DNA from: a virus | IMG/VR virus record: IMGVR_UViG_3300034102_001054 | Location: 1-37,095 of that record | DNA length: 37,095 bases | Reading direction: 5' to 3' (one strand) | Shown: positions 1 to 37,095 of the stretch, piece by piece | Position numbering within the stretch: position 1 is the first letter of the stretch | Layout of the letters: each line of letters opens with the position of its first letter | The notes under the pieces: model-generated | What the model was told of the DNA's origin: nothing | The model's database searches: none | Seen by the model: only the letters and a program-made list of their open reading frames with translations | Program-made: the position numbers and the translations under genes

Positions 1-104
1 TTCACAGAAGCAGAAGCTTTAGCGGCTGTAAAACAGACTGGTTATGCGTTGCGATACGTTGCCGTTCAGACCGAATCTATTTGCTTAGCGGCTGTAAAAA
101 ATGA
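1..104. repeat. Terminal redundancy (left copy)
   Basis: These 104 bases are identical to 36992-37095 at the other end of the window. Joining the copies gives a circle of about 36,991 bp and restores one open frame across the junction (start at 36944, stop at 409-411). Bases 31-104 belong to an internal tandem repeat, so only bases 1-30 are a fairly independent anchor for closure. The overlap may be an assembly end-overlap of a circularly permuted genome or a true terminal repeat; the sequence alone does not decide this. Confidence 0.9.
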
Positions 105-411
105 TGGTGATGCGTTGCAATACGTTGCCGTTCAGACCGAATCCATCTGCTTAGCGGCTGTAAAACAGACTGGTTATGCGTTGCGATACGTTGCCGTTCA
201 GACCGAATCTATTTGCTTAGCGGCTGTAAAACAGACTGGTTATGCGTTGCGATACGTTGCCGTTCAGACCGAATCCATTTGCTTAGCGGCTGTAAAAAAT
301 GATGGTGATGCGTTGCAATACGTCAAAGAACATCTGTTTATTGAAGAAAAAGAACTTACAATACAACAAATATCTGATTTACTTGGATATAACGTAAAAA
401 AAGTAAAATAA
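1..411 (+). CDS. DUF4116-like repeat protein, 3' part (begins at 36944)
   Basis: Continuation of the gene that starts at 36944, in frame from base 1 to a TAA at 409-411. Four full 22-residue units and a partial fifth are seen, alternating between a KQTGYALR version and a KNDGDALQ version. Each unit ends in AVQTESICLAAV. A non-repeat C-terminus follows (VKEHLFIEEKELTIQQISDL and a lysine-rich tail), which looks helical. The DNA units differ mostly at silent third positions (TCT/TCC, ATT/ATC), so the array expanded recently. Short alpha-hairpin repeats of this kind usually make binding surfaces; a partner cannot be named. Unit number may be wrong, because the assembly breaks inside the array. 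Confidence 0.8.
   Translation, partial: FTEAEALAAVKQTGYALRYVAVQTESICLAAVKNDGDALQYVAVQTESICLAAVKQTGYALRYVAVQTESICLAAVKQTGYALRYVAVQTESICLAAVKNDGDALQYVKEHLFIEEKELTIQQISDLLGYNVKKVK
31..324 (+). repeat. 66-bp coding tandem repeat
   Basis: Four complete 66-bp units at 31-96, 97-162, 163-228 and 229-294, plus about 30 bases of a fifth from 295. Units 1 and 3 are identical, and unit 4 differs from them by one silent base. Unit 2 has a different first 18 bases (the KNDGDA version) and a few silent changes. The partial fifth unit begins like unit 2. All units are in frame with the DUF4116-like gene. Confidence 0.95.
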
Positions 412-436
412 CCCGAAGCCGTTGGGCTTTTTAATT
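411..436 (+). terminator. Short hairpin terminator, direct-repeat copy downstream of the DUF4116-like gene
   Basis: Contains the stem AAGCC/GGCTT with loop GTTG, followed by a run of T. The 26-base sequence at 411-436 is repeated exactly at 36908-36933, so one copy lies just before and one just after the repeat-protein gene. It begins within the stop codon. Confidence 0.6.
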
Positions 437-444
437 TTAAAACC

Positions 445-636
445 ATGACCACAGAAAAAGTAAAATCAAAAAAAGTTTCTTGGAAAGATGCAATAATAAT
501 ACCAGTTGGTGTATTGATTATATTATGTGCATTTAAAATAAGTGTAACAACTGGATTTGCACTTGAAATAGGATTATGTCTCGGGAGTTTAGGACAGAAA
601 CTTGGATGGTGGAATGACAAAAATTCAAATCATTAA
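445..636 (+). CDS. Small membrane protein, unknown function
   Basis: A 63-residue protein. After a lysine-rich N-terminus (about residues 1-14) come two hydrophobic stretches, about residues 17-31 (AIIIPVGVLIILCAF) and 36-50 (TGFALEIGLCLGSLG), then a polar tail. Two short membrane segments with a positive N-terminus are compatible with a holin or a small inner-membrane protein, but the clear lysis cassette lies on the other strand at 4689-5695. It is co-directional with, and 13 bases upstream of, the membrane-anchored coiled-coil gene at 650, and the two may act together. No family is recognised. Confidence 0.65.
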   Translation: MTTEKVKSKKVSWKDAIIIPVGVLIILCAFKISVTTGFALEIGLCLGSLGQKLGWWNDKNSNH

Positions 637-649
637 TAACATTTTAACC

Positions 650-1219
650 ATGAACACAACAAAACTAATTATCGCAATCATTATCGGAGGGTTGCTGGGT
701 ATCGGACTAGCTATGTTATTTGCACCTCCAAAGATTATTGAAAAACCTATTGAAGTAGTAAAAGAACCTTCAAACGAATGGCGCAAACAGGATGCTTATT
801 TAGATAGTTTGCAGACCGCTGACAGCCTTAGAATTGCTTATTTGAAGAAACGTATCACTCAAAGAGAAAACACGATTAATCGCCTTAAAACGATAATTTT
901 CAACGATACGACTAAAACGACAAACGAAGCTGACAGCATTATACGCTCGCAAGATAGCACAATCAATGATTTAGGAAATGAAGCAGAGATTTACTCAAGG
1001 ATGTTGCACTCAGCTAATAAACAGATAGCACTAAGAGATACAGCAATAGCCGAACGTGATAGTACTATAATGCTTTGTAACGAAATAATGAAAAAACAAT
1101 CAACTACTATTGCCGAAATGCGAAAGAAAGCTAAAATAAAAGAGTTCTGGCAAAAAGTAAAAGATACAGGGTTAATCATCAGTAGTACAGCAATAGCAAT
1201 TTTAATTTTGGTAAAATAA
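650..1219 (+). CDS. Membrane-anchored coiled-coil protein
   Basis: About 189 residues from the ATG at 650; an in-frame ATG at 602 overlaps the preceding gene and would add 16 residues. From 650 the protein begins MNTTKLIIAIIIGGLLGIGL, a signal-anchor or transmembrane helix. A long charged heptad-like region rich in K, E, D, R and T follows (about residues 35-165), and then a hydrophobic C-terminus (about 172-189, TGLIISSTAIAILILV). This topology resembles spanins or membrane tethers in a general way, but no motif fixes a role. It sits between a small membrane protein and the helicase-methyltransferase gene, six bases upstream of the latter. Confidence 0.65.
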   Translation: MNTTKLIIAIIIGGLLGIGLAMLFAPPKIIEKPIEVVKEPSNEWRKQDAYLDSLQTADSLRIAYLKKRITQRENTINRLKTIIFNDTTKTTNEADSIIRSQDSTINDLGNEAEIYSRMLHSANKQIALRDTAIAERDSTIMLCNEIMKKQSTTIAEMRKKAKIKEFWQKVKDTGLIISSTAIAILILVK

Positions 1220-1225
1220 ACAACT

Positions 1226-3715
1226 ATGGAATACTTAGACTTTTTAAGAAAAAAAATAAATCTACCTACTGAATGTGGTTTGCAAGATGATTTTGAAGTA
1301 TCAGACTTTTTACTACCACATCAAAAAGATATAGTAAAATGGGCTGTAAAAGGTGGAAAACGTGCTTTGTTTGAGTCTTTTGGACTTGGTAAAACAATCC
1401 AACAGCTTGAGATTTGCAAGATATTGATAAAACGAGAAGGAGGAAAAGCCCTTATTATTTGCCCGTTAGGTGTTCGGCAAGAGTTCCTGAAAGATGCTCG
1501 TAAATTCTATGATTTTACACCTATTTATGTGAAAACACAACAAGACTGCGAAAGCGCACCTGAAGGATCTATATTGATTACTAACTATGAAAGGGTAAGA
1601 GATGGAAATATAAATCCAAAGTATTTCACCGTTACATCACTTGACGAAGCTAGCGTTTTGAGATCTTATGGCTCTTTGACTTATCAAACTTTTTTAGATA
1701 AATTTAAAGGCGTAAAATACAAATATGTTTGTACTGCAACACCTTCCCCTAATAAGTTTAAAGAGCTTATCCATTACGCTGGTTATTTGGAAATAATGGA
1801 CACTGGGCAAGCTTTAACACGTTTTTTTAAAAGAGATTCAACTAAGGCTAACAATCTGACATTACACCCACACAAAGAGGACGAATTTTATCTTTGGTTA
1901 AGTAGTTGGGCTGTATTTGTTACAAAACCTTCTGATTTAGGATATGAAGATACTGGCTATGCTTTACCAGAATTACGACTACATTATCACAAAATAGATG
2001 TTGACCATTCAACCGCTGGGATTGATAGAGATGGACAAGTTAAAATGTATCGTTCAAGCGCACTCGGACTAAAAGATGCTAGTAAAGAAAAAAGAGATTC
2101 TATTGGTGATAGAGTTGCAAAGATGGTTGAAATAATAAATCAAGAACCTGAAAGAAGTGCAATTTTATGGCACGATTTGGAAGCTGAACGCCACGCAATA
2201 AAAAAAGCTATTCCCGAAAGTTTAGATATATTTGGCTCTCAAGATATGGATATAAGGGAACAGCGTACGATTGATTTTTCAGAGGGTAAAATCAAATTCA
2301 TATCCACAAAGCCTGAGATTAGCGGTCAAGGTTGCAATTTCCAATATCATTGTAGCAAATCTATCTTTGTAGGCATTGGATATAAATTCAATGATTTCAT
2401 TCAAGCCGTTCACCGTATTTACAGATTTCAACAGAAAAGTGTTTGTGATATTCATATAATCTATACCGAAAGTGAGGAAGATGTTTTAAAAACACTTCTA
2501 AACAAATGGGAGAACCACAAACAGCTAGTACAACAAATGACAGATATAATTAAACAACACGGACTTAACTCCACAAATGCAAAAGATAAACTTATGAGAA
2601 CACTTGGAATTGAAAGAAAAGAAGAGATAGGTAAGAACTATATTGCTATTCACAATGATTGTGTTGTTGAAACACAACAAATGGAAGAAAACAGCAAAGA
2701 CTTGATAGTAACGTCTATTCCATTTTCCAATCACTATGAATATACACCAACTTACAACGACTTTGGGCACACTGATGACAATGATCATTTCTTTGCTCAA
2801 ATGGATTATTTAACTCCAGAACTTTTGCGGATTTTAAAGCCGGGACGTGTAGCCGCTATCCATGTCAAAGATAGGATTTTATTTGGAAATGCGACAGGCG
2901 ATGGAATGCCAACTTTAGACCCATTTAGCGATTACACTGTTATGCACTTTATAAAACATGGGTTCAAGTATTTCGGTAGAATTACAATTGAAACAGATGT
3001 TGTACGTGAGAATAATCAAACATACAGATTAGGTTGGACTGAACAATGCAAAGATGGCTCAAAAATGGGTGTAGGTTGTCCTGAATACGTGCTATTGTTC
3101 AGAAAGCTACCAACAGATACAACTAAAGCCTATGCAGATGAAAAAGTAGTTAAAGATAAAAAAGACTACACTAGAGGTCAATGGCAAATAGATGCAAGGG
3201 CAAAATGGAACAGCTCAGGAAATAGATTTTTGTCAAGTGATGAAGTTAAAGGTTTACCGATTGATAAAATAAACAGATATTACAAGGATTTCATGGAGGA
3301 TAATGTTTATGATTATAAATCACACGTTCAAATTGCAAATGATATGGACTCAATCGGTAAACTCCCAGCTACTTTTCAAACTTTAAATATCCCATCTCGT
3401 TCTTTTTTCGTTTGGGACGATGTGAATAGAATGCTGACATTAAACTCCGCACAAAGTCAAAAAAAACTAAATATGCACATTTGTCCACTTCAATTTGATA
3501 TAGTTGATAGATTGATTGAAAGATTTTCAAACAAAGGTGATTTAGTTTTCGACCCATTTGGAGGATTGTTCACAACCGTTTTTAGAGCTATAAAATTAGG
3601 ACGGAAAGGTATTGCAACCGAGCTTAATCCTGAAAGTTATAGGGATGGTTTATTCTATTGCAGAAAAGCTGACATAGAGAAAGAAACACCTACGTTATTT
3701 GATATTTTAGACTAA
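1226..3715 (+). CDS. SNF2-type helicase fused to a DNA methyltransferase
   Basis: An 829-residue two-part enzyme. The N-terminal half (about 25-450) is an SF2/SNF2-like ATPase: Walker A GLGKT at 53-57, DEAS at about 140-143 in place of DEAH, motif III CTATPSP near 170, and motif VI QAVHRIYRFQQ near 395. The C-terminal half (about 475-829) resembles the N6/N4 amino-methyltransferases (PF01555 type). It has motif IV TSIPF at 496-500 and the SAM-binding motif I DPFGG at 776-780, followed by ELNPESY. Motif IV before motif I is the order of the beta group. Both key motifs deviate: SIPF rather than DPPY/SPPF, and DPFGGLFTT rather than DPFxGxGTT. A role in modifying phage DNA against restriction is likely; the target is unknown. 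Confidence 0.85.
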   Translation: MEYLDFLRKKINLPTECGLQDDFEVSDFLLPHQKDIVKWAVKGGKRALFESFGLGKTIQQLEICKILIKREGGKALIICPLGVRQEFLKDARKFYDFTPIYVKTQQDCESAPEGSILITNYERVRDGNINPKYFTVTSLDEASVLRSYGSLTYQTFLDKFKGVKYKYVCTATPSPNKFKELIHYAGYLEIMDTGQALTRFFKRDSTKANNLTLHPHKEDEFYLWLSSWAVFVTKPSDLGYEDTGYALPELRLHYHKIDVDHSTAGIDRDGQVKMYRSSALGLKDASKEKRDSIGDRVAKMVEIINQEPERSAILWHDLEAERHAIKKAIPESLDIFGSQDMDIREQRTIDFSEGKIKFISTKPEISGQGCNFQYHCSKSIFVGIGYKFNDFIQAVHRIYRFQQKSVCDIHIIYTESEEDVLKTLLNKWENHKQLVQQMTDIIKQHGLNSTNAKDKLMRTLGIERKEEIGKNYIAIHNDCVVETQQMEENSKDLIVTSIPFSNHYEYTPTYNDFGHTDDNDHFFAQMDYLTPELLRILKPGRVAAIHVKDRILFGNATGDGMPTLDPFSDYTVMHFIKHGFKYFGRITIETDVVRENNQTYRLGWTEQCKDGSKMGVGCPEYVLLFRKLPTDTTKAYADEKVVKDKKDYTRGQWQIDARAKWNSSGNRFLSSDEVKGLPIDKINRYYKDFMEDNVYDYKSHVQIANDMDSIGKLPATFQTLNIPSRSFFVWDDVNRMLTLNSAQSQKKLNMHICPLQFDIVDRLIERFSNKGDLVFDPFGGLFTTVFRAIKLGRKGIATELNPESYRDGLFYCRKADIEKETPTLFDILD

Positions 3716-3797
3716 CACTATATTTTTTAACTAAACCACAATTACGAGCTAAAGGAAGTTCGGGCGGTGCAAGACCGTATTTTACTTGTTCTATTAT

Positions 3798-3829
3798 AAG
3801 GGTGGGGGGTGATTTACCCACCCTTTTTT
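3798..3829 (+). terminator. Strong intrinsic terminator after the helicase-methyltransferase gene
   Basis: Inverted repeat AAGGGTGGG/CCCACCCTT with a loop of about 10 bases, followed by a run of T. It ends the left-arm transcript 80 bases after the stop at 3715. The gap 3716-3860 otherwise shows only a small CGGT/ACCG hairpin near 3765 and no clear promoter. Confidence 0.85.
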
Positions 3830-3860
3830 AACATAATTTTAACTTTAAAAAAATAGGAGT

Positions 3861-4124
3861 ATGACAATAAACGAAATAGCAAAAGAAAACTACAAACACG
3901 CTGTAAGGCGTGGAAAGATACACGAAGATGATTCGTTTTGGAATTTCTATGTGGCATTAAAAAATGAAGTTAACGAACTTTTTGAAAGTGCCCTACGTGG
4001 CGACTTCGACCCATCTGAAGCCGTTGATGTAATTCTAGTATCCATGTCGCTACTTGAACACAATGGATATGATGTGGAAGCAGAGATAATAAAAAAATTA
4101 GAGTTTAACAAAGTAAGGGAATAA
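3861..4124 (+). CDS. MazG-like nucleotide pyrophosphohydrolase
   Basis: An 87-residue all-alpha protein. It carries the metal-binding pattern of the MazG/all-alpha NTP pyrophosphohydrolase superfamily: an E-x-x-E pair in KNEVNELFES (about residues 34-38), followed about 20 residues later by an E-x-x-D pair in EAVDVILVSM. Members hydrolyse NTPs or dNTPs to the monophosphate and pyrophosphate; phage versions may tune nucleotide pools or alarmone levels. The length fits single-domain phage forms. The GGAG just before the ATG is too close to act as a normal Shine-Dalgarno. It is followed two bases later by the gene at 4127 and probably forms a pair with it. Confidence 0.7.
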   Translation: MTINEIAKENYKHAVRRGKIHEDDSFWNFYVALKNEVNELFESALRGDFDPSEAVDVILVSMSLLEHNGYDVEAEIIKKLEFNKVRE

Positions 4125-4126
4125 TT

Positions 4127-4387
4127 ATGATAAACTACATCGATATAGAAAAACTAGGCTTTAAAAAGGAAGTCTGCAATGATACTGTTTACGAAAATGA
4201 ATACGGTCGCCCCTATTGGTTCATGTACTATGACACCGAAGTATTAACTATGGGAAAAACAAACAAAATACACTTCACATGGAGTTGTGACAATAGAGAT
4301 GTTACAGTGTATAAGAATGAAACTAAAATTAAAGTTTTCAATGAATTAAAAGAGTTCATTGAATTTTTTAATTTTTTTGATATATAA
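4127..4387 (+). CDS. Hypothetical protein, 86 residues
   Basis: Not recognised. The protein begins MINYIDIEKLGFKKE and is rich in aromatic and acidic residues, with a strongly aromatic end (EFIEFFNFFDI). It is predicted soluble, with alternating short strands around residues 30-65. Two bases separate it from the MazG-like stop. The promoter of the non-coding unit (4388-4419) begins directly after its stop codon. It is the last + strand protein gene before the convergent late genes. Confidence 0.6.
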   Translation: MINYIDIEKLGFKKEVCNDTVYENEYGRPYWFMYYDTEVLTMGKTNKIHFTWSCDNRDVTVYKNETKIKVFNELKEFIEFFNFFDI

Positions 4388-4419
4388 TTTTGATATTACG
4401 CTAGAAAAGATTAAATTTG
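4388..4419 (+). promoter_or_regulatory. Bacteroidota-type promoter of the non-coding unit
   Basis: TTTTG at 4388-4392, a 19-base spacer, then TAAATTTG at 4412-4419, matching the TTTG / TAnnTTTG consensus. Transcription would start near 4426 and read a small hairpin, the tRNA-like sequence and the terminator at 4578-4612, with no protein gene in between. Confidence 0.7.
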
Positions 4420-4448
4420 TATGACAGCTCGGAAAGACGAGCATTTTT

Positions 4449-4522
4449 GGAACTATAGCTTAATGGTAGAGCAACTATCTGTAAATTGATAGTAAGATAG
4501 AGGTTCGATTCCTTTGGTTCCA
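4449..4522 (+). tRNA. tRNA-like sequence, probable anticodon GUA (Tyr), aberrant anticodon arm
   Basis: A 74-base near-cloverleaf. Acceptor GGAACTA pairs with TGGTTCC, followed by discriminator A and no encoded CCA. The D arm is GCTT/GAGC with GG in the loop. The T arm is GAGG/CCTT around the classic loop TTCGATT. CTGTAAA fits an anticodon loop with U33 and anticodon GUA, but the stem ACTAT/ATAGT closes only if three extra bases (TTG) sit on the 3' side of the loop; a C-G pair then leaves an eight-base loop. There is no long variable arm as in bacterial tRNA-Tyr. It could be a degenerate tRNA, a tRNA mimic or an unusual suppressor. Confidence 0.5.
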
Positions 4523-4577
4523 CATAATCAGCCACAAGAGGATTGGCAAGTAGGAACAACTTGCAAGTGGTAATCTA

Positions 4578-4612
4578 AGCGAAATGCAGAAATGTGTTTC
4601 GCTTTTTTTTTT
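4578..4612 (+). terminator. Intrinsic terminator of the non-coding unit
   Basis: Stem AGCGAAA/TTTCGCT with a 12-base loop, followed by nine further T. Textbook form on the + strand. Confidence 0.85.
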
Positions 4613-4622
4613 ATTAAACAAC

Positions 4623-4656
4623 AATCCCCCATATCTTCACAGACTTGGGGGATTTT
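4623..4656 (-). terminator. Two-way terminator between left arm and late operon
   Basis: Stem AATCCCCC/GGGGGATT (4623-4630 with 4647-4654) with a 16-base loop. T-rich sequence lies on the + side, and GTTGTTT follows the stem on the - side. It lies about 35 bases beyond the endolysin stop, so it probably ends the late - strand transcript and also blocks + strand read-through. A 12-base sequence, ATTAAACAACAA, is repeated on both sides (4613-4624 and 4660-4671). Confidence 0.8.
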
Positions 4657-4688
4657 CTAATTAAACAACAAAACTATGGCAGTCAAAA

Positions 4689-5162
4689 CTAAGAAAGGTA
4701 TTTTGTACAGTGGTCAACTCTTGCAAGCCAACCTTTTAAGAATCGAGGTTGATTAAGTGCTTTATAAAATTCTTTTCGAGCGTTGATAAAATCAATACTA
4801 CAATCTTTTTGCTGTAATCCAGCAATAGTTACAGTTCCGATAATACCATCAGGCTTAACACCTGCAACCCTTTGAAGCACTTTTGTTGATTTTGATACGC
4901 CAGCATTAACGGCAAAGTCAAAGACTTGTAACGCCAACAATTCAGGCTCTATTTTATCGCATTTACATGGCTTATAATAGCAATTGTAATAAATCTCACT
5001 AGCTTGTTCAACTGTAAGATTTTTAATGTCATAATGTGGAAAAGCACGTTTTGATATTCCGTACTTAGTTTCACCGCCAGCATCTTTAGGGTCGTTTACA
5101 TAACCACCCTCTGCTTTTAGGATGAACTTAATGAACTTATTGAATCTTTCGTCTGTGTTCAT
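4689..5162 (-). CDS. Endolysin, glycoside hydrolase family 108
   Basis: A 157-residue cell-wall lysin. The N-terminal half has the GH108 signature EGGYVNDPKDAGGETKYGIS (residues 18-37), with E18 the expected catalytic glutamate. The region DGIIGTVTIAGL (about residues 109-120) matches the C-terminal peptidoglycan-binding part that accompanies GH108. Members cleave the glycan of peptidoglycan. There is no signal peptide, so it needs the holin encoded one base upstream (5164-5382) to reach the wall. It is the last gene of the late operon; the length is normal for the family. The terminator at 4623-4656 follows. Confidence 0.9.
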   Translation of the reverse strand: MNTDERFNKFIKFILKAEGGYVNDPKDAGGETKYGISKRAFPHYDIKNLTVEQASEIYYNCYYKPCKCDKIEPELLALQVFDFAVNAGVSKSTKVLQRVAGVKPDGIIGTVTIAGLQQKDCSIDFINARKEFYKALNQPRFLKGWLARVDHCTKYLS

Positions 5163-5163
5163 A

Positions 5164-5382
5164 CTACTTCATTTTATTTACTACACCATCTACAATGCCT
5201 AATCCTATTAAGGTTGCTGACACGTATAGCAATGTTGATATTAAAGAATGGTCGAAAACTCCAATAAATACAATTGAGGAAATAAATCCAATACCACCGA
5301 AAAAGCGTTTAGAACTTTCTGGACTATCTTTTAGGAAGATGTTTTTTATAAAATCAATTAAGTTTTGTATAAAGTTTTTCAT
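5164..5382 (-). CDS. Putative holin
   Basis: A 72-residue protein with an amphipathic N-terminus, a charged stretch (KDSPESSKRF, about 18-27) and two hydrophobic segments, about residues 28-43 (GGIGFISSIVFIGVF) and 47-66 (LISTLLYVSATLIGLGIV), ending in NKMK. Size, two membrane spans and its place directly before the endolysin (one base between stop and start) make it a good holin candidate. Holins form the inner-membrane lesion that releases the lysin. No holin family is named with certainty. Confidence 0.7.
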   Translation of the reverse strand: MKNFIQNLIDFIKNIFLKDSPESSKRFFGGIGFISSIVFIGVFDHSLISTLLYVSATLIGLGIVDGVVNKMK

Positions 5383-5383
5383 A

Positions 5384-5695
5384 TTACTTCAATGTTTTAA
5401 TGAGTATTGATATTTGCGCTTCTATTGCGCCTAAAACTTTCATTGTTTCGCTATGATTTTCGTCAACTTTTGTGTTTATTTCAGCCTGTTTAAGCTGTAT
5501 TTTTTCAGCCTGCCTATGTTTTTCATCACATACATATGATTTGCTTTCTAATTTAGTTATACGGGTATCATGCATAAACCACACTCGTATAATAGCACCT
5601 ATCAAAGTGAAAAACAAACCACCCACACCAACTATCTCGTTAACTGTCATTTCCCATTTATTATTTCGAAAATTATTAATAACAATACTACGCAT
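5384..5695 (-). CDS. Membrane-anchored coiled-coil protein of the lysis cassette
   Basis: 103 residues from the ATG at 5695, or 88 from the ATG at 5650. The second start (MTVNEIVGVG) places the hydrophobic segment (GVGGLFFTLIGAIIRVWFM) directly at the N-terminus and is plausible. A charged coiled coil follows to the end, with heptad-like K/E/Q residues. It lies one base upstream of the holin gene. The arrangement suggests an accessory lysis factor such as a spanin component or a holin partner; this rests on topology and position only. A -10-like box CAAATATA (reads TATATTTG on the - strand, 5709-5716) lies upstream, but no matching TTTG is found at the right distance. Confidence 0.6.
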   Translation of the reverse strand: MRSIVINNFRNNKWEMTVNEIVGVGGLFFTLIGAIIRVWFMHDTRITKLESKSYVCDEKHRQAEKIQLKQAEINTKVDENHSETMKVLGAIEAQISILIKTLK

Positions 5696-5733
5696 ATAAA
5701 TCCAGTTGCAAATATAATCATTTTAACGTTAAT

Positions 5734-6054
5734 TTAAAATAGCCAACCGAAAATTCGCACAGCTAAATAGTATAAATATGCAAATTCAAAATTATCCTCA
5801 TCCATAATTGACAGGAAAATTACATCAATAGCTGGCTTTTTGATAGGTTTGAACTGACATAGAAAGTCATGGATAAGACATCCTGCATACGTTCTTTTTG
5901 TGTTCACAGCGCAAGTACACCCATCCCATGAGTAGCCTTTTTTTATGGTTATATAGCCGTAATTAATAGACCCCCATTCACATGACATGGTAACGTGTTT
6001 CAAGCCAGATATGTATCGCTTAAAATCGGAAGTAAGTGTGTATTTGTATTTCAT
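5734..6054 (-). CDS. DUF1353 family phage protein
   Basis: A 106-residue protein with the DUF1353 layout: an early strand pair, the ITIKKGYSWDGCT turn (residues 36-48) that aligns with the family's GFxTDGAS-type segment, then LIHDFLCQF with the conserved His-Asp pair (about residues 61-69). A helix with a conserved Asp follows (PAIDVIFLSIM), and then YYLAVRIFGW at the C-terminus. The family is widespread in phages near tail and lysis genes; its function is unknown. The start overlaps the zinc-ribbon gene upstream by four bases (ATGA), so the two are translationally linked. Confidence 0.75.
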   Translation of the reverse strand: MKYKYTLTSDFKRYISGLKHVTMSCEWGSINYGYITIKKGYSWDGCTCAVNTKRTYAGCLIHDFLCQFKPIKKPAIDVIFLSIMDEDNFEFAYLYYLAVRIFGWLF

Positions 6055-6170
6055 CTTTTTTTAGCTCTAATTTTTGACTCACTAAGGGCACAATCTTCGC
6101 ATAACACCAAGTAATATATAAATCTTGCTGTTTCGTCTGTTATCTGTTTTTGGCATCTATTACAATACAT
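6051..6170 (-). CDS. Small zinc-ribbon protein, 39 residues
   Basis: A short gene read as MYCNRCQKQITDETARFIYY and continuing to a TGA at 6051-6053. Two CxxC pairs (C3/C6 and C24/C27) separated by 17 residues form a likely zinc ribbon, and the C-terminus is basic (KIRAKKR). Its ATG lies inside the last codons of the cysteine-rich gene upstream (11-base overlap), and its stop overlaps the DUF1353 start as ATGA. These tight overlaps on both sides and the paired cysteines argue that it is real. The function is unknown; protein or nucleic-acid binding is possible. Confidence 0.65.
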   Translation of the reverse strand: MYCNRCQKQITDETARFIYYLVLCEDCALSESKIRAKKR

Positions 6171-6387
6171 AAGGCTCTACATTAAAGTGTAACATAGCTT
6201 CATCTACTGTTTCAAAACGTTTGCAACAAGTGCCTTCAGTTCCACACTCACCTAATCCTGTGCCACATCCACATCCTGGAGGGCAATAGAAACGAACTTC
6301 GGCAGTTATTAAGTCGCATCTTTCTAGGGTAGTTTTATCCACATATTCTCCCCCTGTGGCATTTGGTAGTTTTTTGTATAGTTCCAT
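6160..6387 (-). CDS. Cysteine-rich hypothetical protein
   Basis: A 75-residue protein with eight cysteines, seven of them between about residues 35 and 55: CPPGCGCGTGLGECG followed by TEGTCC. The glycine-cysteine cluster is unlike the rest of the genome's proteins and suggests metal binding or disulphides. The C-terminal part (FETVDEAMLHFNVEPYV) looks helical and ordinary. It follows the BspA-like tail protein gene by five bases and overlaps the zinc-ribbon gene by 11. No family is recognised. Confidence 0.6.
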   Translation of the reverse strand: MELYKKLPNATGGEYVDKTTLERCDLITAEVRFYCPPGCGCGTGLGECGTEGTCCKRFETVDEAMLHFNVEPYVL

Positions 6388-6392
6388 AATTT

Positions 6393-7697
6393 CTAATTTT
6401 GAACAATATAATTTTTAGCTGTTGCAATTGATGTGTCGCAAGTTCCAGCACCTGCGCATCCTGTTATCTTAATAGCTTTGTTTGAGCCAACAGGTTGTGT
6501 TGGCAAAGATGTGAAAAAAGCATTCAAAGCTGGTGCATCCATGCCACTGCAATACTGAATATCCAATTGTGGGCTTGACCCACCAAAAGTGCTGTTTGGA
6601 TTTGTCAGTATCAATCCAGTGATAGGAAGTGGAACGGTGGAACTACCACCTAAAGATAGTTTGCTTAGTTTCGCACCAATAGTAAGTGACTGCGCTAGAT
6701 TTTCACATCTGTAAAAAATGCTAGTCATATTGCAATCCTGCGTTCTACTTCCCAAAAATTCAAGATTTGTAATGTGTTTCAAATTGCCACACGCATAAAA
6801 CATATTGGTGCAGTTTGTATTTTTGTCATTTCCAACACCTGCTGGCAAATGCACCTCATCCAAAGCCGTACTTGTATCAAACATATAAGCAGTAGAGCCT
6901 GTTGAACCCCAATCACTAGCTGTTATGCTGAAAGTCCGAACACGTCCGCTATTTGATAGATAATAGGTATATGAAGCTGTTGAACCGCCACTATACAAAC
7001 TATTCATAGTACCGTTGATTATCCCAGTTCCGTATAGCGCATACGTACGCGAAGTAGCCAATGGCATAGCAGGGAAATTAAAGTCTTCAAAACCGCCACA
7101 ATTGTATGCGAAATAGTCCGAACTTGTTACAAGGCTTGCATCGTAGATATTGACTTTCTTTAAAAATGGGCTTCTTAATGGTGATATTGCCACACCATTA
7201 CTGAACATTTGCGATATGTTTACCAATGAAGGTACATTAATCTCCGCCAACGCCACACAGCTATTTTGCTGGGTATATTGTGCGCTCGTCTTTGCGACTT
7301 TGAAATACTTGATATCCGAACTTGCATTGTAAATGCGAACGGTATAAGCCCATACTTTCCACTCTGGAATCCAAACACCTAAACCGCTACCATTGTTTTC
7401 AACATAAGTGTGCGACACTTGAGCGGTCAAGTTATTACCAGCCGTTTGAGTAGTGAATGCTGTTGAAGTCCCAACCTCAATCGTACCATCACCCCAATCA
7501 ATGGAATAAGTGCCATTTGAGTTAGTTTGTACAGCGAAACCATTAGCACTACCATTATCAATGCAAATCATCAGTATTTCACCTAAATTAGCTTTTCCGC
7601 TTATGTTAGGAAAGCTATTGCCTTGATAATTGACAGTTACATTTCTATGTATAGGAATCCAATCATTCCCTACTTTTGCTTTTAAAACTCCGCTCAT
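6393..7697 (-). CDS. Tail adhesin with BspA-like leucine-rich repeats
   Basis: A 434-residue protein. The N-terminal region includes YSIDWGDGTIEVG (about residues 64-76), a PKD/immunoglobulin-like turn common in Bacteroidota surface proteins. The rest carries irregular repeats of BspA/DUF285 type, seen as ISQMFSNG, TNMFYACGNLKHI and TSIFYRCENLAQS, each with an aromatic-Cys-x-N-L core. Such repeats form ligand-binding solenoids. Position after the tail-fibre genes and before lysis suggests a receptor-binding or tail-tip protein. The C-terminus is rich in G, T and C (TGCAGAGTCDTS). There is no signal peptide, as expected for a virion protein. Confidence 0.7.
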   Translation of the reverse strand: MSGVLKAKVGNDWIPIHRNVTVNYQGNSFPNISGKANLGEILMICIDNGSANGFAVQTNSNGTYSIDWGDGTIEVGTSTAFTTQTAGNNLTAQVSHTYVENNGSGLGVWIPEWKVWAYTVRIYNASSDIKYFKVAKTSAQYTQQNSCVALAEINVPSLVNISQMFSNGVAISPLRSPFLKKVNIYDASLVTSSDYFAYNCGGFEDFNFPAMPLATSRTYALYGTGIINGTMNSLYSGGSTASYTYYLSNSGRVRTFSITASDWGSTGSTAYMFDTSTALDEVHLPAGVGNDKNTNCTNMFYACGNLKHITNLEFLGSRTQDCNMTSIFYRCENLAQSLTIGAKLSKLSLGGSSTVPLPITGLILTNPNSTFGGSSPQLDIQYCSGMDAPALNAFFTSLPTQPVGSNKAIKITGCAGAGTCDTSIATAKNYIVQN

Positions 7698-7700
7698 ATC

Positions 7701-8198
7701 TTAATCCTCTAACATTGGTAAAACTACTCCGATAAACTCATCACGCACCTCATCAGTTGTGAATGGTGGGGTTGAACTGCTTGGGGTTATGTCATAATTG
7801 CTAACTTCATCAATAGTTTCAAGTGCCATTACTTCATTCTTTTTGCGTGTTTTTTCAAGTGATAGCGTTACTATCCATCTTACTGTTTCTTTGTTCTTTG
7901 GCATATCATTACCCGAAAAGAAAGCCGACCCGATACATATTGAAGTAGCAACATTGAATGTATTATTCAAAAGATACGTATATGCTTGCTCAATTCTTTC
8001 TACCTTCCAATTTTTCAAAAATTCAATACTTGGAAGTTCGACAATATCTCTTTTGCATTTCTCTACTTCGCAAACTGTACAGTCTTTATTTCCCATATAA
8101 AAATTAATTTGGTCAGGTGTCAATGGAATATACCCTTTTTCAATAGGTAACTCTGCATCTGTCGTTTTTATTTCTAATTCGTAAAAATAGTAGTTCAT
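7701..8198 (-). CDS. Hypothetical protein between two adhesin genes
   Basis: A 165-residue protein, not recognised. The N-terminus (MNYYFYELEIKTTDAELPIE) and the phrase PLTPDQINFYMGN recall small tail-fibre assembly proteins, but no motif proves it. The middle has KNWKVERIEQAYTYL, a predicted helix. The C-terminus is proline- and serine-rich (TPSSSTPPF) and then acidic. Its place between the FISUMP-type and BspA-type adhesin genes fits a fibre chaperone or small virion component. Three bases separate it from the downstream gene. Confidence 0.55.
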   Translation of the reverse strand: MNYYFYELEIKTTDAELPIEKGYIPLTPDQINFYMGNKDCTVCEVEKCKRDIVELPSIEFLKNWKVERIEQAYTYLLNNTFNVATSICIGSAFFSGNDMPKNKETVRWIVTLSLEKTRKKNEVMALETIDEVSNYDITPSSSTPPFTTDEVRDEFIGVVLPMLED

Positions 8199-8210
8199 GG
8201 TATTTAGGTT

Positions 8211-8930
8211 TTAAATGAATGTATTATTATGGTCGTTATCATAGTCGCACATCGCTATTGTTGTCATTCCAGACCATGTGGCATTGTTAGTTACATTTGG
8301 TATGTCAGTACCGTTTCTTAGCTTTGTTTCTGCCAAATTACAAGCCAACCAAACCTGAGTACCTACCTTAATTGTTGGATAGACTAAGCCATCATTGCCT
8401 GTATATGGTAGTGCAGGGTTTCCATCAACTATGTACATTTGTTCATCCATCGTGGACGGTCTAACTGCTCTTATTGAACATCCCATTGACTTCTTGCCTG
8501 TAGCATCATCAAAGCCCCCATCTATCCCTGAATTAGTTATTTTGAGATAAACAGCTTGCGGGGCATAAGCATCCCATAATCTTAATTCATAATTAATCGA
8601 GCTGAAAGAACCATCATTATGCTGTCTAAATCCAGCACCCCTCGCATTGAAATTATAAGTATTCAAAGCCCCTACGTTTCCAATCCAATAGGTATTACCA
8701 GTTTCCTTAATTCTAGCTCCTAATGTCGCCATACTACCACCGTTATAATTAGCTAGTGTGGCAATATCTCTATTTGAAAGTAAGCCTGTATTGACCACCC
8801 ACCCAGCATTTGCCATAGCTAGTGGTATGATTGAATAATCACCTGTGCCCTCAATGACATAGTAGTTATACAACTTTCCATATTTTACCTCTTTGGCTAC
8901 TTTGCCAGCCATCATATTCCGCCTGCTCAT
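8211..8930 (-). CDS. Tail protein with circularly permuted FISUMP domain
   Basis: A 239-residue protein made of the FISUMP fold (Fibrobacter succinogenes major domain, TIGR02145) in permuted order. The usual N-terminal part, DGLVYPTIKVGTQVWLACNL then RNGTDIPNVTNNATW, lies at the C-terminus (about residues 178-225). The usual later parts come first: YGKLYNYYV (about 17-25), the GW segment, GARIKETGNTYWIG, the GAGFRQHNDGSF segment and the closing GCSIRAVRPST (about 150-160). The domain occurs in surface and phage tail proteins as a C-type-lectin-like binding module. It is probably a receptor-binding fibre tip. Its start overlaps the stop of the fibre gene upstream (TAATG). Confidence 0.75.
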   Translation of the reverse strand: MSRRNMMAGKVAKEVKYGKLYNYYVIEGTGDYSIIPLAMANAGWVVNTGLLSNRDIATLANYNGGSMATLGARIKETGNTYWIGNVGALNTYNFNARGAGFRQHNDGSFSSINYELRLWDAYAPQAVYLKITNSGIDGGFDDATGKKSMGCSIRAVRPSTMDEQMYIVDGNPALPYTGNDGLVYPTIKVGTQVWLACNLAETKLRNGTDIPNVTNNATWSGMTTIAMCDYDNDHNNTFI

Positions 8931-10750
8931 TATTCTTGTACTTTATACATGATTGATACATCGCACGTTGTCGGACTTGTCATTGCATACATATATGATA
9001 GCTCAACACGTTTACCAGAAGGTACTACGATTGAATCGGTTTGCATCATGAAGTAGGTATAATCAATACCCAAATAACTATCAACACCATCAGCAATAAC
9101 AAACGTCACATCGCTACCTTTTAAATTCTTAATTACTAAGTATTGTACTGGCTCATCTTTAGTTGGCGTATCTGTCGGAAAATCAACTAAAACAGTATTA
9201 CCACCTGCATAGTTACTTGTATATTTAGCAATTACGGGTGCAAAGTTCGGCGTAATTGTCGCCCCTGTTGTAGCAATGAACGATAGATTGTTAATGCTAG
9301 TTGTATCAACCCATAATACTTCGTTATGTGTCGGGGCTGAATCACCAACATAAACCTCGTTCAAATCAGCTTTCAAAACGTCTTTATACTTATCTGAATC
9401 TGCGCTATCTTTCAAAACTATGCTGTCAGCATCAATAGGAATTGTTTTTGTCGCTGTTGGTTTGTCAAGCTTCAAATCCAAACTATCTTTTACAAGTTTT
9501 TCGGTAGGTATTGCCGAATCGCTTGGTGTAGCATTCCACGTTGTTACTTTCTGCAACCATGCCCAAAGTGCCCCTGTCCACGAAAGTATGCCTGTGTCTT
9601 TTGAGATGTATGTTTCTGTTTTTCGAACCCATGCCCCCCACGTTGCGCCAACTGTTGAAAAGTATCTAATGTACTCAACGCCTGCATAATTTGTAGCTTC
9701 CTGCGCCCAGTCGCTTGATGATGTACCTGTTGAATTAATAGCAAAAGACCTAACAATAACAGAAATGTAATCAGCTCCGAAAGCTGTTTGCATTGATGGT
9801 AAATTAGCAACCCTAGCAAATCCATTGTCTGGTTTGAAAGCATCTAATTCTGTTTGTGTAGTAATTGCAACCGCACTACTCCACCCACCCCATACATAAG
9901 CACTAACACCATCCCATGTGGCTTTTCGTCTAACTAACAAACCATCTCTTGAGGTAAATTCTTGAAAATACGTTGCACCTCCTATCCCACTATCCGTAGT
10001 TGCATAATTTCGGCATAGTAACACATCACCATAACTATCCAAATCTATGTCACTACCACTTAATAGTGTATTAATCAATAGATAGTGAGCTTCATTTGAA
10101 AATATGTCTAAATCTGCTTGCAAATGTACAGTTCTACCTACAACGCTAGTCATAGGCTTCCAGTTGGTAGTGTCTGTATATGGGTCGATTGATGAGTTAT
10201 GATTTATTTTTGGAATGTATAATTGCCCTCTATAGTTATACATTAAATGCGTAAAATAAGTCGGTATATTTTCATTCCATTCTCCATAGTATTGCAATGT
10301 TAGATTGAATTTCAAATCTAATTCTGGAATAGTATATGAATCGTTTATTTCAAAATCACCCCATGTTGCTCCTACAGTATTAAAAAACCGCCTGTATCGC
10401 TTCCCATCTAAAGCACTTACACCCTCTTGGTATCTATCACCTGAACTTGTAGTTGTACCTGCTACACTATATGAGTGCATCTCAATTTTATTCAAATCAT
10501 CGCCAAATATATCTCGTATATCTTGGTCAATGTTTGCCGTCATTGTAACAATCGCAAAGCCACTTTCAGGTCGCCATGCATCAAGGTCGGATTGAGTAGT
10601 AATCTGCTCTACTCCACCAAACAATCCACGCAATCTATTTAGGCTAGTTGACTGATAGGCATCCTCACCTACTAAGTCAGGATTACCCAACATTACTTTG
10701 TGATTTTCCAGCAAATCGGCTGGCTCTTGCATTTCATCCCAAAATCTCAT
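8930..10750 (-). CDS. Tail fibre / baseplate protein with duplicated knob-like domain
   Basis: A 606-residue protein. Two related segments are visible. One has ITTQSDLDAWRPESGFAIV ending in RRFFNTVGATWGDFE (about residues 50-135). The other has ITTQTELDAFKPDNGFARV ending in IRYFSTVGATWGAWVR (about 297-380). Between them lies a further related copy (QADLDIF ... WDGVSAYVWGGW). The pattern resembles pyocin-knob-type fibre modules. The remaining C-terminus is beta-rich (SFIATTGATITPNF and onward). It overlaps the connector gene by four bases and precedes the FISUMP gene, so it probably forms the fibre shaft or an attachment protein. Confidence 0.7.
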   Translation of the reverse strand: MRFWDEMQEPADLLENHKVMLGNPDLVGEDAYQSTSLNRLRGLFGGVEQITTQSDLDAWRPESGFAIVTMTANIDQDIRDIFGDDLNKIEMHSYSVAGTTTSSGDRYQEGVSALDGKRYRRFFNTVGATWGDFEINDSYTIPELDLKFNLTLQYYGEWNENIPTYFTHLMYNYRGQLYIPKINHNSSIDPYTDTTNWKPMTSVVGRTVHLQADLDIFSNEAHYLLINTLLSGSDIDLDSYGDVLLCRNYATTDSGIGGATYFQEFTSRDGLLVRRKATWDGVSAYVWGGWSSAVAITTQTELDAFKPDNGFARVANLPSMQTAFGADYISVIVRSFAINSTGTSSSDWAQEATNYAGVEYIRYFSTVGATWGAWVRKTETYISKDTGILSWTGALWAWLQKVTTWNATPSDSAIPTEKLVKDSLDLKLDKPTATKTIPIDADSIVLKDSADSDKYKDVLKADLNEVYVGDSAPTHNEVLWVDTTSINNLSFIATTGATITPNFAPVIAKYTSNYAGGNTVLVDFPTDTPTKDEPVQYLVIKNLKGSDVTFVIADGVDSYLGIDYTYFMMQTDSIVVPSGKRVELSYMYAMTSPTTCDVSIMYKVQE

Positions 10751-11232
10751 ATTACTAAAAATTTACGTTTGTAGTTTGATTTGGCGGTCTCAATTTTCTT
10801 GACAAATATAAGATATTTTAGGCAATTTTCAAGATAATCCATCCCGATACTTTCAGCATCTCTTGCCATTGCTAAAGTAGTTTTTGCATCAACGGCTTCA
10901 CTAAATTGCCCTGTTTTTTGAACAACCCCGAAGGCTGTAACGTTCACACTTTGATTTCGAATAAACCTCGAATAAGCCAAATAACAATAGGCTTTTTTCA
11001 ATCCAGCGAAAACACGGGTATCATTATCGTAATATCCACCGCTCCAAAGTAGCGACAATTCAGCATCGCCACTACCATCGTAGTCGCTTATCTCTTTGAA
11101 AACTTTTGCACCCAAGCGTGGAGCTACATATATTTGTTCAACCTCATCAACATAAGGCATTACTCGCTTAGTATCCTCAATGTTGTTTGCAAGTGCCCTG
11201 CATTCTCTTATGTCGTCTGCTGTTATTTTCAT
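10747..11232 (-). CDS. Head-tail connector-like protein
   Basis: A 161-residue helical protein. The pattern NIEDTKRVMPYVDEVEQIYV then PRLGAKVF, with a later LKKAYCYLAYSRFI and NVTAFGVVQKTGQ, matches small neck proteins of Bacteroidota phages (DUF6712-like, from memory). Its place directly after the portal gene, which it overlaps by four bases, supports a connector or adaptor that binds the portal ring. The C-terminus is lysine-rich (KIETAKSNYKRKF). The family assignment is moderate; the role follows mainly from position. Confidence 0.6.
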   Translation of the reverse strand: MKITADDIRECRALANNIEDTKRVMPYVDEVEQIYVAPRLGAKVFKEISDYDGSGDAELSLLWSGGYYDNDTRVFAGLKKAYCYLAYSRFIRNQSVNVTAFGVVQKTGQFSEAVDAKTTLAMARDAESIGMDYLENCLKYLIFVKKIETAKSNYKRKFLVI

Positions 11233-12533
11233 AGTCCTATTGATTTTAGTTGTTCATCTTTGAATCCGTAAATAGTTGATAGAATACCACGTTTAATTAT
11301 TTTATCAATTGTAGGATCTTTGATTAAGTCCACAACATCTTTTGTGTTTGTGCCTAACTCCTCAGCTTTGGTAATTTCAATATCATATTTCAGTGGCTCA
11401 ATTATCGCACTGTTTTGTACTTGAATGTAGAAATTTGAAAGCAATTTGTCAAACACTCTAGTTAAAACATCTCTATCAACTTGCACTACTGAATTGTAAA
11501 AATCGTATGCGTTTTTCATTGCATTTGCACCAAAATTACTACCCACATCTTCACTCCTTAAAATAGGAGGTTGTGAGAATCTGCGACCGATTGAACTAAC
11601 AATATCCTTTTTCGTAACGTCAAAATACTTATCGAAATTTTGAGTAGTAAAAGGTATGAATTCAGGTTTTTCAGCTTCGCCTTCGATAGCCACATACATA
11701 ATCTTGCAAGCATTCTCATCGCCTTGAAACTCTAGTAAGTTCTTTTCAATGTCGCTCTTTTCGCTTTCATTTTGATGCAACCAATATTCTTCATCATCCT
11801 CATTCCCAGTTCGTGGGTTATCTGTGGCATTAACTTTATCCACCAACATACCAGCTGGCATGAAGTTGTTTCTTGCATTTCTGTTTGAAACATTGCTTAT
11901 CCCTTCCTCTGTGTTCATATCAGTAATCACAGCATCAAAAATCGGCGTTGGATATGTCAACCCACCAAGTCTGGAATAATAGAAAATCATCCCTTTGTAA
12001 TTTTGCCAACCGCCTGCATTTGCTACTTGTGTATTGATTTTATCAATATCAGTAGTAAATATATCGATAAAAACTATATCGCTAGCCTGCCACCTTTTTA
12101 CGCCTGTAAATTCGTGAGCCCAATCGGGATGCAATGCTATCTTATCAAATTTGCCAGTGGTTACATCTGCTTGCTCAAAGCGTGCGTGTTCAAACGGCAC
12201 ATGAGTAATTGAGGTGTATTTGTAGTTAGCATTAATGTTCAAATGAAGTGCAAAGCCACCATACATGGCATAGTCAGCATCTACTTTTGCAAGTACATCG
12301 TTACCGTTGTCTTTTGAGTTAAATAGCATTTCGGCAATGGTAGCATCTTGGAACCCTTTGCCGTTTATAAATTTTCTGAAAGTGTCAACACAACTACTCC
12401 CGGTACCGCTTGCATTCACAATAGCACGAACGGACTGCGGATAGGCGTTACCCTCACCGTATTGCTGTATCTTTAGGCTTATATCGTTCCGTTGGTGGAA
12501 ACGTTTTTCTTTTTTTAGTACGCTAACTTTCAT
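11229..12533 (-). CDS. Portal protein
   Basis: A 434-residue protein of normal portal length. The features fit: an early helix-rich segment with VDTFRKFINGKGF (about residues 49-61), a clip-like region with hydrophobic strands, YSRLGGLTYPTPIFDAVITD (about 186-205), and a C-terminal part with SQPPILRSEDVGSNFGANA (about 320-338) followed by long helices. The portal forms the dodecameric DNA gate at one capsid vertex. In most tailed phages the gene follows the terminase; here it lies after the capsid genes. A GC-rich hairpin (12556-12581) precedes it. Alternative assignments are unlikely. Confidence 0.75.
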   Translation of the reverse strand: MKVSVLKKEKRFHQRNDISLKIQQYGEGNAYPQSVRAIVNASGTGSSCVDTFRKFINGKGFQDATIAEMLFNSKDNGNDVLAKVDADYAMYGGFALHLNINANYKYTSITHVPFEHARFEQADVTTGKFDKIALHPDWAHEFTGVKRWQASDIVFIDIFTTDIDKINTQVANAGGWQNYKGMIFYYSRLGGLTYPTPIFDAVITDMNTEEGISNVSNRNARNNFMPAGMLVDKVNATDNPRTGNEDDEEYWLHQNESEKSDIEKNLLEFQGDENACKIMYVAIEGEAEKPEFIPFTTQNFDKYFDVTKKDIVSSIGRRFSQPPILRSEDVGSNFGANAMKNAYDFYNSVVQVDRDVLTRVFDKLLSNFYIQVQNSAIIEPLKYDIEITKAEELGTNTKDVVDLIKDPTIDKIIKRGILSTIYGFKDEQLKSIGL

Positions 12534-12555
12534 TTGGCTGTGTTTAAATTTGTAT

Positions 12556-12581
12556 CTCTACCCCCAACCAAGGGGATAGAG
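12556..12581 (-). promoter_or_regulatory. Intergenic hairpin before the portal gene
   Basis: Stem CTCTACCCC/GGGG(A)TAGAG with a 7-base loop, in the 49-base gap between the 158-residue gene and the portal gene. No T run follows, so on the - strand transcript it is more likely an RNA-processing or attenuating hairpin than a full terminator. It resembles the hairpin at 13649-13671. Confidence 0.6.
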
Positions 12582-12582
12582 C

Positions 12583-13059
12583 CTATTTTCTTTTTTTACG
12601 TGTGAATTTCGGAGCTTCAACGGCGATTGGTTCGGCTTCTTTTTCGGGAGTTTCCTCAATTTCAACTGATTCTACTGCCTTTTCAGTGGGCATTTTCTCG
12701 AAAAATTTAGCACATTTCGGGTTCGATTCAAGGTGATATTGTGCCAAATCGTCTGTTATATTGGCGTTTGACATCATTTTGGAACTGTCACCGTTCACAT
12801 CACGAAGGATTACCCCTGCACGAAGTCTGTATTTTGTTTCCATTGGTAAGTCTTTTAGGTTAAGTAACTCAAAGTAAGCATCGAAAACGCAACTACTGCA
12901 CCCTCCATTGCCTACTATCTTATTAAGAAAGTGTTTTGACAAAGATACAATTTCATTTTTGAATTGTACGTTTGTCTGTATAAAAGAAAACAATTCAGCA
13001 CCTTTGCCGAATTGTTTTCTAGTGCTTTTCAAATTATCCAATCTTTCGATTAGTGTCAT
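12583..13059 (-). CDS. Hypothetical virion-region protein
   Basis: A 158-residue protein, not recognised. The N-terminal two thirds are helical and include GNGGCSSCVFDAYFELLNL (about residues 51-69), with a CSSC pair. The C-terminus is acidic and proline-rich (ETPEKEAEPIAVEAP) and ends in the basic TRKKRK, which looks disordered. It lies two bases after the 189-residue structural gene and before the portal gene. A small capsid-associated or connector protein is possible from position only. Confidence 0.55.
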   Translation of the reverse strand: MTLIERLDNLKSTRKQFGKGAELFSFIQTNVQFKNEIVSLSKHFLNKIVGNGGCSSCVFDAYFELLNLKDLPMETKYRLRAGVILRDVNGDSSKMMSNANITDDLAQYHLESNPKCAKFFEKMPTEKAVESVEIEETPEKEAEPIAVEAPKFTRKKRK

Positions 13060-13061
13060 GA

Positions 13062-13631
13062 CTATGCGATTAATGACGCTATGATAGCATCGGTTGTGGC
13101 TTCGTCAGTGTCAAACAATGAAAGCGGAAGTGAACCCTCTTTCGATTTGTCGTTTGAAGTCAATTTTAATGAGTAAACAACTCTATCAGCCATATCAGTA
13201 GTACCTACTGCTTCGCTCAATTCAAGTCCTGCACCCCAGCCATAAACTTCATATTTAACCTCACCATCTGTACCTATAGCACGGTTTTCCACGATAGCTA
13301 CTACTCTTGCACCTGCCAATTGATTTACAAAGGCTTTTGCATCTTCACTTTTTGTGAAAACTTTCAAAGATACAGCATGGGCAAACGTTGAAAAATATGT
13401 TTCTTTTCCAAGTGTAGCCTCACCCATTGCGCTGTCAGCTAGTGATTCAAATGCATAGCCTTTTTTAGTGGCTTTCAGAACAAGGTCAGAGATCACGTTG
13501 TTAGTAACAACTGACAAAGACCTATCAATGTCATTGTATGTGATAAGGATAACTTTTTTTCCTGTGCCGGGAACTTCGGGCGTGCCACATACAGCACCTA
13601 CAAGCCCTTTGGTTATTGAATTACAATCCAT
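13062..13631 (-). CDS. Putative structural protein, tail-tube-like
   Basis: A 189-residue protein directly downstream of the major capsid gene. It is beta-rich with a glycine-rich middle (YEVYGWGAGLELSEAVG, about residues 127-143) and ends with a strand-turn-strand (VVYSLKLTSNDKSKEGSLPL) of the kind seen in tail-tube and similar virion proteins. The N-terminus has CNSITKGLVGAVCGTP with two cysteines. No catalytic motif is present. It could be a tail tube, head decoration or fibre protein; the assignment is tentative. A hairpin separates it from the capsid gene. Confidence 0.5.
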   Translation of the reverse strand: MDCNSITKGLVGAVCGTPEVPGTGKKVILITYNDIDRSLSVVTNNVISDLVLKATKKGYAFESLADSAMGEATLGKETYFSTFAHAVSLKVFTKSEDAKAFVNQLAGARVVAIVENRAIGTDGEVKYEVYGWGAGLELSEAVGTTDMADRVVYSLKLTSNDKSKEGSLPLSLFDTDEATTDAIIASLIA

Positions 13632-13648
13632 TTCTTTTTTAGTATTAA

Positions 13649-13671
13649 GCCCCCACCGATTAGATGGGGGC
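13649..13671 (-). promoter_or_regulatory. Intergenic hairpin after the capsid gene
   Basis: Perfect stem GCCCCCA/TGGGGGC with a 9-base loop between the capsid stop (13678) and the next start (13631). No strong T run follows on the - strand, so it may attenuate transcription or protect the 3' end of the capsid mRNA. Confidence 0.6.
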
Positions 13672-13677
13672 GGTTAA

Positions 13678-14733
13678 TTATTTTGCAATCATGAATAAGT
13701 CTGGATTCATCAACTTAACGTCAGCTTGTCCGCCTGCTTCCATGTTTACAGTGCGCTTGTCTTTTGAGTACCAAGCATCAACTGTTTCAAATTGATTCAC
13801 ATCGTCAAGACCAAGACCAAGTATAGACTTGTTGGTGTACACAGCACGGTTTGGAGCATTTGTTTTTGCACCAGTGTTTTCGTACTCGGCAATCATTTCA
13901 TCCCAAATTGGTAAAGGAAGTAACGGGATACCGTTGTATGTCACGGTTGACATACCATCCACCAAGTTAGTGTAAGTAGCTTGGATTTTATCGCTTTGCA
14001 ATGCCATGATGTAACCATCATAGAATGATTGAGTACATGGAATGATATTTCCTGAAAGCCCTTTCAACTTGTTAGGTGCACCAAAAACGAGTTTTTGTAG
14101 ATAACCGATTACGTTTGCTGGGTTAATCTTTTGAGCCACATAACTAACACCTGCATTTTCAGTGATAGCAACCAATTGGGCTGGGTTGGCGGTAACTTGT
14201 GTATCCATTTGTTTGAAAAATCCATCAACTATGTTGAAGTATTTCAACTCTAATGAGTCAGTGATTACACCACCATCAGTAACATTTTCTGCGTCAGTGT
14301 CATTGAACCAAGCGAACCGAATATAGAATTTCTTAATCGCTTTTACAAGGTGGTCAACTACTACATTCATGTAGTCAGTAGATGTGAAATCTTTTGCATT
14401 TACACCAGTGTTCAATGAATAAGTAGCCATTGTGTTACGCAAATCTTTCCAGCAATCTTCAAGAAACACTTCCCACTCTACGGGTGTCCATTTGATAGTA
14501 CGGCTTCCAATTTTGAAAGATTGTGCGCTTGGTGTACATCCAGTTGATGCAACCCCAACAAGTCCACCCTCTGACAGAAAACCTACGAACTTTTCTGTAA
14601 CAATGTTCGGGTAGATAGTATGAATTAGTGAAATTTCAGGTGCTGAAATCACTGCATCATACGTTAATTCATTTATCGCACGAACCTGCTCGGCGGTAAA
14701 TGTAAATTTTGAAAAATCAATTGCAGTAGCCAT
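13678..14733 (-). CDS. Major capsid protein
   Basis: A 351-residue protein, the usual size for an HK97-fold major capsid protein. It follows the protease/scaffold gene by three bases, the standard place. The sequence is a mixture of long helices and strands, with FVGFLSEGGLVGV near residue 50, a central helical spine segment (FTSTDYMNVVVDHLVKAIKK, about 115-134) and a beta-rich end (NGIPLLPLPIWDEM and onward). No protease-type N-terminal delta domain is obvious, as expected if the scaffold is encoded separately with the protease. The HK97 fold is inferred from order, length and composition rather than a sharp motif. Confidence 0.75.
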   Translation of the reverse strand: MATAIDFSKFTFTAEQVRAINELTYDAVISAPEISLIHTIYPNIVTEKFVGFLSEGGLVGVASTGCTPSAQSFKIGSRTIKWTPVEWEVFLEDCWKDLRNTMATYSLNTGVNAKDFTSTDYMNVVVDHLVKAIKKFYIRFAWFNDTDAENVTDGGVITDSLELKYFNIVDGFFKQMDTQVTANPAQLVAITENAGVSYVAQKINPANVIGYLQKLVFGAPNKLKGLSGNIIPCTQSFYDGYIMALQSDKIQATYTNLVDGMSTVTYNGIPLLPLPIWDEMIAEYENTGAKTNAPNRAVYTNKSILGLGLDDVNQFETVDAWYSKDKRTVNMEAGGQADVKLMNPDLFMIAK

Positions 14734-14736
14734 TTT

Positions 14737-15237
14737 TTATTTACGTTTTAGGTTTTTACGTTCTTTTGCTTCATTCTTGTAATCTGCAACAGTTTTAACA
14801 ACATTGCTAGATGAGTTTACCGTCGATAGACGTGCGGTCGGTTCAAAGTTACTTTTAACTTGAGTTTTCAACTCATTAACCAAGTTCACAGCTTCAACTA
14901 AGTTAGTTTTAGCAGTTCCTAGTTCATTTGTCAAATCCTCAATCATAGTAGTGTCAGGTGCTGGCATATATTCAGCACTCAAAGCTATCAATACGATAAC
15001 TGTTGCGCCTTCAACATCTACAACTGTAACTACTTTTCCATCAGCAGTGGTAAACTCACCCGCTGGGCTGGCTGGCATTCCTACGGCTATATTTTCGCTT
15101 TCGGAAGTGAAAATAACCGTACCATCTTCTGCAAGGTGGTCGTAATTTTCTGTTGTTACTTCCTCAACGGCTGGGGCTTCATTCTTTGCGAGAAAGTTTT
15201 CCAAACGTGCAAGAAGTGATTTTTTTGTTTCACTCAT
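14737..15237 (-). CDS. Possible nested scaffold protein from an internal start
   Basis: An in-frame ATG at 15237 (residue 190 of the protease gene) is preceded by an A-rich, leader-like stretch, encoded as NQKENK, that looks like an untranslated start region of this genome. Starting here gives 166 residues, MSETKKSLLARLENF and onward: an acidic helical scaffold without the protease. The known precedent is the lambda C/Nu3 arrangement, where the scaffold is made from an internal start of the protease gene. The start is inferred, not proven. Confidence 0.45.
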   Translation of the reverse strand: MSETKKSLLARLENFLAKNEAPAVEEVTTENYDHLAEDGTVIFTSESENIAVGMPASPAGEFTTADGKVVTVVDVEGATVIVLIALSAEYMPAPDTTMIEDLTNELGTAKTNLVEAVNLVNELKTQVKSNFEPTARLSTVNSSSNVVKTVADYKNEAKERKNLKRK

Positions 15238-15804
15238 TTTGTTTTCTTTTTGGTTTGTGTTATAAATGTTTGTTCTTGAAATAAATCCGTATTGTATCAT
15301 TTCTGATGCTGTGCGCTCTTTTTCCTCTTTCATTAAAGTTTCTAAAGTCGCCAAATCAGTCCCTGTTCTATCAGCATAGATATTAAGCAATGCTGTTTCC
15401 TCTGTTTGAATTTCGTTTGAAATTAAAAGCAATTCATCAGTGGTGAAACCACCCTCAATCACTCCACGAACTTGATGTATAAGCATTCTACTATTAGCAT
15501 CGGCTGTCCTATTTTCTTTAGGTGCTGAAAGTAAAAGTATAATCGCTGAACTGTGGCATTCCCCGTCGATATTTGCATAGATAGTTTTACCACTTTGTCG
15601 CAAATAATCGTACATATTGATAGCCTCACGAACACCGCCACCATTTGAGCGGATATTGAGCTTCAACTCTGTTTCAGTTGTGCCATCGACTAACATACGC
15701 AAGTCATCATACGAAAACACTTCGCACTCAAAGCCCATCGTTTCAAAGAACTTATCATCCTCTGTCTTAGCACCTATTTTCTTATGTATATTAATCTCTA
15801 ACAT
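14737..15804 (-). CDS. ClpP-like prohead protease fused to a scaffold domain
   Basis: A 355-residue protein. Residues 1-180 form a ClpP/S14-type serine protease. GECHSSAIILLL (81-92) aligns with the nucleophile loop, making S85 the likely nucleophile, and MLIHQ gives H110. The region where the third Asp is expected reads KEEKERTASEM, so Asp appears replaced. After a low-complexity linker (NTNQKENK) the C-terminal half (about 190-355) is acidic and helical, like a scaffold. It would mature the prohead and guide capsid assembly. A promoter stands directly upstream (15824-15855). See the nested start at 15237. Confidence 0.8.
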   Translation of the reverse strand: MLEINIHKKIGAKTEDDKFFETMGFECEVFSYDDLRMLVDGTTETELKLNIRSNGGGVREAINMYDYLRQSGKTIYANIDGECHSSAIILLLSAPKENRTADANSRMLIHQVRGVIEGGFTTDELLLISNEIQTEETALLNIYADRTGTDLATLETLMKEEKERTASEMIQYGFISRTNIYNTNQKENKMSETKKSLLARLENFLAKNEAPAVEEVTTENYDHLAEDGTVIFTSESENIAVGMPASPAGEFTTADGKVVTVVDVEGATVIVLIALSAEYMPAPDTTMIEDLTNELGTAKTNLVEAVNLVNELKTQVKSNFEPTARLSTVNSSSNVVKTVADYKNEAKERKNLKRK

Positions 15805-15823
15805 AGTTCTATCTATAATGCGA

Positions 15824-15855
15824 CAAATATAATTGATTATTTCTATAAATGCAAA
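15824..15855 (-). promoter_or_regulatory. Promoter for the head genes
   Basis: On the - strand it reads TTTG, a 20-base spacer and TATATTTG (CAAA at 15852-15855 and CAAATATA at 15824-15831 on the + strand). This fits the Bacteroidota consensus exactly. The start of transcription would lie near 15817, about 13 bases before the protease ATG at 15804. It gives the head genes a separate, probably stronger, transcript. Confidence 0.75.
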
Positions 15856-15863
15856 TAATTATA

Positions 15864-18800
15864 CTAAAAATTTGCACTAGCTTCGATATTTGTATATTTT
15901 TTATCCTCCCTGCGTATATCTTCAATGGTTGTGTAGATTTTCATCTCCGAAATAGTGGCTCTAACTATCTCTGCTATACTACCATTAACAGTCTGTTGGT
16001 TGCTGTTTCTTGAAACATAGCCACCATCTGCCATAGTTTGAACAAATGGCACTCCGCCACCTGCTTCGTTGATTGCTGACAAAACTGGTAAAAACATGGA
16101 TGTACTACGCTTGTTTATAATTGCTTCGCCACCTTCTGCTTCGATTGGTATTCCACCGTTGGCATGACTAGCACCTTTAAGCAAAGTTCCACGACTAGCT
16201 TTAGGAAGTGGAGCTGAAAGTAAAGTAGCCATTTGCAAAGCACCAACTGCACCAACTGCAATCGCAAACGGAATACCTGCCACGGGACCCAAATCCGCAA
16301 ATGATTTCATTATCCCCTGTGCTGTACTTGCAATGATACCGAACGCTGAAAGTATTCTCGCACGTATAGCCTGTTCACGTTCAATTTTCTTTTTCTTATT
16401 GTCGAGTTCTTTCTCTGAATTTGCAACCTCTTTATCAAACGTCTTTTTATCTATTAGACCTTTATCAAGCCTTTCTTGTAAATTGGCTTTTTTCGCTTCA
16501 TTAGCTTCGGAATCCTTTTGAAGTTCAGCATCCTCATTGGCTTTCATCAAATCTGAAAACGCACCAAATACATTCGCAATAGATTCACCATATTTTACAT
16601 ATTGGTCGGTTTGGCGTTGCAACTTATCAAAGTTGGCTTGCTCGGCTTTTTGTGCGTATTCCTTTTCAATTAAATCAATGCTTTCTCCTGTTTCCTTTGC
16701 TTTCTTAATCTCGGCTTGCTTTTCAAGTTCGAGCTTTTCCAGTGTTAGTTTATATTCTTCATCTGCGGTATTATAGGCAAGTGCCAACTCCCTGTCAATG
16801 TTTGCCTTTTTGGCATTGTACTCTTTTTCGTTTTCATCAAAGATAAATTGAGCGTTTGCTTTTGCTAAATCAGTTTTTGCCTGTTGGTCAATTTTCGCTA
16901 TCTCATCTTGATACTCAACTTCACCAATTAAGCCAAGTTTTTTCTTTTCGTCAATTTCTTTTTTGGCATTGACTTTTGTCAACTCAATTGCCAAAGTATC
17001 GGCTTTAAGTTGGTCATCCAGAGATAGGCGTTTGCCTGCCATTATCTCCTCATTCTTGAGTTTGTCAATCTCTACTAATCGGTTGTTATGTTCAATAGTA
17101 TCTTGCCCTGCCTTTTGAAGTAGTGCCGTTTGGTCAGATTTTAATTTGGCATCAACGGCTTGAAGTTCGGCTGTTAATTCCTCCTTTGTTTTCTTTTCAA
17201 ACTTAGCACGTGCAATGACATTTAGCTTTTCCTGTTGTGTAAACGTTTCAAGTTGCTTAAGTCTGTACGCTACTATTGTAGGGTCAATAATTTGAAACTT
17301 ACCCTCTTCCTCAAATGTTTTACGCTTGCTGGCTAGCATTTGAGCTTCATTTTTGAGTAGCTGTTCTTTGCGTTTTACATCTGCTTCAATGGCTTTCTGT
17401 CTTTTTTCCTCTGCCTTTTCTACCAAAGCATCCTCACGGTTTTGTGCCTTTTCTTGTAACTGTATTGATTGCTGTGTTATATCCTCACGCTTTATTAATG
17501 CTTCTTTCAGCTTGTTAATATCTTCATCCGATAACCTTTTTTTATCTTGAAGTTGCTTAGCATATTCAATACCATCAGTCCTTAATCTTTGTTGGTCTGC
17601 CTTTGAAAGTCTTAGCTTATTGATTATTTCATTCTCAGCTATGCGGATAGATTCATCTGATATTTTTTTATTTCTTTGGAAAACTTCCTCATCTAACTTT
17701 TGAGCCTTATCAATTAAATCCATCCTTTCTTTTTCGGATAGAGTTCTATTTTTAGATTGTAGTATTAATTTTTGGATTTGTGTTTCAGCTTTTTTGTTCA
17801 ATACATCGTTAGCATCCATTTGGTCTTCCAAATCCTGCTGTGCTTTTGTCAGCTTCATTGCTTCCTTAGTAGCTTTTGACATATCACCACCTAAAGAACC
17901 GAAAGCCTCACCAAGTGACTTTGCACCAGTGGCAACCTCTATAATTAGATTATAAACGACTTCCATCCCTGCACCAAGTGCGGAAAAAATCTGTTCAACC
18001 TTATCAACAACTGGAGTAAATTTTCTGAATGCATCAACTAATAACAGAACGGCAATAACAATTAATCCTATACCTGTACTTGCTATTGCAATTTTGAGTA
18101 TTTTCATAGCATTAGCACCTGCCATTGTAGCTGTTGTGGCTGTTGATGTGGCGGTGGCTCTCGCTATTTCAGCGGTGGCGGTGGCTTCACTTGCAACTAC
18201 ACCAGCTTCCATTGCTGTCGTGTTGGCAATTACGACCGCTGTTTGCATTTCCTCAGTGGCGGTTCCAGTGGCGGTGGCGGTGGCAAGTTCTGCCTCTGCT
18301 ATTATTTGCGCTTGCTCTGCTTCAATCTGTGCTAACTTAGCGACTGTTGCTTTCTGCTCTGCAATTAACAAAGCTTCCTGACTAGCTTTTGCGATTTCCT
18401 GTGCTTCTTTTTGTGCTAGTATTGCATCTTTGTAATCGTCAAGAACGCCTTTTGCGCTATCAATAGAGTTCTTTAATGATGAAAATGTTTCAGTAGCTGA
18501 ACTTGCAACCTGTCCAAATATACCAGGTAAACCTTTTAATGCAGTCCCATAATCCCCTACACTTCGTTGATTCTGCCCTACTGTCTTATCAATGGCTTTC
18601 AACTTATCATTAAGTCCGTTGGCTTCCAGTTGTGCTTTTTTCGCCTGCGCGCTATTTATGCCAAATTCAGCGGAGAGGTCTTTTGCTCTTTGTGCCGATA
18701 CAGCATACTGCAATGATAGAGCCTTATACGCCCCTACATTACCGTTAATTTGAGCATTGGCATTCATAGCAATCTTAGTTTGCTCTGAAACAACACCCTG

Positions 18801-18974
18801 CAATTGTTTTATCTTTAACTGATTTTCAGCAATTGACTGTGAGTTATTAGCATAGTCTTTCGACTGCTTTTTAATCTCTTCCCTTAAACCTTGAATAGCC
18901 GTTTGCGCTTTAGCTAAATTTTCAACTGCTGTTGTTTGAATATCAAGTAATATCTTTTTCTCTATATCAGCCAT
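15864..18974 (-). CDS. Tape measure protein
   Basis: At 1036 residues this is the longest gene, as is typical of the tape measure that sets tail length. The N-terminal 180 residues are helical and rich in Q, K and A. Next comes an alanine/threonine-rich stretch (about 215-285, ATATATGTATEE-like). A hydrophobic segment follows (about 288-312, IASTGIGLIVIAVLLLVDAF), then a long charged coiled coil (about 370-860). A second hydrophobic region follows (about 875-920, with GPVAGIPFAIAVGAVGALQM) and a glycine-containing end. At the usual 1.5 angstrom per residue this would suggest a tail near 155 nm, so a siphovirus. It sits before the head genes, which is an unusual order. Confidence 0.85.
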   Translation of the reverse strand: MADIEKKILLDIQTTAVENLAKAQTAIQGLREEIKKQSKDYANNSQSIAENQLKIKQLQGVVSEQTKIAMNANAQINGNVGAYKALSLQYAVSAQRAKDLSAEFGINSAQAKKAQLEANGLNDKLKAIDKTVGQNQRSVGDYGTALKGLPGIFGQVASSATETFSSLKNSIDSAKGVLDDYKDAILAQKEAQEIAKASQEALLIAEQKATVAKLAQIEAEQAQIIAEAELATATATGTATEEMQTAVVIANTTAMEAGVVASEATATAEIARATATSTATTATMAGANAMKILKIAIASTGIGLIVIAVLLLVDAFRKFTPVVDKVEQIFSALGAGMEVVYNLIIEVATGAKSLGEAFGSLGGDMSKATKEAMKLTKAQQDLEDQMDANDVLNKKAETQIQKLILQSKNRTLSEKERMDLIDKAQKLDEEVFQRNKKISDESIRIAENEIINKLRLSKADQQRLRTDGIEYAKQLQDKKRLSDEDINKLKEALIKREDITQQSIQLQEKAQNREDALVEKAEEKRQKAIEADVKRKEQLLKNEAQMLASKRKTFEEEGKFQIIDPTIVAYRLKQLETFTQQEKLNVIARAKFEKKTKEELTAELQAVDAKLKSDQTALLQKAGQDTIEHNNRLVEIDKLKNEEIMAGKRLSLDDQLKADTLAIELTKVNAKKEIDEKKKLGLIGEVEYQDEIAKIDQQAKTDLAKANAQFIFDENEKEYNAKKANIDRELALAYNTADEEYKLTLEKLELEKQAEIKKAKETGESIDLIEKEYAQKAEQANFDKLQRQTDQYVKYGESIANVFGAFSDLMKANEDAELQKDSEANEAKKANLQERLDKGLIDKKTFDKEVANSEKELDNKKKKIEREQAIRARILSAFGIIASTAQGIMKSFADLGPVAGIPFAIAVGAVGALQMATLLSAPLPKASRGTLLKGASHANGGIPIEAEGGEAIINKRSTSMFLPVLSAINEAGGGVPFVQTMADGGYVSRNSNQQTVNGSIAEIVRATISEMKIYTTIEDIRREDKKYTNIEASANF

Positions 18975-18978
18975 TATA

Positions 18979-20802
18979 TTATAATTTTAAAAGTTCTACT
19001 TTAGTTAGTTTACCAGTTATGTAATTCACAATCTTATTGATGTAAAAGTACTGCCCGAAATACGAAATATAAACAGGTGTAAATGGGTCGTAATTTGCTA
19101 TATCTTCATCTGTTAGATTGAAATAAGCCGTTACATATTTCACATCAGTAAGCATATTTGAAAATATAGGTTGTTCCCATCTAATCGAAAATAGATTGCT
19201 ATCAAACGCATCAATGCAAGCCTTTATCGTATAAACATCAAACGTGTCATCAAACAGATAGACTAAATGAAGTTTACCACCGCTAAAACTTAACTCACCA
19301 GTATCCGCCTTGCTTACCATCGGAATTGAACACGTCAAGTTGCCTACTGTTTGGTTATCGGTCGTTATTTTCTTAGTGGCACAAAAAGGCATCTCGAATA
19401 AATCTTTACGCTTTGCTAAATTATCATTTGCGATATTGAACTCGAATGATTTTTTTAGTTGATCATCCTCATTATCCTGCAACCTTATGTAATTGCTTTG
19501 CGCATAATCTGAAAATGTAAATTCAATCTGTTGCTCTTTTCCAAAGTCTAATTTCTTACTCCAGTCTTTAGCAGTATCAAAATTCTGATATAGCTTGCTC
19601 ATGCTGTATGCGTGCATCACCTTATTGTCATTGTCAACATTTACAGTTAGTGCAAATTCATTGACAAACATCTTTATCAAATCTAATTGAGTGTTGATGT
19701 CGATTAGGGATGAAAGATTATAATCTGTATAATAAGATGGTATTTTGTTTGCATATTTTAAAACAGTTGTGCCAATACCCATAATTGCAGTCTCTGCTAT
19801 CACTAAATCTACTGCCAATTCTAATTTTATTAATATATTGTCATTTTTAGCACATTGGATTTGAGTATCGATAGTGGCACTTTCATTAATCCCATTTTGT
19901 ATATTCTGTATAACTATACCGTTTTTATAAACATTATATTTATATGCCCATACACCTTTATTATCTTGAGTCACTAATACTAAATGTAGATTTAACTCAC
20001 CATCGTCTAATAGTATCATACTATTACCATTATCAGGGTCAAATGTGTTCAAATACAAGTAATCACTATTACTATCTGTTATAGCTATCTCAACTATTGT
20101 ATAGTTAGTAGGTTGATTTGCATCAGCAAATACATATATGTCCTGATTTAAAGATTCTAAAACAACTATCTCATCAAATCCTTTATTGCAGTTTATCGCC
20201 AACTTCCCAAAGTAGTCTGTATCAATATCTGTTGATAGAGTAAATCCTTGATGTTGCAATACTTTCTCTACTGCATTTTTGAAGTAGATAAACGGATATG
20301 ATTCTGAATAGCCTGTTTTGATTGAATAATCTTTGCCCTCTTTTACGAATGAAGCGCAAGGCATCGCATAATTACTGTTTGTCGGATATTGAAAAAAACG
20401 ATATCCGTGTTTATACCAACCTAAATCCGTTTCAGAAAATAGAGTATTCTGTAATTCTGTAAACAAATCACTATTTCCAAAAAGTATTTGAACGTCTATC
20501 ACATTGGTAACTGATTTGATTACCATGTTACCGCCTACTCCAACCAACTCAAATGAACCTGCATACATTAGGCACTCGACTATTTCGTATTGCATCCCAC
20601 CAACCGCATCAATACGATTTGGCAAATTTAGAGCGTCCAGATTTTTGCGTGTCATTGGTAGTTTAATAGACTGCGAATAACCTGCTTGCCTGTCTTTGAG
20701 TTCAGCAATTTGATTGACTTGTAAATTGATAGGCACATCAAAATTGGTTAAGTCTAAACTTATCCACTCCCCTGTTTTGTTCTTAACTTGCAAATCTATC
20801 AT
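18979..20802 (-). CDS. Tail tip / baseplate protein
   Basis: A 607-residue protein directly upstream of the tape measure gene. The N-terminus, ISLDLTNFDVPINLQVNQIA followed by ELKDRQAGYSQSIKLPMTRKN (about residues 14-54), is a pattern I associate with baseplate or tail-hub proteins of Bacteroidota phages. The remainder is beta-rich, ending in VYISYFGQYFYINKIVNYI. No lysozyme or peptidase motif is visible. It overlaps the 362-residue gene by four bases. A distal tail or hub role is likely from position and composition. Confidence 0.6.
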   Translation of the reverse strand: MIDLQVKNKTGEWISLDLTNFDVPINLQVNQIAELKDRQAGYSQSIKLPMTRKNLDALNLPNRIDAVGGMQYEIVECLMYAGSFELVGVGGNMVIKSVTNVIDVQILFGNSDLFTELQNTLFSETDLGWYKHGYRFFQYPTNSNYAMPCASFVKEGKDYSIKTGYSESYPFIYFKNAVEKVLQHQGFTLSTDIDTDYFGKLAINCNKGFDEIVVLESLNQDIYVFADANQPTNYTIVEIAITDSNSDYLYLNTFDPDNGNSMILLDDGELNLHLVLVTQDNKGVWAYKYNVYKNGIVIQNIQNGINESATIDTQIQCAKNDNILIKLELAVDLVIAETAIMGIGTTVLKYANKIPSYYTDYNLSSLIDINTQLDLIKMFVNEFALTVNVDNDNKVMHAYSMSKLYQNFDTAKDWSKKLDFGKEQQIEFTFSDYAQSNYIRLQDNEDDQLKKSFEFNIANDNLAKRKDLFEMPFCATKKITTDNQTVGNLTCSIPMVSKADTGELSFSGGKLHLVYLFDDTFDVYTIKACIDAFDSNLFSIRWEQPIFSNMLTDVKYVTAYFNLTDEDIANYDPFTPVYISYFGQYFYINKIVNYITGKLTKVELLKL

Positions 20803-21887
20803 AGCTGTAAATTTCGTTTTGGAAGTTCAAAGGTAATTTCTATGCTCTTTGTCATCAGCTTAGTATCGTTTTCGTTTGCAACCTCCGACACTTGACATCC
20901 AATCCAATGCATTTGTTTGGTGTCGTAATAATCAACCATGGGGCTGTATTCAATTTCCTTCAACGCTTCAAACTCATTAGCACTTAACACACCAGCTCCA
21001 GCCTTCACAAAATTGCTAACTGATAAGTTGGTCAAATCGGTTGTACGTCTATCATTATGTACGCTTTCAATAAACCTATTTGCAAACTCTTTTTGCTCTG
21101 ATTTACTTGAGTAGAATTGTCTTACTCCAAACATCCAGTAGTCCCAACCTCCTAGCGTATTAATCCACCTCACATACAGCGGACTATCAGGGATACAATT
21201 ATCTTCAACTAAGATAGATGTTGTTTGAGTTCCATTATTTGTATTAAGGTGGATTTCTTCATCAAAGTTAGTGAGTATTATTTCATCAAAGTTAGTTGTT
21301 AATGGCTCTGAAAGATTAGTACCACTAATGCTATTAGTCCCCTCTGTGCATTTGAATGATACTACATTGATACCACTATATGCTGTAATCGGATAAGGCT
21401 GTCTTTCAATGGTTGTTAGTCCGTTGTTGAACGGCAAAAAAGAAAGGTATCTTTCCCACCCGTAGTAGTATTTTATCTTATCAAACTTCGTCAAGAAAGT
21501 ACCGTATCTCATTGTCATACTTCCACTTTCACCACATTGCGCTACTGTGTTAATTGCCATTGATGAAAATTGGAATACACCTCCGATAAACACACCGTAA
21601 CTTTGTGATAGCACCCAATCACGTTTAACATCCTGTGGTAAGTATGTAATTTTTTCATCGAGCCACAATTTAACCACTGAACTCAAATCAAAAGTAACGA
21701 TATACTTCCCGCTCGTTTCATCTAGTTTGGCGTATCTCTTTAGTGTGAAAGTCTTTGAGCCATTGAGGGTATTAGAACTGCCATTTTGAATGACTATTGT
21801 AGCATCGAAATAGGTATCATCATAGTACTTCAATAGTACGGGATTGAAAGCACTGTGAGCCGTTGGCGGTTTGAGTAGTAGTATCAT
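20799..21887 (-). CDS. Tail protein, probably baseplate or tail tip
   Basis: A 362-residue protein, beta-rich, beginning MILLLKPPTAHSAFNPVLLK. Segments such as YGVFIGGVFQFSSMAIN (about residues 97-113), FLPFNNGLTTIERQPYPI (about 150-168) and LYVRWINTLGGWDYWMFG (about 236-254) recur in tail proteins of Bacteroidota phages, from memory. It lies between the HK97-gp10-like gene and the baseplate-like gene, with four-base overlaps on both sides, so it is co-translated with them. There is no enzyme motif; the exact tail part is unknown. Confidence 0.55.
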   Translation of the reverse strand: MILLLKPPTAHSAFNPVLLKYYDDTYFDATIVIQNGSSNTLNGSKTFTLKRYAKLDETSGKYIVTFDLSSVVKLWLDEKITYLPQDVKRDWVLSQSYGVFIGGVFQFSSMAINTVAQCGESGSMTMRYGTFLTKFDKIKYYYGWERYLSFLPFNNGLTTIERQPYPITAYSGINVVSFKCTEGTNSISGTNLSEPLTTNFDEIILTNFDEEIHLNTNNGTQTTSILVEDNCIPDSPLYVRWINTLGGWDYWMFGVRQFYSSKSEQKEFANRFIESVHNDRRTTDLTNLSVSNFVKAGAGVLSANEFEALKEIEYSPMVDYYDTKQMHWIGCQVSEVANENDTKLMTKSIEITFELPKRNLQL

Positions 21888-22327
21888 TTTTCAAATATAG
21901 TATTTTGTATTTCTAAAAGCAATTTGTTTGCAACTCTATCAGTAAAATCATTGATTGGTTTAGTAAGAATGTCATCTCGTTTACCATCACGAAATTGTTC
22001 TGTCCCCTCTTTGGCAATTTTCCAAGCCACACCATTTGCCCATCGCTTAGCCTGTATATTGTTTTCAAAACTTATACCTTTAGCCTGTGCCCATTTCTGA
22101 ATGATTTCACCAAAGTTATAAGGTATCTTTCCTCCCTTCCTCCCTGTTTCAAGTACACCGATATAATTTGCACCCCACAATTGCGCACCGTTGGCGGTGG
22201 GTTTTACTTCCAAAGAATTGCGTGTTCGTTTGCTGGCATTCTTACCACTAGCATCAATTGAACTTTGAATCTCTAATTTGAGTTTTTCAACTTCCTGTAC
22301 TATCAAGTCATTAACACTACTTGGCAT
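21884..22327 (-). CDS. HK97 gp10-like tail completion protein
   Basis: A 147-residue protein. The N-terminus is helical, followed by LWGANYIGVLETGRKGGKIP (about residues 49-68). That motif has the short-strand G-x-x-E-x-G pattern of HK97 gp10-like proteins, which join head and tail. The later WKIAKEGTEQFRDGKRDD and a C-terminal helix also fit. Its start overlaps the preceding gene by 11 bases. The assignment is to a family of small tail-completion proteins; precise function is inferred. Confidence 0.65.
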   Translation of the reverse strand: MPSSVNDLIVQEVEKLKLEIQSSIDASGKNASKRTRNSLEVKPTANGAQLWGANYIGVLETGRKGGKIPYNFGEIIQKWAQAKGISFENNIQAKRWANGVAWKIAKEGTEQFRDGKRDDILTKPINDFTDRVANKLLLEIQNTIFEK

Positions 22328-22757
22328 ATTCTTTTTGTAGTTTTTCTTGGTAAATAGCCTTTTTCAAATCGGAATATAGAATACCAAATACTTTGCTGTA
22401 TTTCCATTGCAGAATCTCGTCAGGGTCTTTTGAGTACTTTTCCGCTAATGTTGTTAATGTACCGTACTCACCAATGCTGGAATAAAGCTCTTTTATGCCA
22501 GCATTTATTTCTTTTGCGCTTGGCTCACGAACTAACATCTTAGCCTCAGCATCTAACCAGTATTTCAACCCATCCGCTATCTTTTGAAAGTACGGTGCAA
22601 ATTTAGCAATATCTTTCAAATTTGGTTCAATTGAATGCAATTCTTTAATTACTGAATTGAAAATCTCTAAATCGTTTTTAGATTTCTCGAAGCACTTCCC
22701 TACGGCTATTCTTTGCCCATAAGTCCATTCGTTAACAGGGTCAATCTCTTTTAGCAT
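22317..22757 (-). CDS. Putative tail assembly chaperone
   Basis: A 146-residue helical protein beginning MLKEIDPVNEWTYGQRIAVG. The C-terminal half has GTLTTLAEKYSKDPDEILQW then KYSKVFGILYSDLKKAIYQE, similar to tail assembly chaperones of Bacteroidota phages as I recall them. The family works with the tape measure before tube assembly. No frameshift site is obvious at the overlap with the next gene (11 bases). It is upstream of the tape measure gene by about 3.3 kb rather than next to it. Assignment by pattern and place is moderate. Confidence 0.55.
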   Translation of the reverse strand: MLKEIDPVNEWTYGQRIAVGKCFEKSKNDLEIFNSVIKELHSIEPNLKDIAKFAPYFQKIADGLKYWLDAEAKMLVREPSAKEINAGIKELYSSIGEYGTLTTLAEKYSKDPDEILQWKYSKVFGILYSDLKKAIYQEKLQKEYAK

Positions 22758-23212
22758 AGTTGTACTTTATAATCAAATTCAATCATTACACTAACTTCAT
22801 TAGCATCAAATCTAGGGAGCGGTGTTATGTATGGTACATCTTTTGAAAGCAACATAGGGTGTAATCTAATCTTTTCAGCAAAGGCGTAAATGATTTCTGT
22901 AAACATCAGCTCCCTGAGTTCTTGGCGTTGCAAAGCATCACAATGGAAGTCTGCAAATTTACAAAAATACAGTTGGCATTTTTGCACCCTTGCATTCACG
23001 TATCCTTCACGTTTAATAGAGCCACTTGTGAACTCTTCAAGATACACAAAGGAGGCTATCTTTTGCCCTGTCACCTCGTTTGTGTCGGGGTCAATTATAT
23101 CCTTGTATTTCAGATATGAATCGGCTTTGATATTCATCATTGCACTTTCTTCATACGTAAAAGTGTACTCTGGATTAATACCCGTAAGTAGGTCGCTTAT
23201 TTCTTGAATCAT
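22751..23212 (-). CDS. Minor tail / head-tail joining protein
   Basis: A 153-residue protein, not firmly recognised. The pattern of an early helix, a central VNARVQKCQLYFCKFADFHC (about residues 72-91, with three cysteines) and a C-terminal strand (EVSVMIEFDYKVQLC) suggests a tail terminator or neck protein. It starts inside the end of the terminase large-subunit gene (38-base overlap) and overlaps the chaperone-like gene by seven bases. Its place between terminase and tail genes fits a tail-completion role. Confidence 0.5.
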   Translation of the reverse strand: MIQEISDLLTGINPEYTFTYEESAMMNIKADSYLKYKDIIDPDTNEVTGQKIASFVYLEEFTSGSIKREGYVNARVQKCQLYFCKFADFHCDALQRQELRELMFTEIIYAFAEKIRLHPMLLSKDVPYITPLPRFDANEVSVMIEFDYKVQLC

Positions 23213-24509
23213 GGTAGTTGCTGTGTTTTATTCCGTGTGATATATTTGGTTTAACTTCGAAATACATCCGCATAATGAACGTATCTAGGTAGTCAGGCGA
23301 ACGCCCTATGTTTTCTTTTATTTTGTCCTTTGGTAGTATCTTTAGCTTATTGTCTTTATCATTGTCGAATGTTTTTAACTGCCCCAACTCTATGTTTATA
23401 ATATCTTTTGTAGCTTCATCAATGTTAGCACTGACAGATATTTCATCAAAAAACTCCGCTAGCTTATACCCACATTCAGCTTTCAAATTAGAGTAGTTTG
23501 GATTGTTGGCTGTTGAATTATTCACAAACCCTTTTATACCTCTCAAAGTGTCAACGATTCCACCCCCGACCCCGTCCTCATCACAAACGATATTATGAAC
23601 TAATACCCTGTGCTTAACTGCCAAAGCCTTAATGGTATTCTGGATAGTTGTAGTTGAACTAATATCAAAACTAACTACTTCAACTATCGTTAAGCCATCC
23701 CAAACAGCTATCACAGCCTTATCACTTCCATATCTTGCAATATCCGCCACTATGTATTTTAATCCACCTGATAGAGTTGGCTTCCTGTCCCACATCTCGG
23801 ATATTTGTGTAAAGCTGATTAGTGCCGTCGGGTCATCATCATAATCAAAGTTCCCGTACAATAGCCGTTGCTTTGTAGCCTCATCTTTCAACTCATGCAA
23901 ACGCTTTATGTAATCTGCTGGCAAAAAAGGATTATCATTTGGTAAAGCATAAACAAATCTAGTATTTTCATTTTCCTTCCCATTAGCAAAAGGACGGTAA
24001 AAAGTTTTATCAACCCAGTTCTTTTTCGGGTTAAAGGTACAAAGTATTTTAGATTTTACAATGTCATTTTTCCATCTCCCAATTCTAGTCTTAAGAACCT
24101 CGAAAGCTAAATAATGAACCTGTGAGGCTTCTTCAATCCATCCAGCGGTGTACTCCTTTGAACCCAACCTTTCAAACATTGGGTCTTTATAAGGGTAAAA
24201 AGTCAAATCTAAGAGTTCTATTTCAGTGCCATTTCCAAATAAAATACCAATATCAGTAAATTTATAATCAGTAAATCCGATTGACTTAGAAACCTCACTC
24301 CATGTCTTAAGAACCGATGCTCGAGTATCTTTGATTGAATCTCTACCAATAAAAAATTTAGCCCCTTGCAAATAATAGCCTAGCTCCATCAACCACAAGC
24401 AACCAAGCACACTTTTCCCAATTCCACCAGCTCCTCCGTATCCTACATAATCAGTAGTATTATCAGTTAAGTAATCAAGTGCCTTTTTCTGTTTCGCTGT
24501 TAATTGCAT
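23175..24509 (-). CDS. terL: Terminase large subunit
   Basis: A 444-residue packaging motor. The N-terminal ATPase has Walker A GGAGGIGKS (residues 25-33) and Walker B AGWIEEAS (122-129) with the catalytic glutamates E126/E127. The C-terminal nuclease domain starts with the RNase-H-like strand YIVADIARYGSDKAVIAVWD (about residue 247), whose Asp is the first metal ligand. A second acidic region, NIVCDEDGVGGGIVD (about 310), follows, and then RSPDYLDTFIM near residue 410. It cuts and pumps phage DNA into the prohead. It overlaps the small-subunit gene by 35 bases and the next gene by 38. Confidence 0.9.
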   Translation of the reverse strand: MQLTAKQKKALDYLTDNTTDYVGYGGAGGIGKSVLGCLWLMELGYYLQGAKFFIGRDSIKDTRASVLKTWSEVSKSIGFTDYKFTDIGILFGNGTEIELLDLTFYPYKDPMFERLGSKEYTAGWIEEASQVHYLAFEVLKTRIGRWKNDIVKSKILCTFNPKKNWVDKTFYRPFANGKENENTRFVYALPNDNPFLPADYIKRLHELKDEATKQRLLYGNFDYDDDPTALISFTQISEMWDRKPTLSGGLKYIVADIARYGSDKAVIAVWDGLTIVEVVSFDISSTTTIQNTIKALAVKHRVLVHNIVCDEDGVGGGIVDTLRGIKGFVNNSTANNPNYSNLKAECGYKLAEFFDEISVSANIDEATKDIINIELGQLKTFDNDKDNKLKILPKDKIKENIGRSPDYLDTFIMRMYFEVKPNISHGIKHSNYHDSRNKRPTYGY

Positions 24510-24876
24510 GGTTCTCTCTCATTAGTGCGAATGGGTCAACTGTATTAATCTTTTCATTCTGACTTGTTACATCGGTATAATTTTGATTTAGTTTGCGGTG
24601 TTCATCTGAATCACACACCATTCTCATCGCAGCTAGTTGCAATGTTGCATTTTCTGACTTCAACCACTTAGATAGTAAAGTTTGCACCCCTTGCCGTTTA
24701 TTTGAGTAGATAGCCTCTTTAATGGTGTCTAATTTATCCAAATGGTGATTATATGCTGTTGCTCTAGAACAAGCTTTATAATAAACGAAAATGTCGTTAA
24801 ATGAGAATATCGGATGTTTATTTATCATATCCAATATCCCCTGTTCGTGTTCCCTATTTATTTGTACTGTTTCCAT
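24475..24876 (-). CDS. terS: Terminase small subunit
   Basis: A 133-residue helical protein. An N-terminal helix-turn-helix-like part (FSFNDIFVYYKACSRATAYN, about 24-43) is followed by oligomerisation helices with KSENATLQLAAMRMVCDSDE (about 73-92) and the tail LNQNYTDVTSQNEK. This matches small terminases of Bacteroidota phages as I recall them. It recognises the packaging site. It overlaps the large-subunit gene by 35 bases, the standard pairing. A tRNA-like structured sequence lies in the 93-base gap upstream. Confidence 0.75.
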   Translation of the reverse strand: METVQINREHEQGILDMINKHPIFSFNDIFVYYKACSRATAYNHHLDKLDTIKEAIYSNKRQGVQTLLSKWLKSENATLQLAAMRMVCDSDEHRKLNQNYTDVTSQNEKINTVDPFALMRENHAINSETEKGT

Positions 24877-24894
24877 GATATTAAATTTTTTTGA

Positions 24895-24964
24895 GCGTGT
24901 GAGTGGTTGTAAACCCTATCTGCTTACTGGAATGTAAACCGCTTTTTATTTAAGCTACACACGC
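24895..24964 (-). ncRNA. tRNA-like stem-loop element before terS
   Basis: A 70-base element between the Mom-like stop and the terS start. Read on the - strand it has a perfect 7-bp end stem GCGTGTG/CACACGC, a TA linker, a 4-bp stem GCTT/AAGC with a 7-base loop, and a stem GTTTA(C)/(G)TAAGC whose loop holds ATTCCA. A weak GGTT/AACC stem follows. Size and arm order imitate a tRNA, with UCC (Gly) after a U, but the D-loop GG and the TTCG loop are absent. A direct repeat GGTTTACA occurs twice. It could be a decayed tRNA, a tRNA mimic, a packaging-site fold or an attenuator. Confidence 0.4.
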
Positions 24965-24969
24965 ATGTA

Positions 24970-25632
24970 TTATTCTTTGTTATGCCTTTCGGCTTGTGTT
25001 ATCTTTTCTCCTTTGTACATCCCTGCACCAGCTTCATCAATTGCGCTAAATGGAAGTATTGGAACTGTTATTTTACATGATTTGTCGATTAAGTAAATGT
25101 ATGTAAGCATATTCCCTTCTATATTTTTCCATTTATCATCCTTCTTTGTCATTGTGTGGTAAAATTGCATATCCTGCATTTTTTCGCCTGTTTCAATGTT
25201 TTGCCACATTGACTTATTTACTTTAACATTTACCAAATTAAAACCGCTTGCTCTGTAAATTGTACCATCACCACATTGAGTCCCATCGGCAAAACTTAAC
25301 ACCCATTTTATTTGTGGTGCATTTTTTTTGATTAATTTAATTGATATTGCAATACAACGACTTTCGCTATATTTTGGCAAATACTCATCAAATGCCATCC
25401 GATTAAGTTCTATAAATTCATTCCACCCAGTATTTTCAACTAAATTAATTGACCCTTTTTTATTTAAACTCGGACCATAACTCATAACGCCATGCAACTT
25501 ATTGTCTAAAAAGCAACCGAAATGCAATTGACTATTTGGTACAACCTTACCGCTATAATGATTTAATTTTACAAACTCATTAGCAATCTTTGCAGGTATC
25601 ACCTTTACAATTATTTCCTTTGCTCTGCCCAT
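24970..25632 (-). CDS. Mom-like DNA modification protein
   Basis: A 220-residue protein resembling the phage Mu Mom family, which has a GNAT-like fold and turns adenine in DNA into a carbamoylmethyl form that resists restriction. Shared features are LNHYSGKVVPNSQLHFGCFL (about residues 23-42), GVMSYGPSLNKK, NEFIELNRMAFDEYLPKYSE (about 71-90), SRCIAISIKLIKKNAP and VLSFADGTQCGDGTIYRASG (about 111-130). The order and spacing match Mom relatives widely seen in phages. The start overlaps the ParB-like gene by 22 bases, so the two are co-expressed. Chemistry in this phage is inferred from the family. Confidence 0.7.
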   Translation of the reverse strand: MGRAKEIIVKVIPAKIANEFVKLNHYSGKVVPNSQLHFGCFLDNKLHGVMSYGPSLNKKGSINLVENTGWNEFIELNRMAFDEYLPKYSESRCIAISIKLIKKNAPQIKWVLSFADGTQCGDGTIYRASGFNLVNVKVNKSMWQNIETGEKMQDMQFYHTMTKKDDKWKNIEGNMLTYIYLIDKSCKITVPILPFSAIDEAGAGMYKGEKITQAERHNKE

Positions 25633-26204
25633 TGCATTACGATTAAATAAAGTGCATTACCGTTTGAGTTTTCATTTCCCATTGTTTCTGTATATTTATA
25701 CTCCTCTGTTTGTTTTATATCCGATATTGCGTTTTTAATTTGTTCGGCTTGTTCGTCCGCTAAAGTGAATGTCATTTGTTGAAATGGTGCTTTATCGCCA
25801 TCCTTTAAACTAAAATCTTCTCCGTATTCGTCACTGTCAACTTCAAAACCTATTTCAGGCACACCCCACTCCACCAAATCAACATCCCATTCTGTCAATA
25901 TTTCATAATCCCACTCACTCCCCCAATGGCTGTTATCTTTAACTACAAACTCCCGTTTTTCGGCTTCTGTAAGCCCGATAACACGTTCCACCCATTCGTC
26001 TTGTATGTCTTTATATCCTAACTTTTTTAATGCAAAGAAACGCTTATTACCACCGAGAATAGAGTTATCCTCATCAATTATAATCTTGCGTATTGATAAC
26101 ATACGTTCAAATGACTTAATCGAATCAGCTATTTTCTGAATCTGTTCATCCCCCGTTGATTTGAACGGGTTCTTTTCGAGTGGTTTTAGTTCTGAAATTT
26201 TCAT
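25611..26204 (-). CDS. ParB/Srx-like domain protein
   Basis: A 197-residue protein. The N-terminus has the ParB/sulfiredoxin pattern MKISELKPLEKNPFKS, QIQKIADSIKSF and then IDEDNSILGGNKRFFALKKL (about residues 43-62), where the GGNKR box corresponds to the ParB GHRR/GNKR nucleotide site. The segment AEKREFVVKDNSHWGSEWDY (about 80-99) is common to phage forms of this domain. The C-terminus is acidic and then helical. In phages such genes often adjoin DNA methylases; here it adjoins and overlaps a Mom-like gene. It may bind nucleotide and DNA to direct modification. A promoter stands directly upstream (26228-26259). Confidence 0.7.
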   Translation of the reverse strand: MKISELKPLEKNPFKSTGDEQIQKIADSIKSFERMLSIRKIIIDEDNSILGGNKRFFALKKLGYKDIQDEWVERVIGLTEAEKREFVVKDNSHWGSEWDYEILTEWDVDLVEWGVPEIGFEVDSDEYGEDFSLKDGDKAPFQQMTFTLADEQAEQIKNAISDIKQTEEYKYTETMGNENSNGNALYLIVMQWAEQRK

Positions 26205-26227
26205 TAAATAAAATAGTTTTTAGAAAA

Positions 26228-26259
26228 CAAATATACGATATAAGTTCTTTATTTCCAAA
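26228..26259 (-). promoter_or_regulatory. Promoter for the ParB/Mom and late genes
   Basis: On the - strand it reads TTTG, a 20-base spacer and TATATTTG (CAAA at 26256-26259 and CAAATATA at 26228-26235 on the + strand). The leader to the ParB ATG at 26204 would be about 17 bases. The spacing is identical to that of the promoters at 15824-15855 and 33316-33347. Confidence 0.75.
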
Positions 26260-26535
26260 TTAAATAGATAGATATTTTTCTAAGAACATCTCAAAGCTAT
26301 CACACCAAAAGGATTTGAATCCCATTTTAGTATGCCTTTTAATCCAATACAACTGTAAATCGTCTGGCTCTTCCCCTTTGTCCTTGACTTCAATTTCCAT
26401 AAATATACCTCCAGTTTTTAGGCATTCCAAATCCGCCCATCCGTTGTGGCTCATTGAAATTCTTTTGTTCACGTCCCACCCGTCTGCTTTGAGCCGTGAG
26501 ATAATTTTTTTTTGAAGTTTACTTTCTCCTGCCAT
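26260..26535 (-). CDS. VRR-NUC-like nuclease
   Basis: 91 residues from the ATG at 26535 (MAGESKLQKKIISRLKADGW), chosen because the longer frame up to 26655 lies wholly inside the helicase gene. The pattern of an early Glu, GWADLE with D35, IEVK with E49 and K51, and a following LQLYWI fits the VRR-NUC/PD-(D/E)XK nuclease fold. Phage members are stand-alone nucleases that probably act on branched DNA. It overlaps the end of the SF2 helicase gene by 17 bases, which suggests joint work in replication or recombination. Confidence 0.7.
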   Translation of the reverse strand: MAGESKLQKKIISRLKADGWDVNKRISMSHNGWADLECLKTGGIFMEIEVKDKGEEPDDLQLYWIKRHTKMGFKSFWCDSFEMFLEKYLSI

Positions 26536-27760
26536 AGTAATCTTGAATGAATAGCTTTTCGTTATACCTTTTCTTTGATTTGATAGCCTTATAAATTTTG
26601 CTGTTAATGTCATCTTTCTGAAAAACGAAATATACTTCATTGAACTTTCGGTCAATAGTAGTCATTCTATCCCGACCCTGACAGTAATTCTTACCACTGT
26701 ACCCATAAGAATAATAAACCAGTGCATCCGCTTGTTTTAAGCTTAGCCCTTCGCTTCCACTCACCTGCTGTAATGCTATGTGTTTACTCGTACTATTAAA
26801 CTCGCTTAAATCATCTGTAAGCGTGTCGCCAAATACTTGTTTTAGCAGTAGATATTCAGCTTTGAAATTATAGAATATCCCTAGCTTTTTACCAGTGAAG
26901 TATGTTTTTATAAATTCAGCTTTGGAGGTGTCTAATATCTTACTATTGCCACTTTCAAAAATTATAGTGCCGTTACTTAGTTGATGTATTTTACTTAGCA
27001 TTTTAGCGGACGTGTCTGCTAGTATAGTTTCTTCATTACCCTCAATGACTTCATTCTTTAGTAGCATTTCAATTAGGCTATTAGTAAGATTACTCATTTG
27101 GCAATATAGCACCTTTTCAGTGATAGTGGCATTGAACCCCGCTTGCTGTTGTGTGAACTTTAGCAAGTACGGCTCAATGATTGGGAGTATAATTTCATCA
27201 ATGCTATCCGAATAGTCAGGGACTTGAACGCTTCCAAAGTGTCTTACTTTTTTGTTGGTGTGTATTCGAGCCCACTGATAGAAATTTTTGTACAGATTGA
27301 ACGGGCTGTGATTACTTACCCAAAATGAATGATACCATTGCGATCCACTTTCAATGGCTGGCGTCCCTGATAAGAATATCATTGGCAAATGTCCGAACCT
27401 GCGTTTAATTTCCTTAGTGGTATTGTTAGGCTTTGGAAAAGAACTATTTCTGTGATGTTCATCAGAGATAATAATATCAAAGTCATCCGTTAAGATAGTA
27501 TGCAGACTTTCATTGTTGATGATCACTATCTCATAGTTAGTTTGTAAAGCATTGTAATCATCCTGTATTGATTTGATAGCTCTTTTCTTAGTAAGAAATA
27601 ATACTCTTTTAGCACCGTAATCATTAGCGGTATTAAGAGCTGTTAATGTCTTGCCAGTTCTTACTTCCATTGCCAAATATGCTATTTTCTTTTCTCTTAG
27701 TAGAGTAAGAGCTTTTGCGCTTATCTCTTTTTGGTACGGTCTTAATTCTACTTTTGCCAT
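26519..27760 (-). CDS. SF2/SNF2-like DNA helicase
   Basis: A 413-residue ATPase. Near the start are VELRPYQKEI (Q-like motif), Walker A EVRTGKT (residues 32-38, with K37), DEHH at about 100-103 (motif II) and FLSGTPA (motif III, near residue 130). The C-terminal half has HIALQQVSGSEGLSLKQADA (about 328-347) and QGRDRM (motif VI). It lacks a methyltransferase part, unlike the helicase at 1226-3715. Small helicases with this pattern are common near primase genes of phages and probably remodel forks. It overlaps both neighbours, 13 bases with the 71-residue gene and 17 with the nuclease gene. Confidence 0.8.
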   Translation of the reverse strand: MAKVELRPYQKEISAKALTLLREKKIAYLAMEVRTGKTLTALNTANDYGAKRVLFLTKKRAIKSIQDDYNALQTNYEIVIINNESLHTILTDDFDIIISDEHHRNSSFPKPNNTTKEIKRRFGHLPMIFLSGTPAIESGSQWYHSFWVSNHSPFNLYKNFYQWARIHTNKKVRHFGSVQVPDYSDSIDEIILPIIEPYLLKFTQQQAGFNATITEKVLYCQMSNLTNSLIEMLLKNEVIEGNEETILADTSAKMLSKIHQLSNGTIIFESGNSKILDTSKAEFIKTYFTGKKLGIFYNFKAEYLLLKQVFGDTLTDDLSEFNSTSKHIALQQVSGSEGLSLKQADALVYYSYGYSGKNYCQGRDRMTTIDRKFNEVYFVFQKDDINSKIYKAIKSKKRYNEKLFIQDYYGRRK

Positions 27761-27963
27761 TCGAATTTCATTATTACTTCGTTATTCTCAAACCAATACA
27801 CTTGTAGTTCATTTACATTTTGGTAGTCTATTTGCCACCGTTGGCACTTTTCTTTTAGGAGTTTTCGAACCTCTGGCATTGGGTCGATATTGTCTGTTTT
27901 AATATCCCCGTGGTAGTACATTTTGAGATTATCAAAACGAGCTGAAAAATGGATTGTTTTCAT
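27748..27963 (-). CDS. Hypothetical protein between primase-helicase and helicase
   Basis: A 71-residue protein beginning MKTIHFSARFDNLKMYYHGD, not recognised. An aromatic-rich C-terminus (LQVYWFENNEVIMKFEWQK) and a central helix (MPEVRKLLKEKCQRWQ) are seen. It starts three bases after the primase stop and overlaps the helicase gene by 13 bases, so it belongs to the replication operon. A small helicase partner is possible from place only. Confidence 0.6.
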   Translation of the reverse strand: MKTIHFSARFDNLKMYYHGDIKTDNIDPMPEVRKLLKEKCQRWQIDYQNVNELQVYWFENNEVIMKFEWQK

Positions 27964-27966
27964 AGG

Positions 27967-30288
27967 CTAATCATTTTTAATTTCATTAATATATTGATAG
28001 ACTGTCTTTCTTGAAACCCCTAAAATACTAGATATGTAAGTTACTTTTGTATTTGGGTCTTTTTTCAAAATTTCAAAAATCTTTTCCTTAGTAGATTTAT
28101 TCTCATTTTGATTAACTACTTTTTTTACGTCAGAAAATTCAATAGTATTAAGTTTGTGTTTCTTTGCCATAAGAACAAAGTACTCTGAAAGTTTGATAGC
28201 TCCAGCCATTGAGCGTTCTGAAATATAATCCATTGAATTTTCACTATTATCATAAGCATAAAGTGTATTAAGTAGCAATGCAAATCTAGGGATATATGAC
28301 TTTTGTTTTGGGTACATTGATTTCATATACTCATTTTCATCATCACTATTTTGATGTGTAGTTATTTTATTAAAAACTTCAATCCAAAGTCTTTTTGCAC
28401 CATCCGATAGTGGAACTATTTTTGATTTAATTTCACCATCTGGGTCATATTTTATAACATGTTTTTTTATTACATTGTAAAAATTAACCACATAGTCATT
28501 ATACCATTGAATGATTTCTTCACTCAAATCATCATCATTATATTCATCAACTTTTGCATCTGGAAAAGTAGTTAACATACGGTCAATAAATCCATTGTCT
28601 TTGTTTTCCTCAGTAAAAAACTGAACTAAGATTTTAGGCTGAATACCTCCTAAAACTGGCAAAATAGGACTTTCAACAAATGAACTCTTTGCGGTTTTTC
28701 TATTCATTGCTATGCCTTTGTTTGACCACGAACTTAGCCAAAACTCCAAATCAGAACCAGCTCGATACTTGTTCATATCTTTGTACCATCCTGCTAGTTC
28801 ATCGCAGAATACACCAACTGCGTTTTTATTTTCTTCATGCAAATCTGTTATAGCTTCAATGGTGAAATCAGAAACAATCATTTGTGTTTTACTCGGCTTT
28901 TTTATCTCCTCATTATTCTGCTTTTCCTTTTTGTCTAAATCCATGTAAGCCTCGTATAACTTAGTATTCTTAATGTACTTTTTTATCTCACCATTATTGA
29001 TTTTTTCAAGTGGGTAAATTATTCTGCTTATAGATGGTGTCTTACCGATACCAGCTTCACCAACTAAACTAATCCATACCACCGCCGATTCTACCCACCC
29101 ACCTTTCACTCTAACTTTGATAGAATTTCCAATTATCAAAGATAACAGCCAAAGGAAAGAGCAACCCATATAATCTATATTACTGTTTAGTGTCTTATTG
29201 CAAAGTAGTAAATAAGATTTAATACTATCAGGTAGAACATTTATTGGGAACTCTATTTTTGAGGGTATTTGCTGTTCTATTTTTTCATGGATAACTGTTT
29301 GACTTTTTATAGCTTTTTCGTTTATGTGCCTACTTCCATAGTTCTTTGAATATAAATCACTAGCCGCTTTTTTAAAATCACCATGGTAATTTTTTATAGC
29401 ATAAATATCAAAAGGTGATAGTGGTTTTTCATGCGGGTAAATTGTACCTGTTGAGAAAAGAAACATTTTATTATCCTTAGTGAAAATACTTCCACTACTA
29501 GCAGATGTTGCACCGTATCGCCTTATAATAAGTTTATCGGAAAGTTTTTTTACAATTGTAAACTCATTACATATCAAATCCCATACTCTATTTTTATTAT
29601 TAAAATCTTCCCATGGTGTAATATCATTATCCGTTTTTCGATATTGCTTGATTACTTCCTTTGGTTGCTCTGGTTGCAGTTCAACATAGTTAAAAGACCT
29701 TGATATTTCCCAAAGCAAATCACGGTCTTTTTCAGATATTTCTTGTACATTATCATATCCATTTTTAGAAACTTGGTTATCGTAAATCCAGACATAACCA
29801 CCAATACCTCGGCTCTCAATGATAGCTTCTTTGATACCTTGTAATTTAGCTATCTTTATATTTCCAGCTATCTTTTCACATTTGTAAATAATGTGATACC
29901 CATTGTTTACAGTCTTGTAAATTACAAATTTAGTATCAAAGTCATCTATTGATTCTCTTAGGTACATTGTGTATTCATTCCAGAAATCTTGTTGGTCTTT
30001 TAAAGTTGGTAGTACCTTCAAATCAATATCAATAACCTCAATGTTATTGTAACCTGTAACAATTCCAATACCAACAGATGGTTTTATTTCCACATCTTCG
30101 CCTGTATCTTTATCTTTGTAAAATGTACCTCCATCATATTGATATACCTTTTCAAAATCGTTTTTTGAGTATGGTCTAGTTTGGCATTTTTTCCATGAAA
30201 AGTTAGGCACTTTATTTTTACCTACTGTTATCAAAGAGAAACCATCGTCTAATAGCTTATAGCATCTTGAAAGTGTTGGTTTATTCAT
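27967..30288 (-). CDS. Primase-helicase (prim-pol + DUF3987-type ATPase)
   Basis: A 773-residue replication protein. The N-terminal part (about 1-200) is a prim-pol-like domain: IEVIDIDLK (83-91) gives the hDhD metal pair D87/D89, followed by a conserved NGYHIIYK. The central and C-terminal part is a DUF3987-like SF3-related ATPase with Walker A GEAGIGKT (410-417) and Walker B VGVFCDELAG (about 491-500, D496/E497). The C-terminus (about 720-773) has a helix-turn-helix, SILGVSRKTVYQYI. The protein probably primes and unwinds at the origin. The iteron-like array lies directly upstream, as expected for an initiator or its target. Confidence 0.85.
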   Translation of the reverse strand: MNKPTLSRCYKLLDDGFSLITVGKNKVPNFSWKKCQTRPYSKNDFEKVYQYDGGTFYKDKDTGEDVEIKPSVGIGIVTGYNNIEVIDIDLKVLPTLKDQQDFWNEYTMYLRESIDDFDTKFVIYKTVNNGYHIIYKCEKIAGNIKIAKLQGIKEAIIESRGIGGYVWIYDNQVSKNGYDNVQEISEKDRDLLWEISRSFNYVELQPEQPKEVIKQYRKTDNDITPWEDFNNKNRVWDLICNEFTIVKKLSDKLIIRRYGATSASSGSIFTKDNKMFLFSTGTIYPHEKPLSPFDIYAIKNYHGDFKKAASDLYSKNYGSRHINEKAIKSQTVIHEKIEQQIPSKIEFPINVLPDSIKSYLLLCNKTLNSNIDYMGCSFLWLLSLIIGNSIKVRVKGGWVESAVVWISLVGEAGIGKTPSISRIIYPLEKINNGEIKKYIKNTKLYEAYMDLDKKEKQNNEEIKKPSKTQMIVSDFTIEAITDLHEENKNAVGVFCDELAGWYKDMNKYRAGSDLEFWLSSWSNKGIAMNRKTAKSSFVESPILPVLGGIQPKILVQFFTEENKDNGFIDRMLTTFPDAKVDEYNDDDLSEEIIQWYNDYVVNFYNVIKKHVIKYDPDGEIKSKIVPLSDGAKRLWIEVFNKITTHQNSDDENEYMKSMYPKQKSYIPRFALLLNTLYAYDNSENSMDYISERSMAGAIKLSEYFVLMAKKHKLNTIEFSDVKKVVNQNENKSTKEKIFEILKKDPNTKVTYISSILGVSRKTVYQYINEIKND

Positions 30289-30292
30289 TTTT

Positions 30293-30549
30293 TGTTACCT
30301 TTTTGTTACCTTGTCACCCTTTTTTGTTACCCTAAAAAAGTGAATGTAACTATTTGATTATTATTTGTTTAAATCTTGTTTTTATTGTCTTTTTTGTCAC
30401 CGTTACAAAAAAAATAAATTTTTTTATTTTTTGTAGAATTTATTATTTTTTACCTATTTTGTTATGTGACATGTCACCATACTGTATTTGTTTCAATATC
30501 AAACAATTAAGTATATTAAATAGGGTGACAAATAGGTGACAAGGTGACA
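30293..30549. repeat. Origin-like array of GGTGACA/GGTAACA words
   Basis: About nine copies of TGTYACC (or its complement GGTRACA) in the 262-base gene-free gap 30289-30550. Forward copies are at 30293, 30304, 30312, 30325, 30395 and 30472, with reverse copies at 30524, 30535 and 30543. The two outer groups face each other with spacings of 11 and 8. GTGACATGTCAC (30466-30477) is a perfect palindrome. The centre (about 30360-30460) is extremely AT-rich. This layout resembles an iteron origin or a multi-operator control site. It lies just upstream of the primase-helicase gene. Confidence 0.65.
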
Positions 30550-30550
30550 T

Positions 30551-30802
30551 TTATTTAAATGACCCTGTAAATAAGTAAACATACATATTTTGTGGATTAT
30601 TACGAGTAGAAGGAAGGTATTCAACAAATTCAAAAAGAACATAGATTTCATCTTTTATTTTAATAGATTCTACTTCTTCACATTCTCCATTACTATATTT
30701 TGAGATTTTTTTTTCTAGTTCTGCCAAAATTGAAAAACTATTTTCAAAACAATTTGCATAAAAACAATCAAAGTTTTTAATATACAATCTATTAGTAGCC
30801 AT
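30551..30802 (-). CDS. Hypothetical protein with long structured leader
   Basis: An 83-residue protein beginning MATNRLYIKNFDCFYANCFE, not recognised. It has a helix (FSILAELEKKISKY) and then acidic strands (VESIKIKDEIYVLFEFVEYL) and ends in a short tail. It is flanked by the origin-like array downstream (a copy of the repeat ends two bases beyond its stop) and by a pseudoknot-forming leader upstream (30817-30890). It may be controlled by that leader and may act at the origin; both are inferred from place. Confidence 0.55.
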   Translation of the reverse strand: MATNRLYIKNFDCFYANCFENSFSILAELEKKISKYSNGECEEVESIKIKDEIYVLFEFVEYLPSTRNNPQNMYVYLFTGSFK

Positions 30803-30816
30803 GATTTTAAATATAA

Positions 30817-30890
30817 AGAACCCTCATAAATTGGAAGTCGCAGTTTCCAACCTATAAGGGTTCTATTTAATTAGTTATTCGACCTGCGAC
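30817..30890 (-). ncRNA. Structured leader RNA with 7-bp pseudoknot
   Basis: On the - strand, GTCGCAG (30884-30890) precedes a hairpin with outer stem AGAACCCT/AGGGTTCT (30817-30824 with 30857-30864) and inner stem TTGGAA/TTCCAA (30831-30836 with 30845-30850). The inner loop contains CTGCGAC, an exact complement of the upstream 7-mer, so the loop can form a pseudoknot. The element fills the 5' leader of the 83-residue gene and ends 14 bases before its ATG. It is probably a cis-regulatory or self-contained RNA; no known class is claimed. Confidence 0.6.
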
Positions 30891-30914
30891 AATCGATGTG
30901 ATATTTTCACTATG

Positions 30915-30922
30915 CAAATATA
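30915..30922 (-). promoter_or_regulatory. Probable -7 box of the leader transcript
   Basis: CAAATATA on the + strand reads TATATTTG on the - strand, the consensus -7 box. No TTTG is found at 19-21 bases upstream, so it may need an activator or be weak. Transcription from about 30908 would give an approximately 106-base leader holding the pseudoknot. Confidence 0.4.
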
Positions 30923-30932
30923 CAAATAAATT

Positions 30933-31238
30933 CTAAATTATCATACCTTTTTTCATATTAAAATACTCTTTTTTTAGCTCTGGATAACAATCAAAAGCAT
31001 CATCAAGCATCTTAATTGAGTGAATAACGGTGCAATGGTCACGCCCGAAATAACCACCCAACTCAACAAGTGAGATATTACGACTGTATATTTCACGCAT
31101 AAACTTGTAAATAAATGCACGTGCATAAACGACATTTGTTTTTCTACTCCTACTTTTCAAGTCCGATTCAGTAACTTTAAAGTAGTTGCACACCCGACTA
31201 ATTGAATAGTCAAGTGTGTGAACTTGGTCAACTGTCAT
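30933..31238 (-). CDS. Stand-alone DnaA domain IV-like DNA-binding protein
   Basis: 101 residues from the ATG at 31238, four bases after the SSB stop. A longer frame to 31385 would encode an artificial His-Arg tract opposite the SSB's repeat tail and is rejected. The protein matches the C-terminal DNA-binding domain of DnaA: VCNYFKVTESDLKSRSRKTN, VYARAFIYKFMRE and the signature GYFGRDHCTVIHSI (about residues 62-75). The Asp-His of the signature are kept, but the next residue, Thr in most DnaA proteins, is Cys. There is no ATPase domain. It probably binds an origin or operator of the phage, or competes with host DnaA. Confidence 0.75.
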   Translation of the reverse strand: MTVDQVHTLDYSISRVCNYFKVTESDLKSRSRKTNVVYARAFIYKFMREIYSRNISLVELGGYFGRDHCTVIHSIKMLDDAFDCYPELKKEYFNMKKGMII

Positions 31239-31242
31239 AGTA

Positions 31243-31620
31243 TTAGAATGGTAATCCATCACCCTCTGGCTGTGCCTGTGCCTGTGCCTGTGTCTGTGGC
31301 TCGGCTGTTTGAGTAGGTGCGTTATTTCCGAATTTGGACGGCTCCATATTTCCCAAAATTGGAATAGCCTTGCGTTGTTCTTCACTCAATGCGTTGTAAC
31401 TTGCCTTTTCAAGTGATTGCTTGGCGAAGTGAGTATCGCCGTATTGTCCTACTTGTTTCTTTTCAGTAATCTGCAGGTTGCAATAAAGCTCACCATTCTT
31501 GCCTGAATAGAACTCTGAAACTGGAATACAAACACATTCTACTTTTGCTTCTTTGCCCTGTATTGGATAAACGAAGGCTTTGTTTAATTTTTTGACATCG
31601 ATTTTTAATTGGTAATTCAT
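31243..31620 (-). CDS. ssb: Single-stranded DNA-binding protein
   Basis: A 125-residue protein. The core (about 1-95) is beta-rich, as in small phage SSBs, with ELYCNLQITEKKQVGQYGDT (about residues 44-63). The C-terminus has a flexible tail rich in Q, A, P and T (QAQAQAQP) and ends in GDGLPF, the acidic-hydrophobic tip that binds partner proteins. The tail is encoded by hexamer-like DNA repeats near 31261-31300. The gene lies between a coiled-coil gene and the DnaA-like gene in the replication operon. The assignment rests mainly on the C-terminal tip, size and place. Confidence 0.7.
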   Translation of the reverse strand: MNYQLKIDVKKLNKAFVYPIQGKEAKVECVCIPVSEFYSGKNGELYCNLQITEKKQVGQYGDTHFAKQSLEKASYNALSEEQRKAIPILGNMEPSKFGNNAPTQTAEPQTQAQAQAQPEGDGLPF

Positions 31621-31624
31621 AATT

Positions 31625-32098
31625 TTACTTTTTAATGGTTATTATTACTTTTGTTTTACTTGTTTTTTGCGCTTTTTTTGCCTCGTATACCTCCCCTGTC
31701 TCTATGTCTAAGCCGTTAATATCACCAGCTTTCAATTGTGCCTCAATAGCCTTTATTTTTGCATCTAGTTCATTCTTTTGCAAAATTAAACGGTTATATT
31801 CAGCATGCCCACACTCATCATAATGATACTTAGTTCCAGTCTCTTTAATTTGGAAGTGTGGAAGTTCTGATTTGTGGTACTTTTCTACTTCATTAAGCAA
31901 TAATGATTGTATTTCATTATCTTTCTCAAAAAACTCAACAATCCGACCCATCATGTTGATTTTTTCAGCAACTTCAATAATGTTGAACTCGCCATCTAAG
32001 GCATACGATTTAATTAGGTCGCAATAGTTTTCAAGTTCTTTTTTTGTTTGTGGCATTTCTGACATTGCAGATACAGCCATTTGAGCATTGTGTTTCAT
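31625..32098 (-). CDS. Hypothetical coiled-coil protein of the replication operon
   Basis: A 157-residue helical protein, not recognised. An N-terminal helical pair (about 15-80), then a polar KYHYDECGHAEYN and a clear coiled coil (ILQKNELDAKIKAIEAQLKA, about residues 105-124), and a lysine-rich end. It lies two bases after the Sak4-like gene and four before the SSB gene, so it is probably a partner in recombination or replication. Confidence 0.6.
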   Translation of the reverse strand: MKHNAQMAVSAMSEMPQTKKELENYCDLIKSYALDGEFNIIEVAEKINMMGRIVEFFEKDNEIQSLLLNEVEKYHKSELPHFQIKETGTKYHYDECGHAEYNRLILQKNELDAKIKAIEAQLKAGDINGLDIETGEVYEAKKAQKTSKTKVIITIKK

Positions 32099-32100
32099 GT

Positions 32101-32934
32101 TTATATTGTTTTAGGGTATTTTATAGCCATTTTTTTTGCCGATTCAATGAATTTTTCTTCCTTTTGAAGTACAAAGTATCTTTTCCAAATTGCATCCATT
32201 TCCTCCCTTGTTTGGCATGCTTCTAGCTCTGATATTGCGGTTTTAAGTTCATCTATACCACTTTCACACCATTCAAGTATTTGCTTGCCTGTTTCTGAAT
32301 TAATGACAAATTCAGGCTTGTTTGCAAACATCGAAGTCCTATCTTTTGAAGCCCTTACCATGTTTTTGTCATTTATAAACTCAAAATTGATTGTAAGTTC
32401 ATACTCAAAACCATCCTTTGTCACTTCTTTTGTGCCGACTTTAACTGGTTCGATTTTTCCTTTTTCATTCTTTACCATGTCATATTCTTGTTTCCGTCTA
32501 ACGGTCGTAATTATATGACATTTACTTTGCAAAAGTGATTGAATGAATGCGGCATGCCGTGGTGTTACTTTAGCCCAATCAGTAAAGCGACCGCCTAACT
32601 CATTATTGATGTCCAAACATCCTCCTTTACCTTCCCATTCATGTGATATTGAGTCTATAATTATCACATCAATATCTGCATTCTCACACGTCCTAATTGC
32701 TTCAATGTACTTTTCAGGACTAAATGGTGCTGATATATTCAGCACATTATATTCACCTAAATTTGAGTACAATTCAGCACTCCCATTTTCTGTGTCAATG
32801 ACTGCGACTTTAGACCAATCATTGGTCATTCCATAGGCTAACAATAAAGCTGAATAAGTCTTACCAAATCCACTTGCGCCTGACAATCCAAGGCGTAATT
32901 TTACTTTTTTTCTACTTGCTTTTTTAAGTTCCAT
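32101..32934 (-). CDS. RecA-like ATPase, Sak4-type recombinase
   Basis: A 277-residue ATPase. Walker A GASGFGKT (residues 19-26) and Walker B VIIIDS (90-95, with D94) are clear. The stretch after it (HAAFIQSLLQSKCHIITTVR, about 128-147) fits the RecA-like core. Phage members of this type act as single-strand annealing or RecA-like recombinases (Sak4). The C-terminal part (about 225-277) is helical and charged, perhaps for protein contacts. It is the second gene of the operon after the promoter at 33316-33347. Confidence 0.75.
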   Translation of the reverse strand: MELKKASRKKVKLRLGLSGASGFGKTYSALLLAYGMTNDWSKVAVIDTENGSAELYSNLGEYNVLNISAPFSPEKYIEAIRTCENADIDVIIIDSISHEWEGKGGCLDINNELGGRFTDWAKVTPRHAAFIQSLLQSKCHIITTVRRKQEYDMVKNEKGKIEPVKVGTKEVTKDGFEYELTINFEFINDKNMVRASKDRTSMFANKPEFVINSETGKQILEWCESGIDELKTAISELEACQTREEMDAIWKRYFVLQKEEKFIESAKKMAIKYPKTI

Positions 32935-32945
32935 AATTTTGTAGT

Positions 32946-33290
32946 TTAGTTGTTTAGTTTATATTCGTCGTTTTTTTCGTCTGGGTCGTAGTGGCTAATT
33001 TTTATGTTGTTTTCGGCTTCATTTTCCTCTAACTCATGCAGTATTTCAAGAAACGTTTTGATAATTTTTGGTTCAAGTTCCAGATCTTGAAACGGTGCAT
33101 CTGTCCATGTATGTTTGCTGTCATTGCTCATTAAGTAGCGATTAACTGTTACTATCTCTTTTCCATCAACTACTTTATAGTTGATTTCATAGTAGAAAAA
33201 ATCATCCTTATATGTAATGTCGTATAATTCAGTAGGATAATTTCCAAAGTCAAGCATATCAGCAATCTGTTGTCTAATTTGTTTTTCCAT
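32946..33290 (-). CDS. Hypothetical protein, first gene of the replication operon
   Basis: A 114-residue acidic protein beginning MEKQIRQQIADMLDFGNYPT. A strand-rich middle with aromatic residues (DDFFYYEINYKVV, about 29-41) is followed by a helix (KTFLEILHELEENEAENN). It is not recognised. It is the first - strand gene after the promoter, with a leader of only about 19 bases, so it should be expressed early. Twelve bases separate it from the Sak4-like gene. Confidence 0.6.
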   Translation of the reverse strand: MEKQIRQQIADMLDFGNYPTELYDITYKDDFFYYEINYKVVDGKEIVTVNRYLMSNDSKHTWTDAPFQDLELEPKIIKTFLEILHELEENEAENNIKISHYDPDEKNDEYKLNN

Positions 33291-33315
33291 AATCTTTGTC
33301 GTTTAAAATGATATG

Positions 33316-33347
33316 CAAATATAAACATATTATAAACATAATACAAA
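33316..33347 (-). promoter_or_regulatory. Divergent promoter, - strand, replication operon
   Basis: On the - strand it reads TTTG, a 20-base spacer and TATATTTG (CAAA at 33344-33347 and CAAATATA at 33316-33323). Spacing and -7 box equal those at 15824-15855 and 26228-26259. It faces away from the + strand promoter at 33427-33457. Confidence 0.75.
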
Positions 33348-33356
33348 CATTTTACT

Positions 33357-33403
33357 ATCTAATTTATCTATACTTTTCAGTAATTAATCTAATTTATCTA
33401 TAC
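33357..33403. repeat. 17-bp direct repeat between the divergent promoters
   Basis: ATCTAATTTATCTATAC occurs at 33357-33373 and 33387-33403, with a period of exactly 30 bp, close to three helical turns. This puts the copies on the same face of the DNA between the two divergent promoters, as expected for operators or iterons. The core TTATCTATA differs from the DnaA box TTATCCACA by two transitions. Confidence 0.75.
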
Positions 33404-33426
33404 ATTAAAAATAATCATTAAATCGC

Positions 33427-33457
33427 TTGTTTTGTATTCAATTGTATATTATCTTTG
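33427..33457 (+). promoter_or_regulatory. Divergent promoter, + strand, early accessory genes
   Basis: TTG at 33427-33429, a 20-base spacer, then TATCTTTG at 33450-33457. It would start transcription near 33464, about 36 bases before the small gene at 33500 and its downstream chain of accessory genes. Confidence 0.7.
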
Positions 33458-33499
33458 TATCATCAATAAGGGAATAAACAACAACTAAAATTTAAGATT

Positions 33500-33673
33500 A
33501 TGAAAACTTTGAATGAAATCATAGAAAAAGCAAACGAACTTAACTCTAAATATCCAAACCTACTTTGTGAAGTTGTTACTATTTGGGGTGGAAAATACGC
33601 TATTAAAGTAGTAAATTCAGATAAAGCAAAAGCACTTACAGAAATGTACAATCAATTTACTTTTACGTTTTAA
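33500..33673 (+). CDS. Small early protein, 57 residues
   Basis: A short gene reading MKTLNEIIEKANELNSKYPN and onward to FTFTF and a TAA at 33671. The first part is a charged helix and the second a strand-like part (LLCEVVTIWGGKYAIKVVNS). It is the first gene after the + strand promoter, with an A-rich start region, so it should be expressed first. Small first-position genes of lytic phages often meddle with the host, but nothing in the sequence proves that. No family is recognised. Confidence 0.6.
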   Translation: MKTLNEIIEKANELNSKYPNLLCEVVTIWGGKYAIKVVNSDKAKALTEMYNQFTFTF

Positions 33674-33714
33674 ACAACTAAAGCCTTTCGGTGGCGGTTA
33701 ACCGATACAAAATT

Positions 33715-34164
33715 ATGAAATGGCAAGACTTACCCAAAGAGATTCAAGAAAAGATGCTAGAGCGTCAATTCGAGCAAAAAGGAAAAAGAGATGCGAGTGT
33801 GTTTGAGGAGTGTATTTCAAATGGATTTGAATGGAGAAGTACACCAGAAGACTCTTTTTTCTGGTCTACAATCTTAATAGATAACAACATCTCCCACTTC
33901 TACACCCTCTACCCGAAACAAGACTACCCTAAAGTAATGATGGTGTCTGATTATCGTTTTGATAATGATAACAAAGGTCATAAAGCAGTTGTTTTTGCGA
34001 AGAAATGTGAAAGATACATAGCATGGGATTGCGAGACTATTGAAGATGCTGAGCGTACAACATACACTTCAACTTGGAAATACGCCAAAGACATCGAGTC
34101 TATCCCATCCTACACAATGGAAGAGTTATTTGAGAAAATTGGTAAATTCAATCTAATTAAATAA
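33715..34164 (+). CDS. Hypothetical early protein, 149 residues
   Basis: The start at the ATG 33715 (MKWQDLPKEIQEKMLERQFE) is preferred over a GTG at 33691. The opening phrase, DLPKEIQEKMLE, is common in accessory proteins of Bacteroidota phages as I recall them. Many aromatic residues and a central beta-rich part (SHFYTLYPKQDYPKVMMVSD, about 60-80) suggest a compact domain. The C-terminus is helical. The function is unknown. Confidence 0.6.
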   Translation: MKWQDLPKEIQEKMLERQFEQKGKRDASVFEECISNGFEWRSTPEDSFFWSTILIDNNISHFYTLYPKQDYPKVMMVSDYRFDNDNKGHKAVVFAKKCERYIAWDCETIEDAERTTYTSTWKYAKDIESIPSYTMEELFEKIGKFNLIK

Positions 34165-34289
34165 GGAAACGCACCATTCTATACAACGGCAAGCACTACG
34201 AACTAGTCCACTGGCACTTTAGATATTTGGAAGCTAAAGACGAAATGGGAAATAAACTTTTAATTAAACACTCACAAAATCAAAACAGC

Positions 34290-34448
34290 ATGAAAAAACT
34301 AATCGAAGAAGCTAAAGAACTAGTAAAAGAAACAATTTGGCGATGGTTCTCGGATGAACCTATGCAGATGGTTCACATTCGAATAACAGTATTTATAATC
34401 ATCGGAGGTCTGCTTATTGCAGGCGGATTGATGCAAGTAATTAACTAA
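34290..34448 (+). CDS. Small membrane protein, 52 residues
   Basis: Starts at the ATG 34290 (MKKLIEEAKELVKETIWRWF). A charged amphipathic helix leads into a hydrophobic span (ITVFIIIGGLLIAGGLMQV, about residues 32-50). It is a single-pass membrane protein, perhaps an early host-membrane factor. In the same frame the sequence upstream stays open to 34161 without an ATG and reads like coding DNA; see the findings. Confidence 0.55.
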   Translation: MKKLIEEAKELVKETIWRWFSDEPMQMVHIRITVFIIIGGLLIAGGLMQVIN

Positions 34449-34463
34449 TTAAACCAACAATCA

Positions 34464-34685
34464 ATGATAAAAATGATAGAAACATATACAATTGTATGTG
34501 ATAATTGTAAAAAAATAAGTACTGACCAATTTGATATTTGCGGTTGGAATGATAAGGATTATGCGCTTGAATGTGCAAAAGATGATAATTGGATAGAATG
34601 TGAAGATAAACATTATTGTCCTGACTGTTATCATTTTGATGATGAAGATAATGTAGTAATAAATGAAATTTGTTTATCAAAATGA
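34464..34685 (+). CDS. Zinc-ribbon-like small protein
   Basis: 73 residues from 34464; a second ATG at 34473 gives 70. The protein has CDNC (about residues 12-15) and CPDC (about 52-55) pairs, with further Cys in the middle, so it probably holds one zinc ion. It is highly acidic, rich in D, E and N. Its stop overlaps the next start as ATGA, which joins it to the chain of small genes. It could bind DNA, RNA or protein; the target is unknown. Confidence 0.6.
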   Translation: MIKMIETYTIVCDNCKKISTDQFDICGWNDKDYALECAKDDNWIECEDKHYCPDCYHFDDEDNVVINEICLSK

Positions 34686-34867
34686 AACGAACCTACCTAG
34701 AAGTATATGTCAACGGCACGCTTCACAAACGCCACGACATAACGAATGAGAGTGAAGAAATAGTTGATGCTTACTGCAGTAATGCGATGATGTTTGAGAC
34801 AGTAGAGCTTCACGAGTTAGTAACCGACCGACCTTTGCAGGTTGGAAAAATAAATAAATTAGTATGA
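34682..34867 (+). CDS. Hypothetical early protein, 61 residues
   Basis: Begins MKRTYLEVYVNGTLHKRHDI from the ATG at 34682, overlapping the preceding stop as ATGA; a longer frame from 34670 is less likely. An N-terminal strand pair and then a helix (SEEIVDAYCSNAMMFETVEL) are predicted. It ends with a short basic tail. It overlaps the next gene by ATGA as well. It is not recognised. Confidence 0.6.
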   Translation: MKRTYLEVYVNGTLHKRHDITNESEEIVDAYCSNAMMFETVELHELVTDRPLQVGKINKLV

Positions 34868-35256
34868 AAGCAAATGAATTAAGAATCGGGAATTTTATTA
34901 TGTTCTCTGAAACAGGGGCTAAATTCAGAGTTGTTGAAATTGATAATTATGGATTCAGAGTAGCGAATGCAAATGAAGATACTTGGATAGGAAATTACAA
35001 TTTTGAAGGAATCCCCCTTACCGAAGAATGGCTTTTGAAGTTGGGGTTTATTTTGTTATCAGAAAGCAAATATTCAAAAAAGTTTGAGTGTATAAATAAT
35101 GATTCGTTTTGTTTTAGTTTTCCAAAATTAGGAGCTAATGTACATCATTACGGTATGAGTTATAGAGGTGAGTTATTATCTAACATAAAACACGTTCACC
35201 AACTCCAAAACCTTTATTTCGCACTTACAGGCGAAGAATTAACCATTAAAGAATAG
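34864..35256 (+). CDS. Phage accessory protein of the MKANELRIGN type
   Basis: A 130-residue protein whose start, MKANELRIGNFIMF, is shared by many accessory proteins of Bacteroidota phages and prophages as I recall them. The N-terminal part is small and beta-rich (KFRVVEIDNYGFRVANANED, about 20-39). It then has EGIPLTEEWLLKLGF (about 49-63) and ends with a helix, VHQLQNLYFALTGEEL. Function is unknown. It is linked to the gene before it by an ATGA overlap. Confidence 0.65.
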   Translation: MKANELRIGNFIMFSETGAKFRVVEIDNYGFRVANANEDTWIGNYNFEGIPLTEEWLLKLGFILLSESKYSKKFECINNDSFCFSFPKLGANVHHYGMSYRGELLSNIKHVHQLQNLYFALTGEELTIKE

Positions 35257-35260
35257 AACT

Positions 35261-35578
35261 ATGAGCAAACTAGCCACCGACTTAACAAACGCTGTCAATG
35301 CCTATATACAGGGTTTTGACGCAAAAAATGAAACAGACATACAATGTGTTGATTTTGGAGTAATGTACGAAACTGCGGATATGTACTTGTCATTCACTGA
35401 CATTGTACACTGCATTGACAATGACATTCAATTTGACGACCTTTATTCTTGGTATTGGTTTACCGTTGAAACCAAATGCAAAATCAATCTACCAACGTAT
35501 CTAAGGCGAAAAGCAGACTATCCAGAGAGTGACCATAAAGATTTTCAAATAATCCTTTTAAACGAAATGATACCATGA
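35261..35578 (+). CDS. Hypothetical early protein, 105 residues
   Basis: Not recognised. It begins MSKLATDLTNAVNAYIQGFD and is acidic and aromatic, with a central segment DLYSWYWFTVETKCKINLPT (about 60-79) and a C-terminal helix. It overlaps the next small membrane protein gene as ATGA. It is part of the same early transcript. Confidence 0.6.
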   Translation: MSKLATDLTNAVNAYIQGFDAKNETDIQCVDFGVMYETADMYLSFTDIVHCIDNDIQFDDLYSWYWFTVETKCKINLPTYLRRKADYPESDHKDFQIILLNEMIP

Positions 35579-35688
35579 CCGAACCCGAAGAAAACAAGCT
35601 AATGGCTTACAGCGCACTTGTTGCACTGGTGATAGTGCTTTCAATGGTGGCAGTATTTTTATTCACTTATAAACTGTTTTTTGAATGA
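35575..35688 (+). CDS. Tiny membrane protein, 37 residues
   Basis: Reads MTEPEENKLMAYSALVALVI and on through VLSMVAVFLFTYKLFFE, with one clear transmembrane segment (about residues 11-33). It begins with an ATGA overlap on the preceding stop and ends with an ATGA overlap on the next start. This tight chaining argues that it is a real gene. The function is unknown. Confidence 0.55.
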   Translation: MTEPEENKLMAYSALVALVIVLSMVAVFLFTYKLFFE

Positions 35689-35840
35689 AAAAACAACCAA
35701 CACTAATCAAAGTAGAATCAGTGTACTGCAAGAACTGCAAACATAAAGACAAAGAGATACATTCTCTTATCTGGACTTGCAAACTGAAACCAAGTACAAA
35801 AACAGGAAATTACATTTTAATCTGCGAAAATTATGCTTGA
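35685..35840 (+). CDS. Small cysteine-containing protein, 51 residues
   Basis: Reads MKKQPTLIKVESVYCKNCKH and on to ICENYA. The CxxC pair at C15/C18, with later cysteines at about 32 and 47, gives a likely zinc site. The protein is basic. It overlaps its neighbours by four and eight bases. It resembles small zinc-binding phage proteins in general; no family is named. Confidence 0.6.
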   Translation: MKKQPTLIKVESVYCKNCKHKDKEIHSLIWTCKLKPSTKTGNYILICENYA

Positions 35841-36003
35841 AAAATTAATAACATGGTCGGAACTTAGCCGATACTTAACAGGTGGACATAGAACCGCCAT
35901 ACATCAAAAAAAGTTCCCACGTAAACACTGGGCAAAAATGGATAAATTAATACATTACGAACTACCGCAATGGTGGGAAAACTTTAAAAATAAGAACTCA
36001 TGA
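35833..36003 (+). CDS. Small helix-turn-helix-like protein, 56 residues
   Basis: Reads MLEKLITWSELSRYLTGGHR and continues with KKFPRKHWAKMDKLIHYELP. The first part (WSELSRYLTGGHRTAIHQKK) has the length and pattern of a small DNA-binding helix-turn-helix. It overlaps the previous gene by eight bases and the next start as ATGA. It may be a regulator of the early genes; it is the best candidate for one on the + strand. Confidence 0.55.
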   Translation: MLEKLITWSELSRYLTGGHRTAIHQKKFPRKHWAKMDKLIHYELPQWWENFKNKNS

Positions 36004-36368
36004 CAGAAACAAAATTAATAGACCATACTAGCAAGAAATGGTTATGGTCACAACTCAATACAGAGGAAGAAGTAAACGAAGTATGCGAGTATCTTTATAA
36101 AAATAATCTGTCTATTAAATTAGATTCATTCAGGGATGGATGTAGAGTTTATCTAGAGGGTATTGATTTGAGCATAAATGGGTGCTGTTTCAGCGGAAAT
36201 AATCTACTATTGCACGTAAGGTATTTTAGACAATTTATAGAGATTTCTAAAACATTAGACTATTTAGAATGGTTATCAAAATACAATAAGTATAATATTG
36301 TTAGAAAATATGTAACCGAAAGAAGACTTCCTGACCTAGAAGAAACTGATTTTGCATTTAAAAAATAA
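36000..36368 (+). CDS. Hypothetical early protein, 122 residues
   Basis: Not recognised. It begins MTETKLIDHTSKKWLWSQLN, with a helical EEEVNEVCEYLYKNN (about 22-36), a glycine/cysteine-containing beta part (INGCCFSGNNLLLHVRYFRQ, about 58-77) and a helical end. It overlaps the helix-turn-helix-like gene by ATGA. The next gene starts seven bases after its stop. Confidence 0.6.
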   Translation: MTETKLIDHTSKKWLWSQLNTEEEVNEVCEYLYKNNLSIKLDSFRDGCRVYLEGIDLSINGCCFSGNNLLLHVRYFRQFIEISKTLDYLEWLSKYNKYNIVRKYVTERRLPDLEETDFAFKK

Positions 36369-36375
36369 TCAAATT

Positions 36376-36816
36376 ATGAGCGAAATACAATACACAAATC
36401 AAGCCATCGCACTGGCTACAAAAGAGCGTAACAAGGACAATATGGAAAAGATTGATAGAGTCGCCATCCATGCAGTCAGAGCAAACGACCCTAACAAGAC
36501 TGTATTCTTGTTCAAGAAAGAGCCTACGCAGGCAATGATTGAGCGAAACAAGGCACTTGTAACTGATAAGTCAATAAAGCCTACACAATTATACACTGAG
36601 GTGGCAAAGAAAAACGAAAACATCTATAAAAACGACCCCGACTATACAAATATGGTTGATTTTATATATGCTTTTCCACACAAAAGCCGTGCTGGCGTTG
36701 CTAAGTATTTGGAGGAAAAGAACATAATTGTGTACAAGTACAAACAACAAAAGTATGTCAAAACTCAAGATTTTTTAATTATGAAAATAAATCGTCAAAA
36801 GTTGACGGTAATTTGA
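36376..36816 (+). CDS. Hypothetical early protein, last of the chain
   Basis: 146 residues from the ATG at 36376 (MSEIQYTNQAIALATKERNK); an upstream ATG at 36352 lies inside the previous gene. It is basic and helical, with TQAMIERNKALVTDK (about residues 50-64), then AFPHKSRAGVAKYLEEKN (about 100-117) and a C-terminal strand pair. Its stop overlaps the promoter of the DUF4116-like gene. It is not recognised; a nucleic-acid-binding role is possible from charge only. Confidence 0.6.
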   Translation: MSEIQYTNQAIALATKERNKDNMEKIDRVAIHAVRANDPNKTVFLFKKEPTQAMIERNKALVTDKSIKPTQLYTEVAKKNENIYKNDPDYTNMVDFIYAFPHKSRAGVAKYLEEKNIIVYKYKQQKYVKTQDFLIMKINRQKLTVI

Positions 36817-36834
36817 AAAATAGTATTATCTTTG
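36802..36834 (+). promoter_or_regulatory. Promoter of the DUF4116-like gene and left arm
   Basis: TTG at 36802-36804, a 22-base spacer and TATCTTTG at 36827-36834. The -7 box equals that at 33450-33457. The spacer is slightly long. Transcription from about 36841 would give an approximately 103-base leader with two hairpins. Confidence 0.6.
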
Positions 36835-36844
36835 TGATGTATTC

Positions 36845-36929
36845 GACAGGTGGAGCTGTCTAATCAATTAACACACACACTAGCCCATTGGCGGACGGTA
36901 CTCCACTACCCGAAGCCGTTGGGCTTTTT
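36845..36929 (+). promoter_or_regulatory. Structured leader with alternative hairpins
   Basis: First hairpin GACAG/CTGTC (36845-36860). Then AGCCCA (36882-36887) can pair with TGGGCT (36920-36925), with ACGG/CCGT nested inside, followed by TTTTT. The same 3' sequence can instead form the short AAGCC/GGCTT terminator hairpin. Two competing folds ending at a T run suggest an attenuator before the repeat-protein gene. Confidence 0.5.
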
Positions 36930-36933
36930 AATT
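36908..36933 (+). terminator. Short hairpin terminator, direct-repeat copy upstream of the DUF4116-like gene
   Basis: The same 26 bases as at 411-436, with stem AAGCC/GGCTT and a T run. It stands 10 bases before the ATG at 36944, where a full terminator would block the gene, so it probably acts conditionally. Confidence 0.6.
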
Positions 36934-36943
36934 AAATACAAAT

Positions 36944-37095
36944 ATGAACATTCAGGAAATTATTAAGAAAAAAAGTGAAATGTATAAGTATTTCACAGAA
37001 GCAGAAGCTTTAGCGGCTGTAAAACAGACTGGTTATGCGTTGCGATACGTTGCCGTTCAGACCGAATCTATTTGCTTAGCGGCTGTAAAAAATGA
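36944..37095 (+). CDS. DUF4116-like repeat protein, 5' part (continues at base 1)
   Basis: This is the start of a gene that crosses the window junction and ends at 411. The joined protein is about 152 residues. It opens with MNIQEIIKKKSEMYKY, a short charged helix, and then enters 22-residue repeats of the type AVKQTGYALRYVAVQTESICLA. The repeats resemble those collected as DUF4116, found in bacteria and large viruses and of unknown function. The ATG at 36944 follows a promoter-like sequence and a structured leader (36802-36933). No signal peptide or membrane segment is visible, so it is probably cytoplasmic. The family assignment is by remembered repeat pattern; the function is unknown. Confidence 0.8.
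   Translation, partial: MNIQEIIKKKSEMYKYFTEAEALAAVKQTGYALRYVAVQTESICLAAVKN
36992..37095. repeat. Terminal redundancy (right copy)
   Basis: Exact copy of bases 1-104. It lies inside the DUF4116-like gene that begins at 36944, and the frame is preserved from 36944 into base 1, which supports treating the molecule as circular or circularly permuted. Confidence 0.9.

Follow-up and report, generated by a model that had tools for sequence, protein, structure and literature searches.

The DNA at positions 30293 to 30549 of a phage sequence is very likely the phage's own origin of replication, at which the primase-helicase encoded beside it would bind its own iterons and open an A/T tract. The sequence analyzed, a linear virus record from IMG/VR, has 37,095 nucleotides and is referred to here as the window. 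Replication very probably starts at the locus of this array. The computed evidence consists of the array itself, a plan conserved among relatives, a link between the repeated word and one helix of the primase-helicase, and the joint exchange of the HTH carrying that helix with the array. An iteron origin had been proposed in a sequence-only reading, and it is supported by the conserved architecture, by the covariation of word and HTH helix, and by the occurrence of arrays on either side of the gene.

A symmetric word array and its relatives

The window array contains nine exact TGTYACC/GGTRACA words within 257 bp, in agreement with the earlier estimate of about nine in 260 bases. TGTYACC lies on the plus strand at 30293, 30304, 30312, 30325, 30395, and 30472 and on the minus strand at 30524, 30535, and 30543. 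Dinucleotide shuffles of the 257-bp stretch (n = 5,000) gave a mean of 0.14 words and a maximum of 3, and none reached nine. When 7-mers of any sequence were considered, the most repeated one was present in six copies, compared with at most five in 2,000 shuffles. Elsewhere in the 37 kb, the word occurs in only three copies, all outside the array, and a search for a second cluster of GGTRACA words across the window found none. No switch in GC skew was seen at the array, and skew in the window tracks gene direction. A tRNA gene (Rfam RF00005) is located at 4449 to 4522 on the plus strand, near a sign change in GC skew.

Read from the gene side, the array opens with an outer cluster of TGTTACC, TGTTACC, TGTCACC, and TGTTACC (30293 to 30331, plus strand), and 4 bp separate the first of these words from the start codon (ATG, 30288) of the primase-helicase gene (27967 to 30288, minus strand), so that the array does lie directly upstream of this gene, as had been claimed. 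An inner TGTCACC (30395 to 30401, plus strand) is followed by a degenerate inverted half, GTTACA. The center, 30407 to 30452, is a 46-bp A/T tract with two G's and no C and is the proposed unwinding element; the centers of the family's arrays are likewise low in GC. On its far side is an inner inverted iteron pair (30466 to 30478), consisting of the 12-bp perfect palindrome GTGACATGTCAC (30466 to 30477) and a C; no second copy of this palindrome exists in the window, even with one mismatch allowed. Both the palindrome and the AT-rich center had been noted beforehand and were confirmed. Three copies of GGTGACA (30524, 30535, and 30543) form the other outer cluster (30524 to 30549, minus strand). 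The two end groups face each other, with 20-nt arms that are 85% complementary. Word steps are 11, 8, and 13 on the left and 11 and 8 on the right; the claimed opposite orientation of the end groups therefore stands, whereas the 11/8 steps run in the same order and are not strictly mirrored. Each spacer holds one perfect IHF-consensus site, AATCAAATAGTTA at 30347 to 30359 (minus strand), a type enriched in the arrays of relatives, and TATCAAACAATTA at 30497 to 30509 (plus strand), in opposite orientations. This pair had been missed by the sequence-only reading.

IMG/VR scans returned 307 loci, of which 95 encode a full-length primase-helicase and are mutually less than 95% identical; these served as the nonredundant set and are metagenomic contigs, some possibly fragments. 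In GTDB genomes, this query recovered no relatives, and among isolated phages there was no relative above 60% identity. In each locus, the densest cluster of any of its own 7-mers was sought up to about 2.2 kb from the primase-helicase gene, and a comparable array was found beside the gene in 93 of the 95 relatives. Scores below -9 (log10) were obtained for 90 of these 93 arrays, compared with 3% of scans of the rest of the locus. The array is 5' of the gene in 50 relatives, 3' in 43, and inside it in none, and its side switches at least six times on the best tree, with two switches forced by well-supported branches. The idea that some relatives lack arrays was rejected, as the arrays in question were located on the 3' side or upstream by a few hundred base pairs. 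Words vary by phage: GGTGACA in the window, GGTAAAA in L032 (81% protein identity), GGTTACACTT in L003 and L004 (74%), and, in more distant relatives, GTTTAAA, GTGTAAC, GTGTGAA, TGGGACA, TGCGACA, GTGTGTA, and others. GGTGACA itself was sought in the relatives and found only in L002; each phage uses its own word. One locus, L204, carries 20 copies of AGCGTTG in 300 bp (1934 to 2234) upstream of its primase-helicase gene, unlike the other arrays; being a repeat of another kind, it was excluded from the word models.

When 92 arrays were aligned on the center of their own A/T tracts, word clusters fell about 40 and 110 bp to either side, with almost none within 20 bp. This four-cluster plan is common to the 92 arrays while the words differ, which bears out the conservation of spacing that had been suggested as a check. 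The A/T tract has a median length of 56 bp, and the central 30 bp have a GC content of 10.5%, compared with 33.6% for the loci. At 50 to 90 bp from the center, 44 IHF-consensus sites were seen versus 5.2 expected; such sites are present in about a third of the arrays (28 of 92), and the spacers of another clade carry a different conserved sequence, approximately CTGTANCCCTTATAAACA. Between words of the same orientation, steps of 10 to 12 bp, or roughly one turn of the helix, are the most frequent and a shoulder is seen at 7 to 9 bp, and word orientation within clusters differs among relatives.

Several phages with 3' arrays have a promoter-like sequence with a structured leader directly before the gene. 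Leader-like RNAs following a TAnnTTTG promoter were seen in the window at 36844 to 36924 (plus strand) and at about 30808 to 30903 (minus strand), and in relatives, for example at 4624 to 4699 in L032, 4601 to 4686 in L004, and 2918 to 2992 in L106. Each has a small hairpin at its 5' end and, after it, a terminator-like hairpin; the two loops are complementary in sequence and may form a kissing loop. The loop sequences vary and the complementarity is kept. A custom scan over 783 kb of sequence from relatives gave 65 matches, 40 of which have the promoter, compared with 3 in mononucleotide shuffles, and Rfam at gathering thresholds matched no leader RNA in the window, only a tRNA. The TAnnTTTG promoter-like sequences suggest a Bacteroidetes host.

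The primase-helicase and covariation of its HTH with the word

The proposed initiator is a 773-residue protein that combines a Prim-Pol-like N terminus, a DUF3987 AAA+ helicase, and a C-terminal HTH. Profile searches matched DUF3987 (1e-50) and HTH_11 in Pfam and DNA polymerase/primase in phrog; DUF3987 was the only helicase domain found, with DUF927 and Primase_Cterm/D5-type domains absent, and by profiles and model the primase part is Prim-Pol-like with no Toprim (DnaG-type) domain. Primase-fused DUF3987 domains have been predicted to act as helicases in mobile elements (PMC5862659). A sequence search against solved structures gave nothing credible. In the AlphaFold (AF2) model (pLDDT, 86.6), the best match to a solved structure is the prim-pol domain of pRN1 ORF904, at the N terminus, followed by the MCM, AAV Rep40, and papilloma E1 helicases, for which TM-scores are low. 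The modeled HTH (codons 733 to 772; 27973 to 28092, minus strand) has three helices, at residues 733 to 743, 749 to 756, and 760 to 772, the last being the predicted recognition helix.

Word distance was compared with protein distance in every 10-residue segment, with distance over the remainder of the protein held constant. The best segment was residues 759 to 768 (SRKTVYQYIN), with a partial correlation of 0.41; segments outside the HTH had a mean of 0.013 (standard deviation, 0.062) and a highest value of 0.19. The peak persisted in subsets with one sequence per 75% clade, in 3' arrays only, and in 5' arrays only, where overlap with the HTH codons is impossible. This segment corresponds to the predicted recognition helix of the C-terminal HTH, which would read the word.

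Single residues were also linked to single bases. The strongest of 6,006 residue-base tests paired residue 760 with one word base: R occurs with C in 31 of 31 clades, and L, V, or I occurs with A in 7 of 8. A second word base varies with residue 765, where R accompanies G (9 of 9) and N accompanies T (15 of 15). When the HTH was left out of the tree, independent pairs agreed 6:0 for L/V/I760 (P = 0.03) and 8:0 for R765 (P = 0.008), and those for R761 ran about 9:0 as expected (median P = 0.004). In the residue-base table, some words (L007, L135, and L136) were read from the wrong strand, an error that weakens the R761 rule rather than creating it. Words were aligned to maximize their mutual similarity, which adds noise and could mildly favor consistent columns; the distance scan is independent of a common word register. 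The window obeys the rule (R760 with C, Q765 with G), as does its neighbor L032 (K760 with GGTAAAA). Covariation and residue-base rules together predict that the repeats are specific to the DNA-binding domain of the adjacent initiator.

Joint exchange of the HTH and the array

The phages L012 and L016 are 82 to 96% identical until about 150 nt before the stop codon of the primase-helicase gene. Over the HTH codons and the array, identity drops to 36 to 76%, and from 250 nt past the stop codon it is back to 82 to 98%. A similar dip at the HTH end and array was seen in L014/L018, L217/L220, L095/L096, and L028/L029, although in L095/L096 the flank past the array soon diverges. No dip was seen in the control pair, L022/L023, whose two members use one and the same word. 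In close relatives, the HTH-coding end and the adjoining array are thus replaced together, between conserved stretches of DNA.

Proteins with a T5orf172/MUG113 (GIY-YIG-like) domain that end in an initiator-type HTH were found at L002 1338 to 1934, L005 2380 to 2961, L034 4290 to 4757, L058 3 to 341, L062 2274 to 2804, L131 5608 to 6105, and L209 5483 to 6079, all beside the origin or primase gene. For the five whose own initiator is known, that initiator ranked 5th, 18th, 32nd, 32nd, and 87th among 92 initiators in similarity to the HTH of the nuclease; the nuclease HTHs are thus usually closer to the initiators of other phages than to their own. They recall Odn of phage ICP1, a T5orf172 nuclease that bears an initiator-like DNA-binding domain and cuts the origin of a satellite (PMC8263062). 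We tentatively raise the possibility, itself rather doubtful, that the HTH and the origin constitute a specificity cassette open to exchange, that conflict between phages drives the fast turnover of words, and that the T5orf172-HTH nucleases cut the origins of competitors.

Alternative readings, known systems, and significance

An autoregulatory operator, which the primase-helicase or its HTH would bind only to repress its own gene, is compatible with the closeness of the window array to the start codon and with a covariation that points to this same protein. Several observations argue against a simple operator: the array changes side, and 43 of the 93 arrays are 3' of the gene; several of these genes have a 5' promoter-like leader of their own; a symmetric plan with an A/T core would be unneeded; and the genome has no second word cluster. 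The conserved plan, the covariation, and the position on either side fit an origin and fit a simple operator poorly, and we consider this explanation unlikely. Because the array touches the start codon in the window, it may have an additional or sole autoregulatory role there.

Clusters of repeats, both inverted and direct, are a usual feature of repressor operators, so the array might instead serve another regulator, such as an unseen repressor or the products of the nearby 83-residue and DnaA-domain genes. This is extremely improbable, since the word follows the helix of the primase-helicase. Of the binders named beforehand, the primase-helicase is the one favored by the data; the 83-residue protein was rejected as a partner because it is not conserved, just 1 of the 94 other loci having a relative. 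The supposed DnaA-like protein has the DNA-binding domain of DnaA (Bac_DnaA_C only) and not the rest, and it was detected in only 14 loci. A DnaA-box origin was also rejected: TTWTNCACA occurs six times in 37 kb versus 8.1 expected, with none within 4 kb of the array. Short-repeat arrays with IHF sites are also found at centromere-like, packaging, and recombination sites, and a site of this kind could lie beside a replication gene. It is a very unlikely reading here, as the array stays beside the primase-helicase gene and covaries with its protein, and no partition gene was present among the ten replication-region genes scanned. The DnaA-domain-only protein is encoded upstream of the putative origin (30933 to 31385, minus strand; Bac_DnaA_C, 5e-16), and similar proteins occur in 14 relatives.

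Under the origin reading, the primase-helicase would use its C-terminal HTH to bind the GGTRACA words, two protein groups would assemble on the symmetric halves, and the DNA would bend at the IHF-type sites. The central A/T tract would then melt, the helicase domains would load, and the Prim-Pol domain would synthesize the first primers. Actual binding, melting, the loading of two hexamers, and the start of replication are what we infer.

By analogy, initiation would work like that of PICI/SaPI elements and P4 but with a different initiator family, making this a probable new variant rather than a member, because the helicase family and the gene-origin order differ. In PICI/SaPI origins, an A/T-rich region located 3' of rep is reported to be flanked invariably by two sets of iterons (PMC6092414), and SaPI Rep binds through its C-terminal domain (PMC7581432). 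As in the PICI/SaPI pri-rep-ori arrangement, the proposed initiator is a helicase, which in some PICIs is also primase fused (PMC6092414, PMC7581432), and short iterons in two sets surround an A/T-rich region adjoining its gene. In contrast, these are phages and not known satellites; they are set apart by domain family, with a DUF3987 helicase instead of DUF927 or Primase_Cterm; they have four clusters and IHF-type spacer sites; and the array, rather than being immediately 3', is 5' in the window and 3' in 43 of 93 relatives.

The ori repeat of satellite P4, GGTGAACA, resembles GGTGACA, which is a lead only because the relatives use other words. Like P4 alpha (PMC4234260), the protein is a primase-helicase with a C-terminal DNA-binding domain that would act at origin repeats, but P4 has a primase of the Toprim type found in bacteria (PMC4234260), and the primase here is Prim-Pol-like. 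The protein shares with pRN1 ORF904 a Prim-Pol domain (the best fold match), a helicase, and a C-terminal DNA-binding domain; pRN1 has an essential region directly 3' of the ORF904 gene and, instead of iterons like those here, a 100-nt stem-loop (PMC4234260). In the PLE RepA_N replicon, the DNA-binding domain and origin also covary and are swapped as a module (PMC8263062), but the initiator family is another one, and the exchangeable HTH here is C terminal and, in phages with a 3' array, contiguous with the putative origin.

These analyses very probably locate the origin in a large family of uncultured phages, whose natural variation provides a readable code between residues of the predicted initiator helix and bases of the origin word. 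Such a code would make origins predictable from protein sequence and testable with small domains. The family also appears to offer a clean case in which origin and initiator change together by cassette exchange, which bears on replicon incompatibility and on competition between phages.
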